Source of the DNA: Halobellus sp. MBLA0158
GTDB taxonomy: Archaea > Halobacteriota > Halobacteria > Halobacteriales > Haloferacaceae
DNA: 64,000 nucleotides
Reading direction: 5' to 3'
Assembly (NCBI RefSeq): GCF_041477585.1
Contig: NZ_JBGNYA010000001.1
Location: 1,674,001 to 1,738,000, forward strand
The notes below the pieces were generated by a model. That model saw only the letters and a list, made by a program, of their open reading frames with translations, ran no database searches and was not told where the DNA came from. The position numbers and the translations under genes were made by a program. This document shows, piece after piece, positions 1 through 64,000 of the stretch; position 1 is the first letter of the stretch; the number at the start of each line of letters is the position of its first letter.

Positions 1-380
1 TCGTACTCGATGCCGACGAGGTCGTAGGCCTCCCGCTCGTGCCAGTCGGCCGTCCGGTAGACCGGCGCCGCCGACTCGCTCACGGGGTCGCCCGTCGGCG
101 TCGGGACGACCACCGACAGCTCACGCGTCCGGTCGTCGTAGCTGGTGAGGTGGTAGATCGTCTCGTAGCGATCGTCGTACTCCTGGGCGGTCACACACGA
201 GCAGTGGTCGAACCCCGCTCGCGAGCGGAGCGTCGACAGGACCGTCCGGACGCGGTCGGCCCGGACGACGACGGCGGGGGCGTTCTCGTGTGACTCGCGG
301 CCGACGACGGCGTCGTCGGGGAGGGCGTCGATCGCTTCGGCCGGCAGCGGGAGGGCGGTCGGGCGGTCGTGCCGTTGCAT
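1..380 (-). CDS. NuoC-like NADH-quinone oxidoreductase subunit, N-terminal part (runs off left edge)
   Basis: The minus-strand frame begins at ATG 380-378 and is still open at base 1, giving about 126 residues. It matches the NuoC half of the NuoCD protein encoded at 47263-48933: both carry GFDH-SCVTA, YHLTSYDDR, SVVVPT, DPVSESAAPV and TADWHEREAYDLVGIEYDD. NuoC is the 30-kDa peripheral subunit of complex I-like enzymes. This is therefore a second nuoC or nuoCD copy. Bases 1-57 are identical to 48536-48592, while the rest is clearly diverged and the N-terminus is shorter. Whether a NuoD part or other nuo genes follow lies outside the window. Confidence 0.85.
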   Translation of the reverse strand, partial: MQRHDRPTALPLPAEAIDALPDDAVVGRESHENAPAVVVRADRVRTVLSTLRSRAGFDHCSCVTAQEYDDRYETIYHLTSYDDRTRELSVVVPTPTGDPVSESAAPVYRTADWHEREAYDLVGIEY

Positions 381-436
381 CGTTCACACTGGACCGTACC
401 GGCGGGAGTCCAGTAGGCACGCTGCCTCACCTGTGG

Positions 437-450
437 TGTGATATAAGTGG
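437..450 (+). promoter_or_regulatory. TATA-like element between the divergent nuoC copy and Bat-like regulator
   Basis: The 115-nt divergent gap contains TGATATAAG at about 439-447. It is AT-rich in a GC-rich background and lies about 50 nt before ATG 496. It could be a TATA box for the regulator gene with a short leader. The assignment is by sequence likeness only. Confidence 0.35.
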
Positions 451-495
451 CCCGCAGTCCGTGACAGTTTACTCACACACCTGCGAAGGCCGTGT

Positions 496-1152
496 ATGCG
501 GTACCTCACGGTGTTGCTCGAACCCACCGACGGCGGTGCGTTCCATCCCCTTGGGGACGAACTGACCGCGGAGCCGTCTATCGAACGGCGAGCCATCCAC
601 CGCGTCGAACTCCTTGCCGACGATACCGTGTTGCTGTTGGCCGAGGCGAGCGGCAGCCAGGAGCGCTACGAGGAGATCATGTCGGCGTCGCCGTACGTGA
701 TCGAGTACCTCACCGCCGGCGACGACCGGTGGCTGGCGGTGAGCCAGTTCGAGCCGACAGAGACGGTCCGCCGGGCGCTGGCGCTCCAGCGCGACTCGTT
801 TCTGATGATCGAGACGCCGATCCGCTTCACGGCCGAGGACAACCTCAAGATCACGTACCTCGGCACCGAGGAGACCTTCAGGCGCCTGTCAGAGTACGCC
901 GACGAGATGGACTCGGTAACCGTCGAGATCCTCAGTATGGGCGAGTACGAGGCGAGCGACTCGCCCTTCGGTCGGATGCTCACCGCGCGACAGGAGGAGG
1001 TGCTCGAAGCGGCCGTCGACTTGGGATACTACAGCGAACCGCGTCGGGCGTCGCTCGAAGACGTCGGCGCGGCCGTCGGGATCTCCCCCGGGACGGTCGG
1101 CGAACACCTCCGGAAGGTCGAAGCGCGCGTCTTCCGCGAGATGGTCCGATGA
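496..1152 (+). CDS. Bat-type helix-turn-helix transcriptional regulator
   Basis: A 218-residue protein with the two-part layout of haloarchaeal bacterio-opsin-activator-like regulators. Residues 1-150 form an alpha/beta sensory part of unknown ligand. Residues about 156-210 are the HTH_10 domain, seen in LTARQEEVLEAAVDLGYY, an ASLEDVGAAVGIS helix pair, and GTVGEHLRKVEARVF. Such proteins act as soluble DNA-binding regulators. It is divergent from the partial nuoC-like gene, so that operon is a plausible target. That link rests on position alone. ATG 496 is the first good start and follows a TATA-like box. Confidence 0.85.
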   Translation: MRYLTVLLEPTDGGAFHPLGDELTAEPSIERRAIHRVELLADDTVLLLAEASGSQERYEEIMSASPYVIEYLTAGDDRWLAVSQFEPTETVRRALALQRDSFLMIETPIRFTAEDNLKITYLGTEETFRRLSEYADEMDSVTVEILSMGEYEASDSPFGRMLTARQEEVLEAAVDLGYYSEPRRASLEDVGAAVGISPGTVGEHLRKVEARVFREMVR

Positions 1153-1197
1153 CGGTTCGGGGTGGCCGTTGATCCGTCTTCTACCGGACCTCGACAG

Positions 1198-1959
1198 CTA
1201 CGAGAGGGTGATCCGCAGTTCGTATTCGTTCGTGATCCCGAGGAGGATCTGGGGGAGCTCGGACGTAAACCGCTCTCCGTTCAGTCGGTTGGAGGGGCCG
1301 GACACGCTGAACGCTCCGATGACCTCGCCGGCGTCGTCGGTCACGGGCGCGCCGACCGCGTTCACTCCCTGGATCTGTTCTTCCCTGTTGAACGCGTAGC
1401 CGCGTTCGCGGACCGTCTCGAGCTGCTCACGAAGGGTCTCCGGCGAGGTGACGGTGTTTGCGGTCTTGCGCTCCAGTCCCCGATCGATGATCCGTTCCCT
1501 CTTTTCGTCGGACACGGACGCGAGGATGGCCTTCCCTCCGGCGGTCGCGTGGAGCGGGATCCGTTTTCCGATGGTCGACTGCGTCCAGACGCTGTGGCTT
1601 CCCGCGGACGTGTAGAGATAGATCCCCTGAAGCGCCTCCTCGACGATGAACGTCGAGCGGCAGCCGCTTTCCTCGGCGAGCATATCGGCGTACTCCTCTG
1701 CGCTCGTGTAGACGTCCTTGCGGGTGCGCGCCCGTTCCCCCAGCGCGAGGAACTTCAGCGCGAGGTGATAGACGCCGTCTTCTTTCACGAGGTAGCCGTC
1801 CTGGACGAGCGTATTGAGATACCGATGTGCGGTACTCGAGCTGACATCCATCGAATCAGCGATGTCGGCAGGTGTCCCGCCGTTGTTTGAATGAATCCAT
1901 TCGAGAATCTCAAATGCCTGTTCGATCGTGGTTAATGTCTCGGGATTTGTGTCTGTCAT
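1198..1959 (-). CDS. IclR family transcriptional regulator
   Basis: A 253-residue protein of standard IclR length. The N-terminal winged helix lies at residues 10-75 (TTIEQAFEILEWI, then TPADIADSMDVSSSTAHRYLNTLVQDGYL). A C-terminal effector-binding domain follows, with FIVEEALQGIYLY, PLHATAGGKAILA, GVNAVGAPVTDDAGEVIGAFSVSGP and an NGERFTSELP motif. I chose ATG 1959 over an upstream in-frame start at 2028, because the conserved domain begins right after it. The gene is divergent from the ABC transporter and amidohydrolase operon at 2273-11440 across a 313-bp AT-rich gap. IclR proteins usually control the adjacent catabolic operon in response to a small acid or amide, so this is very likely the local regulator. 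The ligand is unknown. Confidence 0.92.
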   Translation of the reverse strand: MTDTNPETLTTIEQAFEILEWIHSNNGGTPADIADSMDVSSSTAHRYLNTLVQDGYLVKEDGVYHLALKFLALGERARTRKDVYTSAEEYADMLAEESGCRSTFIVEEALQGIYLYTSAGSHSVWTQSTIGKRIPLHATAGGKAILASVSDEKRERIIDRGLERKTANTVTSPETLREQLETVRERGYAFNREEQIQGVNAVGAPVTDDAGEVIGAFSVSGPSNRLNGERFTSELPQILLGITNEYELRITLS

Positions 1960-2272
1960 TTCGGTTCGGACGTCGCCCCGTGTCGTGATAACGATACCGC
2001 ATACTGGGATTAATAAATCTGTGTCCAAGACCCTGAAGAGAATCCAAACGTCAGATTTGAGTCGTTGCGAGGGAATCTATCGCAAGTGTGCTTTCGACTC
2101 ACTCCTATTCCGGAATTGAGTGTTCCCATATTGTGGGCCTATTTTGAATATTCCCCGCATAGTGATTATTTCTCGTCCAAATAATGGTAAAATAACACGT
2201 CAATTTTCTATATTTCTTGTGTTATTAAGAACAACTTATTTGTTATTAGGGCGGATGTGACCTCTTGGCATA
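1960..2272. promoter_or_regulatory. AT-rich divergent control region between iclR and the ABC operon
   Basis: This 313-bp gene-free stretch is far richer in A+T than its surroundings, most so at 2130-2250. It must hold both promoters. It contains a 10-bp palindrome ATTCCGGAAT at 2107-2116, an inverted repeat AATAACAC (2191-2198) with GTGTTATT (2219-2226), and a direct repeat TGTTATTA at 2220-2227 and 2241-2248. An ACTTATTT element near 2234-2241 is a possible TATA box about 35 nt before ATG 2273. No short gene was recognised. Confidence 0.6.
2191..2226. promoter_or_regulatory. Candidate IclR operator (8-bp inverted repeat, 20-bp spacer)
   Basis: AATAACAC and its exact reverse complement GTGTTATT are separated by 20 bp, immediately upstream of the putative TATA box of the ABC operon. 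The position suits a repressor that blocks transcription factor assembly. Binding by the adjacent IclR protein is inferred from position. Confidence 0.35.
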
Positions 2273-3919
2273 ATGGAGTACGACAAAATTTCACGCCGGA
2301 AGATCCTCGCCGCGACCGGGACTGCGATCCCCGTCGGGCTCGCCGGCTGCTCGGACGGTTCGGAGGCGTCGAGCGATTCAAGTGACAGTTCCAGTACAGA
2401 TTCGACTGATTCGAGTAACACGGGGTCGGACGGATCGGGCTCTGCGGAGGGAGTCACGTTCAACGTCGGTCAGGCGCTCCAGCCCACGCGGTTCGATCCG
2501 ATCCTGCAGTACTCGAACCCCGACGCGCTGGTCGGGAACCGGATCTTCAGCAAGCTGTACACCTACACCGAGGGGACGGAGACGACGCCCGACCTGGCGA
2601 CCGAAGCGCCCGAGATCACGCGCGAGAACACGCGGTACGTCATCCCGATCAGGGAGGACGTCACCTTCCACAACGGCGACCCGCTGACCGCCGAGGACGT
2701 GGTGTACTCGTTCCTCGCGCCGATCCGAGAGGAGACGCCGCTGTCGGGCATCTTCTCGGTCATCGACACCGCCACGGCCGTCGACGACTACACGGTCCAG
2801 TTCGATCTGAACTACCCGTTCGCGATGTTCGACGACCTCCTCACCCACCAGATCGTCCCCCAGTCCGTGCGCGAGGACGATCCGGAGGCGTTCAACACCG
2901 AACAGCCGATCGGGTCGGGACCGTTCCGGTTCGTCGACTGGGAGGAGAACTCCTACGTCGAACTGGAGCGGTGGGACGACTACTGGGGTGAGACGACCCC
3001 GAACGTCTCGGAGGTGCGGTTCGTTCCCATCACGGAGTCGACGACCCGGGTGACGGAACTCAACACCGGCAATCAGGACATCATCGAGACCATCCCTCCG
3101 CGGCTGTGGTCGACCGTCGAGGGGATGGAGAGCGCGAGCATCTCCTCGGTCGAGAGCATCGGCTACTTCTACGTCGCGTTCAATATGAACGAGGGGCCGA
3201 CGACGGACAAGCGGGTCCGCGAAGCGATCGATTACAGCTTCTCGATGGACGACGCGGTCGAGCGGTTCATCGAACCGTCCGGGCTCCGCCAGTACAGCCC
3301 GATGCCGGGGCCGATCAACGAGGACTGGGGGTTCCCGGTCGACCAGTGGACGGACATCCCCAACGACAAGGACATCGAGCAGGCCCAACAGCTGTTCTCG
3401 GAGGCCGACGTCCCCGACGACTGGAACTGCAAGATCATCGTCCCGCCGGACGACAACCGCGAGAACATCGGCATCTCGATCGCGAACGGCATCCAGGAGG
3501 CCGGCTACAACGCGAACGTCCAGCGCCTCGACTGGGGGACGATGCTCAGCCAGGCCTACACCGGCAACGCCGACGACTACAACATCTACGTCCTCGGGTG
3601 GGTCCGCTACCCCGACCCGGACGACTTTATGTACAACCTCTTCCACATCGACGCGGCCGGCGTCAATCAGGGCGTCTACTACGAGAACGAGGAAGTAATG
3701 TCCCAGATCGCCCAGGCCCGCCGTTCCGTCGACCAGGAGGAACGCAGAGACCTCTACACGAGCGCGATCACGACGATCCTCGAAGACAAGGTCCACCTCC
3801 CGGCGTTCAACTACAAGAACGCCTACGGCGTCCGCTCGCGCGTCCAGGACTTCTCCGTCCACCCGGTCTCGCCGATCAACCCCCGCCTCGTCACCGACTA
3901 CAGCAACGTCTCCCTGTAA
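2273..3919 (+). CDS. ABC transporter substrate-binding lipoprotein, peptide/opine family (DppA-like)
   Basis: A 548-residue extracellular solute-binding protein of family 5 (SBP_bac_5). The N-terminus has a twin-arginine signal (SRRKILAAT, residues 7-15) ending in lipobox LAGC with Cys26, so it should be exported folded and lipid-anchored. A Ser/Thr/Asp-rich linker of about 35 residues follows, typical of haloarchaeal surface lipoproteins. Family landmarks include ETTPDLATEAPEI, TFHNGDPLTAEDVVYS, IGSGPFRFVDWE, DKRVREAIDYSF and LGWVRYPDPDDFMYNLF. It is the first gene of a run with permease and ATPase genes. Family 5 proteins bind di- and oligopeptides, nickel, opines and other amides, so the substrate cannot be read from sequence. 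Confidence 0.93.
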   Translation: MEYDKISRRKILAATGTAIPVGLAGCSDGSEASSDSSDSSSTDSTDSSNTGSDGSGSAEGVTFNVGQALQPTRFDPILQYSNPDALVGNRIFSKLYTYTEGTETTPDLATEAPEITRENTRYVIPIREDVTFHNGDPLTAEDVVYSFLAPIREETPLSGIFSVIDTATAVDDYTVQFDLNYPFAMFDDLLTHQIVPQSVREDDPEAFNTEQPIGSGPFRFVDWEENSYVELERWDDYWGETTPNVSEVRFVPITESTTRVTELNTGNQDIIETIPPRLWSTVEGMESASISSVESIGYFYVAFNMNEGPTTDKRVREAIDYSFSMDDAVERFIEPSGLRQYSPMPGPINEDWGFPVDQWTDIPNDKDIEQAQQLFSEADVPDDWNCKIIVPPDDNRENIGISIANGIQEAGYNANVQRLDWGTMLSQAYTGNADDYNIYVLGWVRYPDPDDFMYNLFHIDAAGVNQGVYYENEEVMSQIAQARRSVDQEERRDLYTSAITTILEDKVHLPAFNYKNAYGVRSRVQDFSVHPVSPINPRLVTDYSNVSL

Positions 3920-3948
3920 GCTAATACGAACCCCACTCCCTTCCGCAT

Positions 3949-4947
3949 ATGAGTCTCTCTCGATACGTCGCCCGCCGGCTGGGTCAGTCGCTCTTCACGC
4001 TCCTCGGCGTCGTCACGATCACGTTTCTCCTCGTCAACGCCGCCCCGGGCGATCCGGTCCGGATCTTCATCGGCCCGAGCGCCGACGCGTCGGCCATCGC
4101 CGCGATGCGGGCGCAGTTCGGGCTCGACCAGCCGATCCACATCCGATACGTCAAGTACCTGCTCAGCGTCGCCCAGGGCGACCTCGGGCAGAGTATCAAC
4201 TACCGGGTGCCGGTGACACAGAAAATCCTCGAACGGCTTCCGGCGACGCTTCTTCTGGTCGCGTCCAGTTTCACCTTCGCGATCGCCACCGCCGTCCCGA
4301 TCGGCGTGCTTTCGGCGAAGCGCCGGAATCACCTCTCGGACCACGTCTTCCGGATCTTCGGTCTCATCGGGGTGAGCACGCCGAGCTTCTGGATCGGGCT
4401 GCTCTTGATCATCATCCTCACGTACCACCTCGGCCTGCTCCCGGCGACGGGCCTCGTGATGCCGTGGGCGGCCCCCTCGGCGGTCGATCACGCGACGACG
4501 CGACTCGACGTGCTCTATCAGTCCGGGATCCACCTCATCATGCCGACGCTGACGCTGGGAACGCTTCAGATGGCCGCGATAATGCGTATCGAACGCTCCT
4601 CGATGCTCGAAGTACTGAACCAGGAGTACGTGTCGCTGGCGCGGGCCTTCGGCGTCCCGGAGCGGACGATACTCCGGAAACACGCCTTCCGCAACGCACA
4701 GCTCCCCGTGTTGACCGTGATCGGACTCAATCTGACGACCGCGCTCGGGGGATCGGTCCTCACCGAGACGGTCTTCAGCATCAACGGCATCGGAACGCTG
4801 ATCATCACCGGCGTGAACGCCCGAGATTACCCGCTCATCCTCGGGACGACGCTGTTTTACGCGTCGCTGTTCGTCGTCGGCGTCCTCATCACGGACGTGC
4901 TCTACGCGTACCTCGATCCGCGGATCTCCTACGGGGATGAGAACTGA
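3949..4947 (+). CDS. ABC transporter permease, DppB-like
   Basis: A 332-residue inner-membrane permease of the oligopeptide type. It starts with the conserved YVARRLGQSLFTLLGVVTITFLL first helix and has about six membrane segments. The cytoplasmic coupling (EAA) loop near residues 222-246 reads EYVSLARAFGVPERTILRKH and docks on the ATPases. The NYRVPVTQKILERLPATLLLV and LTETVFSINGIGTLI blocks are typical of DppB. It begins 29 nt after the binding protein gene and overlaps the next permease by one base (TGATG), implying coupled translation. It forms a heterodimeric channel with the product of 4947-5903. Confidence 0.94.
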   Translation: MSLSRYVARRLGQSLFTLLGVVTITFLLVNAAPGDPVRIFIGPSADASAIAAMRAQFGLDQPIHIRYVKYLLSVAQGDLGQSINYRVPVTQKILERLPATLLLVASSFTFAIATAVPIGVLSAKRRNHLSDHVFRIFGLIGVSTPSFWIGLLLIIILTYHLGLLPATGLVMPWAAPSAVDHATTRLDVLYQSGIHLIMPTLTLGTLQMAAIMRIERSSMLEVLNQEYVSLARAFGVPERTILRKHAFRNAQLPVLTVIGLNLTTALGGSVLTETVFSINGIGTLIITGVNARDYPLILGTTLFYASLFVVGVLITDVLYAYLDPRISYGDEN

Positions 4948-5903
4948 TGAGTGACAGGAACGCGGACGACGCCGACGAATCCACGACGCATACGCCGCGG
5001 TCGGGCTGGGACGAGGTGACCACACAGCTCCGGCGCAACTCCACGGCGCGGTGGGGGATGTACATCGTCCTCCTCATCATCGCGGTCGCGGTCTGGGCGT
5101 TCGTCGACGGCGTCCTGCTGGATTACTACTTCGCCGAGCGGTTCTGGTACAGCCCCGTGACGGCCCCGCCCGGCTCCCGCGGACTGCTCCCTCCGGTCGG
5201 GATCACGAACGAGTACGGGACGGGCACGTGGGCCCACCCGCTGGGCACCGACCACCGCGGCCGCGACATCCTGGTCCGACTCGTCTACGGCTCGCGGATC
5301 GCCATCCAGATCGGGATCGTCGCGACCGGCGTCGGCGCCACGGTCGGAACGATCGTCGGCGCCGTCTCCGGCTACTACGGCGGCTGGATCGACGACGTCC
5401 TCCAGCGGCTCGTCGAGACGTTCTATGCGATCCCCTTCATCGTGCTGATGATCGCGATTATGTCCGCGTTCGGGCGCGGCCTCTGGATCGCGATCGTCGG
5501 CGTGAGCGTTATCACGACGCCCATCTTCGCCCGCCTGATCCGCTCGGAGGTCCTCAGCGTCCGCGAGGAGGAGTACATCGAGGCGGCGAAGGCCGCGGGC
5601 GTCAGGGACCGGAACATCATCCGGCGGCACGTCATTCCGAACAGCCTGGCGCCGGTGTTGGTCCAGGCGACGCTCCAGATCGGCGTGAATATCCTCATCG
5701 TCGCGGCGCTGTCGTTCCTTGGCTTCGGCGCGCAGCCGCCCACGCCCTCGTGGGGGGCGATGCTCGCCCAGTCTCGGACCTACATGCTCCCCGATCCGTG
5801 GTTCAGCCTCTGGCCGGGGCTCGCGATCCTCGTCACCGTCGTCGGCTTCAACCTCGTCGGCGACGGGCTCCGCGACGCGTTCGACCCGCGATTGAACGAC
5901 TGA
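4947..5903 (+). CDS. ABC transporter permease, DppC-like
   Basis: A 318-residue second permease. It carries the family's HPLGTDHRGRDILVRLVYGSRI block after the first helix and a coupling loop EEYIEAAKAAGVRDRNIIRRH at about residues 209-229, followed by the conserved IPNSLAPVLVQATLQIG segment. The end has SFLGFGAQPPTPSWGAML, diagnostic for DppC. The stretch between residues 55 and 90 is a long extracellular loop. The start overlaps the stop of the upstream permease gene. Confidence 0.94.
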   Translation: MSDRNADDADESTTHTPRSGWDEVTTQLRRNSTARWGMYIVLLIIAVAVWAFVDGVLLDYYFAERFWYSPVTAPPGSRGLLPPVGITNEYGTGTWAHPLGTDHRGRDILVRLVYGSRIAIQIGIVATGVGATVGTIVGAVSGYYGGWIDDVLQRLVETFYAIPFIVLMIAIMSAFGRGLWIAIVGVSVITTPIFARLIRSEVLSVREEEYIEAAKAAGVRDRNIIRRHVIPNSLAPVLVQATLQIGVNILIVAALSFLGFGAQPPTPSWGAMLAQSRTYMLPDPWFSLWPGLAILVTVVGFNLVGDGLRDAFDPRLND

Positions 5904-5915
5904 CCACACGATACT

Positions 5916-7016
5916 ATGAGTGACACACCACTACTGAAAGTCGAGAATCTCAAGACGCAGTTCTTCACTGACGCCGGAACGGTCCGGGCGGTAGACGGCG
6001 TCTCGTTCACCGTCGAGCGAGGCGAGATCGTCGGCCTCGTCGGCGAATCCGGCGCCGGAAAGAGCGTCGCCGTCCGGAGCATCCTCCGCCTCATCGACTC
6101 CCCTGGACGCATCGTCGGCGGCGAGATCGTCTTCGACGGGAAGACCATCATCGGGTTCGAAGACGAGCCCGGACCCGACGGCGAGCCGGTCGAGCGAGAC
6201 GAGATGCTGACCGACTCGGCGATGCGGTCGGAGGTCCGCGGCAGCGAGATCGCGCTCATCTTCCAGGACCCGATGGAGAGCCTGAACCCCGTGTTTACGG
6301 TCGGCGAACAGCTCCGCGAACTGATCGAGCTGAACCGCGGGCTGTCGAAGCGGGACGCGCGCGACCGGGCGATCGAGATCCTCCGCGAGGTCGGGATCCC
6401 ACAGCCCGCCGAGCGCTTCGACGACTACCCGCACCAGTTCTCGGGCGGGATGCGCCAGCGCGTCCTCATCGCGATGGCGCTCGGCTGCGAGCCGCAGCTC
6501 ATCGTGGCGGACGAGCCGACGACGGCGCTCGACGTGACCGTCGAAGGACAGATCCTGGATCTGGTCTACGACCTCCAGGAGAAGTACGACGCGAGCTTCC
6601 TGTGGGTCACCCACGATATGGGGATCGTCGCGGAGATCTGCGACCGCGTCAACGTGATGTACCTCGGCGAAGTCGTCGAGCGCGCGGACGTCGATGACCT
6701 GTTCTACAACCCACAGCACCCCTACACGGAGGCCCTGCTGAACTCGATTCCGCGGCCGGACCGGTCGACCGAGGAGCTCCAGCCGCTCGAAGGCGCGATG
6801 CCCGAGCCGATCGATCCGCCGTCGGGCTGCCGATTCCACGACCGCTGTCCGGAGGCCCGAGAGGTCTGCGAGCGGACGCATCCGGATCTCCGGTCGGTGA
6901 CCGAGGCGGGCCAGCACGCCGCGTGTCTGAAACACGACGTCTTCGGCGCGGAGTACGAGAGGAGCCGGCCGCTCGCCGGCGACGACGCGGCCGCCGGAGG
7001 TGATCCGAGTGAGTAG
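5916..7016 (+). CDS. ABC transporter ATP-binding protein, DppD-like
   Basis: A 366-residue ATPase. Walker A GESGAGKS lies at residues 43-50, the Q-loop at [11 protein letters not shown], the signature at FSGGMRQR, Walker B at [12 protein letters not shown] and the H-loop at WVTHDMG. The C-terminal oligopeptide-transporter domain shows [13 protein letters not shown] and two more cysteines ending AACLKHDVF, a pattern linked to a 4Fe-4S or zinc site in DppD/DppF proteins. It pairs with the next ATPase to energise import. The 3' end overlaps the next gene. Confidence 0.95.
6996..7006 (+). promoter_or_regulatory. Full-length Shine-Dalgarno sequence fixing the DppF start
   Basis: GGAGGTGATCC is an 11-base match to the anti-Shine-Dalgarno end of archaeal 16S rRNA. 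It lies inside the dppD-like coding sequence, just before GTG 7009. Spacing favours GTG 7009 over GTG 7000, which lies within the motif. Strong SD sites are uncommon in haloarchaea except inside operons, and this one explains how the overlapping second ATPase is translated. Confidence 0.8.
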
Positions 7017-8304
7017 TCGCCGGACGGACTCGGATTCGGAGCCGCTCGTCCGCGTGTCCGGGCTGACGAAGCACTTCGACAACTCCAGCGGGCTGCTCGG
7101 CAGTTACGAGTTCGCGCCCGACGGGCTGAGCTTCCCGTTCACGCACAGCCCCGAGACGGTGCGCGCGGTCGACGGAGTCTCCTTCGAGATCGAACGCGGC
7201 GAGACGCTCGGGCTCGTGGGGGAGTCCGGCTGCGGGAAGTCGACGCTCGCGCGCGTCCTCCTCCAGTTGCTCTCGCCGACGGACGGCGACATCCACTTCC
7301 AGGGGGAGAACCTCGCAGAGCTGAGCAGCGAGGCCCTCCGCCAGCGGCGCGAGGACATCCAGATGATCTTTCAGGACCCGCAGTCGAGCCTGGACCCCCG
7401 GATGAAGGTCGGGGCGATCATCGAAGAGCCGATGGAGGCCCACGGGCTCCGGGACGCCGCGGGACGGGAACAGCGCGCGAGGGAACTCCTGGAGTCGGTC
7501 GGACTGGAGCCCCAGTACTACGACCGGTACCCACACGAGTTCTCGGGGGGCCAGCGCCAGCGGATCAACCTCGCGCGGGCGCTGTCGGTGGATCCGGAGT
7601 TCGTCATCCTCGACGAGCCGACGAGCGCGCTGGACGTCTCGATCCAGGCGCAGATCCTGAACACGCTCCAGGACCTCCAGGCGGAGTTCGGGCTGACCTA
7701 TCTCTTCATCAGCCACGACCTTTCTGTCATCCGTCACATCAGCGACCGCGTCGCCGTGATGTACCTCGGAGAGCTGGTCGAGGTGGGCGACGTCGACCGG
7801 CTCTTCGAGGACCCGAGGCACCCCTACACGCAGGCGCTCCTCTCTTCGATTCCGGTTCCGGACCCGCGGAGCCGCGGGACGCGGAGCGTCCTCCACGGCG
7901 ACGTGCCGAGCCCGATCGATCCGCCGTCGGGCTGTCGGTTTCGCACTCGCTGTCCCGACCTCATCGCACCGGCCGAGTACGACATCCCCGACGGGGAGTG
8001 GGCCGACGTCCGCGAACTGATACGGGCCGTCGATCGGCGCTCCTTCGACGCGGACAGCGTGTCCGAGATCCAGGATCGGTTCCTCGACGGGCGCCTCTCG
8101 GACGACCGCTGTCAGGAGATCGTGGTCGAGGCCATCGAGCACACCGTCGCCGACGAGTGGGAGCGCGCGACCGAACTGCTGCGGACCGAGTTTGCCGAAC
8201 GAAGCGTCTGCGCGGAGAGCGTGCCGACGCTGGACAGCGTCGCGGACGAACGCGCGAGCGAGCGACGCGTGGCGTGTCATCTCCACGAAACGGGAACGAA
8301 CTGA
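7009..8304 (+). CDS. ABC transporter ATP-binding protein, DppF-like
   Basis: A 431-residue ATPase with Walker A GESGCGKS, signature FSGGQRQR, Walker [12 protein letters not shown] and the DppF-type segment [22 protein letters not shown]. The C-terminal region keeps the first cysteines ([13 protein letters not shown]). About 85 acidic residues (near 320-405) are then inserted before the last cysteine block (SVCAESVP to RRVACHL). The usual domain is about 35 residues, so this is an insertion, known to me from other haloarchaeal DppF proteins. The GTG start is set by the SD at 6996-7006. It completes the importer A-B-C-D-F. Confidence 0.93.
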
Positions 8305-8357
8305 CTGATCGCCTTCACCGGCCGAACCGACGATACGACAATCCACATATCCGAACG

Positions 8358-9773
8358 ATGTCGAAAGACGATATCCACGAACGAATCGAAGCGCGCCGGA
8401 CCGATCTCGTCTCGCTGACGAGGGAACTCTGGGAGCATCCGGAACTCGCTCTCCAGGAGACGAAGTCCGCCGAACTACTTGCGACCACGCTCTCCGAGGA
8501 GGGGTTCGAGGTCGACCGCGGCGTCGGCGGGATGCCGACGGCCTTCGTCGCCACCTACGGCGACGAGGGGCCGACGGTCGGGATACTCGGAGAGTACGAC
8601 GCGTTGCCCGGGCTCTCCCAGAAGCCGGTCTCCCACCGCGAACCGGTCGCGGCGGGCGAACCGGGCCACGGGTGCGGTCACAACCTCTTCGGTGTCGGAA
8701 GCCTCGGCGCCGCGGTCGCGGTAAAGGAGGCGATCGAGTCCGGTGACCTCTCCGGAACGGTACGCTACTACGGCTGTCCGGCCGAGGAAACCCTCGTAGG
8801 CAAAGTCTATATGGCGCGCGCGGGCGCGTTCGACGACCTCGACGCCGCCATCACCTGGCATCCGAGTCACGTTTCGGCGCCTTGGAAGGGGCGGTCGCTT
8901 GCGATGAACTCGATCGAGTACACGTTCGAGGGGCAGTCGGCCCACGCCGCCCAGTCCCCGGAGTCCGGACGGAGCGCGCTCGATGCCGTCGAACTGATGA
9001 ACACCGGCGTGGAGTTTATGCGGGAACACGTCCCCGAGGATGCCCGTATTCACTACTCGATCACCGACGGCGGCGGGGCACCCAACGTCGTTCCGGCGGA
9101 AGCATCCGTCTGGTACTTCGTGCGCGCGCCGACCCGAGACACGGTCGAGCGCATCACCGAGTGGGTCGACGACGTCGCCGAGGGCGCGGCGCTGATGTCC
9201 CAGACGACCGCCGAACGACGCTTCCTGACTGGGTGTTACGACTACCTCGCGAACGACACCATCTCCGACGTCCTCCTCTCGAATATGCGCGACCTCGGCG
9301 CCATCGAGTACTCTGAGGCCGACAGGGAGTTCGCGGCGGAGTTGCAGTCGACGCTCGCCGCGGAGACGATCGAGAGCCGCCTGGCGGACCTCCCGGACGA
9401 CGAGCGGGAGGCGGCCGCAGAACGGTCACTGCACGCCCGGCCGATGGCCTCGTTCGACGAGGGGACCGTGATGAAGGGGTCGACGGACGTCGCCGACGTC
9501 AGTTGGATCACGCCCGTCGCCCAGTTCTGGGCGGCGTCGTGGCCGGTCGGGACGCCCGCACACACCTGGCAGGCGGTCGCCGCGAACGGCGACTTCGCGG
9601 CGAAGTCCGCGGTGTACGCGGCCAAAGTCCTCGCCGGGACCGCCTACGACCTCCTCGCCGATCCGTCGATTCTGGAACGGGCGGCCGAAGAGCTCGAATC
9701 GACCCGGTCCCAGGAGTACGAGAGTCCGCTCCCACAGACCGCGGAGCCGCCCACGGACATTGAGGTGAGCTGA
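8358..9773 (+). CDS. M20 family (M20D, AbgB-like) amidohydrolase
   Basis: A 471-residue zinc-dependent hydrolase. The metal and catalytic motifs are GHGCGHNLFG at about residues 104-113, PAEETLVGK with the catalytic Glu, and ITWHPSH. An insert dimerisation domain starts near NSIEYTFEGQSAHAAQSPESGRSALDA. The overall pattern is that of p-aminobenzoyl-glutamate hydrolase subunit B and related amide hydrolases rather than ArgE/DapE. The start is ATG 8358; a longer in-frame reading from 7998 would overlap dppF heavily and has no homologous extension. It follows the transporter by 53 nt, so it probably hydrolyses an amide bond in the imported compound in the cytoplasm. Confidence 0.9.
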   Translation: MSKDDIHERIEARRTDLVSLTRELWEHPELALQETKSAELLATTLSEEGFEVDRGVGGMPTAFVATYGDEGPTVGILGEYDALPGLSQKPVSHREPVAAGEPGHGCGHNLFGVGSLGAAVAVKEAIESGDLSGTVRYYGCPAEETLVGKVYMARAGAFDDLDAAITWHPSHVSAPWKGRSLAMNSIEYTFEGQSAHAAQSPESGRSALDAVELMNTGVEFMREHVPEDARIHYSITDGGGAPNVVPAEASVWYFVRAPTRDTVERITEWVDDVAEGAALMSQTTAERRFLTGCYDYLANDTISDVLLSNMRDLGAIEYSEADREFAAELQSTLAAETIESRLADLPDDEREAAAERSLHARPMASFDEGTVMKGSTDVADVSWITPVAQFWAASWPVGTPAHTWQAVAANGDFAAKSAVYAAKVLAGTAYDLLADPSILERAAEELESTRSQEYESPLPQTAEPPTDIEVS

Positions 9774-9774
9774 G

Positions 9775-9825
9775 ATGTGCGGAATCCCCACCGCCCTCGG
9801 TTCCACCGGGAGTGATGCGCCGTGA
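9775..9825 (+). CDS. Possible 16-codon linking ORF
   Basis: ATG 9775 follows the amidohydrolase stop by one base. The 16-residue frame ends in TGA 9823-9825, which overlaps the GTG start of the creatininase gene (GTGA). It could carry ribosomes to the next start. It is too short for any homology claim, and a chance frame is equally possible. A second ORF with the same arrangement occurs at 10557-10628. Confidence 0.2.
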   Translation: MCGIPTALGSTGSDAP

Positions 9826-10553
9826 GTGACGACTCCGAGTACCGTCTGGAGCAGATGACCTGGGAGGACGCGGCGGTCGCGTTCGAGACTGCGGATTACG
9901 TCGTCCTCCCCTGCGGAAGCACCGAACAGCACTCGCTGCACCTCCCCACGTCAGTCGACACCTTGCGCTCGTCGTACCTCACGGACGAACTGGCCGAGCG
10001 CGCCCCCGCATACGACCTCGAACTGCTCGTGCTCCCGCCGCTCCCGTACGGCTATTCCGAGCACCACCTCCCGTTTGCGGGGACCATCACGCTCGATGCC
10101 GACACCTACCAGAACGTCATCGTCGAGATCGGGCAGTCGGCGAAGGAACACGGCGCCGAGCGGTTCCTGATCACGAACTTCCACGCGGGCAACATCGAGC
10201 CCCACAAGCTGGCGATCGACCGCCTCCAGCGCGACCACGGCCTCCCGACGCGCTACGTCAACTGGACTGACTTCGCCCGGGACACGCTCGAAGAGCGCTT
10301 CGGCGACGAGTGGGGTCACGCGGGCGAACACGAGACGAGCGTCATCGAGCATTACCGCCCGGATCTGGTACGCCAAGAGAAGAAACAGCCACAGACGATG
10401 CACGACGCGGACGACTCGGAGGCCTTTCGCTACTTCGACGATCTCACCGTCGAGGGCGGCCTCGGAGACCCGACGGCCTCGGATCCGGAGTTCGTCGCCG
10501 AGGTCATCGCGGAGACGACAGACACGATACTGGCAGACCTCACGGTCGAATAG
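9822..10553 (+). CDS. Creatininase family protein
   Basis: A 243-residue member of the creatinine amidohydrolase fold, which also includes riboflavin-pathway FAPy deformylase (ArfB) and mycofactocin MftE. Metal ligands are visible in GSTEQHSLHLPTSVD (Glu35, His37, Asp46). The EHHLPFAGTITLD block is present. The usual NGHGGN reads NFHAGN here, and GHAGEHETS supplies the second metal-site Glu. The enzymes open cyclic or linear amides. Context (importer, M20 hydrolase, NodB-fold protein) points to amide or imide degradation rather than riboflavin synthesis. The start is GTG 9822. The true substrate is unknown. Confidence 0.88.
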   Translation: MSDDSEYRLEQMTWEDAAVAFETADYVVLPCGSTEQHSLHLPTSVDTLRSSYLTDELAERAPAYDLELLVLPPLPYGYSEHHLPFAGTITLDADTYQNVIVEIGQSAKEHGAERFLITNFHAGNIEPHKLAIDRLQRDHGLPTRYVNWTDFARDTLEERFGDEWGHAGEHETSVIEHYRPDLVRQEKKQPQTMHDADDSEAFRYFDDLTVEGGLGDPTASDPEFVAEVIAETTDTILADLTVE

Positions 10554-10556
10554 GAG

Positions 10557-10628
10557 ATGCGCGCACACACACCCGATCGGCGATCGGAGGCGCGGGGGAA
10601 GCACCCACTGAACGGTGAGCTTCGATGA
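10557..10628 (+). CDS. Possible 23-codon linking ORF
   Basis: ATG 10557 lies three bases after the creatininase stop and is preceded by GGAG. The 23-residue frame ends in TGA 10626-10628, overlapping the next ATG at 10625 (ATGA). As with 9775-9825, this would bridge two genes by coupled termination and re-initiation. Coding status is unproven. Confidence 0.25.
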   Translation: MRAHTPDRRSEARGKHPLNGELR

Positions 10629-11440
10629 GCCGTGCGACAGTCTGTCTCACCGTCGACTTCGATGGCGTCTCCTCGTGGATCCACTCCTTCGACGAGGGCG
10701 ATAGCCCGACGAATCTCTCTCGCGGGCTCTTCGGCGTCGACGTCGGCGCCCCCCGCCTGCTCGACCTCTTTGACGAGCACGGCGTGACGACGACCTGGTT
10801 CGTCCCCGGCCACACCGCCGAGAGCTTCCCCGAGGCGGTCGAATCGGTGTGGGCGGCCGGTCACGACATCCAACACCACGGGTGGTCGCACACGCGACCG
10901 GGCACGTACCCCGACGCCGCGAGCGAACGAGCCGACATCAGACGCGGTATCGAGGCCATCGAGGCGCTCACGGGGCGTCGCCCCACGGGCTACCGGTCGC
11001 CGTCCTGGGACTTCTCCGAGCACACGCTCTCGCTTCTCCAGGAGCTCGGGTTCGAGTGGGACTCCAGCCAGATGGGCCGGGAATTCCGACCTTATCGGCT
11101 CCGTGAAGGGTGGAAGGCTTCCCCTGATGCGCCGTTCGAGCGCGGTGAGGAGACGGCCCTCGTCGAGATTCCGGTGTCTTGGCAGCGCGACGATTTCCCC
11201 GCGTTCGCGTTCGACCGCCGGCGCGGCTTCGCCGACGAACGCGCCGTGTTCGATATGTGGCTCGCGCAGTTCGAGTGGATGTACCGGAACGTCGACGGTG
11301 GCGTCTACGTGCTCACGGTCCATCCGCAGATAATGGGGTACAGCCACCGACTCGAACGCCTCGAATCGCTCATCGAAACTGTCGCGGAGTATCCGGACAC
11401 GGAGTTTGTGACTCTCGACTCGGTCTCCGATCGCTTCTGA
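10625..11440 (+). CDS. Polysaccharide deacetylase-fold hydrolase (NodB domain; possible cyclic imide/amide hydrolase)
   Basis: A 271-residue protein with the CE4/NodB fold. The catalytic TVDFDG Asp pair is at residues 9-14, the metal-binding HHGWSH at about 80-85, a GYRSPSWDFS block follows, and a terminal VLTVHPQIMGY histidine motif is present. There is no signal peptide, so it is cytoplasmic and unlikely to act on wall polymers. Intracellular relatives include PuuE-type allantoinase and cyclic imide hydrolases. The position as last gene of an operon with an M20 hydrolase and a creatininase supports a role in ring-amide opening. That is inference. Confidence 0.85.
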   Translation: MSRATVCLTVDFDGVSSWIHSFDEGDSPTNLSRGLFGVDVGAPRLLDLFDEHGVTTTWFVPGHTAESFPEAVESVWAAGHDIQHHGWSHTRPGTYPDAASERADIRRGIEAIEALTGRRPTGYRSPSWDFSEHTLSLLQELGFEWDSSQMGREFRPYRLREGWKASPDAPFERGEETALVEIPVSWQRDDFPAFAFDRRRGFADERAVFDMWLAQFEWMYRNVDGGVYVLTVHPQIMGYSHRLERLESLIETVAEYPDTEFVTLDSVSDRF

Positions 11441-11481
11441 GGTACGATTCGGATTGGAAGCGATTCGAGTCGGTACGTGAT

Positions 11482-11555
11482 GGGCGCTGCAGGATTTGAA
11501 CCCGCGACAACTTGGTCCGAAGCCAAGCACTCTGTCCAAACTGAGCTAAGCGCCC
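11482..11555 (-). tRNA. tRNA-Arg (anticodon TCG)
   Basis: Read on the minus strand, 74 nt fold into a full cloverleaf. The acceptor stem is GGGCGCT/AGCGCCC. The anticodon stem CTTGG/CCAAG encloses the loop CTTCGGA with anticodon TCG. The T-arm contains GGTTCAAATCC. CCA is not encoded. It should decode CGA and wobble-related arginine codons. No intron interrupts the anticodon loop. It is separated from the convergent deacetylase gene by 41 nt. Confidence 0.95.
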
Positions 11556-11581
11556 TCGTTTCTGGATACCGACGTGGGGCG

Positions 11582-11589
11582 GTTTAAAC
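11582..11589 (-). promoter_or_regulatory. TATA box of the tRNA-Arg gene
   Basis: The minus strand reads GTTTAAAC centred about 30 nt upstream of the tRNA 5' end, the expected TATA distance in archaea. It lies between the tRNA and the end of the chorismate mutase gene. Confidence 0.6.
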
Positions 11590-11618
11590 CCACGGATTCG
11601 GGGCGGAACCCCCGCCGA

Positions 11619-11975
11619 CTACCGCTTTTCTCGCTGTTCGACCTTGTTCAGTTCGATGAGGAGGCGGAACACGGCCTTCACCAGATTCGAGTCGACGTCG
11701 AACTGCTCGGCGTTCCGGCCGGCGCGTTCCATCACGCGCTCTTCCTGCCCTTCGTCTGTCGTCGGGAGGCCGCGATCGGCCTTGACCTGTGCGACCGAGT
11801 CGGCGACGTAGGTCCGCCGGGCGATCAGCTCGACGATCTCGCGGTCGATGTCTTCGATCTCGACGCGGAGTTCGTCGAGCGACATCTCCTCGGTCTCGAC
11901 GGCCAGTTCCATCTCAGTTCGCTCGGGGCTGCTGTCTCGATTCCGGTCTCGATCTCGGTCTTGGTCTCGGCTCAT
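11619..11975 (-). CDS. Chorismate mutase (AroQ class)
   Basis: A 118-residue protein. Residues 31-118 are a three-helix AroQ chorismate mutase: DELRVEIEDIDREIVELIARRTYVADSVAQVK, then GLPTTDEGQEERVMERA, then LVKAVFRLLIELNKVEQR. It converts chorismate to prephenate for Phe/Tyr synthesis. The first 30 residues are low-complexity (alternating Arg/Asp) and likely disordered. ATG 11975 overlaps the shikimate kinase stop (ATGA), which supports this start despite internal ATGs at 11912 and 11885. It forms a two-gene operon with shikimate kinase. Confidence 0.93.
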   Translation of the reverse strand: MSRDQDRDRDRNRDSSPERTEMELAVETEEMSLDELRVEIEDIDREIVELIARRTYVADSVAQVKADRGLPTTDEGQEERVMERAGRNAEQFDVDSNLVKAVFRLLIELNKVEQREKR

Positions 11976-12829
11976 ACCAGTCGTGCTCCGTCGTTCCGCG
12001 TCGTGGTTCGCCAGGTCCGGCCGCTCCGCCGGTCCCAGCGGTCCTGTACCGCGTCCAGTCCGTCCGCGTCGCCGACGGCGACGACGCTCGGGCCGGTGCC
12101 CGACAGCGACACGCCGGCGACGTGGGGCATCGCCTCGACGGCCGGATCGGGCGAGAAGCCGAGCGCCGCCGAGAAGGCGAGGCCGTTGACCGTCATCGCG
12201 TCGGCGTAGCGGCCGTCGAGCGCGAGGTCGGCGACCAGTTCCGCCATCGGCGCGACGTTCGCACACCGCTCGACGTCGGCGTCGGCGGTGTAGGCGCGCT
12301 CGGCCGGCGTCCAGACGAGGACCTCCCAGTCGACCTCGTCGCGGGCGAGCAGTTCGTCGGCGTCGTTGTCGGTGACGGTGACGCCGCCGAGCATCGAGGC
12401 CGAGGCGTCGTCGAACGCGCCGGTGACGGTGACGCCGACGTCGCGGGCGGCCTCGACGCCGAGCCGACACGCCTCGATGGGGTCCGGGTCCGCGCCCAGG
12501 GCGTCCGCGGTCGCCAGAACGGTGGCGTTGGCCGCGGCGCTCGAACTCTTGAGACCGGCGGCCATCGGGACGTCGCTCTCGGTGCGGACCGTCCCGCCGG
12601 AGACGTCCCCGCTCCCGTCGCCGTAGGTCTCGATCGCGCGTTCGACACAGCGTTCGATCAGCCGGGTGTCGGCCTCCGGGTCCTCGGCGACTTCGCTCTC
12701 GACGGCGCCCGAGTCGTCGAGGTCGACCGAGGCGGTCGTCTCGGCGTCGATAGCGAACGCCGAGCCGGTGCCCGTCGAGAGGGCGTTCAGCACCGTTCCC
12801 GCCCCGAGGGCGACTGCGCGGCCGTGCAT
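11972..12829 (-). CDS. aroK: Archaeal shikimate kinase (GHMP family)
   Basis: A 285-residue GHMP-superfamily kinase, unrelated to bacterial AroK. The ATP-binding motif PMAAGLKSSSAAANA is at about residues 89-103, the N-terminal GAGTVLNALSTGTGSAFAID block is family-typical, and the C-terminal GVSLSGTGPSVVAVG glycine loop is present. It phosphorylates shikimate at the 3-position in the chorismate pathway. The downstream chorismate mutase overlaps by four bases, so the operon spans two aromatic-pathway steps. Confidence 0.94.
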   Translation of the reverse strand: MHGRAVALGAGTVLNALSTGTGSAFAIDAETTASVDLDDSGAVESEVAEDPEADTRLIERCVERAIETYGDGSGDVSGGTVRTESDVPMAAGLKSSSAAANATVLATADALGADPDPIEACRLGVEAARDVGVTVTGAFDDASASMLGGVTVTDNDADELLARDEVDWEVLVWTPAERAYTADADVERCANVAPMAELVADLALDGRYADAMTVNGLAFSAALGFSPDPAVEAMPHVAGVSLSGTGPSVVAVGDADGLDAVQDRWDRRSGRTWRTTTRNDGARLV

Positions 12830-12899
12830 ACAGGGTTGCTATCGAGCGGCGTGAAAGGTGTAGCGATCGACGATGAGGGATCGGTGCGGGCGCGGGCCC

Positions 12900-13436
12900 C
12901 TACGCGTCGGCACCTTCGCGGCGGACGAGTCCGAGCACGCGCCAGGTGACGACCGTCTCGCCGTCGGGCGCGCGTCCCGTCACGTCGACGTCGACGTGGC
13001 CGCGTCCGGGGTCGGATTCGGAGGGGCGCTTGGCCGCGACTTCGACGGTCACGCCGAGTTCGTCGCCGGGGCGGACCGGGCGATACCACCGGAGATCGTC
13101 GACGCCGCGACCGCCCAGGAAGGCGATCCGGCCGAAGAACGCCTCGGTCGCGAGGCGGTTGCACGCACAGAAACTGTGGAGCCCGCTGGCGACGAGGCCG
13201 TCGAAGGGCGCCGCGTCGTCGACGTCGTCGGACACGTGGAACGGCTGCGGGTCGTAGTCGGACGCGAAGGCGACGATCGAGTCGCGGGAGAACTCGACCG
13301 TCCGGTCGGCCTCGAAGCGGTCGCCGACCGCGAGGTCCTCGTACGTCAGCCGTCCGCGAGAGCTCTGCGACCCCGGCTCTGACTCTGACTCCGATTCCGG
13401 CTCCGACTCGCCGGGATCGTCCGACTGCTCGGTCAT
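12900..13436 (-). CDS. MaoC-like (R)-specific enoyl-CoA hydratase/dehydratase
   Basis: A 178-residue protein. After an acidic Ser/Glu-rich tail of about 30 residues comes a single hot-dog domain: LTYEDLAVGDRFEADRTV, then the hydratase motif ASDYDPQPFHVSDD with the catalytic Asp/His pair, then GLVASGLHSFCACNRLA. Such proteins hydrate trans-2-enoyl-CoA or act in related acyl-CoA chemistry. The acyl substrate is not evident from the neighbours. The gene shares a strand with aroK but is separated by 70 nt. Confidence 0.88.
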   Translation of the reverse strand: MTEQSDDPGESEPESESESEPGSQSSRGRLTYEDLAVGDRFEADRTVEFSRDSIVAFASDYDPQPFHVSDDVDDAAPFDGLVASGLHSFCACNRLATEAFFGRIAFLGGRGVDDLRWYRPVRPGDELGVTVEVAAKRPSESDPGRGHVDVDVTGRAPDGETVVTWRVLGLVRREGADA

Positions 13437-13542
13437 ACCTCGGTTCTCGGCGCCGGGGGTGAAAGCGACTGCGCTCGCGGGAGAGGGGCCGCGATGGCAC
13501 CGCGGCCGAAGACACTTGTTCGACGGCCGGAGTGGGTGAGGT

Positions 13543-14958
13543 ATGGTCCCCCCGAACGCCGGCTCACCGGCCCCCGGCGACGGACAGCCCCCGCTCCGCG
13601 AACGGGCCGCGAGCGCGCTCACCCGCCGACGCATCCTCCTCGCCGGCGGCGGCCTGATCGGCGCAGGCGCGCTCGGACGGCTCCGCACTGCGACGCCCGA
13701 CGCGCTCCGGGTCGCCGAGGGCGTCTGGCCCTTCGCCGACCGCGACTCGGCGCGGACGAGCGCGGCCCCGGCCGCGACGCCGCCCACCGATCCCGAGGTG
13801 GCGTGGCGACGAGAGCCGGTACCCGTCGTCGACTCCCTGATCGCGGGTCCGGAGCGGCTCTACGCCGGCAGCGGAGAACGGGAGGGCGAGCCGCCGCGAG
13901 TGGCCGCGCTCGACCGCGTCGACGGCGACGTTCTGTGGACCGTCACTGCGCCGGGGGCACGACTCGCCTACGCCGACGGCTCGGTGTTCGCGACGGGAGC
14001 GACGATCGACGGACCGGACTCCGGCGCCGACGACGGGCCCCGCGACGCCGTCGCGCGCCTCGACGCCACCACCGGCGAGACCGGCTGGCGGCGGCCCCTC
14101 CGCAACGCCGGCGAGCGCCTCCTCGTCACCCGCCGGACGGTCTACGTCGGCTCCCACGACGGGCTCGCCGCGTTCGGCAGGGACGACGGACGATCGCTCT
14201 TCCGCGCGCGGCTCCTCGGGGGGCCGACGACCCCCCTGCTCGCGGACGGCTCCCTCGTCGTCGCCGGCGGGAGCGTCGGCCGGTACGCCGGGCGCCGGTG
14301 GAGCGACGTGGTGCTGAAGCGGCTCTCGGAGCCGGTCTGGTCGCGGCAGCCGATCGGCTACACGCTGGACCCGACGGTCGTCCGCGGGGCGACCGGACGC
14401 GGCGTCGCGACCGGCTCCTTCGGCCTGTTCGACGGGGAGGGAACGGCGCTCCGGACGCACGCCCTCGCGGACGGCACGCGAGAGTGGCACGCGGTCGAGG
14501 TGGAGCGACTCCCGGATCCGACGGTCGTCAAGGAGCTCGCGAGCGCCGGCGACCGACTGTATCACGGCGTCCGAACCGGAACCGACGCCGACCGCGCTCG
14601 TCGGGTCGTATGTCGGGACGCGTCCACCGGGGCGGTGCGCTGGCGCCGATCGCTCCCGAACTGGCTCCGGGAAGTCGTCGTCGCGGGCGACCTTGTGCTC
14701 GCGGGCACGCGACTCGACGCCGTCGCGGCCGGATCGCCCAGCGGGCCGGACGGATCGGACAGCGACGGGAGCGGCTCGGAGCCGTCGCCGGGGCGGGTCA
14801 CCGCGCTCTCGACTGGCGGCGAGGTCCGCTGGCGGCACCGGATCGGGGGCGCGGTCTCCCAGGTCGTTCCGGTCAGCGACCGGGTGTTCGTCGGAACCGA
14901 CGACCTCGACTACGGCGGCCGAAGCGGCGCCGCGGGTCGGGTCGTCGCGCTCGAATAG
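13543..14958 (+). CDS. Tat-exported PQQ-like beta-propeller protein
   Basis: A 471-residue protein. A twin-arginine signal (TRRRILLAGGGLIGAGALG, about residues 27-45) lacks a lipobox cysteine, so the product is secreted or anchored by its N-terminal helix. The rest is built of PQQ/BamB-type repeats, each with an alternating pattern such as VAALDRVDGDVLWTV, VARLDATTGETGWRR and VVCRDASTGAVRWRR, enough for a six- to eight-bladed propeller. No enzyme partner is adjacent. A scaffolding or binding role is most likely, and a quinoprotein enzyme role is not supported by any visible catalytic site. Confidence 0.85.
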   Translation: MVPPNAGSPAPGDGQPPLRERAASALTRRRILLAGGGLIGAGALGRLRTATPDALRVAEGVWPFADRDSARTSAAPAATPPTDPEVAWRREPVPVVDSLIAGPERLYAGSGEREGEPPRVAALDRVDGDVLWTVTAPGARLAYADGSVFATGATIDGPDSGADDGPRDAVARLDATTGETGWRRPLRNAGERLLVTRRTVYVGSHDGLAAFGRDDGRSLFRARLLGGPTTPLLADGSLVVAGGSVGRYAGRRWSDVVLKRLSEPVWSRQPIGYTLDPTVVRGATGRGVATGSFGLFDGEGTALRTHALADGTREWHAVEVERLPDPTVVKELASAGDRLYHGVRTGTDADRARRVVCRDASTGAVRWRRSLPNWLREVVVAGDLVLAGTRLDAVAAGSPSGPDGSDSDGSGSEPSPGRVTALSTGGEVRWRHRIGGAVSQVVPVSDRVFVGTDDLDYGGRSGAAGRVVALE

Positions 14959-15030
14959 GGCCTCGGCCCCGGTCTTCCTCACAGATCGGTCATCGCGTCC
15001 CTTTTGAGCGCGCCGACCGAATCGCGAGGT

Positions 15031-15498
15031 ATGAGCGCCCGCAACGACGTCCCGCCGGACACCGTCGGCGTCGACCTCCTCGACCACGGCGTCGAGGTAG
15101 AGTACACCGACGGCCGCACGACGCTGTACCGGGGCGTCCCAGAGCCCGTCACCGACACCCTCACCACGCCCCCGAAGAAGGAGACGCACGTCCTCGTCAC
15201 CGACCCGACCGAGACCGAAGGCGTGATGCTCTACGTGAACGACCTCAAGACCCACGACGACGTCCTCGACTCGACCGGCGTCGGCCGGGTCATCCTCGAC
15301 GAGGGCGAAGAAGAGGAGATCTTCCCGGGGGTCACCGTCCGCCGCCTCGGCGGGATGCGAAACGAGATCGAGGCCGATCCCGCGGTCGCCCGCGGTCGCG
15401 TGTTCGTGTTCGTCGAGGACGACTGGAGCGAGTCCTCCTACGAGTTCGTCGCGGAGGACGCAGTAGACGATACCGACGCCGACGCGAACGAGGCCTGA
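15031..15498 (+). CDS. Conserved haloarchaeal protein (DUF5796-like)
   Basis: A 155-residue acidic protein. The conserved core reads VGVDLLDHGVEVEYTDGR, then LYRGVP, then ETHVLVTDPTETEGVMLYVNDLKTH, and a C-terminal GRVFVFVEDDWSE block. I recognise it as a family found widely in Halobacteria, probably DUF5796, with no known function. It has no signal or membrane segments. ATG 15031 is preferred over an in-frame TTG at 15004. The next small gene starts two bases after its stop. Confidence 0.8.
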   Translation: MSARNDVPPDTVGVDLLDHGVEVEYTDGRTTLYRGVPEPVTDTLTTPPKKETHVLVTDPTETEGVMLYVNDLKTHDDVLDSTGVGRVILDEGEEEEIFPGVTVRRLGGMRNEIEADPAVARGRVFVFVEDDWSESSYEFVAEDAVDDTDADANEA

Positions 15499-15500
15499 CG

Positions 15501-15731
15501 ATGGCGCTCAGAAAGGCCTGGAACTCGCTGGACAGGAGCACGGTCGGGAGCGCCCCCGACGCCTACGGGCTCGTCGAGTTCGGCGACGCGGAAGGAAACG
15601 TCGTCCGGGCGGAGGCGGGCTTTCTCCCGGATCTGCTCCGCGAGGAACTGGCCTACGGCGACGCCGAACAGGTGCGCTGGGAGCGCGCGCAGTCGAAGGA
15701 CCACGCCGAGCGGTTGCTGGACGAGCGGTAG
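15501..15731 (+). CDS. Small conserved haloarchaeal protein
   Basis: A 76-residue soluble protein beginning two bases after the stop of the upstream gene, so the two are probably cotranscribed. It has a mixed alpha/beta look (YGLVEFGDAEGNVVRAEAGFLPDLL, then a charged C-terminal helix). I do not recognise a function. Base and codon use match the chromosome. The tight spacing and continuous third-position GC support a real gene. Confidence 0.7.
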   Translation: MALRKAWNSLDRSTVGSAPDAYGLVEFGDAEGNVVRAEAGFLPDLLREELAYGDAEQVRWERAQSKDHAERLLDER

Positions 15732-15764
15732 CGGGAGAGGGAAAGACGGCGAACGGGGCGCGGC

Positions 15765-16913
15765 TCAGTGGTCGTGGCCGTCCCCGTCTTCGTCTTCGTG
15801 GCCCTCGGGGTGGGTCGGCGTCCCCGAGAGATTCTCGCCGTCGAAGCGCTTCGCGCGGAGGTACCGCGCCCGGTAGCGGTTCGCGCCCTCGTAGATGTCG
15901 GCCTCGCGGATCTCGTCGACGCGGCCGTCCGCGACGGCGTCGATGATCGCTTCGACCTGCTCTTTCTCCGAGGGAGTGAGTTCGAACTCGTACGTTCTGG
16001 ACTCTTCCTCTTCGAGTTTCGTCCACTTGCGCGCGGCGGCGACGACGAGGGAACACGGCTCCCGGCAGGGGACCGCGCCCGCGCCCCCGTCGGCCGCCAG
16101 CTCGTCGCCCGCCTCGTACTGCCACTGGCGGCGCTTCAGACACTGGGAGTCGACACAGCAGGCCTCGGCGATCCACTCGACGCCCTCCCGGGGGAGCTCC
16201 TCGATGACGTCGTAGATGCCGGTCTGGCGCTCGGCGGTCTCGCGCCAGTGGGTGACGTCGAGTTCGCCCTCGCGTTCGAGGTTCCAGTTGGGGATCGACG
16301 CGGGATAGAGGATGTCGAGCGTCTCCACGGCGTCGCGGCCGTCCAGTTCGGGGAAGACCCACCCCGACACGAGCGAGGGCGCGCTCTTGAGCGGGCGGTA
16401 ACGACCTCGGTCGTCGTAGGTGGCGATCTCCCGCGCGTCGAGGGGGTCCTCGTGGACGTCGAGTTCGTCGCGGTCGCGCCCCAGGTCGTCGGCGTGGCGG
16501 ATCTCGTAGGCGCGGTGGCCGTCCTCGCCGAGCGTCGCGGTGACGACGACCTCGCCCCACTCGGTCTCCATTCCGTCGCGGAGCGCGTCGTACCGCTCGG
16601 GGACGGGATGTTCGTGGGCGGCCTCCGCGCGGCGGAGGAACGCGCGCCGGTGGCGGCCGCGGTCGCCGACCGCGACCGCCCAGTAGTGCCAGTTCGTCAC
16701 GTACGGTGCGACGCCTTCGGAGCGAGCGAGCTCGCGGAACTCCGACTCCGAGAGGCCGTCGTGGCGGACTTCGTCGTCGCCGTTCGCGTCTTCGATCGCG
16801 AGCGCGTAGCCGTCGTCCGTCGCCTCGGCCTGGAGTCCGTCGAGGGCGACCGCGCCGTCGCTCTCGATCGCATCGAGGAGCGCGTCGAGCTGTTCGTCCC
16901 GCACGTCAGTCAC
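15765..16913 (-). CDS. DR2241 family protein (cobalamin/siroheme-linked, possible Fe-S protein)
   Basis: A 382-residue protein. A middle-to-C-terminal region carries EACCVDSQCLKRRQW and, about 25 residues later, VPCREPCSL. These five cysteines could ligate an iron-sulfur cluster. It ends in a His/Asp/Glu-rich tail (GHEDEDGDGHDH) that may bind metal. The start overlaps the end of the upstream chelatase gene by eight bases, and this pairing recurs in haloarchaea. A role in metal delivery or reduction for corrin/siroheme synthesis is inferred from the pairing. Confidence 0.75.
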   Translation of the reverse strand: MTDVRDEQLDALLDAIESDGAVALDGLQAEATDDGYALAIEDANGDDEVRHDGLSESEFRELARSEGVAPYVTNWHYWAVAVGDRGRHRRAFLRRAEAAHEHPVPERYDALRDGMETEWGEVVVTATLGEDGHRAYEIRHADDLGRDRDELDVHEDPLDAREIATYDDRGRYRPLKSAPSLVSGWVFPELDGRDAVETLDILYPASIPNWNLEREGELDVTHWRETAERQTGIYDVIEELPREGVEWIAEACCVDSQCLKRRQWQYEAGDELAADGGAGAVPCREPCSLVVAAARKWTKLEEEESRTYEFELTPSEKEQVEAIIDAVADGRVDEIREADIYEGANRYRARYLRAKRFDGENLSGTPTHPEGHEDEDGDGHDH

Positions 16914-17805
16914 CCGCCGCCTGCGTCTCGGTGTCTGTCTCGGCCTCGGCCTCGCGGGTCGCCTCGCGCACGGTCGCGATGGCCTCCTCGATGTCGGCGC
17001 CGGCGTCGGCGGCGCGTTCGAGGATCACGTCGGCCATCAGGCCCTCGGTCCCGACCGCGCCGGCGTACCAGATCCGGTGGCCGTCGACCTCCGCGGGCAC
17101 GTCGTAGCCCGTCCGGTAGTCGTCTGTGAGCCCCATATCCTCGGGGATGTCCTCCTGGGTGTGGAAGCCGTCGGCGATGAAAAGCGGCACGACGACGACG
17201 TCCTCGCTCTCGAAGTACTCCGTCACGTCGTCGACCTCCGGCTCCTCGTCCATGTAGAGCGCCTGCACCTCGTCGAAGCGGTCCATCTCGCGGACGCGCT
17301 CGGCGTGGTACTCGATCGCCTTCGCGGAGTTCTCGTTGCGCTCGGTGCCGTGGCCGACGACCGCGAGGCCGAACCCCTCGCCGACGTCGGGGTCGCCGGT
17401 CACCGTCTCGGCGCGGCGGACCAGGACGTCCGTCATCGCCTCGTGGGTCCCGACCGGGCCGCAGTAGTGGACGGTCTGGCCGGTGTCCGCGGCGGTCAGC
17501 GTGGCGGTGTCGGCGCTGAGGCCGTCGGAGTCCCACTCGGAGACGTCCCAGCCCGACAGCCGGAGCTCCCGCGGGATCACCTGCTCGGTGAAGTACCCCT
17601 CGCTGATGAAAAGCGGGACGACGTACACCTCGTCGGACTCCACGGTCCGGAGGACCTCCCTGAGAGAGGGTTCCTCCTTCCAGAAGCCCGTCTTCACCTC
17701 GTCGAACGCGCCCGTCTCGCGGATGGTGTCCGCGTGGTGGTGTGTCGGCGCCGACGAGTCGGGGTTGAGGTGCGACCCGTGCGCGACGATGACCAGCGCT
17801 TGCAT
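16906..17805 (-). CDS. Sirohydrochlorin cobaltochelatase/ferrochelatase, long CbiX type
   Basis: A 299-residue protein made of two CbiX-like halves. Half one starts LVIVAHGSHLNPDSS, half two LAVVGHGTERNENS; each has a metal/tetrapyrrole-contact His and a VVPLFIS/VVPLFIA block followed by GYFTEQ or GFHTQED. Such two-domain chelatases insert cobalt or iron into sirohydrochlorin for vitamin B12 or siroheme. There is no obvious histidine-rich metal store in this protein; the neighbouring DR2241 protein has one. Start ATG 17805 matches the family N-terminus. Confidence 0.9.
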   Translation of the reverse strand: MQALVIVAHGSHLNPDSSAPTHHHADTIRETGAFDEVKTGFWKEEPSLREVLRTVESDEVYVVPLFISEGYFTEQVIPRELRLSGWDVSEWDSDGLSADTATLTAADTGQTVHYCGPVGTHEAMTDVLVRRAETVTGDPDVGEGFGLAVVGHGTERNENSAKAIEYHAERVREMDRFDEVQALYMDEEPEVDDVTEYFESEDVVVVPLFIADGFHTQEDIPEDMGLTDDYRTGYDVPAEVDGHRIWYAGAVGTEGLMADVILERAADAGADIEEAIATVREATREAEAETDTETQAAGD

Positions 17806-17938
17806 AGGGAGAACTGAGAGCGGAACGCCCTTAGTGACTTCGGGTTCCGCGAACGAATGTTTCGATTTCCGAAGGCGGACCTCGCGCTCGCGAAAAGGAT
17901 CCCCGAGACTTTTGGCCCCGACCGCCGAGCAACGGGAT

Positions 17939-18472
17939 ATGTCACTGGCCGCCGAGACGCGGGCCGCCGTGCGCGCCCGCCCGTGGCTCCTCCGGGCGCT
18001 CCGCGCGGGCGCGGTGAACTACGCCGCCGCCGCGGAGACTCTGGACGTCGACGGCGACACGGACTCGATCGCGACCGCGCTCCGACGGTTCGCAGAGGAC
18101 CTCGATCCGCTGGACGCGGGGAGCCGCGAGGCCACGATCCGGATGCGGAGCGGCGTCGGCCTCGCGGGCGTCGACGTGCTCACCGGCGAGAGCGCCGCCG
18201 ACTCGGGCGCCGAAACCGACGACGCCGACGTCCTGCTCGCGGTCGGCGAGGAGGCGATCGTCACGACCGACGGGAGCCTGACGGCGATCCTCGCCGAGGG
18301 CGACGTCGACGCCGCGGCGCTTTCGGCCGTCGTCGACCGGCTCCGGGCGGAGAACGTCGTCGTCGACGCCGCGGGGCTCGCGGGCGGGACGCTCGTGGTG
18401 GTCGTCCCGCGGAGCGACGGCGCGAACGCGCTCCGGCACGTCGAGTCCGCGCTGGAGTCGGTGCCGGCGTAG
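17939..18472 (+). CDS. Conserved haloarchaeal protein, wHTH-like N-terminus
   Basis: A 177-residue protein. ATG 17939 is chosen because the conserved-looking sequence starts there (MSLAAETRAAVRARPWLLRALRAGAVNYAAAA), although the frame is open far upstream. Residues 10-60 resemble a small helical domain with a recognition-like helix (DSIATALRRFAEDL). Residues 75-177 form an alpha/beta part that may be ACT-like. I do not recognise a function; it could be a regulator. It is divergent from the cbiX-like gene. Confidence 0.7.
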   Translation: MSLAAETRAAVRARPWLLRALRAGAVNYAAAAETLDVDGDTDSIATALRRFAEDLDPLDAGSREATIRMRSGVGLAGVDVLTGESAADSGAETDDADVLLAVGEEAIVTTDGSLTAILAEGDVDAAALSAVVDRLRAENVVVDAAGLAGGTLVVVVPRSDGANALRHVESALESVPA

Positions 18473-18488
18473 CGCGGTCGCACCCCCA

Positions 18489-18539
18489 GCGGAGCGGGCC
18501 GTACTCCCGGCAGAACCACACCTCCGGCGGAGCGGGCCG
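18489..18539. repeat. Two 13-bp direct repeats in a convergent intergenic gap
   Basis: GCGGAGCGGGCCG occurs at 18489-18501 and 18527-18539, each preceded by a C-rich CAC-CC stretch. The 38-bp period fills most of the gap between two convergent genes. It may be a simple tandem duplication; there is no stem-loop. Confidence 0.6.
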
Positions 18540-18545
18540 CAGGCC

Positions 18546-19523
18546 TCACCCGTCGAGATCGACGTCGAGATCCAGCTTTTCGACCGACTCGCGGACGACC
18601 CCGGCCGACTCGTCGAGGGCCTGTCGCTCGTCTTCGGAGAGATCGAACTCCAGGACCTCGCGGACGCCGCCGCGGTTGACGACGCACGGGAGGCTCACGT
18701 ACACGCCGTCGAGGCCGTGCTGGCCGTCGACGAGCGTCGAGACGGTGAGGATGGCGTCGTCGTCGCCGAGGATCCGCTCTACGGTCGCCGTCACCGAGCG
18801 CGCGACGCCGTAGTTGGTCCGGCCCTTGCGCTCGATGATCTCGTAGGCCGCGTTCCGGACCTCCGTCTCGACGCGGGCTCTGAGGTCGGCCACGTCGTCG
18901 ACGCCGCGGAGGTCGCAGTACGTCTCCAGCGGGACGCCGCCGAGGTTCGCCGAACTCCAGACCAGCACCTCGCTGTCGCCGTGCTCGCCGATCACATAGG
19001 CGTGGACGTTCCCCGGCGCGATGTCGAACTCGCGGCTCAGCGCGTGGCGGAACCGCGCGGTGTCGAGGACGGTCCCCGACCCGATCACGCGATCGGCCGG
19101 GAGGTCCGAGACCGCCCAGGCCACCTGCGAGAGCACGTCGACGGGATTCGTCACCACGAGGACGACGGCGTCGTCGTCCATCTCGGCGGTCACTTTCGGG
19201 ATCAGGTCCGCGAAGATCTCCGCGTTGCGCTCCAACAGCTCCAGTCGCGACTCGCCGGCCTCCTGGCTCGCGCCCGCGGTGACGACCACGACGTCGGCGT
19301 CCCAGCAGTCCTCGTAGTCGCCGGTCCGGACCCGTACGGGGGAGGTGAAGAACGCGCCGTGGTCGAGGTCCATCGCCTCGCCCTCGGCGCGCTCCTCGTC
19401 GACGTCGACGAGGACGATCTCGCCGACGAGGCCGCTGTCCATCAGCGCGAAGGCCGTGCTTGATCCGACCGCGCCCGCCCCGCCGACGACGGCGACCGTT
19501 CCGGTTCCACGGCTCCCTGGCAT
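18546..19523 (-). CDS. L-lactate dehydrogenase-like NAD-dependent 2-hydroxyacid dehydrogenase
   Basis: A 325-residue LDH/MDH-superfamily enzyme. The NAD-binding GGAGAVGSS is at about residues 14-22. The substrate loop reads TAGASQEAGESRLELLERN: the position that is Arg in malate dehydrogenases is Gln, as in lactate dehydrogenases. SGTVLDTARFRHALS, IGEHGDSEVLVWSSANLGGVPL (catalytic His) and YEIIERKGRTNYGVA are also of the LDH type. It would interconvert pyruvate and L-lactate. Automated annotation may call it malate dehydrogenase. The gene stands alone, with an AT-rich leader before ATG 19523. Confidence 0.85.
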   Translation of the reverse strand: MPGSRGTGTVAVVGGAGAVGSSTAFALMDSGLVGEIVLVDVDEERAEGEAMDLDHGAFFTSPVRVRTGDYEDCWDADVVVVTAGASQEAGESRLELLERNAEIFADLIPKVTAEMDDDAVVLVVTNPVDVLSQVAWAVSDLPADRVIGSGTVLDTARFRHALSREFDIAPGNVHAYVIGEHGDSEVLVWSSANLGGVPLETYCDLRGVDDVADLRARVETEVRNAAYEIIERKGRTNYGVARSVTATVERILGDDDAILTVSTLVDGQHGLDGVYVSLPCVVNRGGVREVLEFDLSEDERQALDESAGVVRESVEKLDLDVDLDG

Positions 19524-19657
19524 AGAAAGATATTATTTCCGTGTCGAGTAATCTTTTGTGGCGTCAGCGCAGCGCGGGTCCACAGAGCGAGCGCCCATAG
19601 GGTGCCGCGTCGCGCGTTCCGACGGCTTGAAAAACGCGTCTGCAGTAAGAACCGCTA

Positions 19658-21145
19658 ATGACGCTGTCCGTGACCAACACCCTGACGGGCGAGCGCGAGG
19701 AGTTCGAGCCGCGGAACGACGACGAGGTCCTGCTGTACGTCTGCGGGCTGACGGTCTCGGACGACGCGCACCTGGGCCACGCCCGGCTGTGGGCGCACGC
19801 GGACGTGATGCACCGCTGGCTGGAACACGAGGGCTACGACGTCCGGCACGTCGAGAACTTCACCGACGTCAACGAGAAGATCGTCGCGCGGATCGGCGAG
19901 GAGTACGGGGAGAGCGAGCCCGAGGTCGCAGAGCACTTCACCTCCCACGTCATCCGCGACATGCGCGGGCTGAACCTCAAGCGGGCGGAGGTCTATCCCC
20001 GCGTCTCCGAGCACGTCCCCGAGATCATCGACCTCGTGGAGACGCTCGTCGAGAAGGGCTACGCCTACGAGTCGAACGGCTCGGTCTACTTCGACGTGAC
20101 CGCCTTCGAGGAGTACGGCAAGCTCTCGAATCAGCGGCTCGACGAGATCGAGACCCAGGGCCCCGAGGACGAGCGCTCCGAGAAGCACCACCCCGCGGAC
20201 TTCGCCCTCTGGAAGGCCGGCGCCGTCGACCCCGACGACGTCGCCGAGCACCGCGATCCCGACCTCGACCCGATCGAGGAGGCCCGCGGCGAGACCTGGG
20301 AGTCGCCGTGGGGCGAGGGGCGGCCCGGCTGGCACATCGAGTGCTCGGCGATGTCGATGACGCATCTGGACGACACCATCGACATCCACGTCGGCGGCCG
20401 CGACCTGGTCTTCCCGCACCACGAGAACGAGGTCGCCCAGAGCGAGGCCGCGACGGGCCAGCAGTTCGCGCGCTACTGGCTCCACGTCGGCCTGCTCCAG
20501 ACCGCCGGCGACAAGATGTCCTCCAGCTTGGGGAACTTCCTCACCGTCGACGACGCCCTCGACCGGTACGGCGTCGACGTCGTCCGGACGTTCTACTGCT
20601 CGACCGGCTACCGCGGCGAACAGACCTTCGGCGAGGCCGAGATGAACGAGGCCGAAGAGCGCTGGGAGCGGCTCGAACGCGCCTACGAGACCGCCGTCGC
20701 GGCCGCCGACAGCACCGACGCCTACGCGAAAGTCGAAGACGAGTCGTTCCGCGACGCCGTGGCGTCGACCCGCGAGGACTTCCGCGCGGCGATGAACGAC
20801 GACTTCAACGTCCGCGAGGCGATGGCCGCGCTGCTCGAACTCGCGACGGCGGTGAACCGCCACGTCGACGAGCGCGAGGCGTACGACTTCTGGGCGCTCC
20901 GGGAGGCGACGGAGGCCTTCGAGGACCTCGGCGGCGACGTGTTCGGGCTCTCGCTCGGCGAGTCGGGCGACGGCGAGGGCACCGTCACGCTCGCCGAGGA
21001 GCTGGTCGAGCTCGTTCTCGACGTCCGCGAGGCCGAGCGCGAGGCCGGAAACTACGAGCGCGCGGACGAACTCCGCGACGAACTCACCGCGCTCGGCGTC
21101 GAGGTCCAGGACAGCGACGACGGACCGACGTACCGCTTCGAGTAG
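19658..21145 (+). CDS. cysS: Cysteine--tRNA ligase
   Basis: A 495-residue class I aminoacyl-tRNA synthetase. The HIGH motif is HLGH at residues 38-41, Cys29 lies in the zinc-site VCGLTV, and WHIECSAMS plus [13 protein letters not shown] supply the other zinc ligands. The KMSKS loop reads KMSSS at about 286-290, and the DALR-type C-terminal domain follows. It charges tRNA-Cys with cysteine, so this organism uses the direct route. It is preceded by an intergenic region with the divergent dehydrogenase gene. Confidence 0.97.
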
Positions 21146-21166
21146 CCCCGGAGTCGCCGCCGCGGC

Positions 21167-21454
21167 CTACGCCATCGTGAACAGGTGTGAGTCGTCCGGG
21201 ATCTCGAACAGCCCCAGCCGGACGCCGGCGTCGAGCCAGCCGTAGCCGTAGGAGAAGGCCGCCAGCGCGTTCACCGGATCGTCGTTCTCGCGGAAGTGTC
21301 GCCCGTCTTCGAGATACGACAGCGCCATCTCCCGCACCTCTCCGGCGGCCTCGCCGAGCGGCGTCGACTCGGGGACGGCGACCTCGGCCGCCGCGAGCGC
21401 GTCGGCGAACATCTCCTCGTAGCGGTCCGTCTTCTCGTCCAAGTCCGCGGGCAT
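21167..21454 (-). CDS. DUF357 family protein
   Basis: A 95-residue helical protein with the DUF357 pattern: two long helices (DLDEKTDRYEEMFADALAAAE and GEVREMALSYLEDGRHFRE), then the conserved DDPVNALAAFSYGYGWLDAGVRLGLFEI. The family is widespread in archaea and has no assigned function; the tail resembles a TPR-like hairpin. The gene is convergent with cysS with a 21-nt gap. Confidence 0.88.
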   Translation of the reverse strand: MPADLDEKTDRYEEMFADALAAAEVAVPESTPLGEAAGEVREMALSYLEDGRHFRENDDPVNALAAFSYGYGWLDAGVRLGLFEIPDDSHLFTMA

Positions 21455-21540
21455 ACCGGTAGGCTCCGACGCCCGAGTACGTATGCCTCACGACGGCGAC
21501 CCGGCTCCGGTTCGAACGCTCGCAAACAGAACGAACGTTT

Positions 21541-23334
21541 ATGATGGTGTTGGTGCTTGTTGTGGACGGTTTGGTTGATCTACTCGGTGGTGCCGTCGTC
21601 GTCTCGGCGTTCGCGGCGGGCGCCGGCACGCTCGGCCTGATGTGGTATCTGCGGCAGTACCGCGAGGCGGTCAGCGCCACGTGGTTCATCGCCACGCTGG
21701 GCGTGCAGGCCCTCATCGCCTTCGCCTACGGGCTCGGCCTCCTCGTGTTCGACCCGGCGCTCCGCGCGCACGCCGAGGCCGTCGTGTGGGTCGGGCTGGC
21801 GTGGCTCGGACCGCTGTTCCTGGGGTTCGCCCTGAGCTACACGGGCCGCCGGGACCTGTTCCGCTCGCGGCGCTTCCGGACCCTGTTCGCCGTCCCGACC
21901 GTCGGCAGCCTCCTGGCGCTCACCCATCCGCTGCACGGACTGCTGTGGCAGGAGTTCCGGATTACGCCGCTGTTCGGGCTCGCGACGGTGCGCTACGAGA
22001 TCCAGCCGCTCGGGTTCGCCGTCGCGGCGATCGCGCTCGCCGCCGCCGCCGTGGCCGTGTTGCTGTTGGTCGAGACGATCGTCGCGTACGGGCCGCTGTA
22101 CCGCCGCGAGGCGATCGCCGTCGCGGTGAGCACGCTCCCGCCCGCCGCGGCGTTCGTCGTGTGGCTCGCCGGCGTCGGTCCCTGGCCCGAACTCAACCTC
22201 GGCGTGGCGATGCTGGTCCCGCACGTGCTCTTCGACGCGTACGCCTTCGTCGGCACCCACATGTTCGAGACGAACCCGACGACCCAGCGGGCCGCCGCCC
22301 GGAGCGCGCTCGACGACCTCGACAATCCGCTGTTCGTCGTCGACGCGGACGGGCGGGTGGTAAAGCGCAACGACCGCGCCGAGTCGCTGTTCGACGCCGA
22401 GATGGCGCCCCGACAGCCGATCGCGCTCGACCGCCTCGTCGGGGTCGACCTCGCGACGCTCCTGGAGGCGGGCGAGATCGAGGTCGACCGGGAGGGCGGC
22501 CGGGTGTTCTCCGTCTCCTACACCCCGCTGACCGACTCGGCCGACACCGAGGTCGGGGGGCTCGTGGTCCTGTACGACATCTCGACCGAACGGCGACAGA
22601 ATCAGCAGCTCGACGTCCTCAACCGCATCCTGCGGCACAACCTCCGCAACGAACTGACGGTCATCCTGGGGCGGGCCCAGCTCATCGAGTCGGCCGCGAC
22701 GGACTCCGATCTCGGGTCCCAGGCCGGCACGATCCGGAAGGCCGGCGAACGGCTGCGGTCCATCTCCGAGAAGGCGCGCGACTTTTCCCGCGTCGCCGAC
22801 CGGGAACCGCGGTGGGTCGAGACGGACCTCGCGTCGCTCGTCGCGTCCGTGGTCCACGAGGCCCGGGAGGCCCACCCGGAGGCCGAAGTCGACGTCGAGG
22901 TCGACGTCGGGGCCGAGGAGTCGCCGTCCAGCGTCCGCGTCGATCCCGACCTGCTGTCGCTCGCCCTCTCGAATCTCGTGGACAACGCGATCGTCCACGC
23001 CGTCGACGAGCCGACGGTGAGGATCCGCGTCTCCGACCAGGCCGGGAGCGGGAATGAGCGCGAGATCGAAAGCGGCCCTGAGGGAGGAACCGACCCCGAA
23101 CGCGGCGGAATCCGCATCGCGGTCAGCGACGACAATCCGGAGATCGACGCGTCCGAACTCGCCCCGATTCGGAGTGGCGACGAGACCGACCTCCAACACG
23201 GCAGCGGCATCGGCCTCTGGATCGTGAAGTGGTGCGTCACCGCGCTCCAGGGCGAACTGCGGTTCGAGTACGACGGCGGCAACGTCGTCGTGATCGAACT
23301 CCCGCCGGTAGAATCGGCGGACGGATCCCGGTAG
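21541..23334 (+). CDS. Membrane-bound PAS sensor histidine kinase (7TM N-terminus)
   Basis: A 597-residue protein. Residues 1-240 hold about seven membrane helices of the histidine-kinase 7TM sensor type. A PAS domain lies at 255-350 (NPLFVVDADGRVVKRND to YDISTERR). The phosphoacceptor is His366 in ILRHNLRNELTVI. The ATPase part has the N-box NLVDNAIVHA and a G-box GSGIGLWIVKW; the G1 region reads VSDDNPEI instead of the usual DxGxG, a degenerate nucleotide-lid motif. No response regulator is adjacent. The signal sensed is unknown. Confidence 0.9.
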   Translation: MMVLVLVVDGLVDLLGGAVVVSAFAAGAGTLGLMWYLRQYREAVSATWFIATLGVQALIAFAYGLGLLVFDPALRAHAEAVVWVGLAWLGPLFLGFALSYTGRRDLFRSRRFRTLFAVPTVGSLLALTHPLHGLLWQEFRITPLFGLATVRYEIQPLGFAVAAIALAAAAVAVLLLVETIVAYGPLYRREAIAVAVSTLPPAAAFVVWLAGVGPWPELNLGVAMLVPHVLFDAYAFVGTHMFETNPTTQRAAARSALDDLDNPLFVVDADGRVVKRNDRAESLFDAEMAPRQPIALDRLVGVDLATLLEAGEIEVDREGGRVFSVSYTPLTDSADTEVGGLVVLYDISTERRQNQQLDVLNRILRHNLRNELTVILGRAQLIESAATDSDLGSQAGTIRKAGERLRSISEKARDFSRVADREPRWVETDLASLVASVVHEAREAHPEAEVDVEVDVGAEESPSSVRVDPDLLSLALSNLVDNAIVHAVDEPTVRIRVSDQAGSGNEREIESGPEGGTDPERGGIRIAVSDDNPEIDASELAPIRSGDETDLQHGSGIGLWIVKWCVTALQGELRFEYDGGNVVVIELPPVESADGSR

Positions 23335-23447
23335 CGATACTGGGAGATGGCGCTGTGAGACAGTATTGCACACATCAGACAATTAGTGTGGCGAGCCTCG
23401 CGCACGACAGCGGAACCTAAAAGGGTCCTTCTCCCGAACGGACGGAT

Positions 23448-24515
23448 ATGACAGCAGACGCCGACGACGTCGTCGAACACCGACCGCTGATCGTGGCCGG
23501 GTCCGGCATCGCCGGTCTCTCGGCGGCGATCTACGCCGGGCGCTCGAACAACGACCCCCTCGTCTTCGAGGGCGACGAGCCGGGCGGCCAGCTCACGCTC
23601 ACGACCGAGGTCGACAACTATCCGGGCTTCCCGGAGGGCATCTCGGGGCCGGAGCTCGTCCAGAACATGAAAGAGCAGGCCCAGCGCTTCGGCGCCGAGA
23701 TCAAGAACGGCATCATCGCGAACGTCGAGGCCGACGAGCGGCCGTTCACCGTCGAACTCGAAAACGGTGACGTCTACACGGCCGATGCGGTCATCGCCGC
23801 CTCGGGCGCCTCCGCGCGGACGCTCGGCGTCCCCGGCGAGGACGAACTGATGGGCTACGGCCTCTCGACGTGTGCGACCTGCGACGGCGCGTTCTTCCGC
23901 GACGAGAAGATCCTCGTCGTCGGCGGCGGCGACGCCGCGATGGAAGAGGCGAACTTCCTCACCAAGTTCGCCTCGACCGTCTATCTCGTCCACCGCCGCG
24001 AGGAGTTCCGCGCCGAGGACTACTGGATCGAGCGCGTCGAAGAGAAGGTCGACGAGGGCGAGATCGAGATCATGCGGAACACCGAGCTGACCGAGATCCA
24101 CGGGAGCCGCGAGGAGGGCGTCGACCACGTCACCCTCGTCGAGCACCCCGAGGGCCACCCCAAGGAGAAGCTCGACGACCCCGAGACCGAGGAGTTCGAC
24201 TTCGACGTCGGGGCGGTGTTCTACGCCATCGGCCACACGCCGAACACGGGCTACCTCGAAGGCACGGGCGTCGAACTCGACGACGACGGCTACCTCAAGG
24301 CGAAGGGCGGCGAGGGCGGCGGCCAGACCGCCACCGACGTCCCCGGCATCTTCGGCGCGGGCGACGTCGTCGACTACCACTACCAGCAGGCCGCCACGGC
24401 CGGCGGGATGGGCGTCAAGGCCGCCCTCGACGCTGACGACTACCTCGAAGAGCTGGAACGAGGGGCGAAGGCGGAGGCGGGCGGCGAGGTCGCGGCCGCC
24501 GAGAGCGACGACTGA
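23448..24515 (+). CDS. trxB: Thioredoxin reductase-like NAD(P)/FAD-dependent oxidoreductase
   Basis: A 355-residue flavoprotein. The FAD motif GSGIAGLSAAIYAGRSN is near the N-terminus, the redox-active CATC is at residues 142-145, the pyridine-nucleotide motif VGGGDAAMEEA follows, and the C-terminal GIFGAGDVVD FAD block is present. The NADPH-site stretch VHRREEFRAEDYWIERV shows the HRR type that favours NADPH. It would reduce thioredoxin such as the product of 61142-61579. A TATA-like CCTAAAAG lies about 30 nt upstream, suggesting a leaderless transcript. The last 30 residues are an acidic extension. Confidence 0.93.
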   Translation: MTADADDVVEHRPLIVAGSGIAGLSAAIYAGRSNNDPLVFEGDEPGGQLTLTTEVDNYPGFPEGISGPELVQNMKEQAQRFGAEIKNGIIANVEADERPFTVELENGDVYTADAVIAASGASARTLGVPGEDELMGYGLSTCATCDGAFFRDEKILVVGGGDAAMEEANFLTKFASTVYLVHRREEFRAEDYWIERVEEKVDEGEIEIMRNTELTEIHGSREEGVDHVTLVEHPEGHPKEKLDDPETEEFDFDVGAVFYAIGHTPNTGYLEGTGVELDDDGYLKAKGGEGGGQTATDVPGIFGAGDVVDYHYQQAATAGGMGVKAALDADDYLEELERGAKAEAGGEVAAAESDD

Positions 24516-24611
24516 TTCACCTTTTCGGGCCTTCCCGGCCGCGCTCCGTGCGGTTCGTGACACGGGCCGGTCGACCGTCACGCTGAATGGCCGTCCCCCG
24601 CTGTGGCCGCT

Positions 24612-24980
24612 ATGCGACTTGTACACGCGGCGCTGTGGGTCTCTGACCTCGATCGCTCCCTGGCGTTCTACGAGGCGCTCGGGATGGAGGCGGGCTTGTC
24701 CTACGCGAGGGACGGCGTCGAGAACGTCTACGTCGGCGACGGCGAGGAGTCGCTCCAACTCAAGCACGACCCCGACCGCGAGCGCGAGATCGCGCCGGAC
24801 CGCACCGCCGTCGATCACGTCTCCTTCGCCGTCGAGGACCTCGATGCGACCGTCGACGCGGCGGTCGAAGCCGGCGGGTCGATCGTGACCGCGCCGACCC
24901 ACGTCGCGGAGGCCGATTCCGCGTTCGCGTTCGTCGCGGACCCGGACGGTCACACCCTCGAATTCATCGAGGGCCTGTGA
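24612..24980 (+). CDS. VOC family protein (glyoxalase I-like)
   Basis: A 122-residue single vicinal-oxygen-chelate domain: VHAALWVSDLDRSLAFYEALGM, then a matching second half IDHVSFAVEDLDATVDAAVEAGG, ending with FVADPDGHTLEFIEGL. Metal-ligand positions (His in the first strand, Glu in the last) match lactoylglutathione lyase-like proteins. Haloarchaea lack glutathione, so the substrate could be a methylglyoxal adduct of another thiol or something unrelated. ATG 24612 is chosen over GTG 24603. Confidence 0.87.
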   Translation: MRLVHAALWVSDLDRSLAFYEALGMEAGLSYARDGVENVYVGDGEESLQLKHDPDREREIAPDRTAVDHVSFAVEDLDATVDAAVEAGGSIVTAPTHVAEADSAFAFVADPDGHTLEFIEGL

Positions 24981-25095
24981 GCGTACAGCCCCGATTTGGA
25001 TTATCAACAGAGAAAACGAGTGGCGAACAGAGCGTGTCATTCTGTACCGCGACGGCCAGTAGATAGTTAACTGAGCCCTGACAGCCGGAGATACG

Positions 25096-25500
25096 ATGAC
25101 TCAGATCACGGAATCCGGCGAACACGACGGCGCCAGATACGAAATCGAAACTGATAGCGAGGATAACGTACTCTACCTTCGGTTCAGCGGCTCCCTCACC
25201 GCCGACGAGATGCAGGTCGCCGCCGAGGAGACGGTCGCCGCGGCCGAACGGCTCGACGACGGCTTCGGCATCATCAACGACATCTCGACGTTCACGCCGC
25301 CGTCGCCCGACGCGGCAGAGCCGATCAAGGAGGCCCAGGTCGAGCTCAAGCGGATGGGCGTCGGCGACGTCGTCCGGGTGGTCGCAGACGAGACGAGCGC
25401 CGTCACGGAGAACGCGTTCCAGCGGCGCTCGCGGCAGGCCGGCTACACCGGCAAGACCGCGAGCTCGCGCGCCGAGGCCGAACGGAAGCTCGACGTCTGA
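25096..25500 (+). CDS. STAS/SpoIIAA-like small protein
   Basis: A 134-residue acidic protein. The pattern of a short strand pair (EDNVLYLRFSGSLTADEM), helix (QVAAEETVAAAERL), strand ending in INDISTFTPPSP and a further helix-strand pair resembles SpoIIAA/STAS-like folds used in protein interaction. No catalytic motif or membrane segment is seen. Neighbours do not indicate a role. The assignment is by fold likeness only. Confidence 0.6.
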   Translation: MTQITESGEHDGARYEIETDSEDNVLYLRFSGSLTADEMQVAAEETVAAAERLDDGFGIINDISTFTPPSPDAAEPIKEAQVELKRMGVGDVVRVVADETSAVTENAFQRRSRQAGYTGKTASSRAEAERKLDV

Positions 25501-25552
25501 TCGCCGGAGACGGCAGCGGACGCCGGAGAACGGAACCCCTTAGCCGCGGGAC

Positions 25553-26992
25553 GTGTTTGTCTCCGATGTGTCTCGCTCCCGCCGTTTCGGATCGACGCTG
25601 GCCCGCACGCTGGCCGACGCGGGCGTCATCCAGGAGCCGCACTTCCACGCGACCGTCGACCTGGCGTGGCCGCGGGTCGTCACCGGCTTCGCGATTATGT
25701 CCAAGCGGACGGTCGACCTCGCGCTCGTCGGCCTGGTGCTCGGGCCGACGGCCGTCGCCGGGCTGACGCTCGCCAACGCCTTCTGGATGGTCGCGAAGTT
25801 CCTCGCGATCGGCCTCGCGGGCGGGACCGTCTCGCTCGTCTCCCAGAACTACGGCGGCGGCGACGAGGCCCGCGCGACCGCCGTCGTCCGGATGAGCGTC
25901 CTCCTCTCGGTGCTCGTCGGGATTCCGGTGGTGGCGTTCTTCGGGCTCGCCGCAGAGCCGCTCGTCGCGCTGCTCGGCGGCGACGCGGCCAGTATCGGCT
26001 ACGGCGCGACCTACCTCGCGGTCGTCGCCCCCGGGCTGTTCTTCGAGTACCTGAACCTGATCGCCAGCCGGACCTACGCGGGCGTCGGCGACACCGTCAC
26101 CCCGATGGCGATCCGGGCCGGCGGCGCCGTCGCCAACATCGCGCTGTCGGCGACGTTCGTCCTCGGACTGGATATGGGCGTCGCGGGCGCGGCGCTCGGC
26201 ACCGCGCTGGCGACGGCGCTCGTGACGGTCGTCTTCGCGTGGGGGATGACCGGCCGCTCGTACGTCCGCGGGCGCGGCGCCAGCCCCGTTCCGCTCACGC
26301 TCTCGCGGCCGCTCTTCGACCGCGACCTCCTCAAGCAGATCGCCGAGGTCTCGACGCCGCTCGTGGCCCGGCGGGCCGCCCAGGGGCTCGTCGTCTTTCC
26401 CCTCCTGGCGATCGCGGCGACGTTCGGGCCCGTCGCGGTCGCGGCCATCGGCGTCGGCCGCCAGGTGCGGTCGCTCCTCGGGAGCTTCACCTGGGGCTTT
26501 TCGATCGCGGCCTCGACGCTCGTCGGCCAGGAGTTGGGCGCGGGCGAGGAGGGCGAAGCCGAGGCGTACGGCTGGGGGATCATCCGCCTCTCGCTTCTGG
26601 TCTACGTCGTCGCCGCCGCCGCGGTCGTCGTCTTCGCGGACCCGATCGCCGGCATCTTCGTCGACGAGCCCGCCCATCGGGCGCTGTCGGCGCTGTTCGT
26701 CCGCGTCGCGGCCGTCAGCGTGATCGCGCTCGGCATCGACGGCTCGGTCACGGGCGCGCTCCGCGGCGCGGGCGACACCCGCGTGCCGTTCGTCTCGGCG
26801 CTCGCCGGCCTGTACCTGGTCGCGCTGCCCGCGGCGTGGCTCGGCACGGTCGTCCCGGCGCTCGGCATCGGCGGCCTGCTCGTCGCGCTCCTGGCCGAAA
26901 AGGCGGTCCCGATGGCGGTGAACCTCTGGCGGTTCCGCACGAACCGCTGGAAGGTCGTCAGCCGGGGGTACCGGCCGGATCCGAGCGACTGA
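25553..26992 (+). CDS. MATE family multidrug/metabolite efflux transporter
   Basis: A 479-residue membrane protein with about twelve helices in two homologous halves. The family-typical first helix TDLAWP-type segment (VDLAWPRVVTGFAIMSKRTVDLALVG) is followed by AGLTLANAFWMVAKFLAIGLAGGTVSLVSQNYG, and the second half begins near LLKQIAEVSTPLVARRAAQG. It exports cationic or other compounds with Na+ or H+. The start is taken at GTG 25553, as no ATG precedes the first helix. It is a stand-alone gene. Confidence 0.9.
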   Translation: MFVSDVSRSRRFGSTLARTLADAGVIQEPHFHATVDLAWPRVVTGFAIMSKRTVDLALVGLVLGPTAVAGLTLANAFWMVAKFLAIGLAGGTVSLVSQNYGGGDEARATAVVRMSVLLSVLVGIPVVAFFGLAAEPLVALLGGDAASIGYGATYLAVVAPGLFFEYLNLIASRTYAGVGDTVTPMAIRAGGAVANIALSATFVLGLDMGVAGAALGTALATALVTVVFAWGMTGRSYVRGRGASPVPLTLSRPLFDRDLLKQIAEVSTPLVARRAAQGLVVFPLLAIAATFGPVAVAAIGVGRQVRSLLGSFTWGFSIAASTLVGQELGAGEEGEAEAYGWGIIRLSLLVYVVAAAAVVVFADPIAGIFVDEPAHRALSALFVRVAAVSVIALGIDGSVTGALRGAGDTRVPFVSALAGLYLVALPAAWLGTVVPALGIGGLLVALLAEKAVPMAVNLWRFRTNRWKVVSRGYRPDPSD

Positions 26993-26995
26993 TCG

Positions 26996-27013
26996 GGTAT
27001 CGGTATCGGTATC
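26996..27013. repeat. (GGTATC)3 short tandem repeat
   Basis: Three exact copies of GGTATC follow the MATE gene stop by a few bases. This is a small simple repeat that could vary in copy number. No function is apparent. Confidence 0.7.
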
Positions 27014-27144
27014 GGAGCGCGGTGCGGCCGCGGGCGGGCTCCTTCGTCGATCGCGAACTCGACGGCGAGCCCGCGGCCGGCACTTCAATATGTTATCTAT
27101 AAAATCTGGGATTTGACAATGGCTTACGATGAGACTGGTAGTGT

Positions 27145-28752
27145 ATGCGTACGGGAACAAAGAGCCTGAAACGGTTCGTAGATGAACTCGATTCCGTGGT
27201 GTTCGGTGTCGGGTTCTCGGTATCGCTCGTTGCTATACTCGTCTTCTTCCTGAATCCGGACGCCTCCGCGGCTCGGATGGGGCAGATAAACGAGTACCTC
27301 TGGACGGAGTTTATGTGGGTGTACGTCGGGACGATGTTCCTGATGGTGACGTTCAGCCTCTGGCTGATGTTCGGTCGCTGGGGCGACATCAAACTCGGCA
27401 GGCCCGACGACGACCCGGAGTTCAGTCTGCTGTCGTTCTTCTCGATGATGTTCTCGGCGGGCATCGCCGCCGGCATCGTCTTCTGGGGACCGGCGGAGGC
27501 ACTGGCTCACTACGAGAGCGTGCCGCCGCTGATCGGCGCCGAGCCCGGGACCTCGGCGGCGGCGGTCGGGGCGATCCAGTACACGCTCTTCCACTGGGGC
27601 ATCTCCTACTGGGTGCCGTACCTGATCGTCGCGCTGCCGATCGCCTACTACGCGTTCCGCAAGGACGCGCCGATGCGCGTCTCGACGCTCATCGCGCCGT
27701 TCGTCGGCGTCGACAACCTCGACGGCTTCTGGGCGAAGACGATCGACGTGCTCGCGGTGTTCGCCACCATCGGCGGCATCGCGACGACGCTGGGGTTCGT
27801 CGGCCGACAGTTCCTCACCGGCCTGGAGTACACCGCGGGCGTCTCCCTCGGCGACGCGGGGACGGTGCTCGTGATCACCGGCCTGACCGTCGCCTTCACC
27901 GCCTCGGTGGCCCTCGGCGTGAAGAAGGGCATCGCGCGCATCTCGCTGTTCAATATGGCCGTCTTCGCCGGCCTGGCCGTCGTGACGTTCCTCCTGGGGC
28001 CGACGAACTACATTATGAACACGGGGCTCCAGGCCGTCGGGGGCTACTTCGGGGAGTTCCTCACGATGAGCCTCTACACCAACGCCACGGGGACCGGCGA
28101 GTGGGTCGGTAACTGGACGGTCTTCTACTGGGCGTGGGTGTTCTCGTGGGCGCCCTTCGGCGGCCTGTTCGTCGCCCGCATCTCGAAGGGCCGGACCATC
28201 CGACAGGTCGTCGCGACGGCGCTGATCGGCGCGACGGCCTCGACGATCCCGTGGTTCCTCACGATGGGTGGCAGCGCCATCTTCTTCGAGCGGAACGACA
28301 TCGCGCCGATGCTGGAGATGGTCGACCAGTACGGCGTCTCCGTCTCGGGGTTCCCGCTGTTCGGGGCGCTCCCGTTCGGCGAGGGCCTGGCGGCGGTGTT
28401 CATGCTCCTGGTCGTGACGTTCTTCGTGACGTCGGCGGACTCCTCGACGCTGGCGCTCGGGATGCTCACCACCGGCGGCAAACAGCACCCCTCGACGATC
28501 AACCGGATCATCTGGGGTGGGCTGATGGGCGGCCTCGCGTCGCTGCTCATCGTCGGCGGCGGCATCGACGCCCTCCGCTCGTCCGCCATCATCACCGGCT
28601 TCCCCTTCGCGCTCATCTCGGTCGTCGCCATCGGAGGGATGGCCTGGGAGTTCCAGACCGTCTCGCCGCTGCTCTCGTCGGATCCGGACTCGGCGACCGG
28701 GGAGTCGAACGATCCCGCGCGGGTGTCGGCGACGACCACCGACGACGACTGA
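27145..28752 (+). CDS. BCCT family transporter (glycine betaine/choline/carnitine)
   Basis: A 535-residue transporter with about twelve helices. Signature blocks are FSAGIAAGIVFWGPAEAL (glycine-rich helix), HWGISYWVPYL, and the BCCT signature NWTVFYWAWVFSWAPFGGLFVARISKGRTIR. The tryptophan box for quaternary-amine binding is recognisable. It probably imports compatible solutes with Na+, relevant to osmotic balance. Lys/Arg-rich C-terminal osmosensor tails are absent; instead the tail is short and acidic. A TATA-like ATCTATAAAATC at about 27094-27105 lies upstream of ATG 27145. Confidence 0.93.
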   Translation: MRTGTKSLKRFVDELDSVVFGVGFSVSLVAILVFFLNPDASAARMGQINEYLWTEFMWVYVGTMFLMVTFSLWLMFGRWGDIKLGRPDDDPEFSLLSFFSMMFSAGIAAGIVFWGPAEALAHYESVPPLIGAEPGTSAAAVGAIQYTLFHWGISYWVPYLIVALPIAYYAFRKDAPMRVSTLIAPFVGVDNLDGFWAKTIDVLAVFATIGGIATTLGFVGRQFLTGLEYTAGVSLGDAGTVLVITGLTVAFTASVALGVKKGIARISLFNMAVFAGLAVVTFLLGPTNYIMNTGLQAVGGYFGEFLTMSLYTNATGTGEWVGNWTVFYWAWVFSWAPFGGLFVARISKGRTIRQVVATALIGATASTIPWFLTMGGSAIFFERNDIAPMLEMVDQYGVSVSGFPLFGALPFGEGLAAVFMLLVVTFFVTSADSSTLALGMLTTGGKQHPSTINRIIWGGLMGGLASLLIVGGGIDALRSSAIITGFPFALISVVAIGGMAWEFQTVSPLLSSDPDSATGESNDPARVSATTTDDD

Positions 28753-28908
28753 TGTCGGGCTGATCGGTCGTCAGATATCGCGCGGTCGGTACGTGACGAC
28801 TTACGACCGGGACGGTACGTTCGGTCAGGGCGCCTGCGGTGGGCTCGCGTCCGCGTTCCTCCCGCCCGATTCCCACAGACCCTTATGTGGAGCCGCCCCA
28901 GGTAGGCT

Positions 28909-29193
28909 ATGGTCGACACCGAGACCTACACCATCGAAGCACCGAACGGCGACACTGAGGAGATCGAACTGCCGGCGGGGCTCGCCGACGTCTTCACAGA
29001 GCAGGGCGAGTCGACGACGGCCGTCGTCGGAGACCTCCTCGTGCAGTCGTTCGCCCAGCAGGCCCACGCCGTGGTCCACCACAGCCAGGGCGAGACGCCC
29101 GCCGACCTGGAGGCGCTCAACGGGAAGATGGAAGAGCTCTTCGAGAAGCGCTTCGGCGTCTCGCTCGACGAGGCGATGGGCCACAGTCACTGA
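28909..29193 (+). CDS. Small conserved haloarchaeal protein
   Basis: A 94-residue acidic soluble protein. It begins YTIEAPNGDTEEIELPAGLADVFTEQGES, continues with a helical stretch rich in Ala and Gln (VVGDLLVQSFAQQAHAVVHH), and ends in a His-containing tail. I believe homologues occur across Halobacteria without assigned function. Nothing indicates catalysis. It is convergent with the ZIP transporter gene. Confidence 0.7.
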   Translation: MVDTETYTIEAPNGDTEEIELPAGLADVFTEQGESTTAVVGDLLVQSFAQQAHAVVHHSQGETPADLEALNGKMEELFEKRFGVSLDEAMGHSH

Positions 29194-29211
29194 GTACCGT
29201 CTTCTCTGCGG

Positions 29212-30057
29212 TCAGACGAACAACAGTGGAATCATCGCGAGCACGCCCGCGGCGACGCCCGCGGACAGTTCGCGCCGACCGCCGCCCGGCAGTCCGGCGC
29301 CGGCTTCGAGCGCCTCCGGAATGAACTCCGTGAGCACGAGGTAGATCATCGCGCCCGCGGCGAAGCCGAAGCCCGCCGGCAGGAACTCCCGGGCGACGCG
29401 GACGAAGTAGAACGCGAGCACCGCGCCGATGGGCTGCGGCAGGCTGGAGAACACGGACCACCAGACGAGCTTCCAGTCGGCGACGCCCATCGAGCGGAGC
29501 GGAATCGAGATGGCGAGGCCCTCGGGAACGTTGTGGATCGAGATGGCGATCGTCATGAAGATCGCAAGCAGCGGGACGACGAAGCCGAAGAGATGAGTCC
29601 CGCCCGCCAGCCCCAGGTCGGCGAAGGAGACGCCGACGGCGACGCCCTCGGGGAACGAGTGGACCGTCAGGACGCCGAGGATGAGCACCAGCTTCTTGAA
29701 GTCGGCCTCCTCATACTGCCGCGGGTCGACCTCCGCGGCCTCGATGACGTCGTGGGCGACGTAGACCAGCGCGACGCCGGCGAGGAGACCGGCCCCCAGG
29801 AGGAACAGCACGCGGTCGGGAATCGGGTCGACGGCGAGGCCCGACAGCGACACGCTGACGTACGCGCCCAGGGCCTCCAGCACGAGGCCGAACACCGACG
29901 CCGAGACCATAATCCCCGAGGCGATCCCCCACAGGGCGACGTTCCAGCGGTCGCTCACCTCCGAGACGAAGAAGAAGGGGACCGCGCCCAGACCCGTGGC
30001 GAGGGCCGTGACGAAGCCCGCGACGAAGACGAACGCGAACGCGCCCAACTCGACCAT
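29212..30057 (-). CDS. ZIP family divalent metal transporter
   Basis: A 281-residue membrane protein with eight predicted helices. The metal-path motifs of helices IV and V are HSFPEGVAVGVSF and HNVPEGLAISIPL. A short acidic/charged loop (EAAEVDPRQYEEADFKK) replaces the His-rich loop of eukaryotic ZIPs. It likely imports zinc, iron or manganese. An AT-rich TATA-like stretch at 30082-30094 lies about 28-35 nt upstream of ATG 30057, consistent with a leaderless transcript. Confidence 0.92.
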   Translation of the reverse strand: MVELGAFAFVFVAGFVTALATGLGAVPFFFVSEVSDRWNVALWGIASGIMVSASVFGLVLEALGAYVSVSLSGLAVDPIPDRVLFLLGAGLLAGVALVYVAHDVIEAAEVDPRQYEEADFKKLVLILGVLTVHSFPEGVAVGVSFADLGLAGGTHLFGFVVPLLAIFMTIAISIHNVPEGLAISIPLRSMGVADWKLVWWSVFSSLPQPIGAVLAFYFVRVAREFLPAGFGFAAGAMIYLVLTEFIPEALEAGAGLPGGGRRELSAGVAAGVLAMIPLLFV

Positions 30058-30211
30058 ACCGAAAGTACGCCGCCGACAGGCATAAATATTTCATATTTCT
30101 GATCTTTTTTGGCCCGCCTAAAACGCTCGCCGGTTTCGACGCGCCGAAACCGCACGCGCTATCGTATCGAAATCAGAACACTTTCGTCGGTCCGCCCCGA
30201 GCGCTCCCACG

Positions 30212-30556
30212 ATGGACGACGCTCAGCGACGCGTCGCCGACTTCCTCGCGGCGGCGGACCTCCACGCGCACCCGGCGTACCGACTGCTCGATCTGACCGC
30301 CGAGGTCGGCGAACTGGCCGCCGACGCGACAGCTTCGAGCGACTACGGCGCCGATCCCGAGTCGCTGTCGGTGAACCGCGACGAACTCGGGGACGCGCTC
30401 TTCGCCCTGCTGGCGCTCGCGGACGAACTCGACGTCGACGCCGAGGCCGCCCTGGACGAGTCGCTGGCGAAGTACGAGGCGCGGATCGACGAGACGGGAG
30501 CGCCCGGCTCCGGATCGGGAGACGAGTCCGGCTCGGAGTCGGATCCCGGCGCGTGA
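30212..30556 (+). CDS. MazG-like nucleotide pyrophosphohydrolase
   Basis: A 114-residue helical protein resembling single MazG domains. The metal-binding pattern appears as LLDLTAEVGELAADA (first helix, ExxE) and RDELGDALFALLALADEL (second helix, ExxD). The enzymes hydrolyse (d)NTPs to monophosphates for pool sanitation or alarmone control. The last 25 residues are a disordered Gly/Ser/Glu tail. It precedes the YbaK-like gene on the same strand by 74 nt. Confidence 0.82.
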   Translation: MDDAQRRVADFLAAADLHAHPAYRLLDLTAEVGELAADATASSDYGADPESLSVNRDELGDALFALLALADELDVDAEAALDESLAKYEARIDETGAPGSGSGDESGSESDPGA

Positions 30557-30630
30557 CCGTCCCGGCGGGGACCGCCCCGCGATCGGCCGCGGGTCGAAGC
30601 GCTCTTGCGAGTCGATCTCGACGTCAGCGT

Positions 30631-31095
30631 ATGCACGACCGCGCAGTCGCCTTCCGCGAGCGGGTCCGCGACCGCCACGGGCTCGACGTCGAGGTCGAGA
30701 CCTTCCCCGAGGGGACGAAGACCGCCGAAGACGCCGCTGCCGCAGTCGGGTGCGACGTCGGCCAGATCGCCAGTAGCCTGGTGTTCGACGCCGACGGCGA
30801 CCTCGTCGTCGTGGTGACGAGCGGCGCCAACCGCGTTGACGAATCGAGGCTCGCTTCCAGGCTCGGCGCGTCGGCGGCGTCGATGGCCGACCCCGAGACG
30901 ATCCGGGAGGTCGTCGGCTGGTCGATCGGCGGCGTCCCGCCGCTGTGTCACGACGCGGACCTCCCCGTCTACCTCGACGAGTCCCTCCTCGCCTACGACA
31001 CGGTCTGGGCGGCCGCGGGCGCGCCGACGGCCGTCTTCCCGATCGCGCCGTCCGATCTGGAGGCGCTCGCCGGGGCGACGGTCGTCGAGGTCTGA
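30631..31095 (+). CDS. YbaK/ProX-type aminoacyl-tRNA deacylase
   Basis: A 154-residue single-domain YbaK/EbsC protein. Landmarks are TAEDAAAAVGCDVGQIASSLVF, the strand DGDLVVVVTSGANRVD, and the GWSIGGVPPLCH loop that matches the conserved GGxxP substrate loop. Such proteins clear mischarged Cys-tRNA-Pro or Ala-tRNA-Pro. ATG 30631 matches the family N-terminus; the open frame upstream is ignored. Confidence 0.88.
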   Translation: MHDRAVAFRERVRDRHGLDVEVETFPEGTKTAEDAAAAVGCDVGQIASSLVFDADGDLVVVVTSGANRVDESRLASRLGASAASMADPETIREVVGWSIGGVPPLCHDADLPVYLDESLLAYDTVWAAAGAPTAVFPIAPSDLEALAGATVVEV

Positions 31096-31128
31096 CGCCC
31101 GAACCCGACGACGCCATTCACGGCCCAC

Positions 31129-32172
31129 TCAGGGCGCGAACTCGACGCCTTTGAACTCGAACCGGGCGCCCGATCCGACCTCGCTCTCGACCGCCTGGAC
31201 GTCCCACCCGTGGGCCTCGGCGATCCAGCGCACGATCGCCAGCCCGTAGCCGGTGCCGTCGGCGGCCGTCGAGAAGCCGAGGTCGAACACCTTCTCGCGC
31301 TTGTCGGCCGGGATCCCCGGCCCGTCGTCTTCGAGGTAGAAGCCGTCGTCAAGGACGCCCACGCGGACGGTCAGGTCGGCCCTGTCGGCGTCGGTCCCGT
31401 GGTCGATGGCGTTGCGAAAGAGGTTCTCGAAGAGGCTGCGGAGCCGGTCCGGGTCGGCCAGTATCGTGGCGTCGCCCTCGGTCTCCAAGGCCGCCTCGTG
31501 TGTGTCAACGATCGTCCAGCACTGGCCGACGAGCTCCGAGAGGATCACCGGCTCCGTCTCGCCGACGTGGCGGCCCTGCTTTGCGAGTTCGAGGGTCTCC
31601 TCGACGATGGTCCACATCCGGTCGACGGCGTCTCCGATCGCATCGAGGTGCGGCGAGTCGCAGTCCTCGCGCGCGATTTCGAGGTTTCCCTCGACGATGT
31701 TCAAGGGGTTCCGGAGGTCGTGGGCGACGACGCCCGCGAACTCCTCCAAGCGGTCGTTCTGCCGCTCTAATTGTCGTTCGTACGCCTTCCGCTTGCCGAT
31801 GCGGCGGAGGGAGACGATCGCGCCGATCCGGGCCCCGTCGTCGTAGACCGGCGTCACGCGGGCCTCGGAGGGGAGCCGGCGCGGCACGGGCGCGCCCTCG
31901 GGGTGGTGCATCGACAGCTCGACGCGCTCTTCCTCGGCGTCGCCGGCGAGGACCGCCTCGACGGCCGCCCGGAGCTCCTCGAATCCGGATTCGATGATCT
32001 CGCCGAACCGCGCGTAGTCGTCGCCCACGACTTCCGATTCGCTGAACTCGCCGATGTCGCAGAAGCGCTGATTGGCGAACGCGATAGTCCCGTCGGCGTC
32101 GATGGCGATCGTCGGCTCCATCTGATTGCGGGAGACGACTTCGAGGTCGATGTCCCCCTCGCCACGGGCCAT
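31129..32172 (-). CDS. Cytoplasmic PAS sensor histidine kinase
   Basis: A 347-residue protein without membrane helices. An N-terminal PAS domain covers residues 10-125 (EPTIAIDADGTIAFANQRFCDIGEF to SLRRIGKRK). HisKA has phosphoacceptor His151 in VVAHDLRNPLNIVEGNLE. The ATPase part has N-box LFENLFRNAIDHG, G1 DDGPGIP and G2 GTGYGLAIVRWIAEAHG. No partner regulator is adjacent, which is common in haloarchaea. The signal is unknown. Confidence 0.92.
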   Translation of the reverse strand: MARGEGDIDLEVVSRNQMEPTIAIDADGTIAFANQRFCDIGEFSESEVVGDDYARFGEIIESGFEELRAAVEAVLAGDAEEERVELSMHHPEGAPVPRRLPSEARVTPVYDDGARIGAIVSLRRIGKRKAYERQLERQNDRLEEFAGVVAHDLRNPLNIVEGNLEIAREDCDSPHLDAIGDAVDRMWTIVEETLELAKQGRHVGETEPVILSELVGQCWTIVDTHEAALETEGDATILADPDRLRSLFENLFRNAIDHGTDADRADLTVRVGVLDDGFYLEDDGPGIPADKREKVFDLGFSTAADGTGYGLAIVRWIAEAHGWDVQAVESEVGSGARFEFKGVEFAP

Positions 32173-32349
32173 AGCTCCTGTACAGGAACGCAGTACGTAA
32201 AAGGTTAGTATCTACACCCAATCTGACGTCTCCGAAAAAACAGATATCCGCGTCGAGATCGACGGACGGCGGGGTAGTCGTTGAGATACGCCGGCTGGGA
32301 TATATACCGACCAGCAGTAAACTCGGAATCGAGTAGTCGGTGGCGGGAT

Positions 32350-32357
32350 TTAAGCGG
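32350..32357 (+). promoter_or_regulatory. TATA box of the acyl-CoA synthetase gene
   Basis: TTTAAGC within GGGATTTAAGCGG lies about 25-30 nt upstream of ATG 32380, consistent with a leaderless transcript of the two-gene operon that follows. Confidence 0.5.
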
Positions 32358-32379
32358 AGCCGCCGAGTAGATCCGGACG

Positions 32380-34473
32380 ATGGGAGAGTTATCCGAGTTG
32401 TTCGCGCCCGAGCGCATCGCCGTGGTCGGCGCGACGGACCGCGACGGCTCCGTCGGACGGGCGATTATGGAGAATCTCCTCGATTCGTTCGTCGGCGAGG
32501 TCGTCCCCGTGAACCCCAAGCGCGAGTCGGTCTTCGACCGGCCCGCGCGCGACGGCGTGGGCGAGACCGACGCCGATCTCGCCGTGATCGTGGTCCCGCC
32601 CGACGTCGCCGTCGAGTCGGTCCGCGAGGCCGGCGAGGCGGGGATCGGGAACGTCGTCGTCATCACCGCCGGCTTCGGCGAGACCGGCAGCGAGGGCGCG
32701 GCGCGCGAACGCGAACTGAAAGACGTCGCTGAGGCCTACGACCTGAATCTGGTCGGCCCCAACAGCCTCGGGATTATGTCGACGCCGGTCGGGATGAACG
32801 CCACGTTCGGCCCCGAGGACGCCGCCGCGGGCCGGATGTCGTTTATGAGCCAGTCGGGGGCGTTCATCACCGCGGTGCTGGACTGGGCGAACGAACAGGG
32901 CATCGGCTTCAAAGACGTCGTCTCGCTTGGCAACAAGGCCGTCCTCGACGAGTCGGACTTCGTGGACGCGTGGGGCACAGACCCCGACACCGACGTCATC
33001 ATCGGCTACCTCGAAGGCATCGACGACGGCCAGCGGTTCATCCGCTCGGCCCGCGAGGTGACCCAGGACACCCCGATCGTGCTCGTGAAGTCCGGCCGGA
33101 CCGACGCCGGCGCCCAGGCGGCCTCCAGTCACACCGGGACCATCGCGGGCTCCGACGAGGCCTACGAGGCGGGCCTCGAACAGGCGGGCGTCATCCGCGC
33201 CGAGACGGTCCAGGAGCTGTTCGACGCCGCGCGCGTCCTGGAGAGCCAGCCCGTCCCCGAGCGCGACGGCGTCGCCGTGATCACGAACGCGGGCGGCCCG
33301 GGCGTGATGACGACAGACGCCATCGGCGACTCGCGGCTCTCGATGGCCTCCTTCACCGACGAGACCTTGGAGGCCTTCCGCGAGGCGCTCCCCGCCGGCG
33401 GCAACGTCTACAACCCCGTCGACGTCGTCGGCGACGCCGACAACGAGCGCTTCCGCGACGCCGTCGACGTCGCGCTCGGCGACGAGAACGTCGGGAGCGT
33501 GATCGTCCTCGCGTGTCCGACGGCCGTCCTCGACTACGAGCAGTTGGCCCGCGACACGGTCGCGCTCCAAGAAGAACACGAAAAGCCCGTCGCGGCCTGC
33601 TTTATGGGCGGCGCGCGGGTCGAGGCGGCCGAGGCGCCGCTCGCGGAGGCCGGGATCCCGAACTACTTCGATCCCGCCCGCGCGGTCGACGGTCTCGATG
33701 CGCTCTCGCGCTTCCGCGACATCTCCGAGCGGGAGTACGACGAGCCGACGGCCTTCGACGTCGACCGCGAGCGCGCCCGCGAGATCCTCTCCTCCGTGGA
33801 GGACCGCGCCGACACCCGCCTCGGCGTCGAAGCGATGGACCTGCTCGACGCCTACGGTATCGAAACACCCGAAGGCGACATCGTCGACGCCCCCGCCGAC
33901 GCGCTGGAGGTCGCCGAGGGGATCGACGGCGACGTCGTGATGAAGATCGTCAGCCCGGACATCCTCCACAAGTCCGACATCGGCGGCGTCAAGGTCGGCG
34001 TCCCCCACGAGGAAGTCTACGACGCCTACGAGGACCTGGTCTCGCGCGCGCGGAACTACCAGCCCGACGCGACGATCATCGGCGTTCAGGTCCAGGAGAT
34101 GGTCGACCTCGACGACGGCGTCGAGACGATCGTCGGGATGAACCGCGACCCGCAGTTCGGCCCGCTCCTGCTCTTCGGCCTCGGCGGCATCTTCGTCGAG
34201 ACGCTCGAAGACACGACCTTCCGCGTCGCGCCCGTCTCCGAGGCCGAGGCCGAGACGATGACCGAAGAGATCGACGCCGCGCCGCTCCTCCGGGGTGCGC
34301 GCGGCCGCGACCCCGTCGACGTCGCGGGCGTCGCCGAGACGATCCAGCGGCTCTCACAGCTCGTCACCGACTTCCCCGCGATCTTGGAACTGGACATCAA
34401 CCCCCTCGTCGCCACCCCCGACGTCGTGAAGGCCGTCGACGTGCGGCTCACCGTCGACCCCGAGGAGCTCTGA
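32380..34473 (+). CDS. acd: Acetate--CoA ligase (ADP-forming), fused alpha-beta
   Basis: A 697-residue enzyme joining both subunits of the archaeal ADP-forming acyl-CoA synthetase. The CoA-binding Rossmann domain starts PERIAVVGATDRDGSVG. The ligase domain has MSQSGAFITAVLDW and the catalytic histidine His251 in SSHTGTIAGSD. A C-terminal ATP-grasp part runs from about residue 475 (AYGIETPEGDIVDAP to GGIKVGV-like blocks and LELDINPLV). It makes ATP from acetyl-CoA in acetate production or activates other acids. The next gene starts six bases after its stop. Confidence 0.94.
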   Translation: MGELSELFAPERIAVVGATDRDGSVGRAIMENLLDSFVGEVVPVNPKRESVFDRPARDGVGETDADLAVIVVPPDVAVESVREAGEAGIGNVVVITAGFGETGSEGAARERELKDVAEAYDLNLVGPNSLGIMSTPVGMNATFGPEDAAAGRMSFMSQSGAFITAVLDWANEQGIGFKDVVSLGNKAVLDESDFVDAWGTDPDTDVIIGYLEGIDDGQRFIRSAREVTQDTPIVLVKSGRTDAGAQAASSHTGTIAGSDEAYEAGLEQAGVIRAETVQELFDAARVLESQPVPERDGVAVITNAGGPGVMTTDAIGDSRLSMASFTDETLEAFREALPAGGNVYNPVDVVGDADNERFRDAVDVALGDENVGSVIVLACPTAVLDYEQLARDTVALQEEHEKPVAACFMGGARVEAAEAPLAEAGIPNYFDPARAVDGLDALSRFRDISEREYDEPTAFDVDRERAREILSSVEDRADTRLGVEAMDLLDAYGIETPEGDIVDAPADALEVAEGIDGDVVMKIVSPDILHKSDIGGVKVGVPHEEVYDAYEDLVSRARNYQPDATIIGVQVQEMVDLDDGVETIVGMNRDPQFGPLLLFGLGGIFVETLEDTTFRVAPVSEAEAETMTEEIDAAPLLRGARGRDPVDVAGVAETIQRLSQLVTDFPAILELDINPLVATPDVVKAVDVRLTVDPEEL

Positions 34474-34479
34474 TCACCG

Positions 34480-35595
34480 ATGCACGAACACACCCTACTC
34501 GTCACCTCGACCGCAGAAAGCACCGGCAAGACCGCAATCACCCTCGCGCTCGGCCGCCTGGCACAGGCGCGCGAGAAGCGCGTCGGCTATATGAAGCCGA
34601 AGGGGACCCGGCTCCAGTCGAACGTCGGCAAGACCCTCGACGAGGACCCGATGCTCGCGCGGGAGCTCCTGGGACTCGATAGCGAGATGCACCAGATGGA
34701 GCCGATCGTCTACTCGCCGACGTTCATCGACGGCGCGATCCGGGGACAGGAAGACCCCGACGAACTCGGCGCCATCGTCGCAGAGCGCTTCGCGGAGCTG
34801 GCCGCCGACACCGACCTGATGCTCGTCGAGGGCGGCGGAAGCTGGACCACGGGCGGCATCGTCGACCTGACCGACCCCGAGGTCGCCGACCGGCTCGACG
34901 CCGAGGTCCTGCTCGTCGCGGAGTACGAGCAGGCCGGCGACCTCGACGACGTCCTCGCGGCCGCGGACGCCTTCGGCGACCGACTCGCGGGCGTGCTGTT
35001 CAACCGCGTGGCCGACGCCGCCTTCGACGAACTCGAACAGGAGGGCGTCCCGTTCCTCGAAGGCCGGGGCATCCCCGTCGTCGGCGTCGTCTCCCGCGAG
35101 CGGGAACTGGCGGGCGTGACCGTCGACGCGCTGGCGGCGGAACTCGGCGCCGACGACCTCGTCTCCGGCGACCGCGACGCCTACGTCGAGCGGTTCCTCG
35201 TGGGCGCGATGGGCGGCGACGCCGCGCTGCGGTACTTCCGCCGGACGAAGAACGCCGCGGTCATCACCGGCGGCGACCGCTCGGAGATCGTCACCGCCGC
35301 GCTCGAAGCCCCGGGCGTCAACGCGATCATCCTCACCGGCGGCCACCGCCCGACGCCCGCCGTGCTCGGCAAGGCCGAGGAGAAGGGCGTGCCCGTGATG
35401 CTCGTCACCGGCGACACGCTTTCGGTCGTGGACCGCGCGGAGGCAGTCGTCAACACCGGCCGCGCCCGCGACGCCGAGACGATCGATCGGATGAGCGAAC
35501 TCCTCAACGACCACGCGGACGTCGAGTCGCTCATCGGCGGAACCGGGGACGAACCCGACACGGAGGGCGACGCTGGAGACGACGCGGGCGCGTAG
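34480..35595 (+). CDS. Phosphotransacetylase-like protein: BioD-type P-loop plus DRTGG domain
   Basis: A 371-residue protein. The N-terminal half is a dethiobiotin-synthetase-like P-loop domain (STAESTGKTAITLAL, Walker A-like; LVEGGGSWTTGG). The C-terminal half is a DRTGG domain (about residues 210-320: SRERELAGVTVDALAAEL, then RRTKNAAVITGGDRSEIV with GGDR in place of DRTGG). The same two domains form the N-terminus of long bacterial Pta. There is no phosphotransacetylase catalytic domain. Being cotranscribed with acd, it is a likely regulator or partner of acetyl-CoA metabolism (inference). Confidence 0.88.
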   Translation: MHEHTLLVTSTAESTGKTAITLALGRLAQAREKRVGYMKPKGTRLQSNVGKTLDEDPMLARELLGLDSEMHQMEPIVYSPTFIDGAIRGQEDPDELGAIVAERFAELAADTDLMLVEGGGSWTTGGIVDLTDPEVADRLDAEVLLVAEYEQAGDLDDVLAAADAFGDRLAGVLFNRVADAAFDELEQEGVPFLEGRGIPVVGVVSRERELAGVTVDALAAELGADDLVSGDRDAYVERFLVGAMGGDAALRYFRRTKNAAVITGGDRSEIVTAALEAPGVNAIILTGGHRPTPAVLGKAEEKGVPVMLVTGDTLSVVDRAEAVVNTGRARDAETIDRMSELLNDHADVESLIGGTGDEPDTEGDAGDDAGA

Positions 35596-35766
35596 CCGTC
35601 GACGGGCTCGAATCTCGCTCCGTTCGCAGCTTCTGTACCATCGAGAGTGAATCGATAGACAGCGGCGCCTACGCCGCCAAAACTGCCCTCTCACGTCGGT
35701 CAGAACCCCGATGCCGACGCCGCGTAACAGGTCATTAACTAATACCGTAGCGTCAGACACTGGGGT

Positions 35767-35943
35767 ATGGACTTTGACTGGCCGACGTACTTCGAGTGTG
35801 CCGCCTGCGACGCTGAAATCCCGGCCGATGCGGTCCAGTACGACGATCTGGGCTACCCCGAGTGTCCGGAGTGCGGTGCGCGCACCGGACCGCTCGCGCG
35901 TCTCGAAGCCGTCGAGACGATCGAGCGCGGGCTGGCGGACTGA
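35767..35943 (+). CDS. Small zinc-ribbon protein
   Basis: A 58-residue protein with two CxxC knuckles (CAAC at residues 11-14, CPEC at about 34-37), enough for one tetrahedral zinc site. The N-terminus is MDFDWPTYFECAACDAEIP, the tail a short helix EAVETIERGLAD. Such tiny ribbon proteins are common in Halobacteria and often unannotated. There is no further clue to function. GC-rich codon use and a clean start 11 nt after a TAATACCG-type AT patch support it. Confidence 0.75.
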   Translation: MDFDWPTYFECAACDAEIPADAVQYDDLGYPECPECGARTGPLARLEAVETIERGLAD

Positions 35944-36054
35944 GATCCCGTCTGGCGCCGGTCCGCAGTAGACCCACGATCGATCTGTGAGTCGGACTGA
36001 CGCTTTCGTCTACCGACCCGGAAGATACAGGCCCGCGACCCGCGAGGAGTGACT

Positions 36055-36303
36055 ATGGACTGGTCGCGCACGCGCGAGGAGGCGGGGTTCGTCGAGTGGA
36101 CGCGCACGGACGGGTACGTGACGATCCGGCGGCGACGTCGCCCCGACGGTGACTGGGTGGTCCGGCTCGATCGGCTCTATCAGGCCCCGGAAGGAAGCGC
36201 CTACCGCCGGGAACGCGTCGACGACGAGGAAAGAGCCGAAGCGCTCGTCGAGACGTGGAAAGCGGAAGCCGAGCCCGACGCGGATGCCGGCTCGCGGGAC
36301 TGA
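36055..36303 (+). CDS. Small conserved haloarchaeal protein
   Basis: An 82-residue soluble protein: MDWSRTREEAGFVEWTRTD, a basic patch RRRRR at about residues 24-28, a strand DWVVRLDRLYQAPEG, then an acidic helix. It may bind nucleic acid through the basic strand, but no family function is known to me. ATG 36055 is preferred over GTG 36049. It is convergent with the CBS-ParB gene. Confidence 0.7.
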   Translation: MDWSRTREEAGFVEWTRTDGYVTIRRRRRPDGDWVVRLDRLYQAPEGSAYRRERVDDEERAEALVETWKAEAEPDADAGSRD

Positions 36304-36318
36304 CGGGAACGTCGGTCG

Positions 36319-37104
36319 CTACTCCTGGAGGCGCTGGGTGGTCTCGATCAGCGGATGTCTGCCGTAGTCGGCGATCTCGATGTCGCTGATCGACGAGAGG
36401 CCCTCCTTGTCGGCGGTGCGTTGCATCCCGAGTTCGACCTTCTCGTCGAGGACGATGACCGAGGCGTCCATCTCCTCGATCCCCAGTTGGTAGGCGGCCA
36501 TCACCCGGTGGTGTCCGTCGGCCAGCAGCAGGTCGCCGCCATTGTCGATGACGACGAGCGGCTCCGCGAGCCCGCGTTCGAGCTCGTACTGGCGGCCTTC
36601 GAGTTCGTCGGCGTAGACGCGGGCCTGCGTCGGCGTGAGGTCGTCGAGCCTGACCGTCCGCGACTCCTGGTGGACCGTGATCTCGTGGATCTGTTCGAGG
36701 GTCCGCATCAGCTTGCCGACCTTCTCGGGGGTGGCGCGCTCGATCTGCGAGCGGACGACGTCCGTGTTCGAGATGATCCCGACGAGGTTGTCGGCGTCGT
36801 CGACGACGGGCAGCTTCTGGATCCCAGAGCGCAACATCACGCGCGCGGCGTCGATCATATCCATCTCCGGGTCGGCGACGATGATGTCCTCTGTCATCAC
36901 CGTGAAGATGGGGTCCTCGTCGCCGACCAAGAGCAGGTCCCTGGCGGTGACAAAGCCCTCGACTTTCCGCCCCTCCGAGACGGGAAACCCGTTGTGCCCC
37001 TCCGTCTCCTTGATCCGACGGGCGACGTCGGCGACGGTGTCCGACGGCGAGACCGTCTGTACCTCGCGCGTCATGTACTCCTTTACCTGCGGTCTCCCGC
37101 TCAT
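36319..37104 (-). CDS. CBS-pair protein fused to a ParB/SerK-like domain
   Basis: A 261-residue protein. Two CBS repeats at about residues 7-62 and 67-122 form a Bateman module that binds adenine nucleotides. Residues about 145-225 form a ParB/sulfiredoxin-fold domain with the active-site-like motif LLLADGHHRVMAA (DGHHR at 196-200). There is no ParB DNA-binding HTH, so chromosome partition is unlikely. The same fold includes the ADP-dependent free-serine kinase SerK of Thermococcales. A nucleotide-sensing kinase is therefore a fair guess, unproven. Confidence 0.85.
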   Translation of the reverse strand: MSGRPQVKEYMTREVQTVSPSDTVADVARRIKETEGHNGFPVSEGRKVEGFVTARDLLLVGDEDPIFTVMTEDIIVADPEMDMIDAARVMLRSGIQKLPVVDDADNLVGIISNTDVVRSQIERATPEKVGKLMRTLEQIHEITVHQESRTVRLDDLTPTQARVYADELEGRQYELERGLAEPLVVIDNGGDLLLADGHHRVMAAYQLGIEEMDASVIVLDEKVELGMQRTADKEGLSSISDIEIADYGRHPLIETTQRLQE

Positions 37105-37189
37105 CGTGAGCCGATACGCGGCGCCCGTGCAAAAGCGTCCCGACCGTGGAGAAAATAACAGTGAACAGCGCGGCCGAACGGGCGTCGGC

Positions 37190-38677
37190 TCACTCCGGGT
37201 CCTCGTCCCGATCCCACGCGCCGAAGGGATACTCCGCGGACCAGCCGGCGTCGCCCTCGCCGATCCCCAGGAGCGTCGTCGCGTCGTCCAGGGTCTCGAA
37301 CAGGCGACTCGCGATCACGTCGGTGACGATCCGTTCGAGATCCGCCGCCGAGTCCTCGTCGCTCTCGGCGAGGATCCCGAGCGGGACCTGCGCGCCGGCC
37401 ATATCCGCGTGCCCGCCCGCGCTGCCGATGGCGTCGAACGCGTCCCGGAGCGTCTCGCCGAGGTCGACGTCGGTCCCGCGGGCGCGGCCCGAGACGTAGA
37501 CGGTGCCGTCCTTGAAGCCGTAGATGACGGCGATCCGGATTCCCTCCATGTTCAGCAGGCGATCGGCCGCCTGCGCGAGGGCGTCCCGGTCGGAGATCGC
37601 GCCGACGTTCGACGCGAGGGCGTCGCCGCGGACGTCGCGGTTGCGGATCGCGCGAGCCAGCGTCTCCAGCACCGCAGAGGTCATACTCGGCGACTCGACG
37701 CGGTCCAAAAGCGAGAGGTCCGCGTGCGAGAGGAGCCACGCGGCCGCGCCGAAGTCGGCCGGCGAGACCTCCCGCGAGAAGTCGTTGGTGTCGACCCGGA
37801 TCCCGAAGAGGAGCGCGGTCGCCAGCGACTCGTCGGGGTCGATCCCCGCCCGTCGGAGGTAGTCCGTCACGAGGGTACTCGTCGCACCGATATCGCGTCT
37901 GAGGTCGATGAAGTGCGCCTCGACGGGGGCCCGCGGCGGATGGTGATCGACGACGACGTCGACGGTCGTGTCCTCGGGGAGGCCGTCGTTGACGCCGGGG
38001 CGGGAGTGGTCGACGAGCGCGACGCCGGCGTACTCATCGAGTTCCGAGCCGGATTCCAGTTCGACGAGATCCAATCCGAGGAGGTTCACGAGCGCGCGGT
38101 TCTCCTGGTGGGAGATGTCGCCGAAGTAGCACGCGTCGGCGGGGACATCGAGCGTGGCGGCGATCCGCGCCACCGCGAGCGCGCTCGCGATGGCGTCGGG
38201 GTCGGGGTTGTCGTGCATCACGACCGCCAGCCGGCCGTCGATCCGACGCAGCGTCGCGAACAGGCGTTGCAGTTGTTCGGCGCCGGGGCCGACCGCCAGC
38301 TCCTGAACGCGGTCGACGAGCGTCTCCCGGACGTCGACGACGCGGTCGGCGGCCGAATCGAGGCGGTCTCGCGTGGTCGGATCCGCCGACGTGCTCGCCA
38401 GGCCGACGATCTGCGCGTCGGGATACGCCGCCCGCGCCCGCTCGGCCGCTGCGGCGTTCGCCGCGTCGTCGTCGCTGGCGACGTAGACGAGGTCTGCTCG
38501 CGGCGGCAGCGCGTCGTCGTCGATACTGGTGTGCTCGACTGACACACCGCTCCCGATGCCGTCCGGGACTGTCTCGTTCTCGCCAGCGACGATCGTCAAC
38601 TCCCCGGGCCAGGAGGCGAGGCGCTCGACGGTCTCGCGTGCGATCGATCCGCACCCGAGGACCAGCCGCCGTTGCAT
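37190..38677 (-). CDS. TrkA-N/RCK-N plus DHH-DHHA1 phosphoesterase
   Basis: A 495-residue protein. Residues 1-115 are a Rossmann TrkA-N domain (RRLVLGCGSIARETVERLA; VYVASDDDAANAAAAE). The DHH domain follows (MHDNPDPDAIASALAVARI, VDHSRPG, VVVDHHPPR) with Mn-binding Asp/His residues. DHHA1 ends with GSAGGHADMAGAQVP. It cleaves phosphodiester bonds in small nucleotides, such as nanoRNA, pAp or c-di-AMP. RCK-N-DHH-DHHA1 architecture has been linked to c-di-AMP turnover in euryarchaea, which fits a ligand-sensing N-domain. ATG 38677 matches the domain start. Confidence 0.88.
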   Translation of the reverse strand: MQRRLVLGCGSIARETVERLASWPGELTIVAGENETVPDGIGSGVSVEHTSIDDDALPPRADLVYVASDDDAANAAAAERARAAYPDAQIVGLASTSADPTTRDRLDSAADRVVDVRETLVDRVQELAVGPGAEQLQRLFATLRRIDGRLAVVMHDNPDPDAIASALAVARIAATLDVPADACYFGDISHQENRALVNLLGLDLVELESGSELDEYAGVALVDHSRPGVNDGLPEDTTVDVVVDHHPPRAPVEAHFIDLRRDIGATSTLVTDYLRRAGIDPDESLATALLFGIRVDTNDFSREVSPADFGAAAWLLSHADLSLLDRVESPSMTSAVLETLARAIRNRDVRGDALASNVGAISDRDALAQAADRLLNMEGIRIAVIYGFKDGTVYVSGRARGTDVDLGETLRDAFDAIGSAGGHADMAGAQVPLGILAESDEDSAADLERIVTDVIASRLFETLDDATTLLGIGEGDAGWSAEYPFGAWDRDEDPE

Positions 38678-38710
38678 ACGCGGACGTCCGGACGCGGGCG
38701 CTAAAAACAC

Positions 38711-38782
38711 CCCACCTTTTTGCTGACTCGGGTGCGCCTCCGGCGCACCGCTCGTTGCAAAAAGCTGGACCAAAAAACGTCC
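38711..38782. repeat. Left 72-bp inverted repeat (IR-L) with hairpin
   Basis: Starting CCCACCTTTTTGCTG and ending AAAAAACGTCC, this aligns end to end with the reverse complement of 39565-39637. In its centre GGTGCGCC (38731-38738) pairs with GGCGCACC (38742-38749) around loop TCC. Flanking CTTTTTGC and TTGCAAAAAG can also pair, extending the stem. It lies upstream of the DHH gene start. A second hairpin, CGCCGCC-TTC-GGCGGCG, follows at 38787-38803. Confidence 0.85.
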
Positions 38783-38852
38783 GACTCGCCGCCTTCGGCG
38801 GCGTCGTCGGTGAACCGCTCGCTCCGCTCGCGGACCCAGTTTCGACAAAGCA

Positions 38853-38860
38853 TTTACATA
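38853..38860 (+). promoter_or_regulatory. TATA box of the lipoprotein gene
   Basis: TTTACATA lies 28 nt before ATG 38881, after an A-rich GACAAAG that could be the BRE. The distance implies a leaderless mRNA. The box sits between the left repeat and the gene, so the unit carries its own promoter. Confidence 0.6.
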
Positions 38861-38880
38861 TTTCGCGGGGACTACTCCGT

Positions 38881-39468
38881 ATGCCTCTCCTCAAACGACG
38901 TCAGCTCCTCAATGTCGGTGCTACTCTGGGCTCGACAGCACTTGTGGGATGCACAGCGGTTCGTTATGATGCTTCTAGCACGGCTACAAAAGCCTCTGGA
39001 GAGTCTCCACCAGTTCGTGGAGACGCTGAGCCGATCGAAATCGAACAGACGTTCTCCAGCGAGACGTACACGTATCTTTCCAGTAATGATACAGTGAAAT
39101 ATCCCAAATCCCGTTCTGGTGAAGAGGGTGGCAGATACGGCTCCCGTCCATTCGCAGACTGGGCGTACACGAAGGGTGCGTCAGTAAGCGCGAGCGCAGT
39201 ATCGGATCGCCTTCAAGAGCGAGTCTCCGCGGAAGATGCGCTCTCTGTTGGGACATCGTCACAACCCAACGACGGCAGTCGTGTGATGATCAGATTAGAG
39301 ACGACCACGAACAGAAGTGGGGACGTACTCACAGAGCCGTCGGTCTCACAACCGTCCGTTGTTGATGTGACGCCCTCAAGTGTCACAGCTACGGTTCTCC
39401 TCGCCCACCAAGAAGCCGTCAATACCTACCCGGTCTATGTGACGCAATTGACTCGGCAACAAGTGTAG
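38881..39468 (+). CDS. Tat-exported lipoprotein of unknown function
   Basis: A 195-residue protein. A Tat-like signal (LLKRRQLLNVG, residues 3-13) leads to lipobox LVGC with Cys24. A Ser/Thr/Glu-rich linker follows, then a mixed beta-rich body without a motif I know (EQTFSSETYTYLSSNDT; RVMIRLETTTNRSGD; VTATVLLAHQEAVNTYPVYVTQL). Codon use differs sharply from neighbours, with many A/T-ending codons such as AAA, TCT and GAT, and the gene contains a CTAG, a tetramer usually rare in haloarchaeal DNA. Both point to recent transfer. It is bounded by inverted repeats at 38711-38782 and 39565-39637. Confidence 0.8.
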   Translation: MPLLKRRQLLNVGATLGSTALVGCTAVRYDASSTATKASGESPPVRGDAEPIEIEQTFSSETYTYLSSNDTVKYPKSRSGEEGGRYGSRPFADWAYTKGASVSASAVSDRLQERVSAEDALSVGTSSQPNDGSRVMIRLETTTNRSGDVLTEPSVSQPSVVDVTPSSVTATVLLAHQEAVNTYPVYVTQLTRQQV

Positions 39469-39564
39469 TGCGATATCCCTGCCAAGGCTATTCAGAAAAT
39501 CACCTCAGCAACGGCAGTAAGGAAGAGAACAGCGTATGTCAGCAAATATATAAATCCACAAATT

Positions 39565-39637
39565 GGACGCTTTTTCGTCCAGCTTTTTGCAAGGGAGCGG
39601 TCGCGCAAAGCGCGACCCGACGCAGCAAAAAGGTGGG
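39565..39637. repeat. Right 73-bp inverted repeat (IR-R) with hairpin; also 3' end of nuo operon
   Basis: This is the reverse complement partner of 38711-38782. The outer 15 bases, the TTGCAAAAAGCTGGAC block and the CGTCC end are conserved. Its central stem is GGTCGCGC (39599-39606) with GCGCGACC (39610-39617) around AAA, so four base pairs of the stem are swapped yet still pair. On the minus strand it starts two bases after the nuoN stop and contains TTTTT, so it may also terminate the nuo transcript. The 39469-39564 stretch holds no gene that I can see. Confidence 0.85.
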
Positions 39638-39639
39638 TT

Positions 39640-41154
39640 CTAGAACAGCGCCGCAGCGACCGACTGCGCGGTCTCGATGACCGGGCCGAAGCCGGGCAGC
39701 AGGAGCAGCGTCCCGATCCCGGCGAACAGCACCGCGGCGTAGAGGCCGACCGGACGGCTTCCGATCTCGAAGTCGCCCGCCGGCTCTTCGATCCACATCG
39801 CCTTCACGACGCGGCTGTAGTAGAACAGCGACAGCGCGCTGTTGATCGCGCCGACGGCGGCGAGCCACCAGAACCCGGCCTCGATGGCCGAGTAGAAGAG
39901 GGCGTACTTCGAGAGGAAGCCCCCGAACGGCGGCAGGCCCGCGAGGCTGAACATGAACACCGTCATCGCCACGGCGGCGACCGGTGCGGCCGACGCGAGG
40001 CCGTTGTAGTCCTCGAAGGTGCGGCCGACGCCCCAGTGTTCGACCAGGGCGATGAACAGGAACGCGCCCGTGTTCATAAAGCCGTAGACGAGCAGGTGGG
40101 CCATCGACGCCCCCAGGACGTCACCGTTGGGACCGCCCGCCGACAGCGCCGCGAGGCCGATGAGCGCGTAGCCCGCGTGTCCGATCGAGGAGTACGCGAG
40201 CATCCGCTTTACTTTCTCCTGGGTGGCCGCGGCGAAGTTCCCGAGCGTCATCGTGACGACCGCGAGCACCTGGAACGCGAGCACCCAGTCGACGCCCGCC
40301 GGGATCGCTCCCAGCGGGAAGGCCTCGACGAAGACGCGGAACGCGACCGCGAAGCCGGCGGCCTTCGACGCCGACGAGAGGAAGCCCGAGATCGGCGCGG
40401 GCGCGCCCTCGTAGGCCTCCGGCGCCCAGAAGTGGAACGGCACGGAGGCGGTCTTGAACGCGAACCCGCCGACGATCATCAGGACGCCGATACCGAGGAC
40501 CCCGACCATCTCCGAGCCCTCGACTGCGCTCGCGACGTCGCCGAAGATCATCGAGCCGGAGGTGGCGTACACCAGGCTGATCCCGAAGGCGAACACGGCC
40601 GACGACACCGCCCCGATCAGGAAGTACTTGAGCCCGGCCTCGACGCTCCCCTTGTCCTCTTTGAGGTACGCGACGAGCGCGTAGGAGGGGATCGACGCGA
40701 GCTCCAGGCTCACGAACGCGGTCGCGAGCGAGTTCGCCATCGCCATCAGGGTCATCCCCGTGGCGGCGAACAGCACGAGGGCGTAGAACTCCGCCCGGTG
40801 GCGCTGCTCGCGGAGGTAGTCGTAAGACGCGACGACCACCATCGCGGTGACGATCGTGAAGATGAGCGTGAAGAACAGGCTCATCCCGTCGACGACCAGG
40901 GCGTCGCCGTACAGCGTGATCTCGCCGCCGGTCCGCGTCTGACCGGTGCCGGCGACGAGGAACCACGCCGTGACGCCGAAGGCGAGCAGCGAACCGACCG
41001 CCGAGGTGACGGCCAGGACCGTGTTGCTGGTCTCGTCGGGCCACAGCATATCGATGCCGAGCAGGACCAGCCCGGTCACGCCGAGCAGGATCGTGGGCGC
41101 GAGCGCGGACCACATCGGAGTGCCCGCGTCCGCGGACTGGAGGAGGAGCGACAT
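39640..41154 (-). CDS. nuoN: NADH-quinone oxidoreductase subunit N
   Basis: A 504-residue antiporter-like membrane subunit with about fourteen helices. Typical blocks are LVAYLKEDKGSVEAGLKYFLIGAVSSAVFAFGIS, FWAPEAYEGAPAPISGFLSSASKAAGFA and KRMLAYSSIGHAGYALIG, with conserved Lys and Glu of the proton path. It is the last gene of the nuo operon. ATG 41154 overlaps the nuoM stop by one base; GTG 41157 would give a four-base overlap. Confidence 0.96.
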   Translation of the reverse strand: MSLLLQSADAGTPMWSALAPTILLGVTGLVLLGIDMLWPDETSNTVLAVTSAVGSLLAFGVTAWFLVAGTGQTRTGGEITLYGDALVVDGMSLFFTLIFTIVTAMVVVASYDYLREQRHRAEFYALVLFAATGMTLMAMANSLATAFVSLELASIPSYALVAYLKEDKGSVEAGLKYFLIGAVSSAVFAFGISLVYATSGSMIFGDVASAVEGSEMVGVLGIGVLMIVGGFAFKTASVPFHFWAPEAYEGAPAPISGFLSSASKAAGFAVAFRVFVEAFPLGAIPAGVDWVLAFQVLAVVTMTLGNFAAATQEKVKRMLAYSSIGHAGYALIGLAALSAGGPNGDVLGASMAHLLVYGFMNTGAFLFIALVEHWGVGRTFEDYNGLASAAPVAAVAMTVFMFSLAGLPPFGGFLSKYALFYSAIEAGFWWLAAVGAINSALSLFYYSRVVKAMWIEEPAGDFEIGSRPVGLYAAVLFAGIGTLLLLPGFGPVIETAQSVAAALF

Positions 41155-42680
41155 CACAGCCCACCTCCCGTCAGGATCGGATTAACAGCGTCTTGGATCA
41201 TCCCGAAGAAGAGGTCGGGGGCGACCCCGAGGACGATGACCAAGAGCAGGAGGACGGCCAGCGGCGCGACGTCGTGGGTCGGCGCCTCCGTGATCTCGTA
41301 CTCGCCGTCGAAGCTGAACGGGCCGAACAGCGTCCGCTGCATCGCGAAGAGCAGGTAGCCCGCGACGATCACGATGCCGAACATCGCCGCCCCGGTGAAG
41401 AGCGGCATCGCCGAGTGGACCGTGGAGGCGAACGAGCCCTTGAAGATGAAGAACTCGCCCGCGAAGCCAGCCATCAGCGGCAGGCCCATATAGCCGAACG
41501 CGCCGGCGACGAAGATGCCGGCGGTGACCGGCATCCGGTCGGCGATGCCGGACATATCGCCCACCATCCGGGTGTGGGTCGTGTTGTAGATCACGCCGAC
41601 CGCCATAAACATCAGCCCCGAGATGAGGCCGTGGGCGATCATCTGGAACGTCGCGCCGCCGACCCCGTAGGTCGTGTACGCGACGAGCCCGAGGATGACG
41701 TAGCCCATCGAGGACACAGACGAGTACGCGACGATGCGCTTGAGGTCCTGCTGGGCGAGCGCGAGCAGCGCGCCATAGATCACGCTGATCACGGCGATCC
41801 CCGCGATGGGGACGACGAGCGCGGTCGCGACGTCGGGCATCATCGTGAAGTTGAACCGCAGCAGGGCGTAGGTCCCCATCTTCAGGAGGACGCCAGCCAG
41901 CATCACGGACACCGGCGTCGGCGCCTCGACGTGGGCGTCCGGCAGCCAGGTGTGCAGCGGCGCGACGGGCACCTTCACCGCGAAGCCGAGGAACGTCGCC
42001 ACGAAGGCGACGGTCTTCAGCGTCGCGGCGTTCAGCCCCGCGAAGCCGCCGAGTTCGCCGGCCCGAAGCGCCTGGGCGATCTCCGGCAGCCGCATCGACG
42101 ACACCGAGTCGCCGAGGCCGAAGACCAGGGCGATGAACCCGATGAACATCACGAGCGACGCGATGTTCGTGTACACGAAGAACTTGATCGCGGCGTAGCG
42201 GCGATTGGGACCGCCCCAGACGCCGATGAGGAAGTACATCGGGACCAGCACGGCCTCCCAGAAGACGAACCACGCGAAGAAGTCCAAGGCGGTGAAGACG
42301 CCGAGGAGGTTCGCCTCCATAAAGAGCATCAGCCCGTAGAACTGGGACTGGCGCTCGGAGATCGGCGTCCACGCGCTGACGATCGCGAGCGTCGAGAGGA
42401 TCGTCGTGAGGACCAAGAGGGGAAGGCTGATGCCGTCGACGCCCACGAACCAGTGGAGGTCGAGGCCGCCGAGCGTCAGCCAGACGAAGTCGGTCTCGAA
42501 CGCGATCGAGCCGCCCAGCAGGGCGTTGCCGCTCGCGTCGTACTGTGCCCACATCCAGAGGCTCCCGAGGACCGGGAGCACGCTGAGTGCCGCCGCGAGT
42601 CGACCGGCGTACTCGTCGGGGGCGACGAACACGACCAGCGCGGCGAGGAACGTGACAGCGATGAGCGCTTCAATGATCAT
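41154..42680 (-). CDS. nuoM: NADH-quinone oxidoreductase subunit M
   Basis: A 508-residue antiporter-like proton channel subunit. Diagnostic blocks are FYGLMLFMEANLLGVFTALDFFAWFVFWEAVLVPMYFLIGVWGG, HTWLPDAHVEAPTPVSVMLAGVLLKMGTYALLRF and KRIVAYSSVSSMGYVILG. It is one of three large pump modules in the membrane arm. ATG 42680 overlaps the nuoL stop in an ATGA; the frame could also begin at GTG 42689. Confidence 0.96.
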   Translation of the reverse strand: MIIEALIAVTFLAALVVFVAPDEYAGRLAAALSVLPVLGSLWMWAQYDASGNALLGGSIAFETDFVWLTLGGLDLHWFVGVDGISLPLLVLTTILSTLAIVSAWTPISERQSQFYGLMLFMEANLLGVFTALDFFAWFVFWEAVLVPMYFLIGVWGGPNRRYAAIKFFVYTNIASLVMFIGFIALVFGLGDSVSSMRLPEIAQALRAGELGGFAGLNAATLKTVAFVATFLGFAVKVPVAPLHTWLPDAHVEAPTPVSVMLAGVLLKMGTYALLRFNFTMMPDVATALVVPIAGIAVISVIYGALLALAQQDLKRIVAYSSVSSMGYVILGLVAYTTYGVGGATFQMIAHGLISGLMFMAVGVIYNTTHTRMVGDMSGIADRMPVTAGIFVAGAFGYMGLPLMAGFAGEFFIFKGSFASTVHSAMPLFTGAAMFGIVIVAGYLLFAMQRTLFGPFSFDGEYEITEAPTHDVAPLAVLLLLVIVLGVAPDLFFGMIQDAVNPILTGGGL

Positions 42681-44698
42681 ACGAACCACCCTCCGAAGAT
42701 CCCGAAGGCGACGAGTAGTGCCGTCAGGCCGAGTGTGAGGAGCGCCGCGTAGTTACTCACCACGCCCGTCTGGATGCGACGGATGCGACTCCCCGAGAAC
42801 AGGCTGACGCTGGAGACGCCGTTGACGACGCCGTCGACGACGCCGCCGTCGAACTTGTTGGCGACGCGCGCGACCGGGCGCGTGACGCCGTTCGCCAGCC
42901 AGACCTGGTACTCGTCCTGGTAGTAGTTGTTGTACAGCAGCGACTTGATGCGCCCGAGCCGGTCCGTGTGCCGGATCGGCTCGGGGACGTCGTACAGGAG
43001 GTACGCGACGCCGGAGCCCGCCAGCGCGAGCCCGAGCGAGACGGCGCCCGGAATGAGCGGACTCAGGTGGACGCCCTCGGCGCCGTAGCCCGCGAAGTCG
43101 TGCAGCAGCGACGAGTAGTGCTCGACGGTCACGCCCTCGATGCCGTGTTCGAGCCACTTGTGCAGGTACTCGATGTGGAGCCCCGTCAGCTCAGCGACCG
43201 GCGTCATGTTCACGAAGCCGGCGACGGCGGCCAGGATACCGAGTACGACGAGCGGGCCCTTGACGTTCCAGCGAACCCCGTGGGGATCGCGGGCCGTCTG
43301 GGTCCGCGGCTTGCCGTGGAAGGTGAGAAACACCATCCGGAACGTGTAGAAGCCGGTGAAGAACACGGCCAGGAGTCCCATCGCGTACGCGCCGAGCAGG
43401 ATCGGGTTCCCGTCGAGGCCGTGAAGCAGCGTCTCGTAGAGGACCTCGTCCTTCGACCAGAAGCCGGCGAACGGGAAGATGCCGGCCAGCGCCAGCGACC
43501 CCGAGAGGAAGGTGTAGTAGGTCACGGGCATCTTGTCCTTCAGACCGCCCATGTCCCACATATTCTCGTTGTGGTGCATCGCGATGATCACCGAGCCCGC
43601 CCCCAGGAAGAGCAGCGCCTTGAAGAAGGCGTGCGTCATCAGGTGGAAGGTCGCGGCGACGTAGCCGCCGCCGCCGAGGGCGAGCATCATATAGCCGTAC
43701 TGCGAGATCGTCGAGTACGCGAGCACCTGCTTGATCTCGCGCTTGACGACGCCCATCGTCGCGGCGAAGAGCGCGGTGAAGCCGCCGATGAACGCGATGA
43801 TCGCTAAGGCGTTCGGCGACAGCGCGTAGAAGCCGTACATCCGCGCGACGAGGTAGACCCCGGCGGCCACCATCGTCGCGGCGTGGATGAGCGCCGAGAC
43901 CGGCGTCGGGCCTTCCATCGCGTCCGGCAGCCAGGTGTGCAGCGGGAACTGCGCGGACTTACCGATCACGCCGCCCAGGACGAGCAGGCCGACGATCGTG
44001 AACCACGTCTGCGGCGCGAAACCGAACGTGTTGACCGCGGGCGCGCCGCCCCGGAGCGCCGACTCGGCGAGCGCCGGGAACGAGCCCCGGCCGGCGAACT
44101 TCGCCGTGCTGAACGTCGCGAAGACCGCGACGACGCCGACGAGGAAGAAGTAGTCGCCGAAGCGCGTCACGAGAAACGCCTTCTTGGCCGCGCTCGGCGG
44201 CCCCGGCTCCCGGAAGTGGAAGCCGATGAGCAGGTACGAGCAGAGTCCGACCAGCTCGAAGAACATAAACGCCATCAGCAGATTGTCCGCGACGACGAAG
44301 CCGAGCATCGACGCGGTGAACAGGCCGAGACCGGCGTAGTACCGCGGGAGGCCGGTCTCGCCCTCGTCGTTCATATACCCGAGGCTGAAGACGTGGACCA
44401 GGAAGGCGATGAGCGTCACGATGAGCAGCATCATCGCCGACAGCGGGTCGATCAGGAGCCCGAAGCTCAGATCGACCGCGTTGATGCCGTCGGCCCACAC
44501 GTAGATCGTTTGCTCGTACGTCCGTCCCCCGGACACCGTCAGGAACGTCGCGGCGGCCAAGAGGAGAGAGCCGGCCGTCGCGGCGATCCCGGCGAGCGCG
44601 CCGCCCTTCGGCAGGCGGTCGCCCACCGCGAGCGCGACGAGGAACGAGACGAACGGCAACAACACGATCGCGGGTGCGAAGTCGAATATTCCTGCCAT
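42677..44698 (-). CDS. nuoL: NADH-quinone oxidoreductase subunit L
   Basis: A 673-residue distal pump subunit. The core includes FFELVGLCSYLLIGFHF, QFPLHTWLPDAMEGPTPVSALIHAATMVAAGVYLVARM and KQVLAYSTISQYGYMMLALG. A C-terminal extension after residue about 570 contains the lateral helix region (LLYNNYYQDEYQVWLANGVTRPVARVANKFDGGVVDGVVNG) that clamps the antiporter modules. It starts one base after the nuoK stop. Confidence 0.96.
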   Translation of the reverse strand: MAGIFDFAPAIVLLPFVSFLVALAVGDRLPKGGALAGIAATAGSLLLAAATFLTVSGGRTYEQTIYVWADGINAVDLSFGLLIDPLSAMMLLIVTLIAFLVHVFSLGYMNDEGETGLPRYYAGLGLFTASMLGFVVADNLLMAFMFFELVGLCSYLLIGFHFREPGPPSAAKKAFLVTRFGDYFFLVGVVAVFATFSTAKFAGRGSFPALAESALRGGAPAVNTFGFAPQTWFTIVGLLVLGGVIGKSAQFPLHTWLPDAMEGPTPVSALIHAATMVAAGVYLVARMYGFYALSPNALAIIAFIGGFTALFAATMGVVKREIKQVLAYSTISQYGYMMLALGGGGYVAATFHLMTHAFFKALLFLGAGSVIIAMHHNENMWDMGGLKDKMPVTYYTFLSGSLALAGIFPFAGFWSKDEVLYETLLHGLDGNPILLGAYAMGLLAVFFTGFYTFRMVFLTFHGKPRTQTARDPHGVRWNVKGPLVVLGILAAVAGFVNMTPVAELTGLHIEYLHKWLEHGIEGVTVEHYSSLLHDFAGYGAEGVHLSPLIPGAVSLGLALAGSGVAYLLYDVPEPIRHTDRLGRIKSLLYNNYYQDEYQVWLANGVTRPVARVANKFDGGVVDGVVNGVSSVSLFSGSRIRRIQTGVVSNYAALLTLGLTALLVAFGIFGGWFV

Positions 44699-44699
44699 C

Positions 44700-45002
44700 T
44701 TACCACCTCATCGTTGTCGCTTTGGTGACGTCGACGTCGTCGAAGTCGCGGTACAGGACCAGGATGATCCCGACGCCCACCGCGACCTCGGCGGCGGCGA
44801 TCGCCATCACGAACAGCCCGAACGTCTGCCCCGTGAGGTTCCCCCAGACGTAGGAGAACGCGACGAGGTTGATGTTCGCGGCGTTCAACATTAGTTCGAC
44901 CGACATCAGGAACAACAGCGCGTTGCGCCGCGTCAGGATCCCGAACAGGCCGATACAGAAGACGGCCGCCGAGAGCAGCAGGTAGTACTGCGGCGGGACC
45001 AT
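44700..45002 (-). CDS. nuoK: NADH-quinone oxidoreductase subunit K
   Basis: A 100-residue subunit with three helices: YLLLSAAVFCIGLFGILTRRNALLFLMSVELMLNAANINLVAF, containing the buried Glu of the VELMLNA motif, then the third helix MAIAAAEVAVGVGIILVLYRD. It couples quinone reduction to proton movement. Its start overlaps the J2 stop by one base. Confidence 0.96.
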   Translation of the reverse strand: MVPPQYYLLLSAAVFCIGLFGILTRRNALLFLMSVELMLNAANINLVAFSYVWGNLTGQTFGLFVMAIAAAEVAVGVGIILVLYRDFDDVDVTKATTMRW

Positions 45003-45376
45003 CAGTCGTCTACCTCCTCGCTGTCGCTGTCGATCGTGAGCGTCTCACGCAGCCGCCGACCGCCGTCCGTGAGGACCGTCATCGTCCGGTCGCCGGACTC
45101 GCGACGCGCGAGCATCACGGCGCCGACGAGCGCGGCCACGAGCAGGATGTCGATGGTCTCGAACGCGATGAGGAAGCTCTCGGCCGCGACGTCACCGAGG
45201 CCCAGATTGAACATCGCATACCCGATGCTGGCGGTGATGTTCGCGTCCTCGGCGAACCCCTGCGGAGCGGGGAGCGCCGCCGAGAGGAACGCGGCGGCCA
45301 TCACGACGAACAGCGCCGCAGCCGCGAGACCGGGAACCAGATGCGATCCGAGTTTCAGTTCCGGCTTCGTTGTCAT
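45002..45376 (-). CDS. NADH-quinone oxidoreductase subunit J, C-terminal half (J2)
   Basis: A 124-residue membrane protein giving the C-terminal half of NuoJ: two to three helices ending with FLIAFETIDILLVAALVGAVMLARRE, the characteristic last NuoJ helix, then a polar tail. NuoJ is split into two genes in haloarchaea. Overlap with the J1 stop is four bases (ATGA). Confidence 0.9.
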   Translation of the reverse strand: MTTKPELKLGSHLVPGLAAAALFVVMAAAFLSAALPAPQGFAEDANITASIGYAMFNLGLGDVAAESFLIAFETIDILLVAALVGAVMLARRESGDRTMTVLTDGGRRLRETLTIDSDSEEVDD

Positions 45377-45633
45377 ATGCTACTCACCTCCGGTTCTGCA
45401 CGCGTCAGCATCACGGCGAACGTGATGAGGATGAGAACCCCGCCCACGTAGACGAGGATCTGCATCGCGGCCAGAAATTCGGCCTGCAACATCACGTAAT
45501 GCACCGCGACGCTCAAGAGCGCGCCCCCGAGCAGGAGTGCGGAGTGCCAGACGTCCCGCACGAGGACGACGCCCAGGCTGCAGCCCACAGTCACGAGGGC
45601 GAACAGCGCGAACGCGATGGTCTCATAAACCAT
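45373..45633 (-). CDS. NADH-quinone oxidoreductase subunit J, N-terminal half (J1)
   Basis: An 86-residue membrane protein matching the N-terminal half of NuoJ: FALFALVTVGCSLGVVLVRDVWHSALLLGGALLSVAVHYVMLQAEFLAAMQILVYVGGVLILITFAVML. The AEFLAAMQILVYVGGVLIL block carries the pi-bulge helix motif of NuoJ. It starts 107 nt downstream of nuoI and has its own Shine-Dalgarno site. Confidence 0.94.
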   Translation of the reverse strand: MVYETIAFALFALVTVGCSLGVVLVRDVWHSALLLGGALLSVAVHYVMLQAEFLAAMQILVYVGGVLILITFAVMLTRAEPEVSSI

Positions 45634-45642
45634 TGTGTGTGT

Positions 45643-45648
45643 CTCCTT
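45643..45648 (-). promoter_or_regulatory. Shine-Dalgarno site of nuoJ1
   Basis: AAGGAG on the minus strand lies nine bases before ATG 45633. It occurs after the only sizeable gap in the nuo operon (45634-45740), where translation cannot be coupled to the upstream gene. Confidence 0.7.
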
Positions 45649-45740
45649 GAGGAACCCCTTTGAAGATTTCGAGAAGTCCGCGAACGGCCGTAGGCGACCG
45701 ACGGGACTTCGATCCGATTCCGCGGACGAGGGGCGTCACG

Positions 45741-46202
45741 TCACTGGTAGTCCACCTCGCCCTCCCCCTCGCCGATCCACGCGTCGCGGTCGGGCTCCCG
45801 GGAGTTGAGCGGGTCGATGTCCTTGTACCACGGGACGTTCTTCAGCTGTTCTTTGTTGTACACGAAGTCGTCCTTCGTGTCGGCGGTGAACTCGAAGTTC
45901 TGGGTCAGCAGGATCGCGTCGACGGGACAGACCTCCTCGCAGAGCCGGCAGTAGATGCACTGCCCGATGTGGAGGTTGTACTGCTCCCCGTTGCGCTGGT
46001 CGTCCTGTACGATCTGGATCGTGTCGTTCGGACAGACGTTCTCGCACTGCCGACACCAGATGCACCGCTCTTGGCTGAACTTGTGGACCCCGCGGAACCG
46101 GGGGCTCACTTCGGGCGCGACGTCCGGGTACTCGACCGTGAACGTCTCGCCGTCCAGCGCGTGCTTCATCGTCGTCGCCATCGATTTGAGTACGCCGATC
46201 AT
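45741..46202 (-). CDS. nuoI: NADH-quinone oxidoreductase subunit I (ferredoxin-like)
   Basis: A 153-residue subunit with two 4Fe-4S ligand sets, CIWCRQCENVCP and CIYCRLCEEVCP, carrying clusters N6a/N6b from the electron-input side towards NuoB. ATG 46202 overlaps the nuoH stop. The C-terminal region (DFVYNKEQLKNVPWYKDIDPLN) is family-typical. With no NuoEFG encoded here, electrons may enter through this subunit from ferredoxin or another donor. Confidence 0.96.
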   Translation of the reverse strand: MIGVLKSMATTMKHALDGETFTVEYPDVAPEVSPRFRGVHKFSQERCIWCRQCENVCPNDTIQIVQDDQRNGEQYNLHIGQCIYCRLCEEVCPVDAILLTQNFEFTADTKDDFVYNKEQLKNVPWYKDIDPLNSREPDRDAWIGEGEGEVDYQ

Positions 46203-47263
46203 TATGCGATCACTCCCACGATGATGGCCGTGAGCGCCAGGTTCGCGAAGGAGAGCACGAGCATCCCCTTCCAGCCGATGTCGAGGAACTGGTCGATCCG
46301 GAGCCGGGGCACCGCAGACCGGGCCCACTGGGTGAACAGGTAGAACGCCCAGATCTTGATCGTGAACCACACGAAGCCGGGCAGGAACGGACCGGCCGGT
46401 CCGCCCAGAAACAGCGTCGCGGCGATCGCGCCGCCGAGGAAGATGTGGATGAACTCCCCGAGGTAGATCAGGACGAAGTACACGGAGGAGTACTCGGTCT
46501 GGTACCCGGCGACGATCTCGGTCGGCGCCTCCGGCACGTCGAACGGATTGCGGCCGACCTCAGCGAGGTTCGCGATCACGAACAGCACGAAGGCGAAGGG
46601 GTTCACGAACGCGAACCACTGCGGAATCGTGACGCCCGCGATCGACAGGAGCGGCTCCGTCTGCTGTGCGACGATCTCGCTCATCTGGAGCGTGCCCGTG
46701 AAGACGACCACCGACGCCGCGGTGACGACGAGCGGGATCTCGTAGGCGATGTTCGAGGCGATCGCCCGCAGGCCGCCCAGGAGCGAGTACTTGTTGTTCG
46801 AGCCGTAGCCCATCATCACCAGGCCGAGCGAGGCGATCGACGACGCCGCGAAGGCGAAGACGAGCCCCGTCTCCGGGTCGGCCAGGTGGATGCCGTTGCC
46901 CATCGGGATCACCGCGAACCCGAGCAGCGCCGAGAAGGGCACGAAGAGCGGGCCGAGGTCGTAGGTCGGTCGATCGACGCCCTCCGGGATCACGAGCTCC
47001 TTCGAGAGCAGGCGGACGGCGTCGGCGACGATCACGACCAGGCCGAACGGCCCCACGCGGTTGACCGCGATGCGGTCTGTGAACGCGGCGGTGATCTTCC
47101 GCTTGGCCCACGGGCCGGCGACGGCCGTCTGGACCAAGAGGAGGTTCGCGATGATGAAGGCCCCGATCAGGCCGCCGACGATCTGCCCGACCGTCCCGGA
47201 AAGGCCCAGGAGGCCGGCGATCGTGTCCGGCAGCGGCGTGGTCGACTGCAGCGGCGCGACCAT
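46202..47263 (-). CDS. nuoH: NADH-quinone oxidoreductase subunit H
   Basis: A 353-residue membrane subunit with eight helices. It holds the quinone-entry motifs VAGPWAKRKITAAFTDRIAVNRVGPFG and NPFDVPEAPTEIVAGYQTEYSSVYF with conserved acidic residues, and ends with FYLFTQWARSAVPRLRIDQFLDIGWKGMLVLS. It couples the quinone site to the pumps. Start and the nuoCD stop share one base. Confidence 0.97.
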   Translation of the reverse strand: MVAPLQSTTPLPDTIAGLLGLSGTVGQIVGGLIGAFIIANLLLVQTAVAGPWAKRKITAAFTDRIAVNRVGPFGLVVIVADAVRLLSKELVIPEGVDRPTYDLGPLFVPFSALLGFAVIPMGNGIHLADPETGLVFAFAASSIASLGLVMMGYGSNNKYSLLGGLRAIASNIAYEIPLVVTAASVVVFTGTLQMSEIVAQQTEPLLSIAGVTIPQWFAFVNPFAFVLFVIANLAEVGRNPFDVPEAPTEIVAGYQTEYSSVYFVLIYLGEFIHIFLGGAIAATLFLGGPAGPFLPGFVWFTIKIWAFYLFTQWARSAVPRLRIDQFLDIGWKGMLVLSFANLALTAIIVGVIA

Positions 47264-48933
47264 CAGCGATCCACCTCGCCGAGGACGATGTCGAGGCTAC
47301 CGAGCGATGCGATCATGTCCGGGATGTACTCGCCGTTACTCATCTCCGGCAGCGTCTGGAGGTTCGAGAAGCACGGGCTGCGGATCTTGAAGCGGCCGGG
47401 CTTTTCGGTGCCGTCGCCGCGGATGTAGATCCCCAGTTCGCCCTTCGCGGCCTCGACGGCGCGGTAGATCTCCTTGTCGTCGGCCGGGCGCAGCGTTCGG
47501 GGGACGTTCGACTGGATCTCCCGTTCGTCTTCGGGCCAGTCCTCCAGCAGGTCCGCGCACTGCTCGATGATCTTCGCGGACTCTTCGACCTCGCGGAGCC
47601 GGACGAGCAGCCGGCTGAAGTTGTCGCAGCCGTCCTCGGTGATGACGTCCCACTCCAGCTCGTCGTAGTAGCCGTAGGGGTCGTCGCGGCGGAGGTCGTA
47701 GTCGATGCCGGAGCCGCGGGCGACCGGTCCGGTCGCGCCGTAGGACTTCGCGACCTCCGGCGGCAGGACGCCCGTGTCGATGGTGCGGGCCTGAAGGATC
47801 TCGTTGGACGTGATGAGGTCGTGGTACTCCTCCAGCGCCTCCGGGAGGTCGTCGAGGAAGTCACGAACCGTCTCGAAGAAGTCCTCGCGGGGCTCGGGGA
47901 GGTCCCAGACGACCCCGCCCAGCCGGAAGTAGTTGAACATCATCCGCTGGCCGGTGAGGTCTTCGAGGATGTTCTGGACCTTCTCGCGGTCCCGCATCGC
48001 GTACATAAAGATCGCGGTGAAGTCGCCGTAGACGTCCAGCGCGAACGTCCCGACCGCGAGCATGTGCGAGGCGATCCGGCAGAGCTCGGCGCCCATCGTC
48101 CGGATGATCTGAGCGTACTCCGGGACCTCGATGTCGTTGAGGTCCTCGGCCGCGCGGGCGTAGGCCCACTCGTTGAGCAGGCCGGAGGAGGCGTAGTCCC
48201 AGCGGTCGGGGTACGGCATAATCTGGTGGCGGTACGTCTTCGTCTGACACATCTGCTCCTCGCAGCGGTGGAGGTAGCCGATGTCGGGGTCGACGTCCGC
48301 GACCTGCTCGCCGTCGAGCACCGTCTTCACGTGGAGGACGCCGTGGGTCGCGGGGTGGTGTGGCCCGATGTTGACGTACATCGTGTCGCCTTCCTCCTCG
48401 CGGTGGTCGTCGGCGAGGGGGTTCTCCCACTCGTCGAGCGTGACGATCTGCGGCCGGTCCTGGTCGTAGTTCTGCGAGAGCGGATGGCCCTGCCAGGTCT
48501 CCGGCAGGAGGATCCGGCGCAGGTCCGGGTGGTCGTCGTACTCGATGCCGACGAGGTCGTAGGCCTCCCGCTCGTGCCAGTCGGCCGTCCGGAACACCGG
48601 CGCGGCGGACTCGCTCACGGGATCGTCCTTCGTCGTCGGGACGACGACGCTGACCTCTCGCTGCCGGTCGTCGTAGCTCGTGAGGTGGTAGATCGACTCG
48701 TAGCGGTCCTCACGTTCCTCGGCGGTGACACACGAGAGGTGGTCGAAGCCGGCCTCGTCGCGGAGCCGTCGGAGCGCCTCTTGGACCGCGTCGGGCCGGA
48801 CGACGACGCCGGGCGCGTTGACGTGTTCTTCGGTGTCGACGACGAGGTCGCCGAGCAGGGATTCGATCTCCTCGGCGGCGGTCGGCAGCGCCTCGACGGC
48901 GCCGTCGTCGGGTGCCGGTTCCTCCAGGCTCAT
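47263..48933 (-). CDS. nuoCD: NADH-quinone oxidoreductase subunit C/D fusion
   Basis: A 556-residue fusion. Residues about 30-165 are NuoC (GFDHLSCVTAEE; TADWHEREAYDLVGIEYDDHPDLRRILLP). Residues about 180-556 are NuoD (NIGPHHPATHGVLHV; the quinone-binding helix ERVQ-like REKVQNILEDLTGQRMMFNYFRLGG; GSGIDYDLRRDDPYGYYDELEWDV). The quinone-site His of HHPATHG is present. The N-terminal part has a second, partial copy at 1-380. Confidence 0.97.
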   Translation of the reverse strand: MSLEEPAPDDGAVEALPTAAEEIESLLGDLVVDTEEHVNAPGVVVRPDAVQEALRRLRDEAGFDHLSCVTAEEREDRYESIYHLTSYDDRQREVSVVVPTTKDDPVSESAAPVFRTADWHEREAYDLVGIEYDDHPDLRRILLPETWQGHPLSQNYDQDRPQIVTLDEWENPLADDHREEEGDTMYVNIGPHHPATHGVLHVKTVLDGEQVADVDPDIGYLHRCEEQMCQTKTYRHQIMPYPDRWDYASSGLLNEWAYARAAEDLNDIEVPEYAQIIRTMGAELCRIASHMLAVGTFALDVYGDFTAIFMYAMRDREKVQNILEDLTGQRMMFNYFRLGGVVWDLPEPREDFFETVRDFLDDLPEALEEYHDLITSNEILQARTIDTGVLPPEVAKSYGATGPVARGSGIDYDLRRDDPYGYYDELEWDVITEDGCDNFSRLLVRLREVEESAKIIEQCADLLEDWPEDEREIQSNVPRTLRPADDKEIYRAVEAAKGELGIYIRGDGTEKPGRFKIRSPCFSNLQTLPEMSNGEYIPDMIASLGSLDIVLGEVDR

Positions 48934-49640
48934 GGCGAATCAGCCCAGTTGTACCGCATCACCAGATCGTCCGCGTCGATCTGGTCGGCGAGCTTCTCGA
49001 CGACCTCGTCGCGTTCGAGGTCGTCGAACTGTTCGAGCTCGTAGGGCTTGACGGTCACCGGGCTCGACTCGCCCTCGGCGATGCGCTGCTGGAGCTTTGC
49101 GACGCCGTAGATGAGCGCCTCGGGACGCGGGGGACAGCCCGGGACGTGGATGTCGACGGGGATGACCTCCTCGGCGCCCTTGATGACGTTGTAGCCCTCC
49201 TGGAACGGGCCGCCCGAGATGGTACACGAGCCCATCCCGACGACGAACTTCGGCTCGGGCATCTGGTCGTAGACCCGCTTCATCCGCGGGGCGAACTTCG
49301 AGACGATCGTCCCGGGGACGATGATCACGTCCGCCTGCCGCGGCGACGCGCGGGGGACCCCGGCCGCGAAGCGGTCAAGGTCGTGTTTCACCGAGTAGGT
49401 GTGCATCATCTCGATGCTGCAACACGCGATCCCGAACTGCAGCATAAACATCGAGGAGCCGCGGACCCAGTTCATGAACTGGTCGAACTTCGTGAGGATG
49501 AATGGCGAGGAGCCGAACGCCTCCCGAAGCTTGGAGTTGAAGCGGTTGTCCGCGCCGCCGCCCGTCATCCGGGCGTCCCGCGTGTCGGTCTGTACTTGCG
49601 TGTCGTCCGTGACGAATGGTCTGTCTCGTTCGCTACTCAT
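48930..49640 (-). CDS. nuoB: NADH-quinone oxidoreductase subunit B
   Basis: A 236-residue subunit binding terminal cluster N2. The ligands are visible: the adjacent pair in FGIACCSIEMM, then GMGSCTISGG and VPGCPPRPEA. ATG 49640 overlaps the nuoA stop (ATGA) and begins a charged 25-residue N-terminal tail. Longer in-frame readings are not supported. The C-terminal tail (VKPYELEQFDDLERDE) is acidic. Confidence 0.97.
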   Translation of the reverse strand: MSSERDRPFVTDDTQVQTDTRDARMTGGGADNRFNSKLREAFGSSPFILTKFDQFMNWVRGSSMFMLQFGIACCSIEMMHTYSVKHDLDRFAAGVPRASPRQADVIIVPGTIVSKFAPRMKRVYDQMPEPKFVVGMGSCTISGGPFQEGYNVIKGAEEVIPVDIHVPGCPPRPEALIYGVAKLQQRIAEGESSPVTVKPYELEQFDDLERDEVVEKLADQIDADDLVMRYNWADSP

Positions 49641-50050
49641 GCGTTTCTCTCCGTCTTCTGGCGGTTCGCCAGCGGGCTTTTGACCCACTTGACTGCGCCG
49701 TTGCGCCACGCCCAGACCAGGCCGACGACGAGCACGCCGATGAACACGAGCATCGGCCACAGCACCGTCATCAGTCCGACTCCCTGGTCGAGGGCGGACC
49801 GGTAGATCACGGTCCACGGGAAGATGAGAACGGTCTCGACGTCGAAGATGAGGAACAGCAGCGCGACCATATAGTACTGGATGTTGAACTGGACGCGCGC
49901 CGTCCCGGTCGGGACCTCACCGCTCTCGTAGGTGGCGCGTTTACCTTGTTCCGGCACCGAGGGGCGAAGCAACGCTGACACCGCCATCATCCCCAGCGGG
50001 ATGCCGACGGCGACGACCCCGAGGGCGCCGATTGCGATCCATTCACTCAT
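49637..50050 (-). CDS. nuoA: NADH-quinone oxidoreductase subunit A
   Basis: A 137-residue subunit with three helices. The conserved loop TYESGEVPTGTARVQFNIQYYMVALLFLIFDVETVLIFPW carries the acidic pair of the E-channel and the YESG motif (cysteine in many species is absent). First gene of the operon A-B-CD-H-I-J1-J2-K-L-M-N. Confidence 0.95.
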   Translation of the reverse strand: MSEWIAIGALGVVAVGIPLGMMAVSALLRPSVPEQGKRATYESGEVPTGTARVQFNIQYYMVALLFLIFDVETVLIFPWTVIYRSALDQGVGLMTVLWPMLVFIGVLVVGLVWAWRNGAVKWVKSPLANRQKTERNA

Positions 50051-50103
50051 TCCTAAGTCTCCCTGACGTTCGGCAGTTAGCAGTGCCCCCCCATAAGCGT
50101 TGA

Positions 50104-50110
50104 TTTATAC
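50104..50110 (-). promoter_or_regulatory. TATA box of the nuo operon
   Basis: The minus strand reads GTATAAA here, about 54 nt upstream of nuoA ATG 50050. A start about 25 nt downstream leaves a leader near 30 nt. This lies in the 162-nt gap between purE and nuoA, which contains no other recognised feature. Confidence 0.6.
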
Positions 50111-50212
50111 TGTCGCTCGGGCACAAGTCCGGCGCCTCGCGCCCCGAGCACTGCGAGATCGTCACACGCGTGGGATGTCCACACAGACGTCCGCGGTGAA
50201 AAGAGCGACCCC

Positions 50213-50863
50213 CTACTCGTCGTTTCGGCTCTCGACGTACCCCGCGACGCCGAGATCGTGGAGGTCGCGCGAGTCGCGCGCGACGGCGCCGACGAGCGAC
50301 TCGTGGTACTCCACCAACCGCTCCTCCAGGTCCTCGTGCTCGCGCGCGAGGATCTGTGCGGCCGACAGCGCGGCGTTGAAGGACTTGCCGGCGTCGACGG
50401 CGACGATCGGCGCGCCGGTCGGCATCCCGATCACCGAGTCGACGGACTTCTCCTGGACCGGCACCCCCACGACGGGGATCGGGTACGCGATCGAGGCGGT
50501 CATATTGGGCAAGTCGGCGGACTTGCCGCCCGCGCCCGCGATGATCACGTCGAGGCCGCGGTCGGCGGCGGTCTCGCCGTAGGCGTACATCAGCTCGGGC
50601 GTCCGGTGGGCGGAGACGATGTAGGTCTCGTAGGTGAAGCGCGACTCCGGGGCCTCGTCGAAGTCCGTCTGCTCTGCGAAGCCCAGTTCGGAAAGCGCGT
50701 CGTGGGCGCCGCGCATCACGTCGAGGTCCGAGTCCGAGCCCATTATGATGCCGATGTCCGGCGTCGTCGCCGGGTCGGCGTCGGCGTCGGCCTCCGCGCG
50801 GAGGCGATCGATGAGGTCCTGTACGGTCACGTCGGCGTCGGAATCTGGCGTGTAGTCGGTCAT
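50213..50863 (-). CDS. purE: 5-(carboxyamino)imidazole ribonucleotide mutase (PurE)
   Basis: A 216-residue enzyme. The phosphate/substrate loop is IGIIMGSDSDLDVM, followed by SAHRTPELMYAYGETA with catalytic His, and GAGGKSADLPNMTAS. It converts N5-CAIR to CAIR in purine synthesis. Residues 1-35 form an acidic extension before the core. It follows purK by 17 nt, so both steps come from one operon. Confidence 0.96.
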   Translation of the reverse strand: MTDYTPDSDADVTVQDLIDRLRAEADADADPATTPDIGIIMGSDSDLDVMRGAHDALSELGFAEQTDFDEAPESRFTYETYIVSAHRTPELMYAYGETAADRGLDVIIAGAGGKSADLPNMTASIAYPIPVVGVPVQEKSVDSVIGMPTGAPIVAVDAGKSFNAALSAAQILAREHEDLEERLVEYHESLVGAVARDSRDLHDLGVAGYVESRNDE

Positions 50864-50879
50864 CGGTTGGATCCGTGGA

Positions 50880-52046
50880 TTACTCGAAACGGAGCGCGTC
50901 GCGTGCTTCTCTCGCGTGCGCGAGGAGGTCGCCGGGATCGGCTCTCGCGCCGTCGCCGCTGTCGCCGCCCGTCAGCGTCACGTGGCCCATCTTCCGGAGC
51001 GGACGGACCTCGTCCTTGCCGTACCAGTGCAGCGAGGCATTTTCATCTTCGAGGACGGCCTCGCCGTTGCCGAGGCGAGCGGGCTTCGGCTCGTCGACGG
51101 TACCGAGGACGTTCGCCATCACGGTCGGACAGCGCAGCCGGGTCGAGCCGAGCGGCCAGCCGAGGACGGCCCGGACGTGCTGTTCGAACTGGGAGGTCCG
51201 CGCGCCCTCGATGGTCCAGTGGCCGGAGTTGTGCGGCCGCGGGGCGATCTCGTTGACCGAGATCTCGCCGTCCGGGGTCTCGAACAGCTCGATCCCGAAC
51301 ACGCCGCGCCCGTCGAGCGTCTCCAGGACGTCGCGGGCGACTTCGTCGGCGCGGTCGAGCACCTCGTCGTCGGTCCGCGCGGGGAGGATCGTCTCCCGGA
51401 GGATCTCCTCCTCGTGGACGTTCTCGCCCGCGGGGAAAGTGCGGACCTCGTCGTCGCCCTGGACGGCGATCACCGAGAGCTCGCGGGCGAAGTCGACGAA
51501 CGTCTCCGCCATCGCGGGGCCGCCGACGGCCTCCATCGCGTCTTCGGCGTCTGCGGGGTCGGTGACGGGGACGTTGCCGCGGCCGTCGTAGCCGCCGGTG
51601 CGGGCCTTCAGCATCACCTCGCCGAACTCCGCGAGCGCCTCGCGGAGGTCGTCGGCGTCGTCGACCCGGCGGAACGGCGGCACGGGCACGCCCGCCTGCT
51701 CCAGCTCGCGCTTCTGGACGAGCTTGTCCTCGATGGTCTCCAAGGTCTCGGGCGCGGGGTTCACCGAGAGCCCGAACTCTCCGGCGACCGAATCGAGCAG
51801 CTCCGCGTCCGCGAGTTCGATCTCGAAGGTCAGGGCGTCGACGCGGGCGGCGAGCTCGCGGAACGCCTCGGGGTCGTCGAAGTCGCCGACGACCTGGTCG
51901 CGGGCGACCGGCGCGGCTGGGCAGTCCGGGGTCGGATCGAGGACGATCACCTCGACGCCGAGGGGCGCGGCCGCCTCGGCGAGCATCCGGCCGAGTTGGC
52001 CGCCGCCGACGACGCCGAGCGTGGGGCCGGGTACGGTGACGGTCAC
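50880..52046 (-). CDS. purK: 5-(carboxyamino)imidazole ribonucleotide synthase (PurK)
   Basis: A 388-residue ATP-grasp enzyme. N-terminal LGVVGGGQLGRMLAEAAAPLGVEVIVLDP, an ATP-binding part KARTGGYDGRGNVPV, and the metal-binding EIAPRPHNSGHWTIEG block are diagnostic. It carboxylates AIR using ATP and bicarbonate. The start is GTG 52046. Together with purE it gives the two-enzyme route. Confidence 0.96.
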   Translation of the reverse strand: MTVTVPGPTLGVVGGGQLGRMLAEAAAPLGVEVIVLDPTPDCPAAPVARDQVVGDFDDPEAFRELAARVDALTFEIELADAELLDSVAGEFGLSVNPAPETLETIEDKLVQKRELEQAGVPVPPFRRVDDADDLREALAEFGEVMLKARTGGYDGRGNVPVTDPADAEDAMEAVGGPAMAETFVDFARELSVIAVQGDDEVRTFPAGENVHEEEILRETILPARTDDEVLDRADEVARDVLETLDGRGVFGIELFETPDGEISVNEIAPRPHNSGHWTIEGARTSQFEQHVRAVLGWPLGSTRLRCPTVMANVLGTVDEPKPARLGNGEAVLEDENASLHWYGKDEVRPLRKMGHVTLTGGDSGDGARADPGDLLAHAREARDALRFE

Positions 52047-52134
52047 GGGCGAGAGTACCGAAGGATGGTGAATAAACCTTGCCGAACGGGTCGGAGAATG
52101 TGCAGGGACGTGCGTATCCTCCCGGAGCTCCCGA

Positions 52135-54147
52135 TTATTCGACCGGCTCGCCGCGCTCGGCGTACTCCGGCGCCACCTCGCGCAGGCGCTCCGTGTCGAC
52201 GAAGACGACGACGCGGTCGTTCCAGAGCCGGAAGTCGTGCTCGAAGGCGGTGTAGCCCGACAGTTCGGCCGCGACCTCGTCGCGGTCGTAGTCCTTCGCG
52301 ATGACCACCGGCGGAGCGTCCGCGAGCGCCTCGGCGGCCGGCAGGTCGGGCGCCGAACTGGTCACCTCGGCGTCGTACTGCTCCAGGTACCACGGCAACG
52401 GCAGGCGGTCGTGCCACGCCGGACCGCCCGGCGGTGCGGTCCGCAGCGACGACTCGTTGCGGACGTAGAACACCTCGCCGTCGCCGCCCGGCGGCCGCGT
52501 CCCGACGAAGAGGACGTCCGTCCCCTCGTTTGCGGCCGCGACGTCGCCGACAACCTCCATCGTCGGCTTGAGGTCGTTCGCGGGCTGGGCCCACTGGAGG
52601 ACCTGCTTGTCCTCCTCGGACGCGGAGTTGAAGTACGCCGCGTTGGCGGCGACGGCGCCGCTGAACGCCGCGAGCACGACGAGCGCGGCGAGGCCGACGC
52701 TGACCGCGTCCCGCGAGTCGAGCGCGTCGCGGGCGGACGCGACGACGAAGCCGACGCCCGCGGCCGCCGGAACCGCGAGCGGGAGGATCACGTGGACGGC
52801 GGCCCAGGGTGCCTGGATGTCGGTCGCGATCGGGTAGCCGAACAGCGACGCGACGGCCCAGTAGGTCGCGAAGGTGACGATCTCGCGCGGCCCGTCGCCG
52901 CGGATCCCGTAGCGGTCGACGGCGATGCCCAGCAGGCCGAACGCGATCACCGCCGGCGCGCCGTAGACCAGCGTCTCGGCGAGGTCGTGGAGGTACGGGA
53001 GGTACGGGTGGTCCTGGTGGCTCCCGCCGGCCCAGGTGTCGACGAACTTCTCCCCCGCGCCGACCGTGCCGGAGTCGACGACGCCCGGGATCATCGACGG
53101 CGTCGTGAACGCCTGCCAGAGATCGGGCCGCGGCGCGTAGAAGAACAACACGACACCGAGAAAGACGGCCGCGGCGCCGACCGCGGCCCCGACGACGCGT
53201 CCGAGCGACGCTCGCGGCGTCGGCCCGTGCGCGAGCAATCGTGAGGTGACGGCAGCACGCCACCGGCCGAACACCGCACGCGCCGACTCGCCGCGGGCCC
53301 GCGCCGCGATCAGTCGGTGGTCGGCCAGCAGCGCGCCGGCGCCGAGGAAGCAGAGCACGTAGACGATCGCGTTTTCCTTCGTCGTGAACGCGAGCCCGAG
53401 CGAGAACGCCGCGGGGAACGCATAACGGAGCCGTCCGGTGTCGAAGCCGCGGACGACGAAGCCGAGCGCGACGAACGAAAGCGCCGCCACGAGGACGTCG
53501 TTGCGCATAAACCGCGAGTAGTAGACCAAGAGCGGATTCAGCGCGAGGAGCGCCGCGAGCGCGACGAGCTCCGTGTTCCGGAGCCGCTCGCGGAACAGCC
53601 ACACCGACAGCGGCAGGAGCGCTCCGATCACCGCGACCGGGAGGCGCGCCGAGAAGTCCGAGACGGGGAGCAGCGCGAACAGCCAGTCGTTGACGATCGG
53701 CAGGAACGGCCCGTGGACGATCGGCCGGTACTCGTGGACGCCCGTCTCGTGGTACCGGAGGATCCAGTAGCCGACCCGACCCTCGTCCCAGTGGAAGATC
53801 CGCCCGCCGAGCGCGGCGGTCCGGAGGACCAGCGCGGCGACAGTGAACGCGACCACGCCGACGAGGGTATGCCGCCGGCCGAAGTGGTACTTCTCTCGCG
53901 TTCGCGAGACGACCTCCGAAATCGCTGTCGCCTCGCCGACCGTCGATTCGGTGCCGGCCGACGCGTCCGCGGCCGATTCGGTCCGATCGGCCCCGGCCGG
54001 ATCCGAGAGCGTGTCGTCGCCGGGGCGCGACGGCGTCCCGCGGGCGGACTGGGGTTGCTCGCCGATCTCGTCGGCGGACGAGACGTCGGCGGACGAATCG
54101 CTGGAGGGCGGAGCGTCGGAGTCGCGGGGGCCCGCGTCAGGGCTCAT
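52135..54147 (-). CDS. Agl23-like membrane glycosyltransferase-fold protein
   Basis: A 670-residue membrane protein with a cytoplasmic acidic N-terminus of about 95 residues, then about eleven helices and a 170-residue extracellular C-terminal domain. The GT-C motif GRIFHWDEGRVGYW follows the first helix. The layout matches the TIGR03663/Agl23 family associated with lipid-linked glycan flipping in haloarchaeal N-glycosylation. Catalysis is not shown. ATG 54147 is preferred over GTG 54153. Confidence 0.82.
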   Translation of the reverse strand: MSPDAGPRDSDAPPSSDSSADVSSADEIGEQPQSARGTPSRPGDDTLSDPAGADRTESAADASAGTESTVGEATAISEVVSRTREKYHFGRRHTLVGVVAFTVAALVLRTAALGGRIFHWDEGRVGYWILRYHETGVHEYRPIVHGPFLPIVNDWLFALLPVSDFSARLPVAVIGALLPLSVWLFRERLRNTELVALAALLALNPLLVYYSRFMRNDVLVAALSFVALGFVVRGFDTGRLRYAFPAAFSLGLAFTTKENAIVYVLCFLGAGALLADHRLIAARARGESARAVFGRWRAAVTSRLLAHGPTPRASLGRVVGAAVGAAAVFLGVVLFFYAPRPDLWQAFTTPSMIPGVVDSGTVGAGEKFVDTWAGGSHQDHPYLPYLHDLAETLVYGAPAVIAFGLLGIAVDRYGIRGDGPREIVTFATYWAVASLFGYPIATDIQAPWAAVHVILPLAVPAAAGVGFVVASARDALDSRDAVSVGLAALVVLAAFSGAVAANAAYFNSASEEDKQVLQWAQPANDLKPTMEVVGDVAAANEGTDVLFVGTRPPGGDGEVFYVRNESSLRTAPPGGPAWHDRLPLPWYLEQYDAEVTSSAPDLPAAEALADAPPVVIAKDYDRDEVAAELSGYTAFEHDFRLWNDRVVVFVDTERLREVAPEYAERGEPVE

Positions 54148-54290
54148 CGTCACTGTGTGTCGGCCACGCCGTTACAACTCTTGTGTTTGGAATTCCGAGG
54201 GGTCGTGTTTCGACGCCCCGGCCTCGCGGGTGCGGCCTCCGGTCCGCGGCGTGCCGATACCTCTTTGACGCCGCCGTGGGACCGCCCGGT

Positions 54291-54695
54291 ATGGTAACGC
54301 TCGGACTGGTGGTGACCGAGTTCAACGCCTCGGTCACCGATCGGATGGCGGAGGCCGCGAAGGAGGCGGCCGTCGAACGCGACGCGACGATCACGGAGAC
54401 GCTGCGGGTGCCCGGCGTGTACGACTCGCCGCTGGCGGCCGATCGGCTGGCGCGACGGGACGAGGTCGAGGCGGTCGCCGTCGTGGGCGCGATCGTCACC
54501 GGCGACACGGACCACGATCAGGTCATCGCCGACGCGGCGGCGCAGTCGCTCACGGAGGTGAGCCTCGACCGCGACGTCCCGGTCACGCTCGGCGTCTCCG
54601 GGCCGGGGCAGAGCGGGGCCGAAGCGCGGGAGCGAGTCGACAAAGGTGCGGAAGCGGTAAACGCCGCGGTCGATATGGTGGAGACGTTAGCATGA
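54291..54695 (+). CDS. ribH: 6,7-dimethyl-8-ribityllumazine synthase
   Basis: A 134-residue protein with the lumazine synthase pattern: LGLVVTEFNASVTDRMAEAA, VPGVYDSPLAADRLA, AVAVVGAIVTGDTDHDQVIADAAAQSL (active-site His region) and PVTLGVSGPGQS. It condenses the riboflavin intermediates. It is shorter than bacterial RibH (about 155) but standard for archaea. The stop overlaps the aminotransferase start (ATGA), suggesting cotranscription. Confidence 0.93.
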   Translation: MVTLGLVVTEFNASVTDRMAEAAKEAAVERDATITETLRVPGVYDSPLAADRLARRDEVEAVAVVGAIVTGDTDHDQVIADAAAQSLTEVSLDRDVPVTLGVSGPGQSGAEARERVDKGAEAVNAAVDMVETLA

Positions 54696-55840
54696 GTTTC
54701 GATTTCGCAGATCGGGTCGAACGGGTGGAACCGAGCGCGACGCTCGCGATCAGCAACAAGGCGAGCGAACTGGAAGCGGAGGGCGTCGACGTCGTCGACC
54801 TCTCGGTCGGCGAACCCGACTTCCCCACGCCCGAGAACATCGTCTCGGCGGGCCAGGAGGCGATGGCTGCCGGGCACACCGGCTACACCCCCTCGAACGG
54901 GATTCCGGAACTCCGGGAGGCGATCGCGTCGAAGCTCCGCGACGACGGCATCGACGCCGAGTCCGGCGAAGTGATCGTCACGCCCGGCGGGAAGCAGGCG
55001 CTCTTCGAGACGTTCCAGACGCTGATCGACGACGGTGACGAGGTCGTTCTCCTCGACCCCGCGTGGGTCTCCTACGAGGCGATGGCGAAGCTCTCGGGCG
55101 GCTCGCTCAACCGCGTCGACCTCGCGCCCTACGACTTCCAGCTGGAGCCCGCACTCGACGACCTCGGCGCGGCCGTCTCCGACGACACCGAACTGCTCGT
55201 CGTGAACTCCCCGTCGAACCCGACAGGCGCGGTCTACTCCGACGCGGCGCTGGAAGGCGTCCGCGACCTGGCCGTCGAGCACGACGTCACCGTCATCTCC
55301 GACGAGATCTACCAGCAGATCACCTACGGCGTCGAGCCGACGAGCCTCGCCACTCTGGACGGAATGGGAGACCGGACGGTCACGATCAACGGCTTCTCGA
55401 AGGCGTACTCGATGACGGGCTGGCGGCTCGGCTACCTTCACGCGCCCGAATCGCTGGTCTCGCAGGCCGGCAAGCTCCACTCGCACTCGGTGTCGTGTGC
55501 GGTGAACTTCGTCCAGCACGCCGGGCTCGAAGCCCTGGAGAACACCGACGAGGCGGTCCTGGAGATGCGCGACGCGTTCCGCGAGCGCCGCGATATGCTC
55601 TCGGACCTCTTCGCCGAGCACGGCGTCGACGTGCCCGTCGGCGACGGCGCCTTCTATATGATGCTCCCCGTCGACGAGGACGATCAGGCGTGGTGTTCGG
55701 GCGCCATCGAGGACGCCCACGTCGCGACCGTCCCCGGGTCGGCGTTCGGCTCGCCCGGCTACGCGCGGATCTCCTACGCCGCGAGCGAAGAGCGGCTCCG
55801 CGAGGCGGTCGACCGGCTCGCCGAACACGGCTACCTCTGA
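54692..55840 (+). CDS. Pyridoxal-phosphate aminotransferase, aspartate aminotransferase type
   Basis: A 382-residue fold-type I aminotransferase. The substrate loop SVGEPDFPTPENI, the PGGKQALF and NSPSNPTGAVYSD blocks, ISDEIYQQITYG, and the PLP lysine in INGFSKAYSMTGWRLGYLH are all present, ending with the arginine motif YARISYAAS. It probably transaminates aspartate or an aromatic amino acid; the two cannot be separated by sequence. It overlaps ribH by four bases. Confidence 0.93.
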   Translation: MSFDFADRVERVEPSATLAISNKASELEAEGVDVVDLSVGEPDFPTPENIVSAGQEAMAAGHTGYTPSNGIPELREAIASKLRDDGIDAESGEVIVTPGGKQALFETFQTLIDDGDEVVLLDPAWVSYEAMAKLSGGSLNRVDLAPYDFQLEPALDDLGAAVSDDTELLVVNSPSNPTGAVYSDAALEGVRDLAVEHDVTVISDEIYQQITYGVEPTSLATLDGMGDRTVTINGFSKAYSMTGWRLGYLHAPESLVSQAGKLHSHSVSCAVNFVQHAGLEALENTDEAVLEMRDAFRERRDMLSDLFAEHGVDVPVGDGAFYMMLPVDEDDQAWCSGAIEDAHVATVPGSAFGSPGYARISYAASEERLREAVDRLAEHGYL

Positions 55841-55957
55841 GGAGCGGGCTCCGGCGTTCGCTCTCGGTCACTCTGGCGGACAGCCGGCACCCGCTCGACC
55901 GAACCCGCGCCGGGCGTGCCGGACACCCGCAGGCCGGCGCGGGACGCTGATTACGTC

Positions 55958-55976
55958 ACGGGGGCTCTGCCCCCGT
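55958..55976. terminator. Perfect 8-bp hairpin after the aminotransferase gene
   Basis: ACGGGGGC and GCCCCCGT pair around TCT in the 214-bp gap between the aminotransferase and helicase genes. No T-run follows, so termination is uncertain; it could be an RNA-processing or protein-binding site. Otherwise the gap holds only a TATAAAC at 55984-55990 and the helicase TATA. Confidence 0.45.
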
Positions 55977-56024
55977 CATCCGGTATAAACGATCGCCTCG
56001 ATCGCTGGCGATGAGCGCCGCGGC

Positions 56025-56032
56025 TTTTTATA
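56025..56032 (+). promoter_or_regulatory. TATA box of the helicase gene
   Basis: TTTTTATA lies 23-30 nt before GTG 56055, right for a leaderless start. A second TATA-like element 40 nt earlier (TATAAAC) is also followed by GATCG. Confidence 0.5.
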
Positions 56033-56054
56033 CGATCGCGACCCACTCGCAGAC

Positions 56055-58016
56055 GTGTACGTTCGGGACCTGCCCGTCTCCGCGGCCGTCCGCGAGCACT
56101 ACCGCGCGGCGGGGATCGAGGAGCTGTACCCCCCGCAGGCCGCGGCCGTCGACGCCGGGATCGCCGAGGGCGGGAACGTCGTCGCGGCCATCCCGACCGC
56201 GTCGGGCAAGACGCTGATCGCGGAACTGGCGATGCTCACCGCCGACGGGCCGGCGCTGTACATCGTCCCGCTCCGCGCGCTCGCACGCGAGAAGTATGAA
56301 TCCTTCTCCGAACTGCCGGGCGTGAGCGTCGGCATCTCGACGGGCGACTTCGACTCGCCCGCAGAGGAACTCGGCGAGGAGGACGTCGTCGTCGCGACCG
56401 CGGAGAAGGTCGACTCGGCGATCCGGAACGGCGCCACCTGGGTCGAGGACCTCGCCTGCGTCGTCGTCGACGAGGTCCACCTGCTCGGGCGGCCGCGACG
56501 CGGGCCCACCCTGGAGGTGACGCTCGCGACGCTCCAGCGGCGGGCGCCCGGCGTCCAGGTCGTCGCGCTCTCGGCGACGATCGACAACCCCGAGGATGTC
56601 GCCGCGTGGCTCGACGCCGACCTCGTTGAGTCGACGTGGCGGCCGGTCGATCTCCGGACGGGCGTCTACTCGGAAGGAGCGGTCGCGTTCGACGACGACA
56701 CGGCGCTGTCGGTCGACGTCGGCCCCGTCGGCCCGAACGACGACGGGGACACCGAGGTCACGGCCGCACTCGTCGCGGACGCGCTCGACGGCGGCGGCCA
56801 GTGTCTCGCCTTCGTCCGCTCGCGCCGCGAGGCCGAGTCGCTGGCGGCGCGGCTCGCCGAGGACGGCCGCGAGAGCGACGCGACCGCGGATCTCGCGGAC
56901 GAAATCCGCGACGCGGGCGGCACCGAGACCGGCCGACTGCTGGCCGAGACCGTCGAGTCGGGCGTCGGCTTCCACCACGCCGGCCTCGTGAGCGAGCACC
57001 GCGCCCTCGTCGAGTCCGGCTTCCGGGACCGGGAGGTGAAGGTGCTCTGTGCGACGCCGACGCTGGCCGCGGGCGTGAACGTCCCGGCGCGTCGAGTCGT
57101 CGTCCGCGACCTCAAGCGCTACACCGGCGAGGAGATGGCGTGGCTCTCCACCCTGGAGGTCCACCAGATGTGTGGGCGGGCGGGCCGCCCACATCTCGAT
57201 CCCTACGGCGAGGCGGTGCTCGTCGGCGACGAGCACACCGCAGAGGAACTGTGGGATCGCTACGTCGACACCGGGCCCGAGGCCGTCGAGTCCCAATTGG
57301 CGGCTCGCGAGGCGCTGCGGACGCACGTCCTCTCGGTCGTCGCCTCCGGCTTCGCCGACTCCGAGGACGCGGTATTGGAACTCCTGGACGCGACGTTCTT
57401 CGCCCACCAGTCGCCCAACGTCGACCTCTCGGGCGTCCTCGCCGAGGTCGCCGACGAACTGGCGTCGATGGAGCTACTGGAAGTCGGGGCGGACGGCGGG
57501 CTCGCCGCGACCGACCTGGGCGCGACCGTCTCCCGGCAGTACGTCCGCCCGGAGACCGGCGCGCGGCTGATCGAGGGGATCCGGACGATCCGAGCGATGG
57601 ACGAAGACACCGTGACCGCGCTCACGGCGCTCGCGCTCGTCTGCGGCACGCCGGATATGCGCGGGACATACCTCGGCAACCGCGAGCGGGCCGAGATCTA
57701 CCGCTACGCGACGAGCCACGCCGCGGAGTTCACCACCGGCCCGGACGAGGCCGAGGACTTCGAGGCGTGGCTCTGTGCGGTCAAGCTCGCACGTATCCTA
57801 CGCGAGTGGAGCGAGGGCGCCGACATCGAGACGCTGGTCGAGCGCTACCGGATCGGCCCCGGCGACGTCGAGTCCCACGTCGAGCGCGCGGCGTGGCTCC
57901 TCGGCGCCGGCGACGCGCTCGCGGACACCCTCGACGCCGACGTCGGGATCTTCCGGACGGCGCGCCGCGACCTCGGCGAGTCGGTCTCGGAAGGCGCGGG
58001 CGCCAGGCGCCCGTAG
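56055..58016 (+). CDS. Hel308-like superfamily 2 DNA helicase, short form
   Basis: A 653-residue helicase. N-terminal Q-like motif (GIEELYPPQAAAVDAG), Walker A AIPTASGKTLIAE, DEVHLLG box, SATIDNPEDVAAWLDA, GVGFHHAGL, and motif VI QMCGRAGRPH are in Hel308 order. A winged helix and ratchet region (FEAWLCAVKLARILREW) follow. The usual C-terminal helix-hairpin-helix domain V of Hel308 is missing: the protein ends shortly after GAGDALADTLDADV. Known Hel308 proteins unwind lagging-strand forks. It may be a paralogue with altered control. The start is GTG 56055; the RuBisCO gene follows by 45 nt. Confidence 0.88.
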   Translation: MYVRDLPVSAAVREHYRAAGIEELYPPQAAAVDAGIAEGGNVVAAIPTASGKTLIAELAMLTADGPALYIVPLRALAREKYESFSELPGVSVGISTGDFDSPAEELGEEDVVVATAEKVDSAIRNGATWVEDLACVVVDEVHLLGRPRRGPTLEVTLATLQRRAPGVQVVALSATIDNPEDVAAWLDADLVESTWRPVDLRTGVYSEGAVAFDDDTALSVDVGPVGPNDDGDTEVTAALVADALDGGGQCLAFVRSRREAESLAARLAEDGRESDATADLADEIRDAGGTETGRLLAETVESGVGFHHAGLVSEHRALVESGFRDREVKVLCATPTLAAGVNVPARRVVVRDLKRYTGEEMAWLSTLEVHQMCGRAGRPHLDPYGEAVLVGDEHTAEELWDRYVDTGPEAVESQLAAREALRTHVLSVVASGFADSEDAVLELLDATFFAHQSPNVDLSGVLAEVADELASMELLEVGADGGLAATDLGATVSRQYVRPETGARLIEGIRTIRAMDEDTVTALTALALVCGTPDMRGTYLGNRERAEIYRYATSHAAEFTTGPDEAEDFEAWLCAVKLARILREWSEGADIETLVERYRIGPGDVESHVERAAWLLGAGDALADTLDADVGIFRTARRDLGESVSEGAGARRP

Positions 58017-58061
58017 GGACCGGCGGCGGCCTTTATCAGACCACGGCGCGAAGATCCGGCT

Positions 58062-59333
58062 ATGGCTGGAATCACCTACGAGGACTTCATCGACCTGTCG
58101 TACGAGCCCGCCGACTCGGACCTCGTCTGCGCCTTCCGGATCGCGCCCGCGGAGGGGATGGACGTCGCCGACGCGGCCTCGCGGGTCGCCTCCGAGTCCT
58201 CGAACGGGACGTGGGCCGCGCTCCCGACGGGCGAGGGGTTCACCGATATGGGCGCGACGGCCTTCGCGATCGACGACGGCGAGGTCGCCGCGGGCGAGAC
58301 GACCGAGATCAGAGTCGCCTACCCCGCGGGCCTGTTCGAGCCCGGCAGTATGCCGCAGATCCTCTCGTGCATCGCGGGCAACATCCTCGGGATGAAGGCG
58401 GTCGACTCGATCCGCCTCTTGGACTGCGAGTGGCCTGAGGGCCTCGCGACCTCCTTTATGGGCCCGCAGTTCGGCTCCGACGTCCGGGAGGAGATCTTCG
58501 GCGTCTCCGACCGGCCGATCCTCGCGACCGTCCCCAAGCCGAAGGTCGGCCTCTCGACCGAGCGCCACGCCCAGGTGGGATACGAGGCCTGGACCGGCGG
58601 CGTCGACCTCCTGAAGGACGACGAGAACCTCACCGACCAGGACTTCAATCCCTTCCACGACCGCCTCGTCGAGAGCCTCGCCCAGCGCGACCGGGCGGAA
58701 GACGAGACCGGCGAGCCGAAGTCCTACCTCATCAACGTCACCGCGGGCACGAACGAGATGCTCGAACGCGTCGACCAGGTCGCCGCGGAGGGCTGTGAGT
58801 ACGTGATGGTCGACGTGATCACCTGCGGCTGGGCCGCGGTCCAGGCCGTCCGCGAGCGCTGCGAGGAACTGGGCCTCGCGATCCACGCCCATCGGGCGAT
58901 GCACGCCGCCTTCGACCGCCTGCCCCATCACGGCGTCTCGATGCGCGTGCTCGCCCAGATCGCGCGCCTCGTCGGCGTCGACCAGCTCCACACCGGGACC
59001 GCCGGCCTCGGCAAACTGGCGAACGAGGACACCGTCGGCATCAACGCGTGGCTCCGCGACGATCTCTACGGCCTCTCCGACGTCCTCCCGGTCGCCTCCG
59101 GCGGGCTCCACCCGGGGCTCGTCCCCGATCTTTTGGACGCGACGGGCACGAACGTCTGCGTCCAGGCGGGCGGCGGGATCCACGGCCACCCCGACGGCAC
59201 CCACGAGGGCGCGAAGGCGCTCCGCGCGGCCGTCGAGGCCTACGCCGAGGGCATCTCCCTCGAATCGAAGGCCGACGAGAGCCCGGCGCTCGCGACGGCG
59301 ATCGACAAGTGGGGCACCGAGACGCCGCGGTAG
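58062..59333 (+). CDS. rbcL: Ribulose-1,5-bisphosphate carboxylase, archaeal form III
   Basis: A 423-residue large-subunit homologue. The catalytic PKPKVGLS (Lys159/161) and carbamylation motif GGVDLLKDDE (Lys185, Asp187, Glu188) are intact, as are HAHRAMHAAF, the loop-6 Lys in GTAGLGKLAN and the ASGG phosphate site. It is shorter than plant forms and groups by motifs with form III. In archaea these enzymes run in nucleoside/AMP breakdown, fixing CO2 to ribulose bisphosphate from ribose-1,5-bisphosphate. The isomerase for that step lies at 60097-61059. Confidence 0.95.
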   Translation: MAGITYEDFIDLSYEPADSDLVCAFRIAPAEGMDVADAASRVASESSNGTWAALPTGEGFTDMGATAFAIDDGEVAAGETTEIRVAYPAGLFEPGSMPQILSCIAGNILGMKAVDSIRLLDCEWPEGLATSFMGPQFGSDVREEIFGVSDRPILATVPKPKVGLSTERHAQVGYEAWTGGVDLLKDDENLTDQDFNPFHDRLVESLAQRDRAEDETGEPKSYLINVTAGTNEMLERVDQVAAEGCEYVMVDVITCGWAAVQAVRERCEELGLAIHAHRAMHAAFDRLPHHGVSMRVLAQIARLVGVDQLHTGTAGLGKLANEDTVGINAWLRDDLYGLSDVLPVASGGLHPGLVPDLLDATGTNVCVQAGGGIHGHPDGTHEGAKALRAAVEAYAEGISLESKADESPALATAIDKWGTETPR

Positions 59334-59354
59334 GGCGTCGCATCCCCGCCGCGA

Positions 59355-60032
59355 TCAGTCCGCGTTCGAGTCCGAATCGTGACCGTCGCCGTCCCCGTCG
59401 GCGACGATCTCGTGGTCGTGGGCGGACGCGGCGGCGACGCCGTCGCTTCCGGTCGCGGGCGTGCTGGTCGCCGCCGAGCCGCTCGTCCGTCGGTACAGCT
59501 CCGTCACCGCGGCGAACGCGGCGGCGCCGCTCGTGTTGACGAGCAGATCGACGACCGTGTCCTCCACGTAGAAGGCGAGCGACCAGCGGTACCAGAACGT
59601 CTTGAACACGAACTCGTAGACCTCGAAGCCGGCGCCGATCGCGACGACGCCCGAGACGAGCCAGACGGGAGAGCGAAGCGTCTGCTCTCGGAAGGTGAAC
59701 GCGAGGACGGCCGCGACGCCGAAGCCGCCCATCGCGTGCGTGAGGAGGTCCCACCAGGGCACGGCGGTGTAGACGTTGTACAGCACGCCGCCGAAGTGGA
59801 GCACCGAGACCAGCCCCGCCCAGAGGCCGATCGAGACCCAGGCGGCCGTCAGGCGGTCGCCGCGGGGGAGTTCGCGGCGGAGCCGAGAGCCGAGCACCGC
59901 CGGCCAGGAGCGCAGCGCGTGCTGGTCAGGATAGCCCGGCGTGGTCAGCGTCACCCACGTCGCGAGGAGGGTCAAACAGAGGGCGCCGACGCCGACGAGC
60001 AGCTTCGGCGAGAGGTGCGGGGGAGTCGCCAT
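59355..60032 (-). CDS. Multi-helix membrane protein (DUF2238-like)
   Basis: A 225-residue protein with about five membrane helices (first at residues 8-28). The conserved region WWDLLTHAMGGFGVAAV and AGFEVYEFVFKTF then EDTVVDLLVNTSGA resembles the YjdF/DUF2238 family. The tail (last 45 residues) is soluble and His/Asp-rich. ATG 60032 is preferred over GTG 60038. Function is unknown; it sits between two genes of the RuBisCO pathway on the opposite strand to RuBisCO. Confidence 0.75.
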   Translation of the reverse strand: MATPPHLSPKLLVGVGALCLTLLATWVTLTTPGYPDQHALRSWPAVLGSRLRRELPRGDRLTAAWVSIGLWAGLVSVLHFGGVLYNVYTAVPWWDLLTHAMGGFGVAAVLAFTFREQTLRSPVWLVSGVVAIGAGFEVYEFVFKTFWYRWSLAFYVEDTVVDLLVNTSGAAAFAAVTELYRRTSGSAATSTPATGSDGVAAASAHDHEIVADGDGDGHDSDSNAD

Positions 60033-60096
60033 CGCCACGAGAGTGACCGGTCCGACGGTAAAGGCTTTCTGTGGGCCCGCGGGCGCCGATCGGCGG

Positions 60097-61059
60097 TCAC
60101 AGCTCCCAGGGCTGGATCGGGCTCTCGCCGAACAGCTCGCGCATCAGCGTGACGATGCTCTCCGGGGGGAACTGCCCGCGCTCGGTGATGATCGCGTCGA
60201 CGTACCGCGGCGGCGTCACGTCGAACGCGGGGTTGAGTACCTCGGGATCGCCGATCTCGCTCGCAGTCTCGGGATCGATCACCTCCGACTCGTCGCGCAT
60301 CTCGATCTCGACCGTGTGTCCGGTGAGCGTCCCCGGGTGGAGCTTGATCGTCTGGGCCGCACAGACGATCGGCGTGCCGCGGTCGCGGGCGTTGACCGCG
60401 AGCCCGCTCGTTCCGATCTTGTTGATGACGGAGCCGTCGGCGGCAATGCTGTCGGCCCCGACGAGGACGTGATCGACGTCGTTGAGGTAGCGCCGCGCCG
60501 CGGAGTCGACGATGAGCGTCACGTCGACGCCCATCTCGCTCAGGGCCTCGGCGGTGATGTGGCCCTGATTCCGCGGGCGGGTCTCCTTGACGTACGCCGA
60601 CAGCGACTTGCCCTGCTCGACGGCGCCCTCGACGCAGGCCAGCACGTCCGTCGAGTGGCAGTGAGTCATAATCGTGTCGCCGTCGCGGAGGCGGTTCGCG
60701 CCCACGCGGCCGAGGTCGTGCTGGGCGGTGTCCAGCCGCTCGCAGAACTCGTCGGCGCTCTCGCGGACGCTCTCGCGGAGTTCCTCGACAGTCGCGCCGC
60801 GGACGTCGCGGAAGACGTACCGGAGCGCGTTCGGCAGACTGACCGCGGTCGGGCGGGTGTCACAGAGGACGCGGGCGGCCGCGCGGAGTTCGTCGAGGAA
60901 CGCCGACGGCGACTCGGCCTCGCTCGCGTCGGCCTGCGCCGCGAGGGCGCGCGCGGCGGCGTCGGCGATCGTGGCCGCGCCGCGGATCTCCATCGTGTCG
61001 ATGTCCTCGGCGATGCGGCTGACCTCCTCGGCCACCTCGCGTTCGGGAGCGTCGGTCAT
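60097..61059 (-). CDS. Ribose-1,5-bisphosphate isomerase
   Basis: A 320-residue member of the eIF2B/MtnA fold. Diagnostic features are the RGAATIADAAARAL helix, DTRPTAVSLPNALRYV, GDTIMTHCHSTDVL with catalytic-type Cys134, and VDHVLVGADSIAADGSVINKIGT with Asp203, corresponding to the Cys/Asp pair of the Thermococcus enzyme. It converts ribose-1,5-bisphosphate to ribulose-1,5-bisphosphate, feeding the form III RuBisCO encoded 0.8 kb away. It might be annotated as an initiation factor 2B subunit. Confidence 0.9.
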   Translation of the reverse strand: MTDAPEREVAEEVSRIAEDIDTMEIRGAATIADAAARALAAQADASEAESPSAFLDELRAAARVLCDTRPTAVSLPNALRYVFRDVRGATVEELRESVRESADEFCERLDTAQHDLGRVGANRLRDGDTIMTHCHSTDVLACVEGAVEQGKSLSAYVKETRPRNQGHITAEALSEMGVDVTLIVDSAARRYLNDVDHVLVGADSIAADGSVINKIGTSGLAVNARDRGTPIVCAAQTIKLHPGTLTGHTVEIEMRDESEVIDPETASEIGDPEVLNPAFDVTPPRYVDAIITERGQFPPESIVTLMRELFGESPIQPWEL

Positions 61060-61141
61060 ACCTGACTCTTCGCGGCGACGGCTGAAAAGCGCGGGTGACG
61101 ATCCGGGCGGAGCCGACGACGTCGGCGACGCGACCGCGGAG

Positions 61142-61579
61142 TTACAGGTACTGCTCGATCAGCGAGCGCAGCGTCGACTCGTCGCGGACGCCGACGACCT
61201 GCTCGACGGGCTCGCCGTCGCTGAACAGGAGCAGCGTCGGGACGCCGCGCACCTGGTACTGCCCCGCGAGCGGCTGATTCTGGTCGATGTCGACCTTCGC
61301 GACGGCGGCGTCGGTATCCGCCGCCAGCGACTCGACCGTCGGTTCGAGCATCTTGCACGGTCCGCACCAGTCCGCGTAGAAGTCGACCAACACAACGTCG
61401 TAGGTCGAGACGGTCTCTTGGAGCTCCGCCGAGCCGTTTATGTGGATCGGCTCCGACGGCGCGGCGCCGGAATCCGGCTCACTTGGTTCTTCACCGTCCT
61501 CGATCTGGGACGCCAGCTCCTCGCGCTTCTGTCGTCTGATCTCGTCGAGTTCGTCCTCTGCGCTTGGTGATTCGCTCAT
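61142..61579 (-). CDS. Thioredoxin with charged N-terminal extension
   Basis: A 145-residue protein. Residues 50-145 are a thioredoxin domain with VLVDFYADWCGPCKML (Cys72, Cys75) and the cis-Pro loop VRGVPTLLLF. The first 45 residues are a highly charged helix-rich tail (DELDEIRRQKREELASQIEDG). It likely works with the thioredoxin reductase-like protein at 23448-24515. ATG 61579 is used; AT-rich promoter-like sequence follows it upstream (about 61600-61635). Confidence 0.94.
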   Translation of the reverse strand: MSESPSAEDELDEIRRQKREELASQIEDGEEPSEPDSGAAPSEPIHINGSAELQETVSTYDVVLVDFYADWCGPCKMLEPTVESLAADTDAAVAKVDIDQNQPLAGQYQVRGVPTLLLFSDGEPVEQVVGVRDESTLRSLIEQYL

Positions 61580-61675
61580 CGACCGTACATTGGACGCCGC
61601 CAAATAAAACAGTTTTGCAAGATTAGAACAATACAATCGTGCGGAGTCGTCTTCCTTCGGGCGACCCCGCGTCGG

Positions 61676-61969
61676 TCAGTCGGCGTACAGCGAGTAGGTG
61701 ATGACCGCGAACCCGACGAACGTCAGCGCGGCGTCGATGAGGATCCCCGTCGCGAGGTCGACCCCGAGGATGAAGTCCATCGTCCCGCCGAGGAGCGCCC
61801 CGAGCGTGATGATCCCGAACCCGATCGCGAGCGCTCGGAGCGCTCGGGTGCCGGTGTTGCGGTACGCTTTCAGTGAGAAGTACGTGATGAGTCCGCCGAG
61901 GACGAGGATCCCCGTCTTCACCACGACGATACCCGTTGCGATGCTCGCGGATGCGGTTGTGTGTGGCAT
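61676..61969 (-). CDS. Small membrane protein (DUF7521-like) paired with an HTH gene
   Basis: A 97-residue protein with three membrane helices: GIVVVKTGILVLGGLITYFSLKAYR, ALAIGFGIITLGALLGGTMDFILG, and GILIDAALTFVGFAVITYSLY. It starts one base after the stop of the HTH gene, so the pair forms one transcript. This gene pairing recurs in haloarchaea, and the small protein may sense a membrane signal for the regulator. That is inference. Confidence 0.78.
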   Translation of the reverse strand: MPHTTASASIATGIVVVKTGILVLGGLITYFSLKAYRNTGTRALRALAIGFGIITLGALLGGTMDFILGVDLATGILIDAALTFVGFAVITYSLYAD

Positions 61970-61970
61970 A

Positions 61971-62345
61971 TTACGTTTCCTCCCGAACGGCGGTCCAGAT
62001 GTCTGCGAGCCGGTCTTCGGGGCTCTGCTCCAGTCGGACGACGTCCACGTCGAGGTGCCTGGACTCCGTCAGCGCGATGCGGACCTCCTCGAACGCGACG
62101 GCGTAGGTGGTCGTGTGGTGTCCATCGGAGCGGATTTCGGTCCCCTCCTCGAGGAGTTCGGCCTCGGTCAGCAGGTCCAGCTTCCGGTACGTGGTCGAAA
62201 GCGGGATGTCACAGTTCTCCGAGAGCTCGCTCGCGGTGTGCGGCTCGTCGAGTGCCCGGATGATGGCTCTCGCGTCCTCGTCGTCGAGCGCATCGAGGAC
62301 TGACCGGAGATCGGCCGATTCCTCCGCGGACGGCTCGCGCGCCAT
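61971..62345 (-). CDS. Winged-helix regulator of the ArsR-like type
   Basis: A 124-residue protein. The wHTH spans residues 10-85: SVLDALDDEDARAIIRALDEPHTASELSENCDIPLSTTYRKLDLLTEAELL with a beta-wing IRSDGHHTTTYAV. Residues 85-124 form a small C-terminal part. It is divergent from the desuccinylase-like gene and upstream of the membrane protein, which suggests local regulation of one or both. Confidence 0.88.
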   Translation of the reverse strand: MAREPSAEESADLRSVLDALDDEDARAIIRALDEPHTASELSENCDIPLSTTYRKLDLLTEAELLEEGTEIRSDGHHTTTYAVAFEEVRIALTESRHLDVDVVRLEQSPEDRLADIWTAVREET

Positions 62346-62429
62346 TATCGGAAGCGAGGAACACCGGATGTATTAATCCCTCGGGATCGGCGGGCAACAC
62401 CTTTCTGCCTCTCGCGCGAACGCCGGCGC

Positions 62430-63461
62430 GTGACAGACCCCAAACCCTTCCGGTACGACGCCGAGGTCCCGCCGGGCAAGACCCGCCACCTCCGCTATGA
62501 GATCAGCGAGACGTACCTCGGCGACCCCGTCGAGATCCCCGTGACGATCATCAACGGCGAGCACGGGGGTCCGACGGCCTTCCTCTCGGCGGCGCTCCAC
62601 GGCGACGAGCTCAACGGGGTGAAGGTGCTCCAGGAGGTCGCCGGCCGCTACGACCCCGCGGAGATCCACGGGACGATCGTCTGCGTCCACGTCGCCAACG
62701 TCCCCGGCTACCTCGCCCAGCAGCGCTACATCCCGATCTACGACCAGGACCTCAACCGCTCGTTCCCCGGCAAGGCCGGCTCGAACACGGCCGAGCGGAT
62801 GGCCAACCAGATCTACGAGCGGTTCGTCAAGCCCTGCGACTTCGGCCTCGACTTCCACACCTCGACGCGGAACCGGACCACGATGTACCACGTCCGCGCC
62901 GACACGTCGAAGCCCGACGTCGACCGCCTCGCGCGGGCCTTTGCCTCGAACCTCATCCTCTCGGGGGAGGCCGACTCGGGATCGCTCCGCACGGTCGCCA
63001 CCAACGACGGGATCCCGACGATCACCGTCGAGATGGGGCGCGCACACCGCTTCCAGCCGGCGCTGATCGACCGCGCGCTCGACGGCGTCGAGAGCGTCTT
63101 CGCCGAGTACGGACTGCTGCCGGACGCCGAGGTCAGGTGGCCCGGCTGGACCCGCGTCGTCGACAGCGGCGCCGACAAGACATGGCTCCGCGCCGACACC
63201 GGCGGCCTGGTCGAGATGCAGTACGGCCCGGTCCCGCTCGTCTACGAGGGCGACACGATCTGCACCATCTCGGATCACTTCAAGGAGCGCGAAAAGCGCG
63301 TCGCGGCGCCGTTCACGGGGCTCATCATCGGCTCGCTCCAGAACCCGGTGGCCGCGCCCGGACACCCGCTCTGTCACCTGGTGAGCGTCGACGACGCGAC
63401 GCTCCGGGAGATCGAGCGGGAGGTCGAGGCCGGGGAGTTCTCCGAGCAGGCGTGGGCGTAG
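62430..63461 (+). CDS. Succinylglutamate desuccinylase/aspartoacylase family hydrolase
   Basis: A 343-residue zinc carboxypeptidase-like (M14-fold) protein. The zinc ligands are in SAALHGDELNGV (HxxE) and DFGLDFHTSTRNRTTMYH; the TVEMGRAHRF block holds the catalytic Glu region. C-terminal beta domain from residue 235 (GLVEMQYGPVPLVYEGD; ICTISDHFKE). It removes an acyl group from an N-acyl amino acid or deacylates another substrate. The start is GTG 62430, as no ATG precedes the conserved N-terminus. Confidence 0.88.
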   Translation: MTDPKPFRYDAEVPPGKTRHLRYEISETYLGDPVEIPVTIINGEHGGPTAFLSAALHGDELNGVKVLQEVAGRYDPAEIHGTIVCVHVANVPGYLAQQRYIPIYDQDLNRSFPGKAGSNTAERMANQIYERFVKPCDFGLDFHTSTRNRTTMYHVRADTSKPDVDRLARAFASNLILSGEADSGSLRTVATNDGIPTITVEMGRAHRFQPALIDRALDGVESVFAEYGLLPDAEVRWPGWTRVVDSGADKTWLRADTGGLVEMQYGPVPLVYEGDTICTISDHFKEREKRVAAPFTGLIIGSLQNPVAAPGHPLCHLVSVDDATLREIEREVEAGEFSEQAWA

Positions 63462-63498
63462 CGGGCGCTCCCGCTCGGGCCCGCATCCGACCCGTCGC

Positions 63499-63732
63499 TC
63501 AGTTCGCCTCGGCCTGCTCGTGGGTGTGGTGGTAAAAGCGCACGCGGGCCGCGCCGTCGACGAGCACCGGATCGAAGCAGACCCGCTGGTACCGGTCGTT
63601 GTCGAGGAGGTTCACCATAATCCCCCGGTCGTGCTCGGAGACGGAGTCGTAGTCGGCCTCGCAGACCGGACACTGATCGGGGGCGTCGTCGGGGACGCGC
63701 ACGGCCTCACGCCCCGTCGATTCCGACCGCAT
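63499..63732 (-). CDS. Small conserved protein with CxxC motif
   Basis: A 77-residue protein with CPVCEADYDSVSEHDRGIMVNLL and later YQRVCFDPVLVD, ending FYHHTHEQAEAN. One CPVC pair, a later Cys and a His cluster suggest a zinc-binding site. It overlaps the end of the macro-domain gene by 26 bases, so the two are cotranslated. A family with no known function; probably haloarchaeal-specific. Confidence 0.72.
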   Translation of the reverse strand: MRSESTGREAVRVPDDAPDQCPVCEADYDSVSEHDRGIMVNLLDNDRYQRVCFDPVLVDGAARVRFYHHTHEQAEAN

Positions 63733-64000
63733 CGACGACCCGCGAGACCGTCTCGTAGCTGTCGTCCCCGTAGGTGATGAAACGGACGTCCGCGAGGGAG
63801 TCGGGCTCGAAGGCCCGGATCTCCTCGACGATGAGCCGCGCGCCCTCCTTTAAGGGAAAGCCGGCGACGCCGCACCCGAGCGCGGGGAGCACGACCGATT
63901 CGCAGCCGAGGTCGTCGGCGCGTTCGAGGGCGTTCCGCGTCGCGTCGCGGATGCTCTCGGCCGTGGCCTGTCCGTCGCCGTAGTGCGGCATCGCCGCCGC
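63707..64000 (-). CDS. Macro-domain (ADP-ribose-binding) protein, C-terminal part
   Basis: The frame is open at the right edge; the visible 98 residues contain AAAMPHYGDGQATAESIRDATRNAL, then VVLPALGCGVAGFPLKEGARLIVEEI, the phosphate-binding glycine loop of macro domains, and RFITYGDDSYETV. Such proteins bind or hydrolyse ADP-ribose groups. The start lies outside the window. It overlaps the next gene, the CxxC protein, by 26 bases. Confidence 0.9.
   Translation of the reverse strand, partial: AAAMPHYGDGQATAESIRDATRNALERADDLGCESVVLPALGCGVAGFPLKEGARLIVEEIRAFEPDSLADVRFITYGDDSYETVSRVVDAVGIDGA

Follow-up and report, generated by a model that had tools for sequence, protein, structure and literature searches.

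Two mirrored repeats flank a single gene for a lipoprotein-like protein in Halobellus sp. MBLA0158, within a stretch of 64,000 nucleotides that was analyzed as a whole and is referred to here as the window. On either side of this arrangement lie a nuoN-like gene and a gene for a TrkA_N/DHH/DHHA1 protein (hereafter, the DHH gene). Coordinates of all features are listed in Table 1. The lipoprotein-like protein begins with the lipobox-like sequence MPLLKRRQLLNVGATLGSTALVGC. Its gene has a G+C content of 0.548 and a GC3 of 0.526, whereas the G+C content of the window is 0.682 and the neighboring nuoN and DHH genes have GC3 values of 0.958 and 0.905. The 16 further genomes of the genus yielded no ortholog, and just one 29% match (in genome G014). 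Because of its low G+C and GC3, its lack of a Pfam family and the absence of an ortholog in the genus, the gene looks foreign and, as judged from these sequence properties, was likely acquired from elsewhere.

Table 1. Features of the locus, with positions counted from the first nucleotide of the window
Feature	Coordinates	Strand	Description
TrkA_N/DHH/DHHA1 protein gene	37190..38677	-	ancestral neighbor of nuoN
TATA-like box of DHH gene	38700..38709	-	TTTTTAGC, directly beside left-element head
Left element	38712..38775	+	frame CCACCTTTTT...AAAAAGCTGGACCAAAA; covariance-model score 91.5 bits
Interior hairpin, left element	38724..38753	+	GACTCGGGTGCGCC TCC GGCGCACCGCTC
Small tail hairpin, left element	38767..38782	+	GGAC-CAAAAAAC-GTCC
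Extra GC-rich palindromes, tail side of left element	38783..38830	+	
Lipoprotein-like accessory gene	38881..39468	+	195 aa, no Pfam family, low GC3
Tail end, right element	39565..39571	-	GCGTCC, closes small tail hairpin
Right element	39572..39636	-	frame as left, interior different; covariance-model score 75.6 bits
nuoN-like NADH:quinone oxidoreductase subunit (Proton_antipo_M)	39640..41157	-	stop codon TAG at 39640-39642

The original prediction, that the repeats are homologous and preserve a structure, is borne out. The copies at 38711-38786 (plus strand) and 39565-39639 (minus strand) align end to end, and a search of the whole 3.29-Mb genome with the left copy recovers the right one at 84% identity (E=2.9e-13). 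On the strand read from head to tail, both fold far more stably than shuffled sequence (z -4.5 for the left copy and -4.2 for the right). Four pairs in the central stem are swapped between the copies with pairing kept (GGTGCGCC/GGCGCACC versus GGTCGCGC/GCGCGACC), as had been claimed. A fifth pair, outside these four, also covaries: it is C-G in the left copy and G-C in the right, and among 32 relatives it is C-G in 13, G-C in 18, U-A in 1 and unpaired in none. The outer arms, CCA.CTTTTTGC and GCAAAAAG.TGG, pair as well, with a conserved C.C mismatch between, a feature that had been missed. Each copy thus forms a single long and imperfect hairpin, and not just a stem with conserved flanks. In each copy, this hairpin is followed by a small GGAC..GTCC hairpin, and palindromes like those beyond the tail of the left element come after most copies of the family described below. 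Target-site duplications around 38711-39639 are not visible, in agreement with the original prediction, and a scan of positions 36000-42000 yielded no Rfam match at either repeat.

The two elements face each other tail to tail. The CCACC head of the left element points toward the start of the DHH gene, 34 bp away, and the head of the right element (CCCACC) lies 3 bp past the nuoN stop codon; both tails point toward the lipoprotein gene.

A hairpin family spread across the class

Both repeats belong to a family whose frame, CCACCTTTTT ... AAAAA-N-CTGG-NNN-AAAAA, is almost constant; the hairpin inside it changes freely and nearly always retains pairing. Interiors include TCGGGT..ACCnCTC, CGGTGGGTTTCCTCGC..GGGAACCCACCG, GCGGAGGGGTCC..GGACCCCTCCGC, ATCGGGGGTCCTCGG..CCTCGAACCCCCG and others. 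A typical element is ~65 bp in length; sizes range from about 50 to 130 bp, and the longer elements contain nested hairpins. In several elements (og05 and og24 of G010, og11 of G012 and og04 of G004) the secondary hairpins are nested in loops, forming palindromes within palindromes.

About ten copies are present in the genome from which the window was taken. A covariance model trained on 32 copies detected 3-24 copies in each of 12 genomes of the genus; the remaining five of the 17 had none. Copies were also found in 37 of 41 named genomes, including those of Haloarcula and Haloferax, and reach 45 in Halorientalis marina, 40 in Halomarina halobia and 34 in Halococcus thailandensis. The exact pattern CCACCTTTTT-N24-54-AAAAANSTGG matches in 119 of 194 genomes of the class, representing 51 of 65 genera, and the same pattern read backwards as a control has no match in any of the 194. 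Within the genus it has 89 matches, and the control again has none. A plasmid or viral origin was rejected: neither the element nor the lipoprotein gene has a plasmid match, and only 7 of 2.9 million viral contigs contain the exact pattern.

The outer CCA/TGG undergoes a compensated change to CTA/TAG. The T5/A5 pairs hardly vary, with 93-94 of 95 intact for four of the five pairs, although such conservation values are upper bounds because the scan favors frame-like copies. That T5/A5 stays nearly fixed while CCA/TGG covaries points to a constraint on the sequence of T5/A5. Given the class-wide spread and the compensatory changes, the suggestion that the repeats are two members of a dispersed intergenic hairpin family was right in substance. 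No description of this family was found in open-licence papers, and it is apparently undescribed.

Element heads, gene ends and the scarcity of TGA stops

To place the elements relative to genes, we called genes with a simple codon-usage model in 81 Halobellus regions and in 20 regions from other genera. The Halobellus regions contain 104 elements (0 in the reversed control), none of which lies inside a gene call. Among 103 Halobellus elements, 60 have heads just past a stop codon, 23 have heads before a start codon and 4 follow a tRNA gene. The first group is drawn from 69 elements whose CCACC heads point toward a gene 3' end, the 60 lying 1-10 bp past the stop codon. The second comes from 34 whose heads point toward a called gene start; these 23 heads are 33-47 bp away, directly beyond a TATA-like promoter box, and 4 of the remaining start-facing heads really trail a tRNA 3' end by 2-8 bp. 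In the other genera, 13 of 20 heads that face a 3' end are close after the stop codon (0-5 bp for 12 of them, 6 bp for the last), and one head lies 1 bp past a tRNA-Pro gene.

Tails serve as an internal control for heads. In Halobellus the tails never approach a gene to within 30 bp and are usually hundreds of base pairs away. Where a tail points toward the start of a downstream gene, the gap is, with a single exception (33 bp), at least 95 bp, and the elements therefore reside at the ends of transcription units. Within the genus, elements are found at just a few to ~25 gene ends in each genome, and several orthologous genes go without one. At one locus (L156, near 4061-4090), a fragment resembling a tRNA-Gly 3' end directly precedes an element, and the full tRNA-Gly gene is ~170 bp away; this fragment is perhaps an integration scar.

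Stop codons that touch a head are strongly biased. They comprise 37 TAA, 22 TAG and 1 TGA, compared with 92 TAA, 112 TAG and 244 TGA among background calls (p=2e-17); the share of TAA plus TAG is thus 59/60 versus 204/448. For 25 genes that adjoin heads, we compared orthologs with and without the element. TGA ends 5 of 98 genes with the element and 30 of 77 without it (p=2e-8, from counts that are phylogenetically non-independent). TGA is rare only in the orthologs with the element, and the bias therefore tracks the element, not the gene alone. The same contrast lowers the standing of a pure expression effect as the cause of TGA avoidance. The TAR stop may be part of a target or of a copied unit, as TAG is in bacterial GTAG REPs (PMC3733652), or TGA may function poorly so near a transcript end. 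Past the TAA of one gene (og02 of G014, locus L310), only an element tail, AATCTGGATCAAAAAGGCCGAGC, is left, which resembles the remainder of a deleted hairpin.

A rival explanation of the family is that the element is a selfish, REP-like palindrome that inserts beside TAA/TAG or TATA-like sites, its place at gene ends being a target preference and any effect on transcription a by-product. The stop-codon preference is as this idea would have it, as is the fact that heads beside promoters adjoin CTAAAA-like boxes. Nearby copies can be near identical, and the termini of bacterial GTAG REPs often provide TAG stop codons (PMC3733652). However, the spacing between the TAR stop and the head is not fixed (0 to 9 bp), tRNA ends are used too, and no clean insertion with a target duplication was found. 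Moreover, the Y1 transposase family (PF01797) has no match in five element-bearing genomes (G003, G004, G006, G010 and G000, the genome of the window), whereas the five element-free genomes have 10-17 matches each. This striking anticorrelation may be only phylogenetic. Mobilization of the IS200/IS605, REP or PATE type was rejected, given that the Y1 family is missing from these five element-bearing genomes, and we judge a selfish repeat unlikely overall.

A variable junction and interiors that turn over

The nuoN and DHH genes are adjacent across haloarchaea, with a spacer of 42-650 bp in most genomes, and their pairing is the ancestral arrangement. In two genomes (G005 and G004, loci L058 and L059), the DHH gene is back to back with a 40%-identity paralog, and nuoN is not its neighbor. 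In the other genera examined, no element occurs at the nuoN-DHH junction. In close relatives, the promoter of the DHH gene (GACGGTAGGGTTTTG) is conserved.

Within the genus, the junction varies from species to species in the gene it holds. The gap contains the lipoprotein gene in the window, a carboxymuconolactone-decarboxylase-family (CMD) gene in G003, a NUDIX gene in G010 and G008, a small ORF in G012 and others in G006. An insert is present in all six genomes that have an element at the nuoN stop codon, and a called gene is inserted in none of the five that lack it; we have fair confidence that this link exceeds chance. The element-free gap is short in G014, G015, G009 and G016, and is 538 bp in G013. 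Thus, the empty sites that the original prediction proposed to look for do exist, but the filled site has lost ~60 bp of ancestral spacer and shows no duplication. Compared with the empty sites, the left element replaces the sequence immediately upstream of the TATA-like box of the DHH gene.

A non-autonomous mobile unit, one of the possibilities first raised, is not supported. What positions each copy is a resident gene (at the nuoN stop codon or the DHH promoter) and not the cargo. Many copies occur singly or in tandem, no duplication of the target is visible, and other genomes have entirely different cargo with an element at the nuoN stop codon retained.

In another rival explanation, the inverted pair, with heads outward, marks the ends of a unit that is inserted or exchanged whole by a recombinase, which would accept the folded hairpins much as an integrase accepts integron attC sites. 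The different genes found at one junction in different species and the missing ~60 bp of spacer are consistent with such a cassette, as is the attC-like layout, in which a variable hairpin right after the stop codon is enclosed by conserved outer boxes. Convergent pairs also exceed divergent ones: neighboring elements form 13 convergent, 2 divergent and 12 tandem pairs, with 5 of the tandem pairs belonging to one array (p=0.007 for 13 versus 2). Convergent pairs enclosing different genes or none are over-represented. Inverted pairs with different genes between them had been proposed in the original prediction as support for a cassette, but the outcome is mixed, as the same is expected if converging genes each have their own end element. 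Many convergent pairs span just 250-1000 bp without a called gene, paired elements are usually of different interior subtypes, and single and tandem copies are, as noted, common. In G010 and G008, cargo is present at the nuoN site, yet an element is found on one side only. Finally, a lone element occupies a 71-bp gap between convergent genes in G014 (locus L308, G014:C16:206123-206194); orthologs of this gene pair in other species have two elements and a gap of 650-1020 bp. We regard insertion or exchange of whole units as rather improbable, although the excess of convergent over divergent pairs gives it some weight.

Although element positions persist, their interiors do not. When species are compared at one and the same orthologous gene end, the interior similarity of their elements is 0.529; for different sites in different genomes it is 0.519. 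Because elements at the same site share no extra interior likeness, positions are stable and interiors turn over. Similarity between different sites in one genome is slightly higher (0.565; 0 of 500 permutations), and near neighbors are more often near identical. Copies might be homogenized or recopied within a genome by recombination or by a copying process. In one pair of regions (L109 3660-4190 and L115 3950-4480, from the related genomes G010 and G012), the facing elements have swapped sequences and the right half of the spacer is collinear; one element is a hybrid with one arm from each subtype. Inversion of the segment between the paired repeats was rejected for this case, in that only the element sequences are exchanged and much of the spacer is collinear. 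Elsewhere (L172 3977-6026; G005:C2:12073-14128), six elements in the same direction occur within 2 kb, spaced 86-750 bp apart with small ORFs between them, and this array looks like a product of duplication.

Predicted function and comparison with known systems

With moderate confidence, we interpret the repeats as members of a palindromic family that is anchored to gene ends and acts as a bidirectional terminator or insulator, with the foreign gene having settled between the tails and not having been moved by the elements. That an element is probably a bidirectional transcription terminator or insulator is a prediction from its anatomy and position. On both strands, a T5 tract is located at the outer edge of the element, facing outward; it starts 5 bp inside the head, and the head itself is 1-10 bp past stop codons or tRNA ends. 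In Haloferax volcanii, a T5C tract ended 95% of transcripts in vivo (PMC7237163). Transcription from either side of an element would meet T5 within ~15 nt of a gene end, and transcription from the tail side would usually meet two T tracts. At this locus, the right element would end the nuoN transcript ~15 nt past its stop codon, the left element would shield the DHH promoter against transcripts from inserted DNA, and the foreign lipoprotein gene would simply occupy loose DNA between the two tails.

Several observations fit less easily with the terminator reading. T-tract termination as known needs no hairpin, and in a bacterial-type intrinsic terminator the hairpin comes first and the U tract second. 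In the elements, T5 lies ahead of the hairpin whichever strand is read, and selection for the hairpin is therefore not explained by termination at T5 alone. Re-pairing could be selected by cruciform formation, by a protein site or by the copying process itself. Also, exclusion of TGA stops is not straightforwardly predicted by a terminator. The small number of element-bearing gene ends in each genome of the genus, and the orthologous genes that do without an element, likewise weigh against this reading.

A further rival explanation is a 3'-UTR RNA structure that protects or regulates mRNA, a stability element and not a terminator. Covariation agrees with this idea, as do strong folding on the strand that is sense for the gene at the head and the location right after stop codons. 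However, heads also adjoin the upstream side of promoters and follow tRNA genes, settings in which the 3'-UTR of an mRNA makes no sense, and T5 ahead of the hairpin should stop most transcripts before the hairpin is made. The expected strand bias of wobble pairs was not found either: G.U and A.C combinations in stems number 42 and 56, although some A.C positions may be systematic. This test gave no support to a structured RNA on one particular strand, and a 3'-UTR RNA seems highly improbable.

A broader proposal, which we consider possible though doubtful, extends the terminator reading with mobility. The element might be a class-wide gene-end cap that is mobile or self-copying and is built from constant outer boxes and an exchangeable interior. 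A non-Y1 enzyme or template switching would put it at transcript ends and promoter edges, beside TAA/TAG or TATA-like sequences, and its insulation would create safe sites for foreign genes between tails.

If bidirectional termination or insulation is correct, archaea possess a class-wide family of repeated elements for this purpose, with a frame simple enough to annotate haloarchaeal gene ends. The exchange of interiors at fixed sites, the exclusion of TGA and the link to variable genes raise questions about how haloarchaea end transcripts and accept foreign genes.

Among known systems, the archaeal T-tract terminator, such as T5C of H. volcanii (PMC7237163), shares with the elements an intergenic T5 run, in many cases T5C or T5G, soon after the gene ends. 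The elements differ in having two outward T tracts within a conserved imperfect hairpin that recurs as a sequence family, and in their distance of 1-10 bp past the stop codon, where the median 3' UTR of H. volcanii is 97 nt (PMC7237163). The order of a bacterial-type intrinsic terminator, a GC-rich hairpin followed by a U tract, is not seen, as T5 precedes the hairpin on both strands.

Like REP/BIME sequences associated with RAYT (PMC3733652), the elements are short, dispersed intergenic palindromes that often touch stop codons. However, REPs have GTAG or CGTC at the end of a 20-40-bp hairpin, whereas the copies here begin with CCACC-T5, extend about 50-130 bp and swap interiors, in a host genome without a Y1 transposase. 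The PATEs, MITEs and SMRs of Haloquadratum are likewise small noncoding haloarchaeal repeats with palindromes, and PATEs and SMRs make no target duplication (PMC3119063). PATEs are relatives of IS605 elements, and SMR-A is mostly inserted into other mobile elements (PMC3119063); by contrast, the elements here adjoin host genes, and genomes rich in Y1 transposases lack them. MITEs are recognized by terminal inverted repeats with a target-site duplication. At 38711-39639 there is no such duplication, and a loss of ~60 bp of spacer is seen instead, so identity as a MITE was rejected. No curated Rfam family covers this locus.

Integron attC sites have conserved outer boxes and a variable hairpin, and lie directly past a stop codon, a plan that the elements resemble in each respect. 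They differ from attC sites, which have R'/R'' boxes and form same-orientation arrays, in that the frame has no GTTRRRY and the elements are mostly convergent or single. Minimal mobile elements of Neisseria consist of different genes, depending on the strain, in the same gap between conserved genes, without mobility genes. The nuoN-DHH junction shows this arrangement across 11 genomes, in that the gene lying between the conserved pair differs and mobility genes are absent, and is distinguished from the neisserial case by the hairpins of a dispersed family at both edges of the gap.
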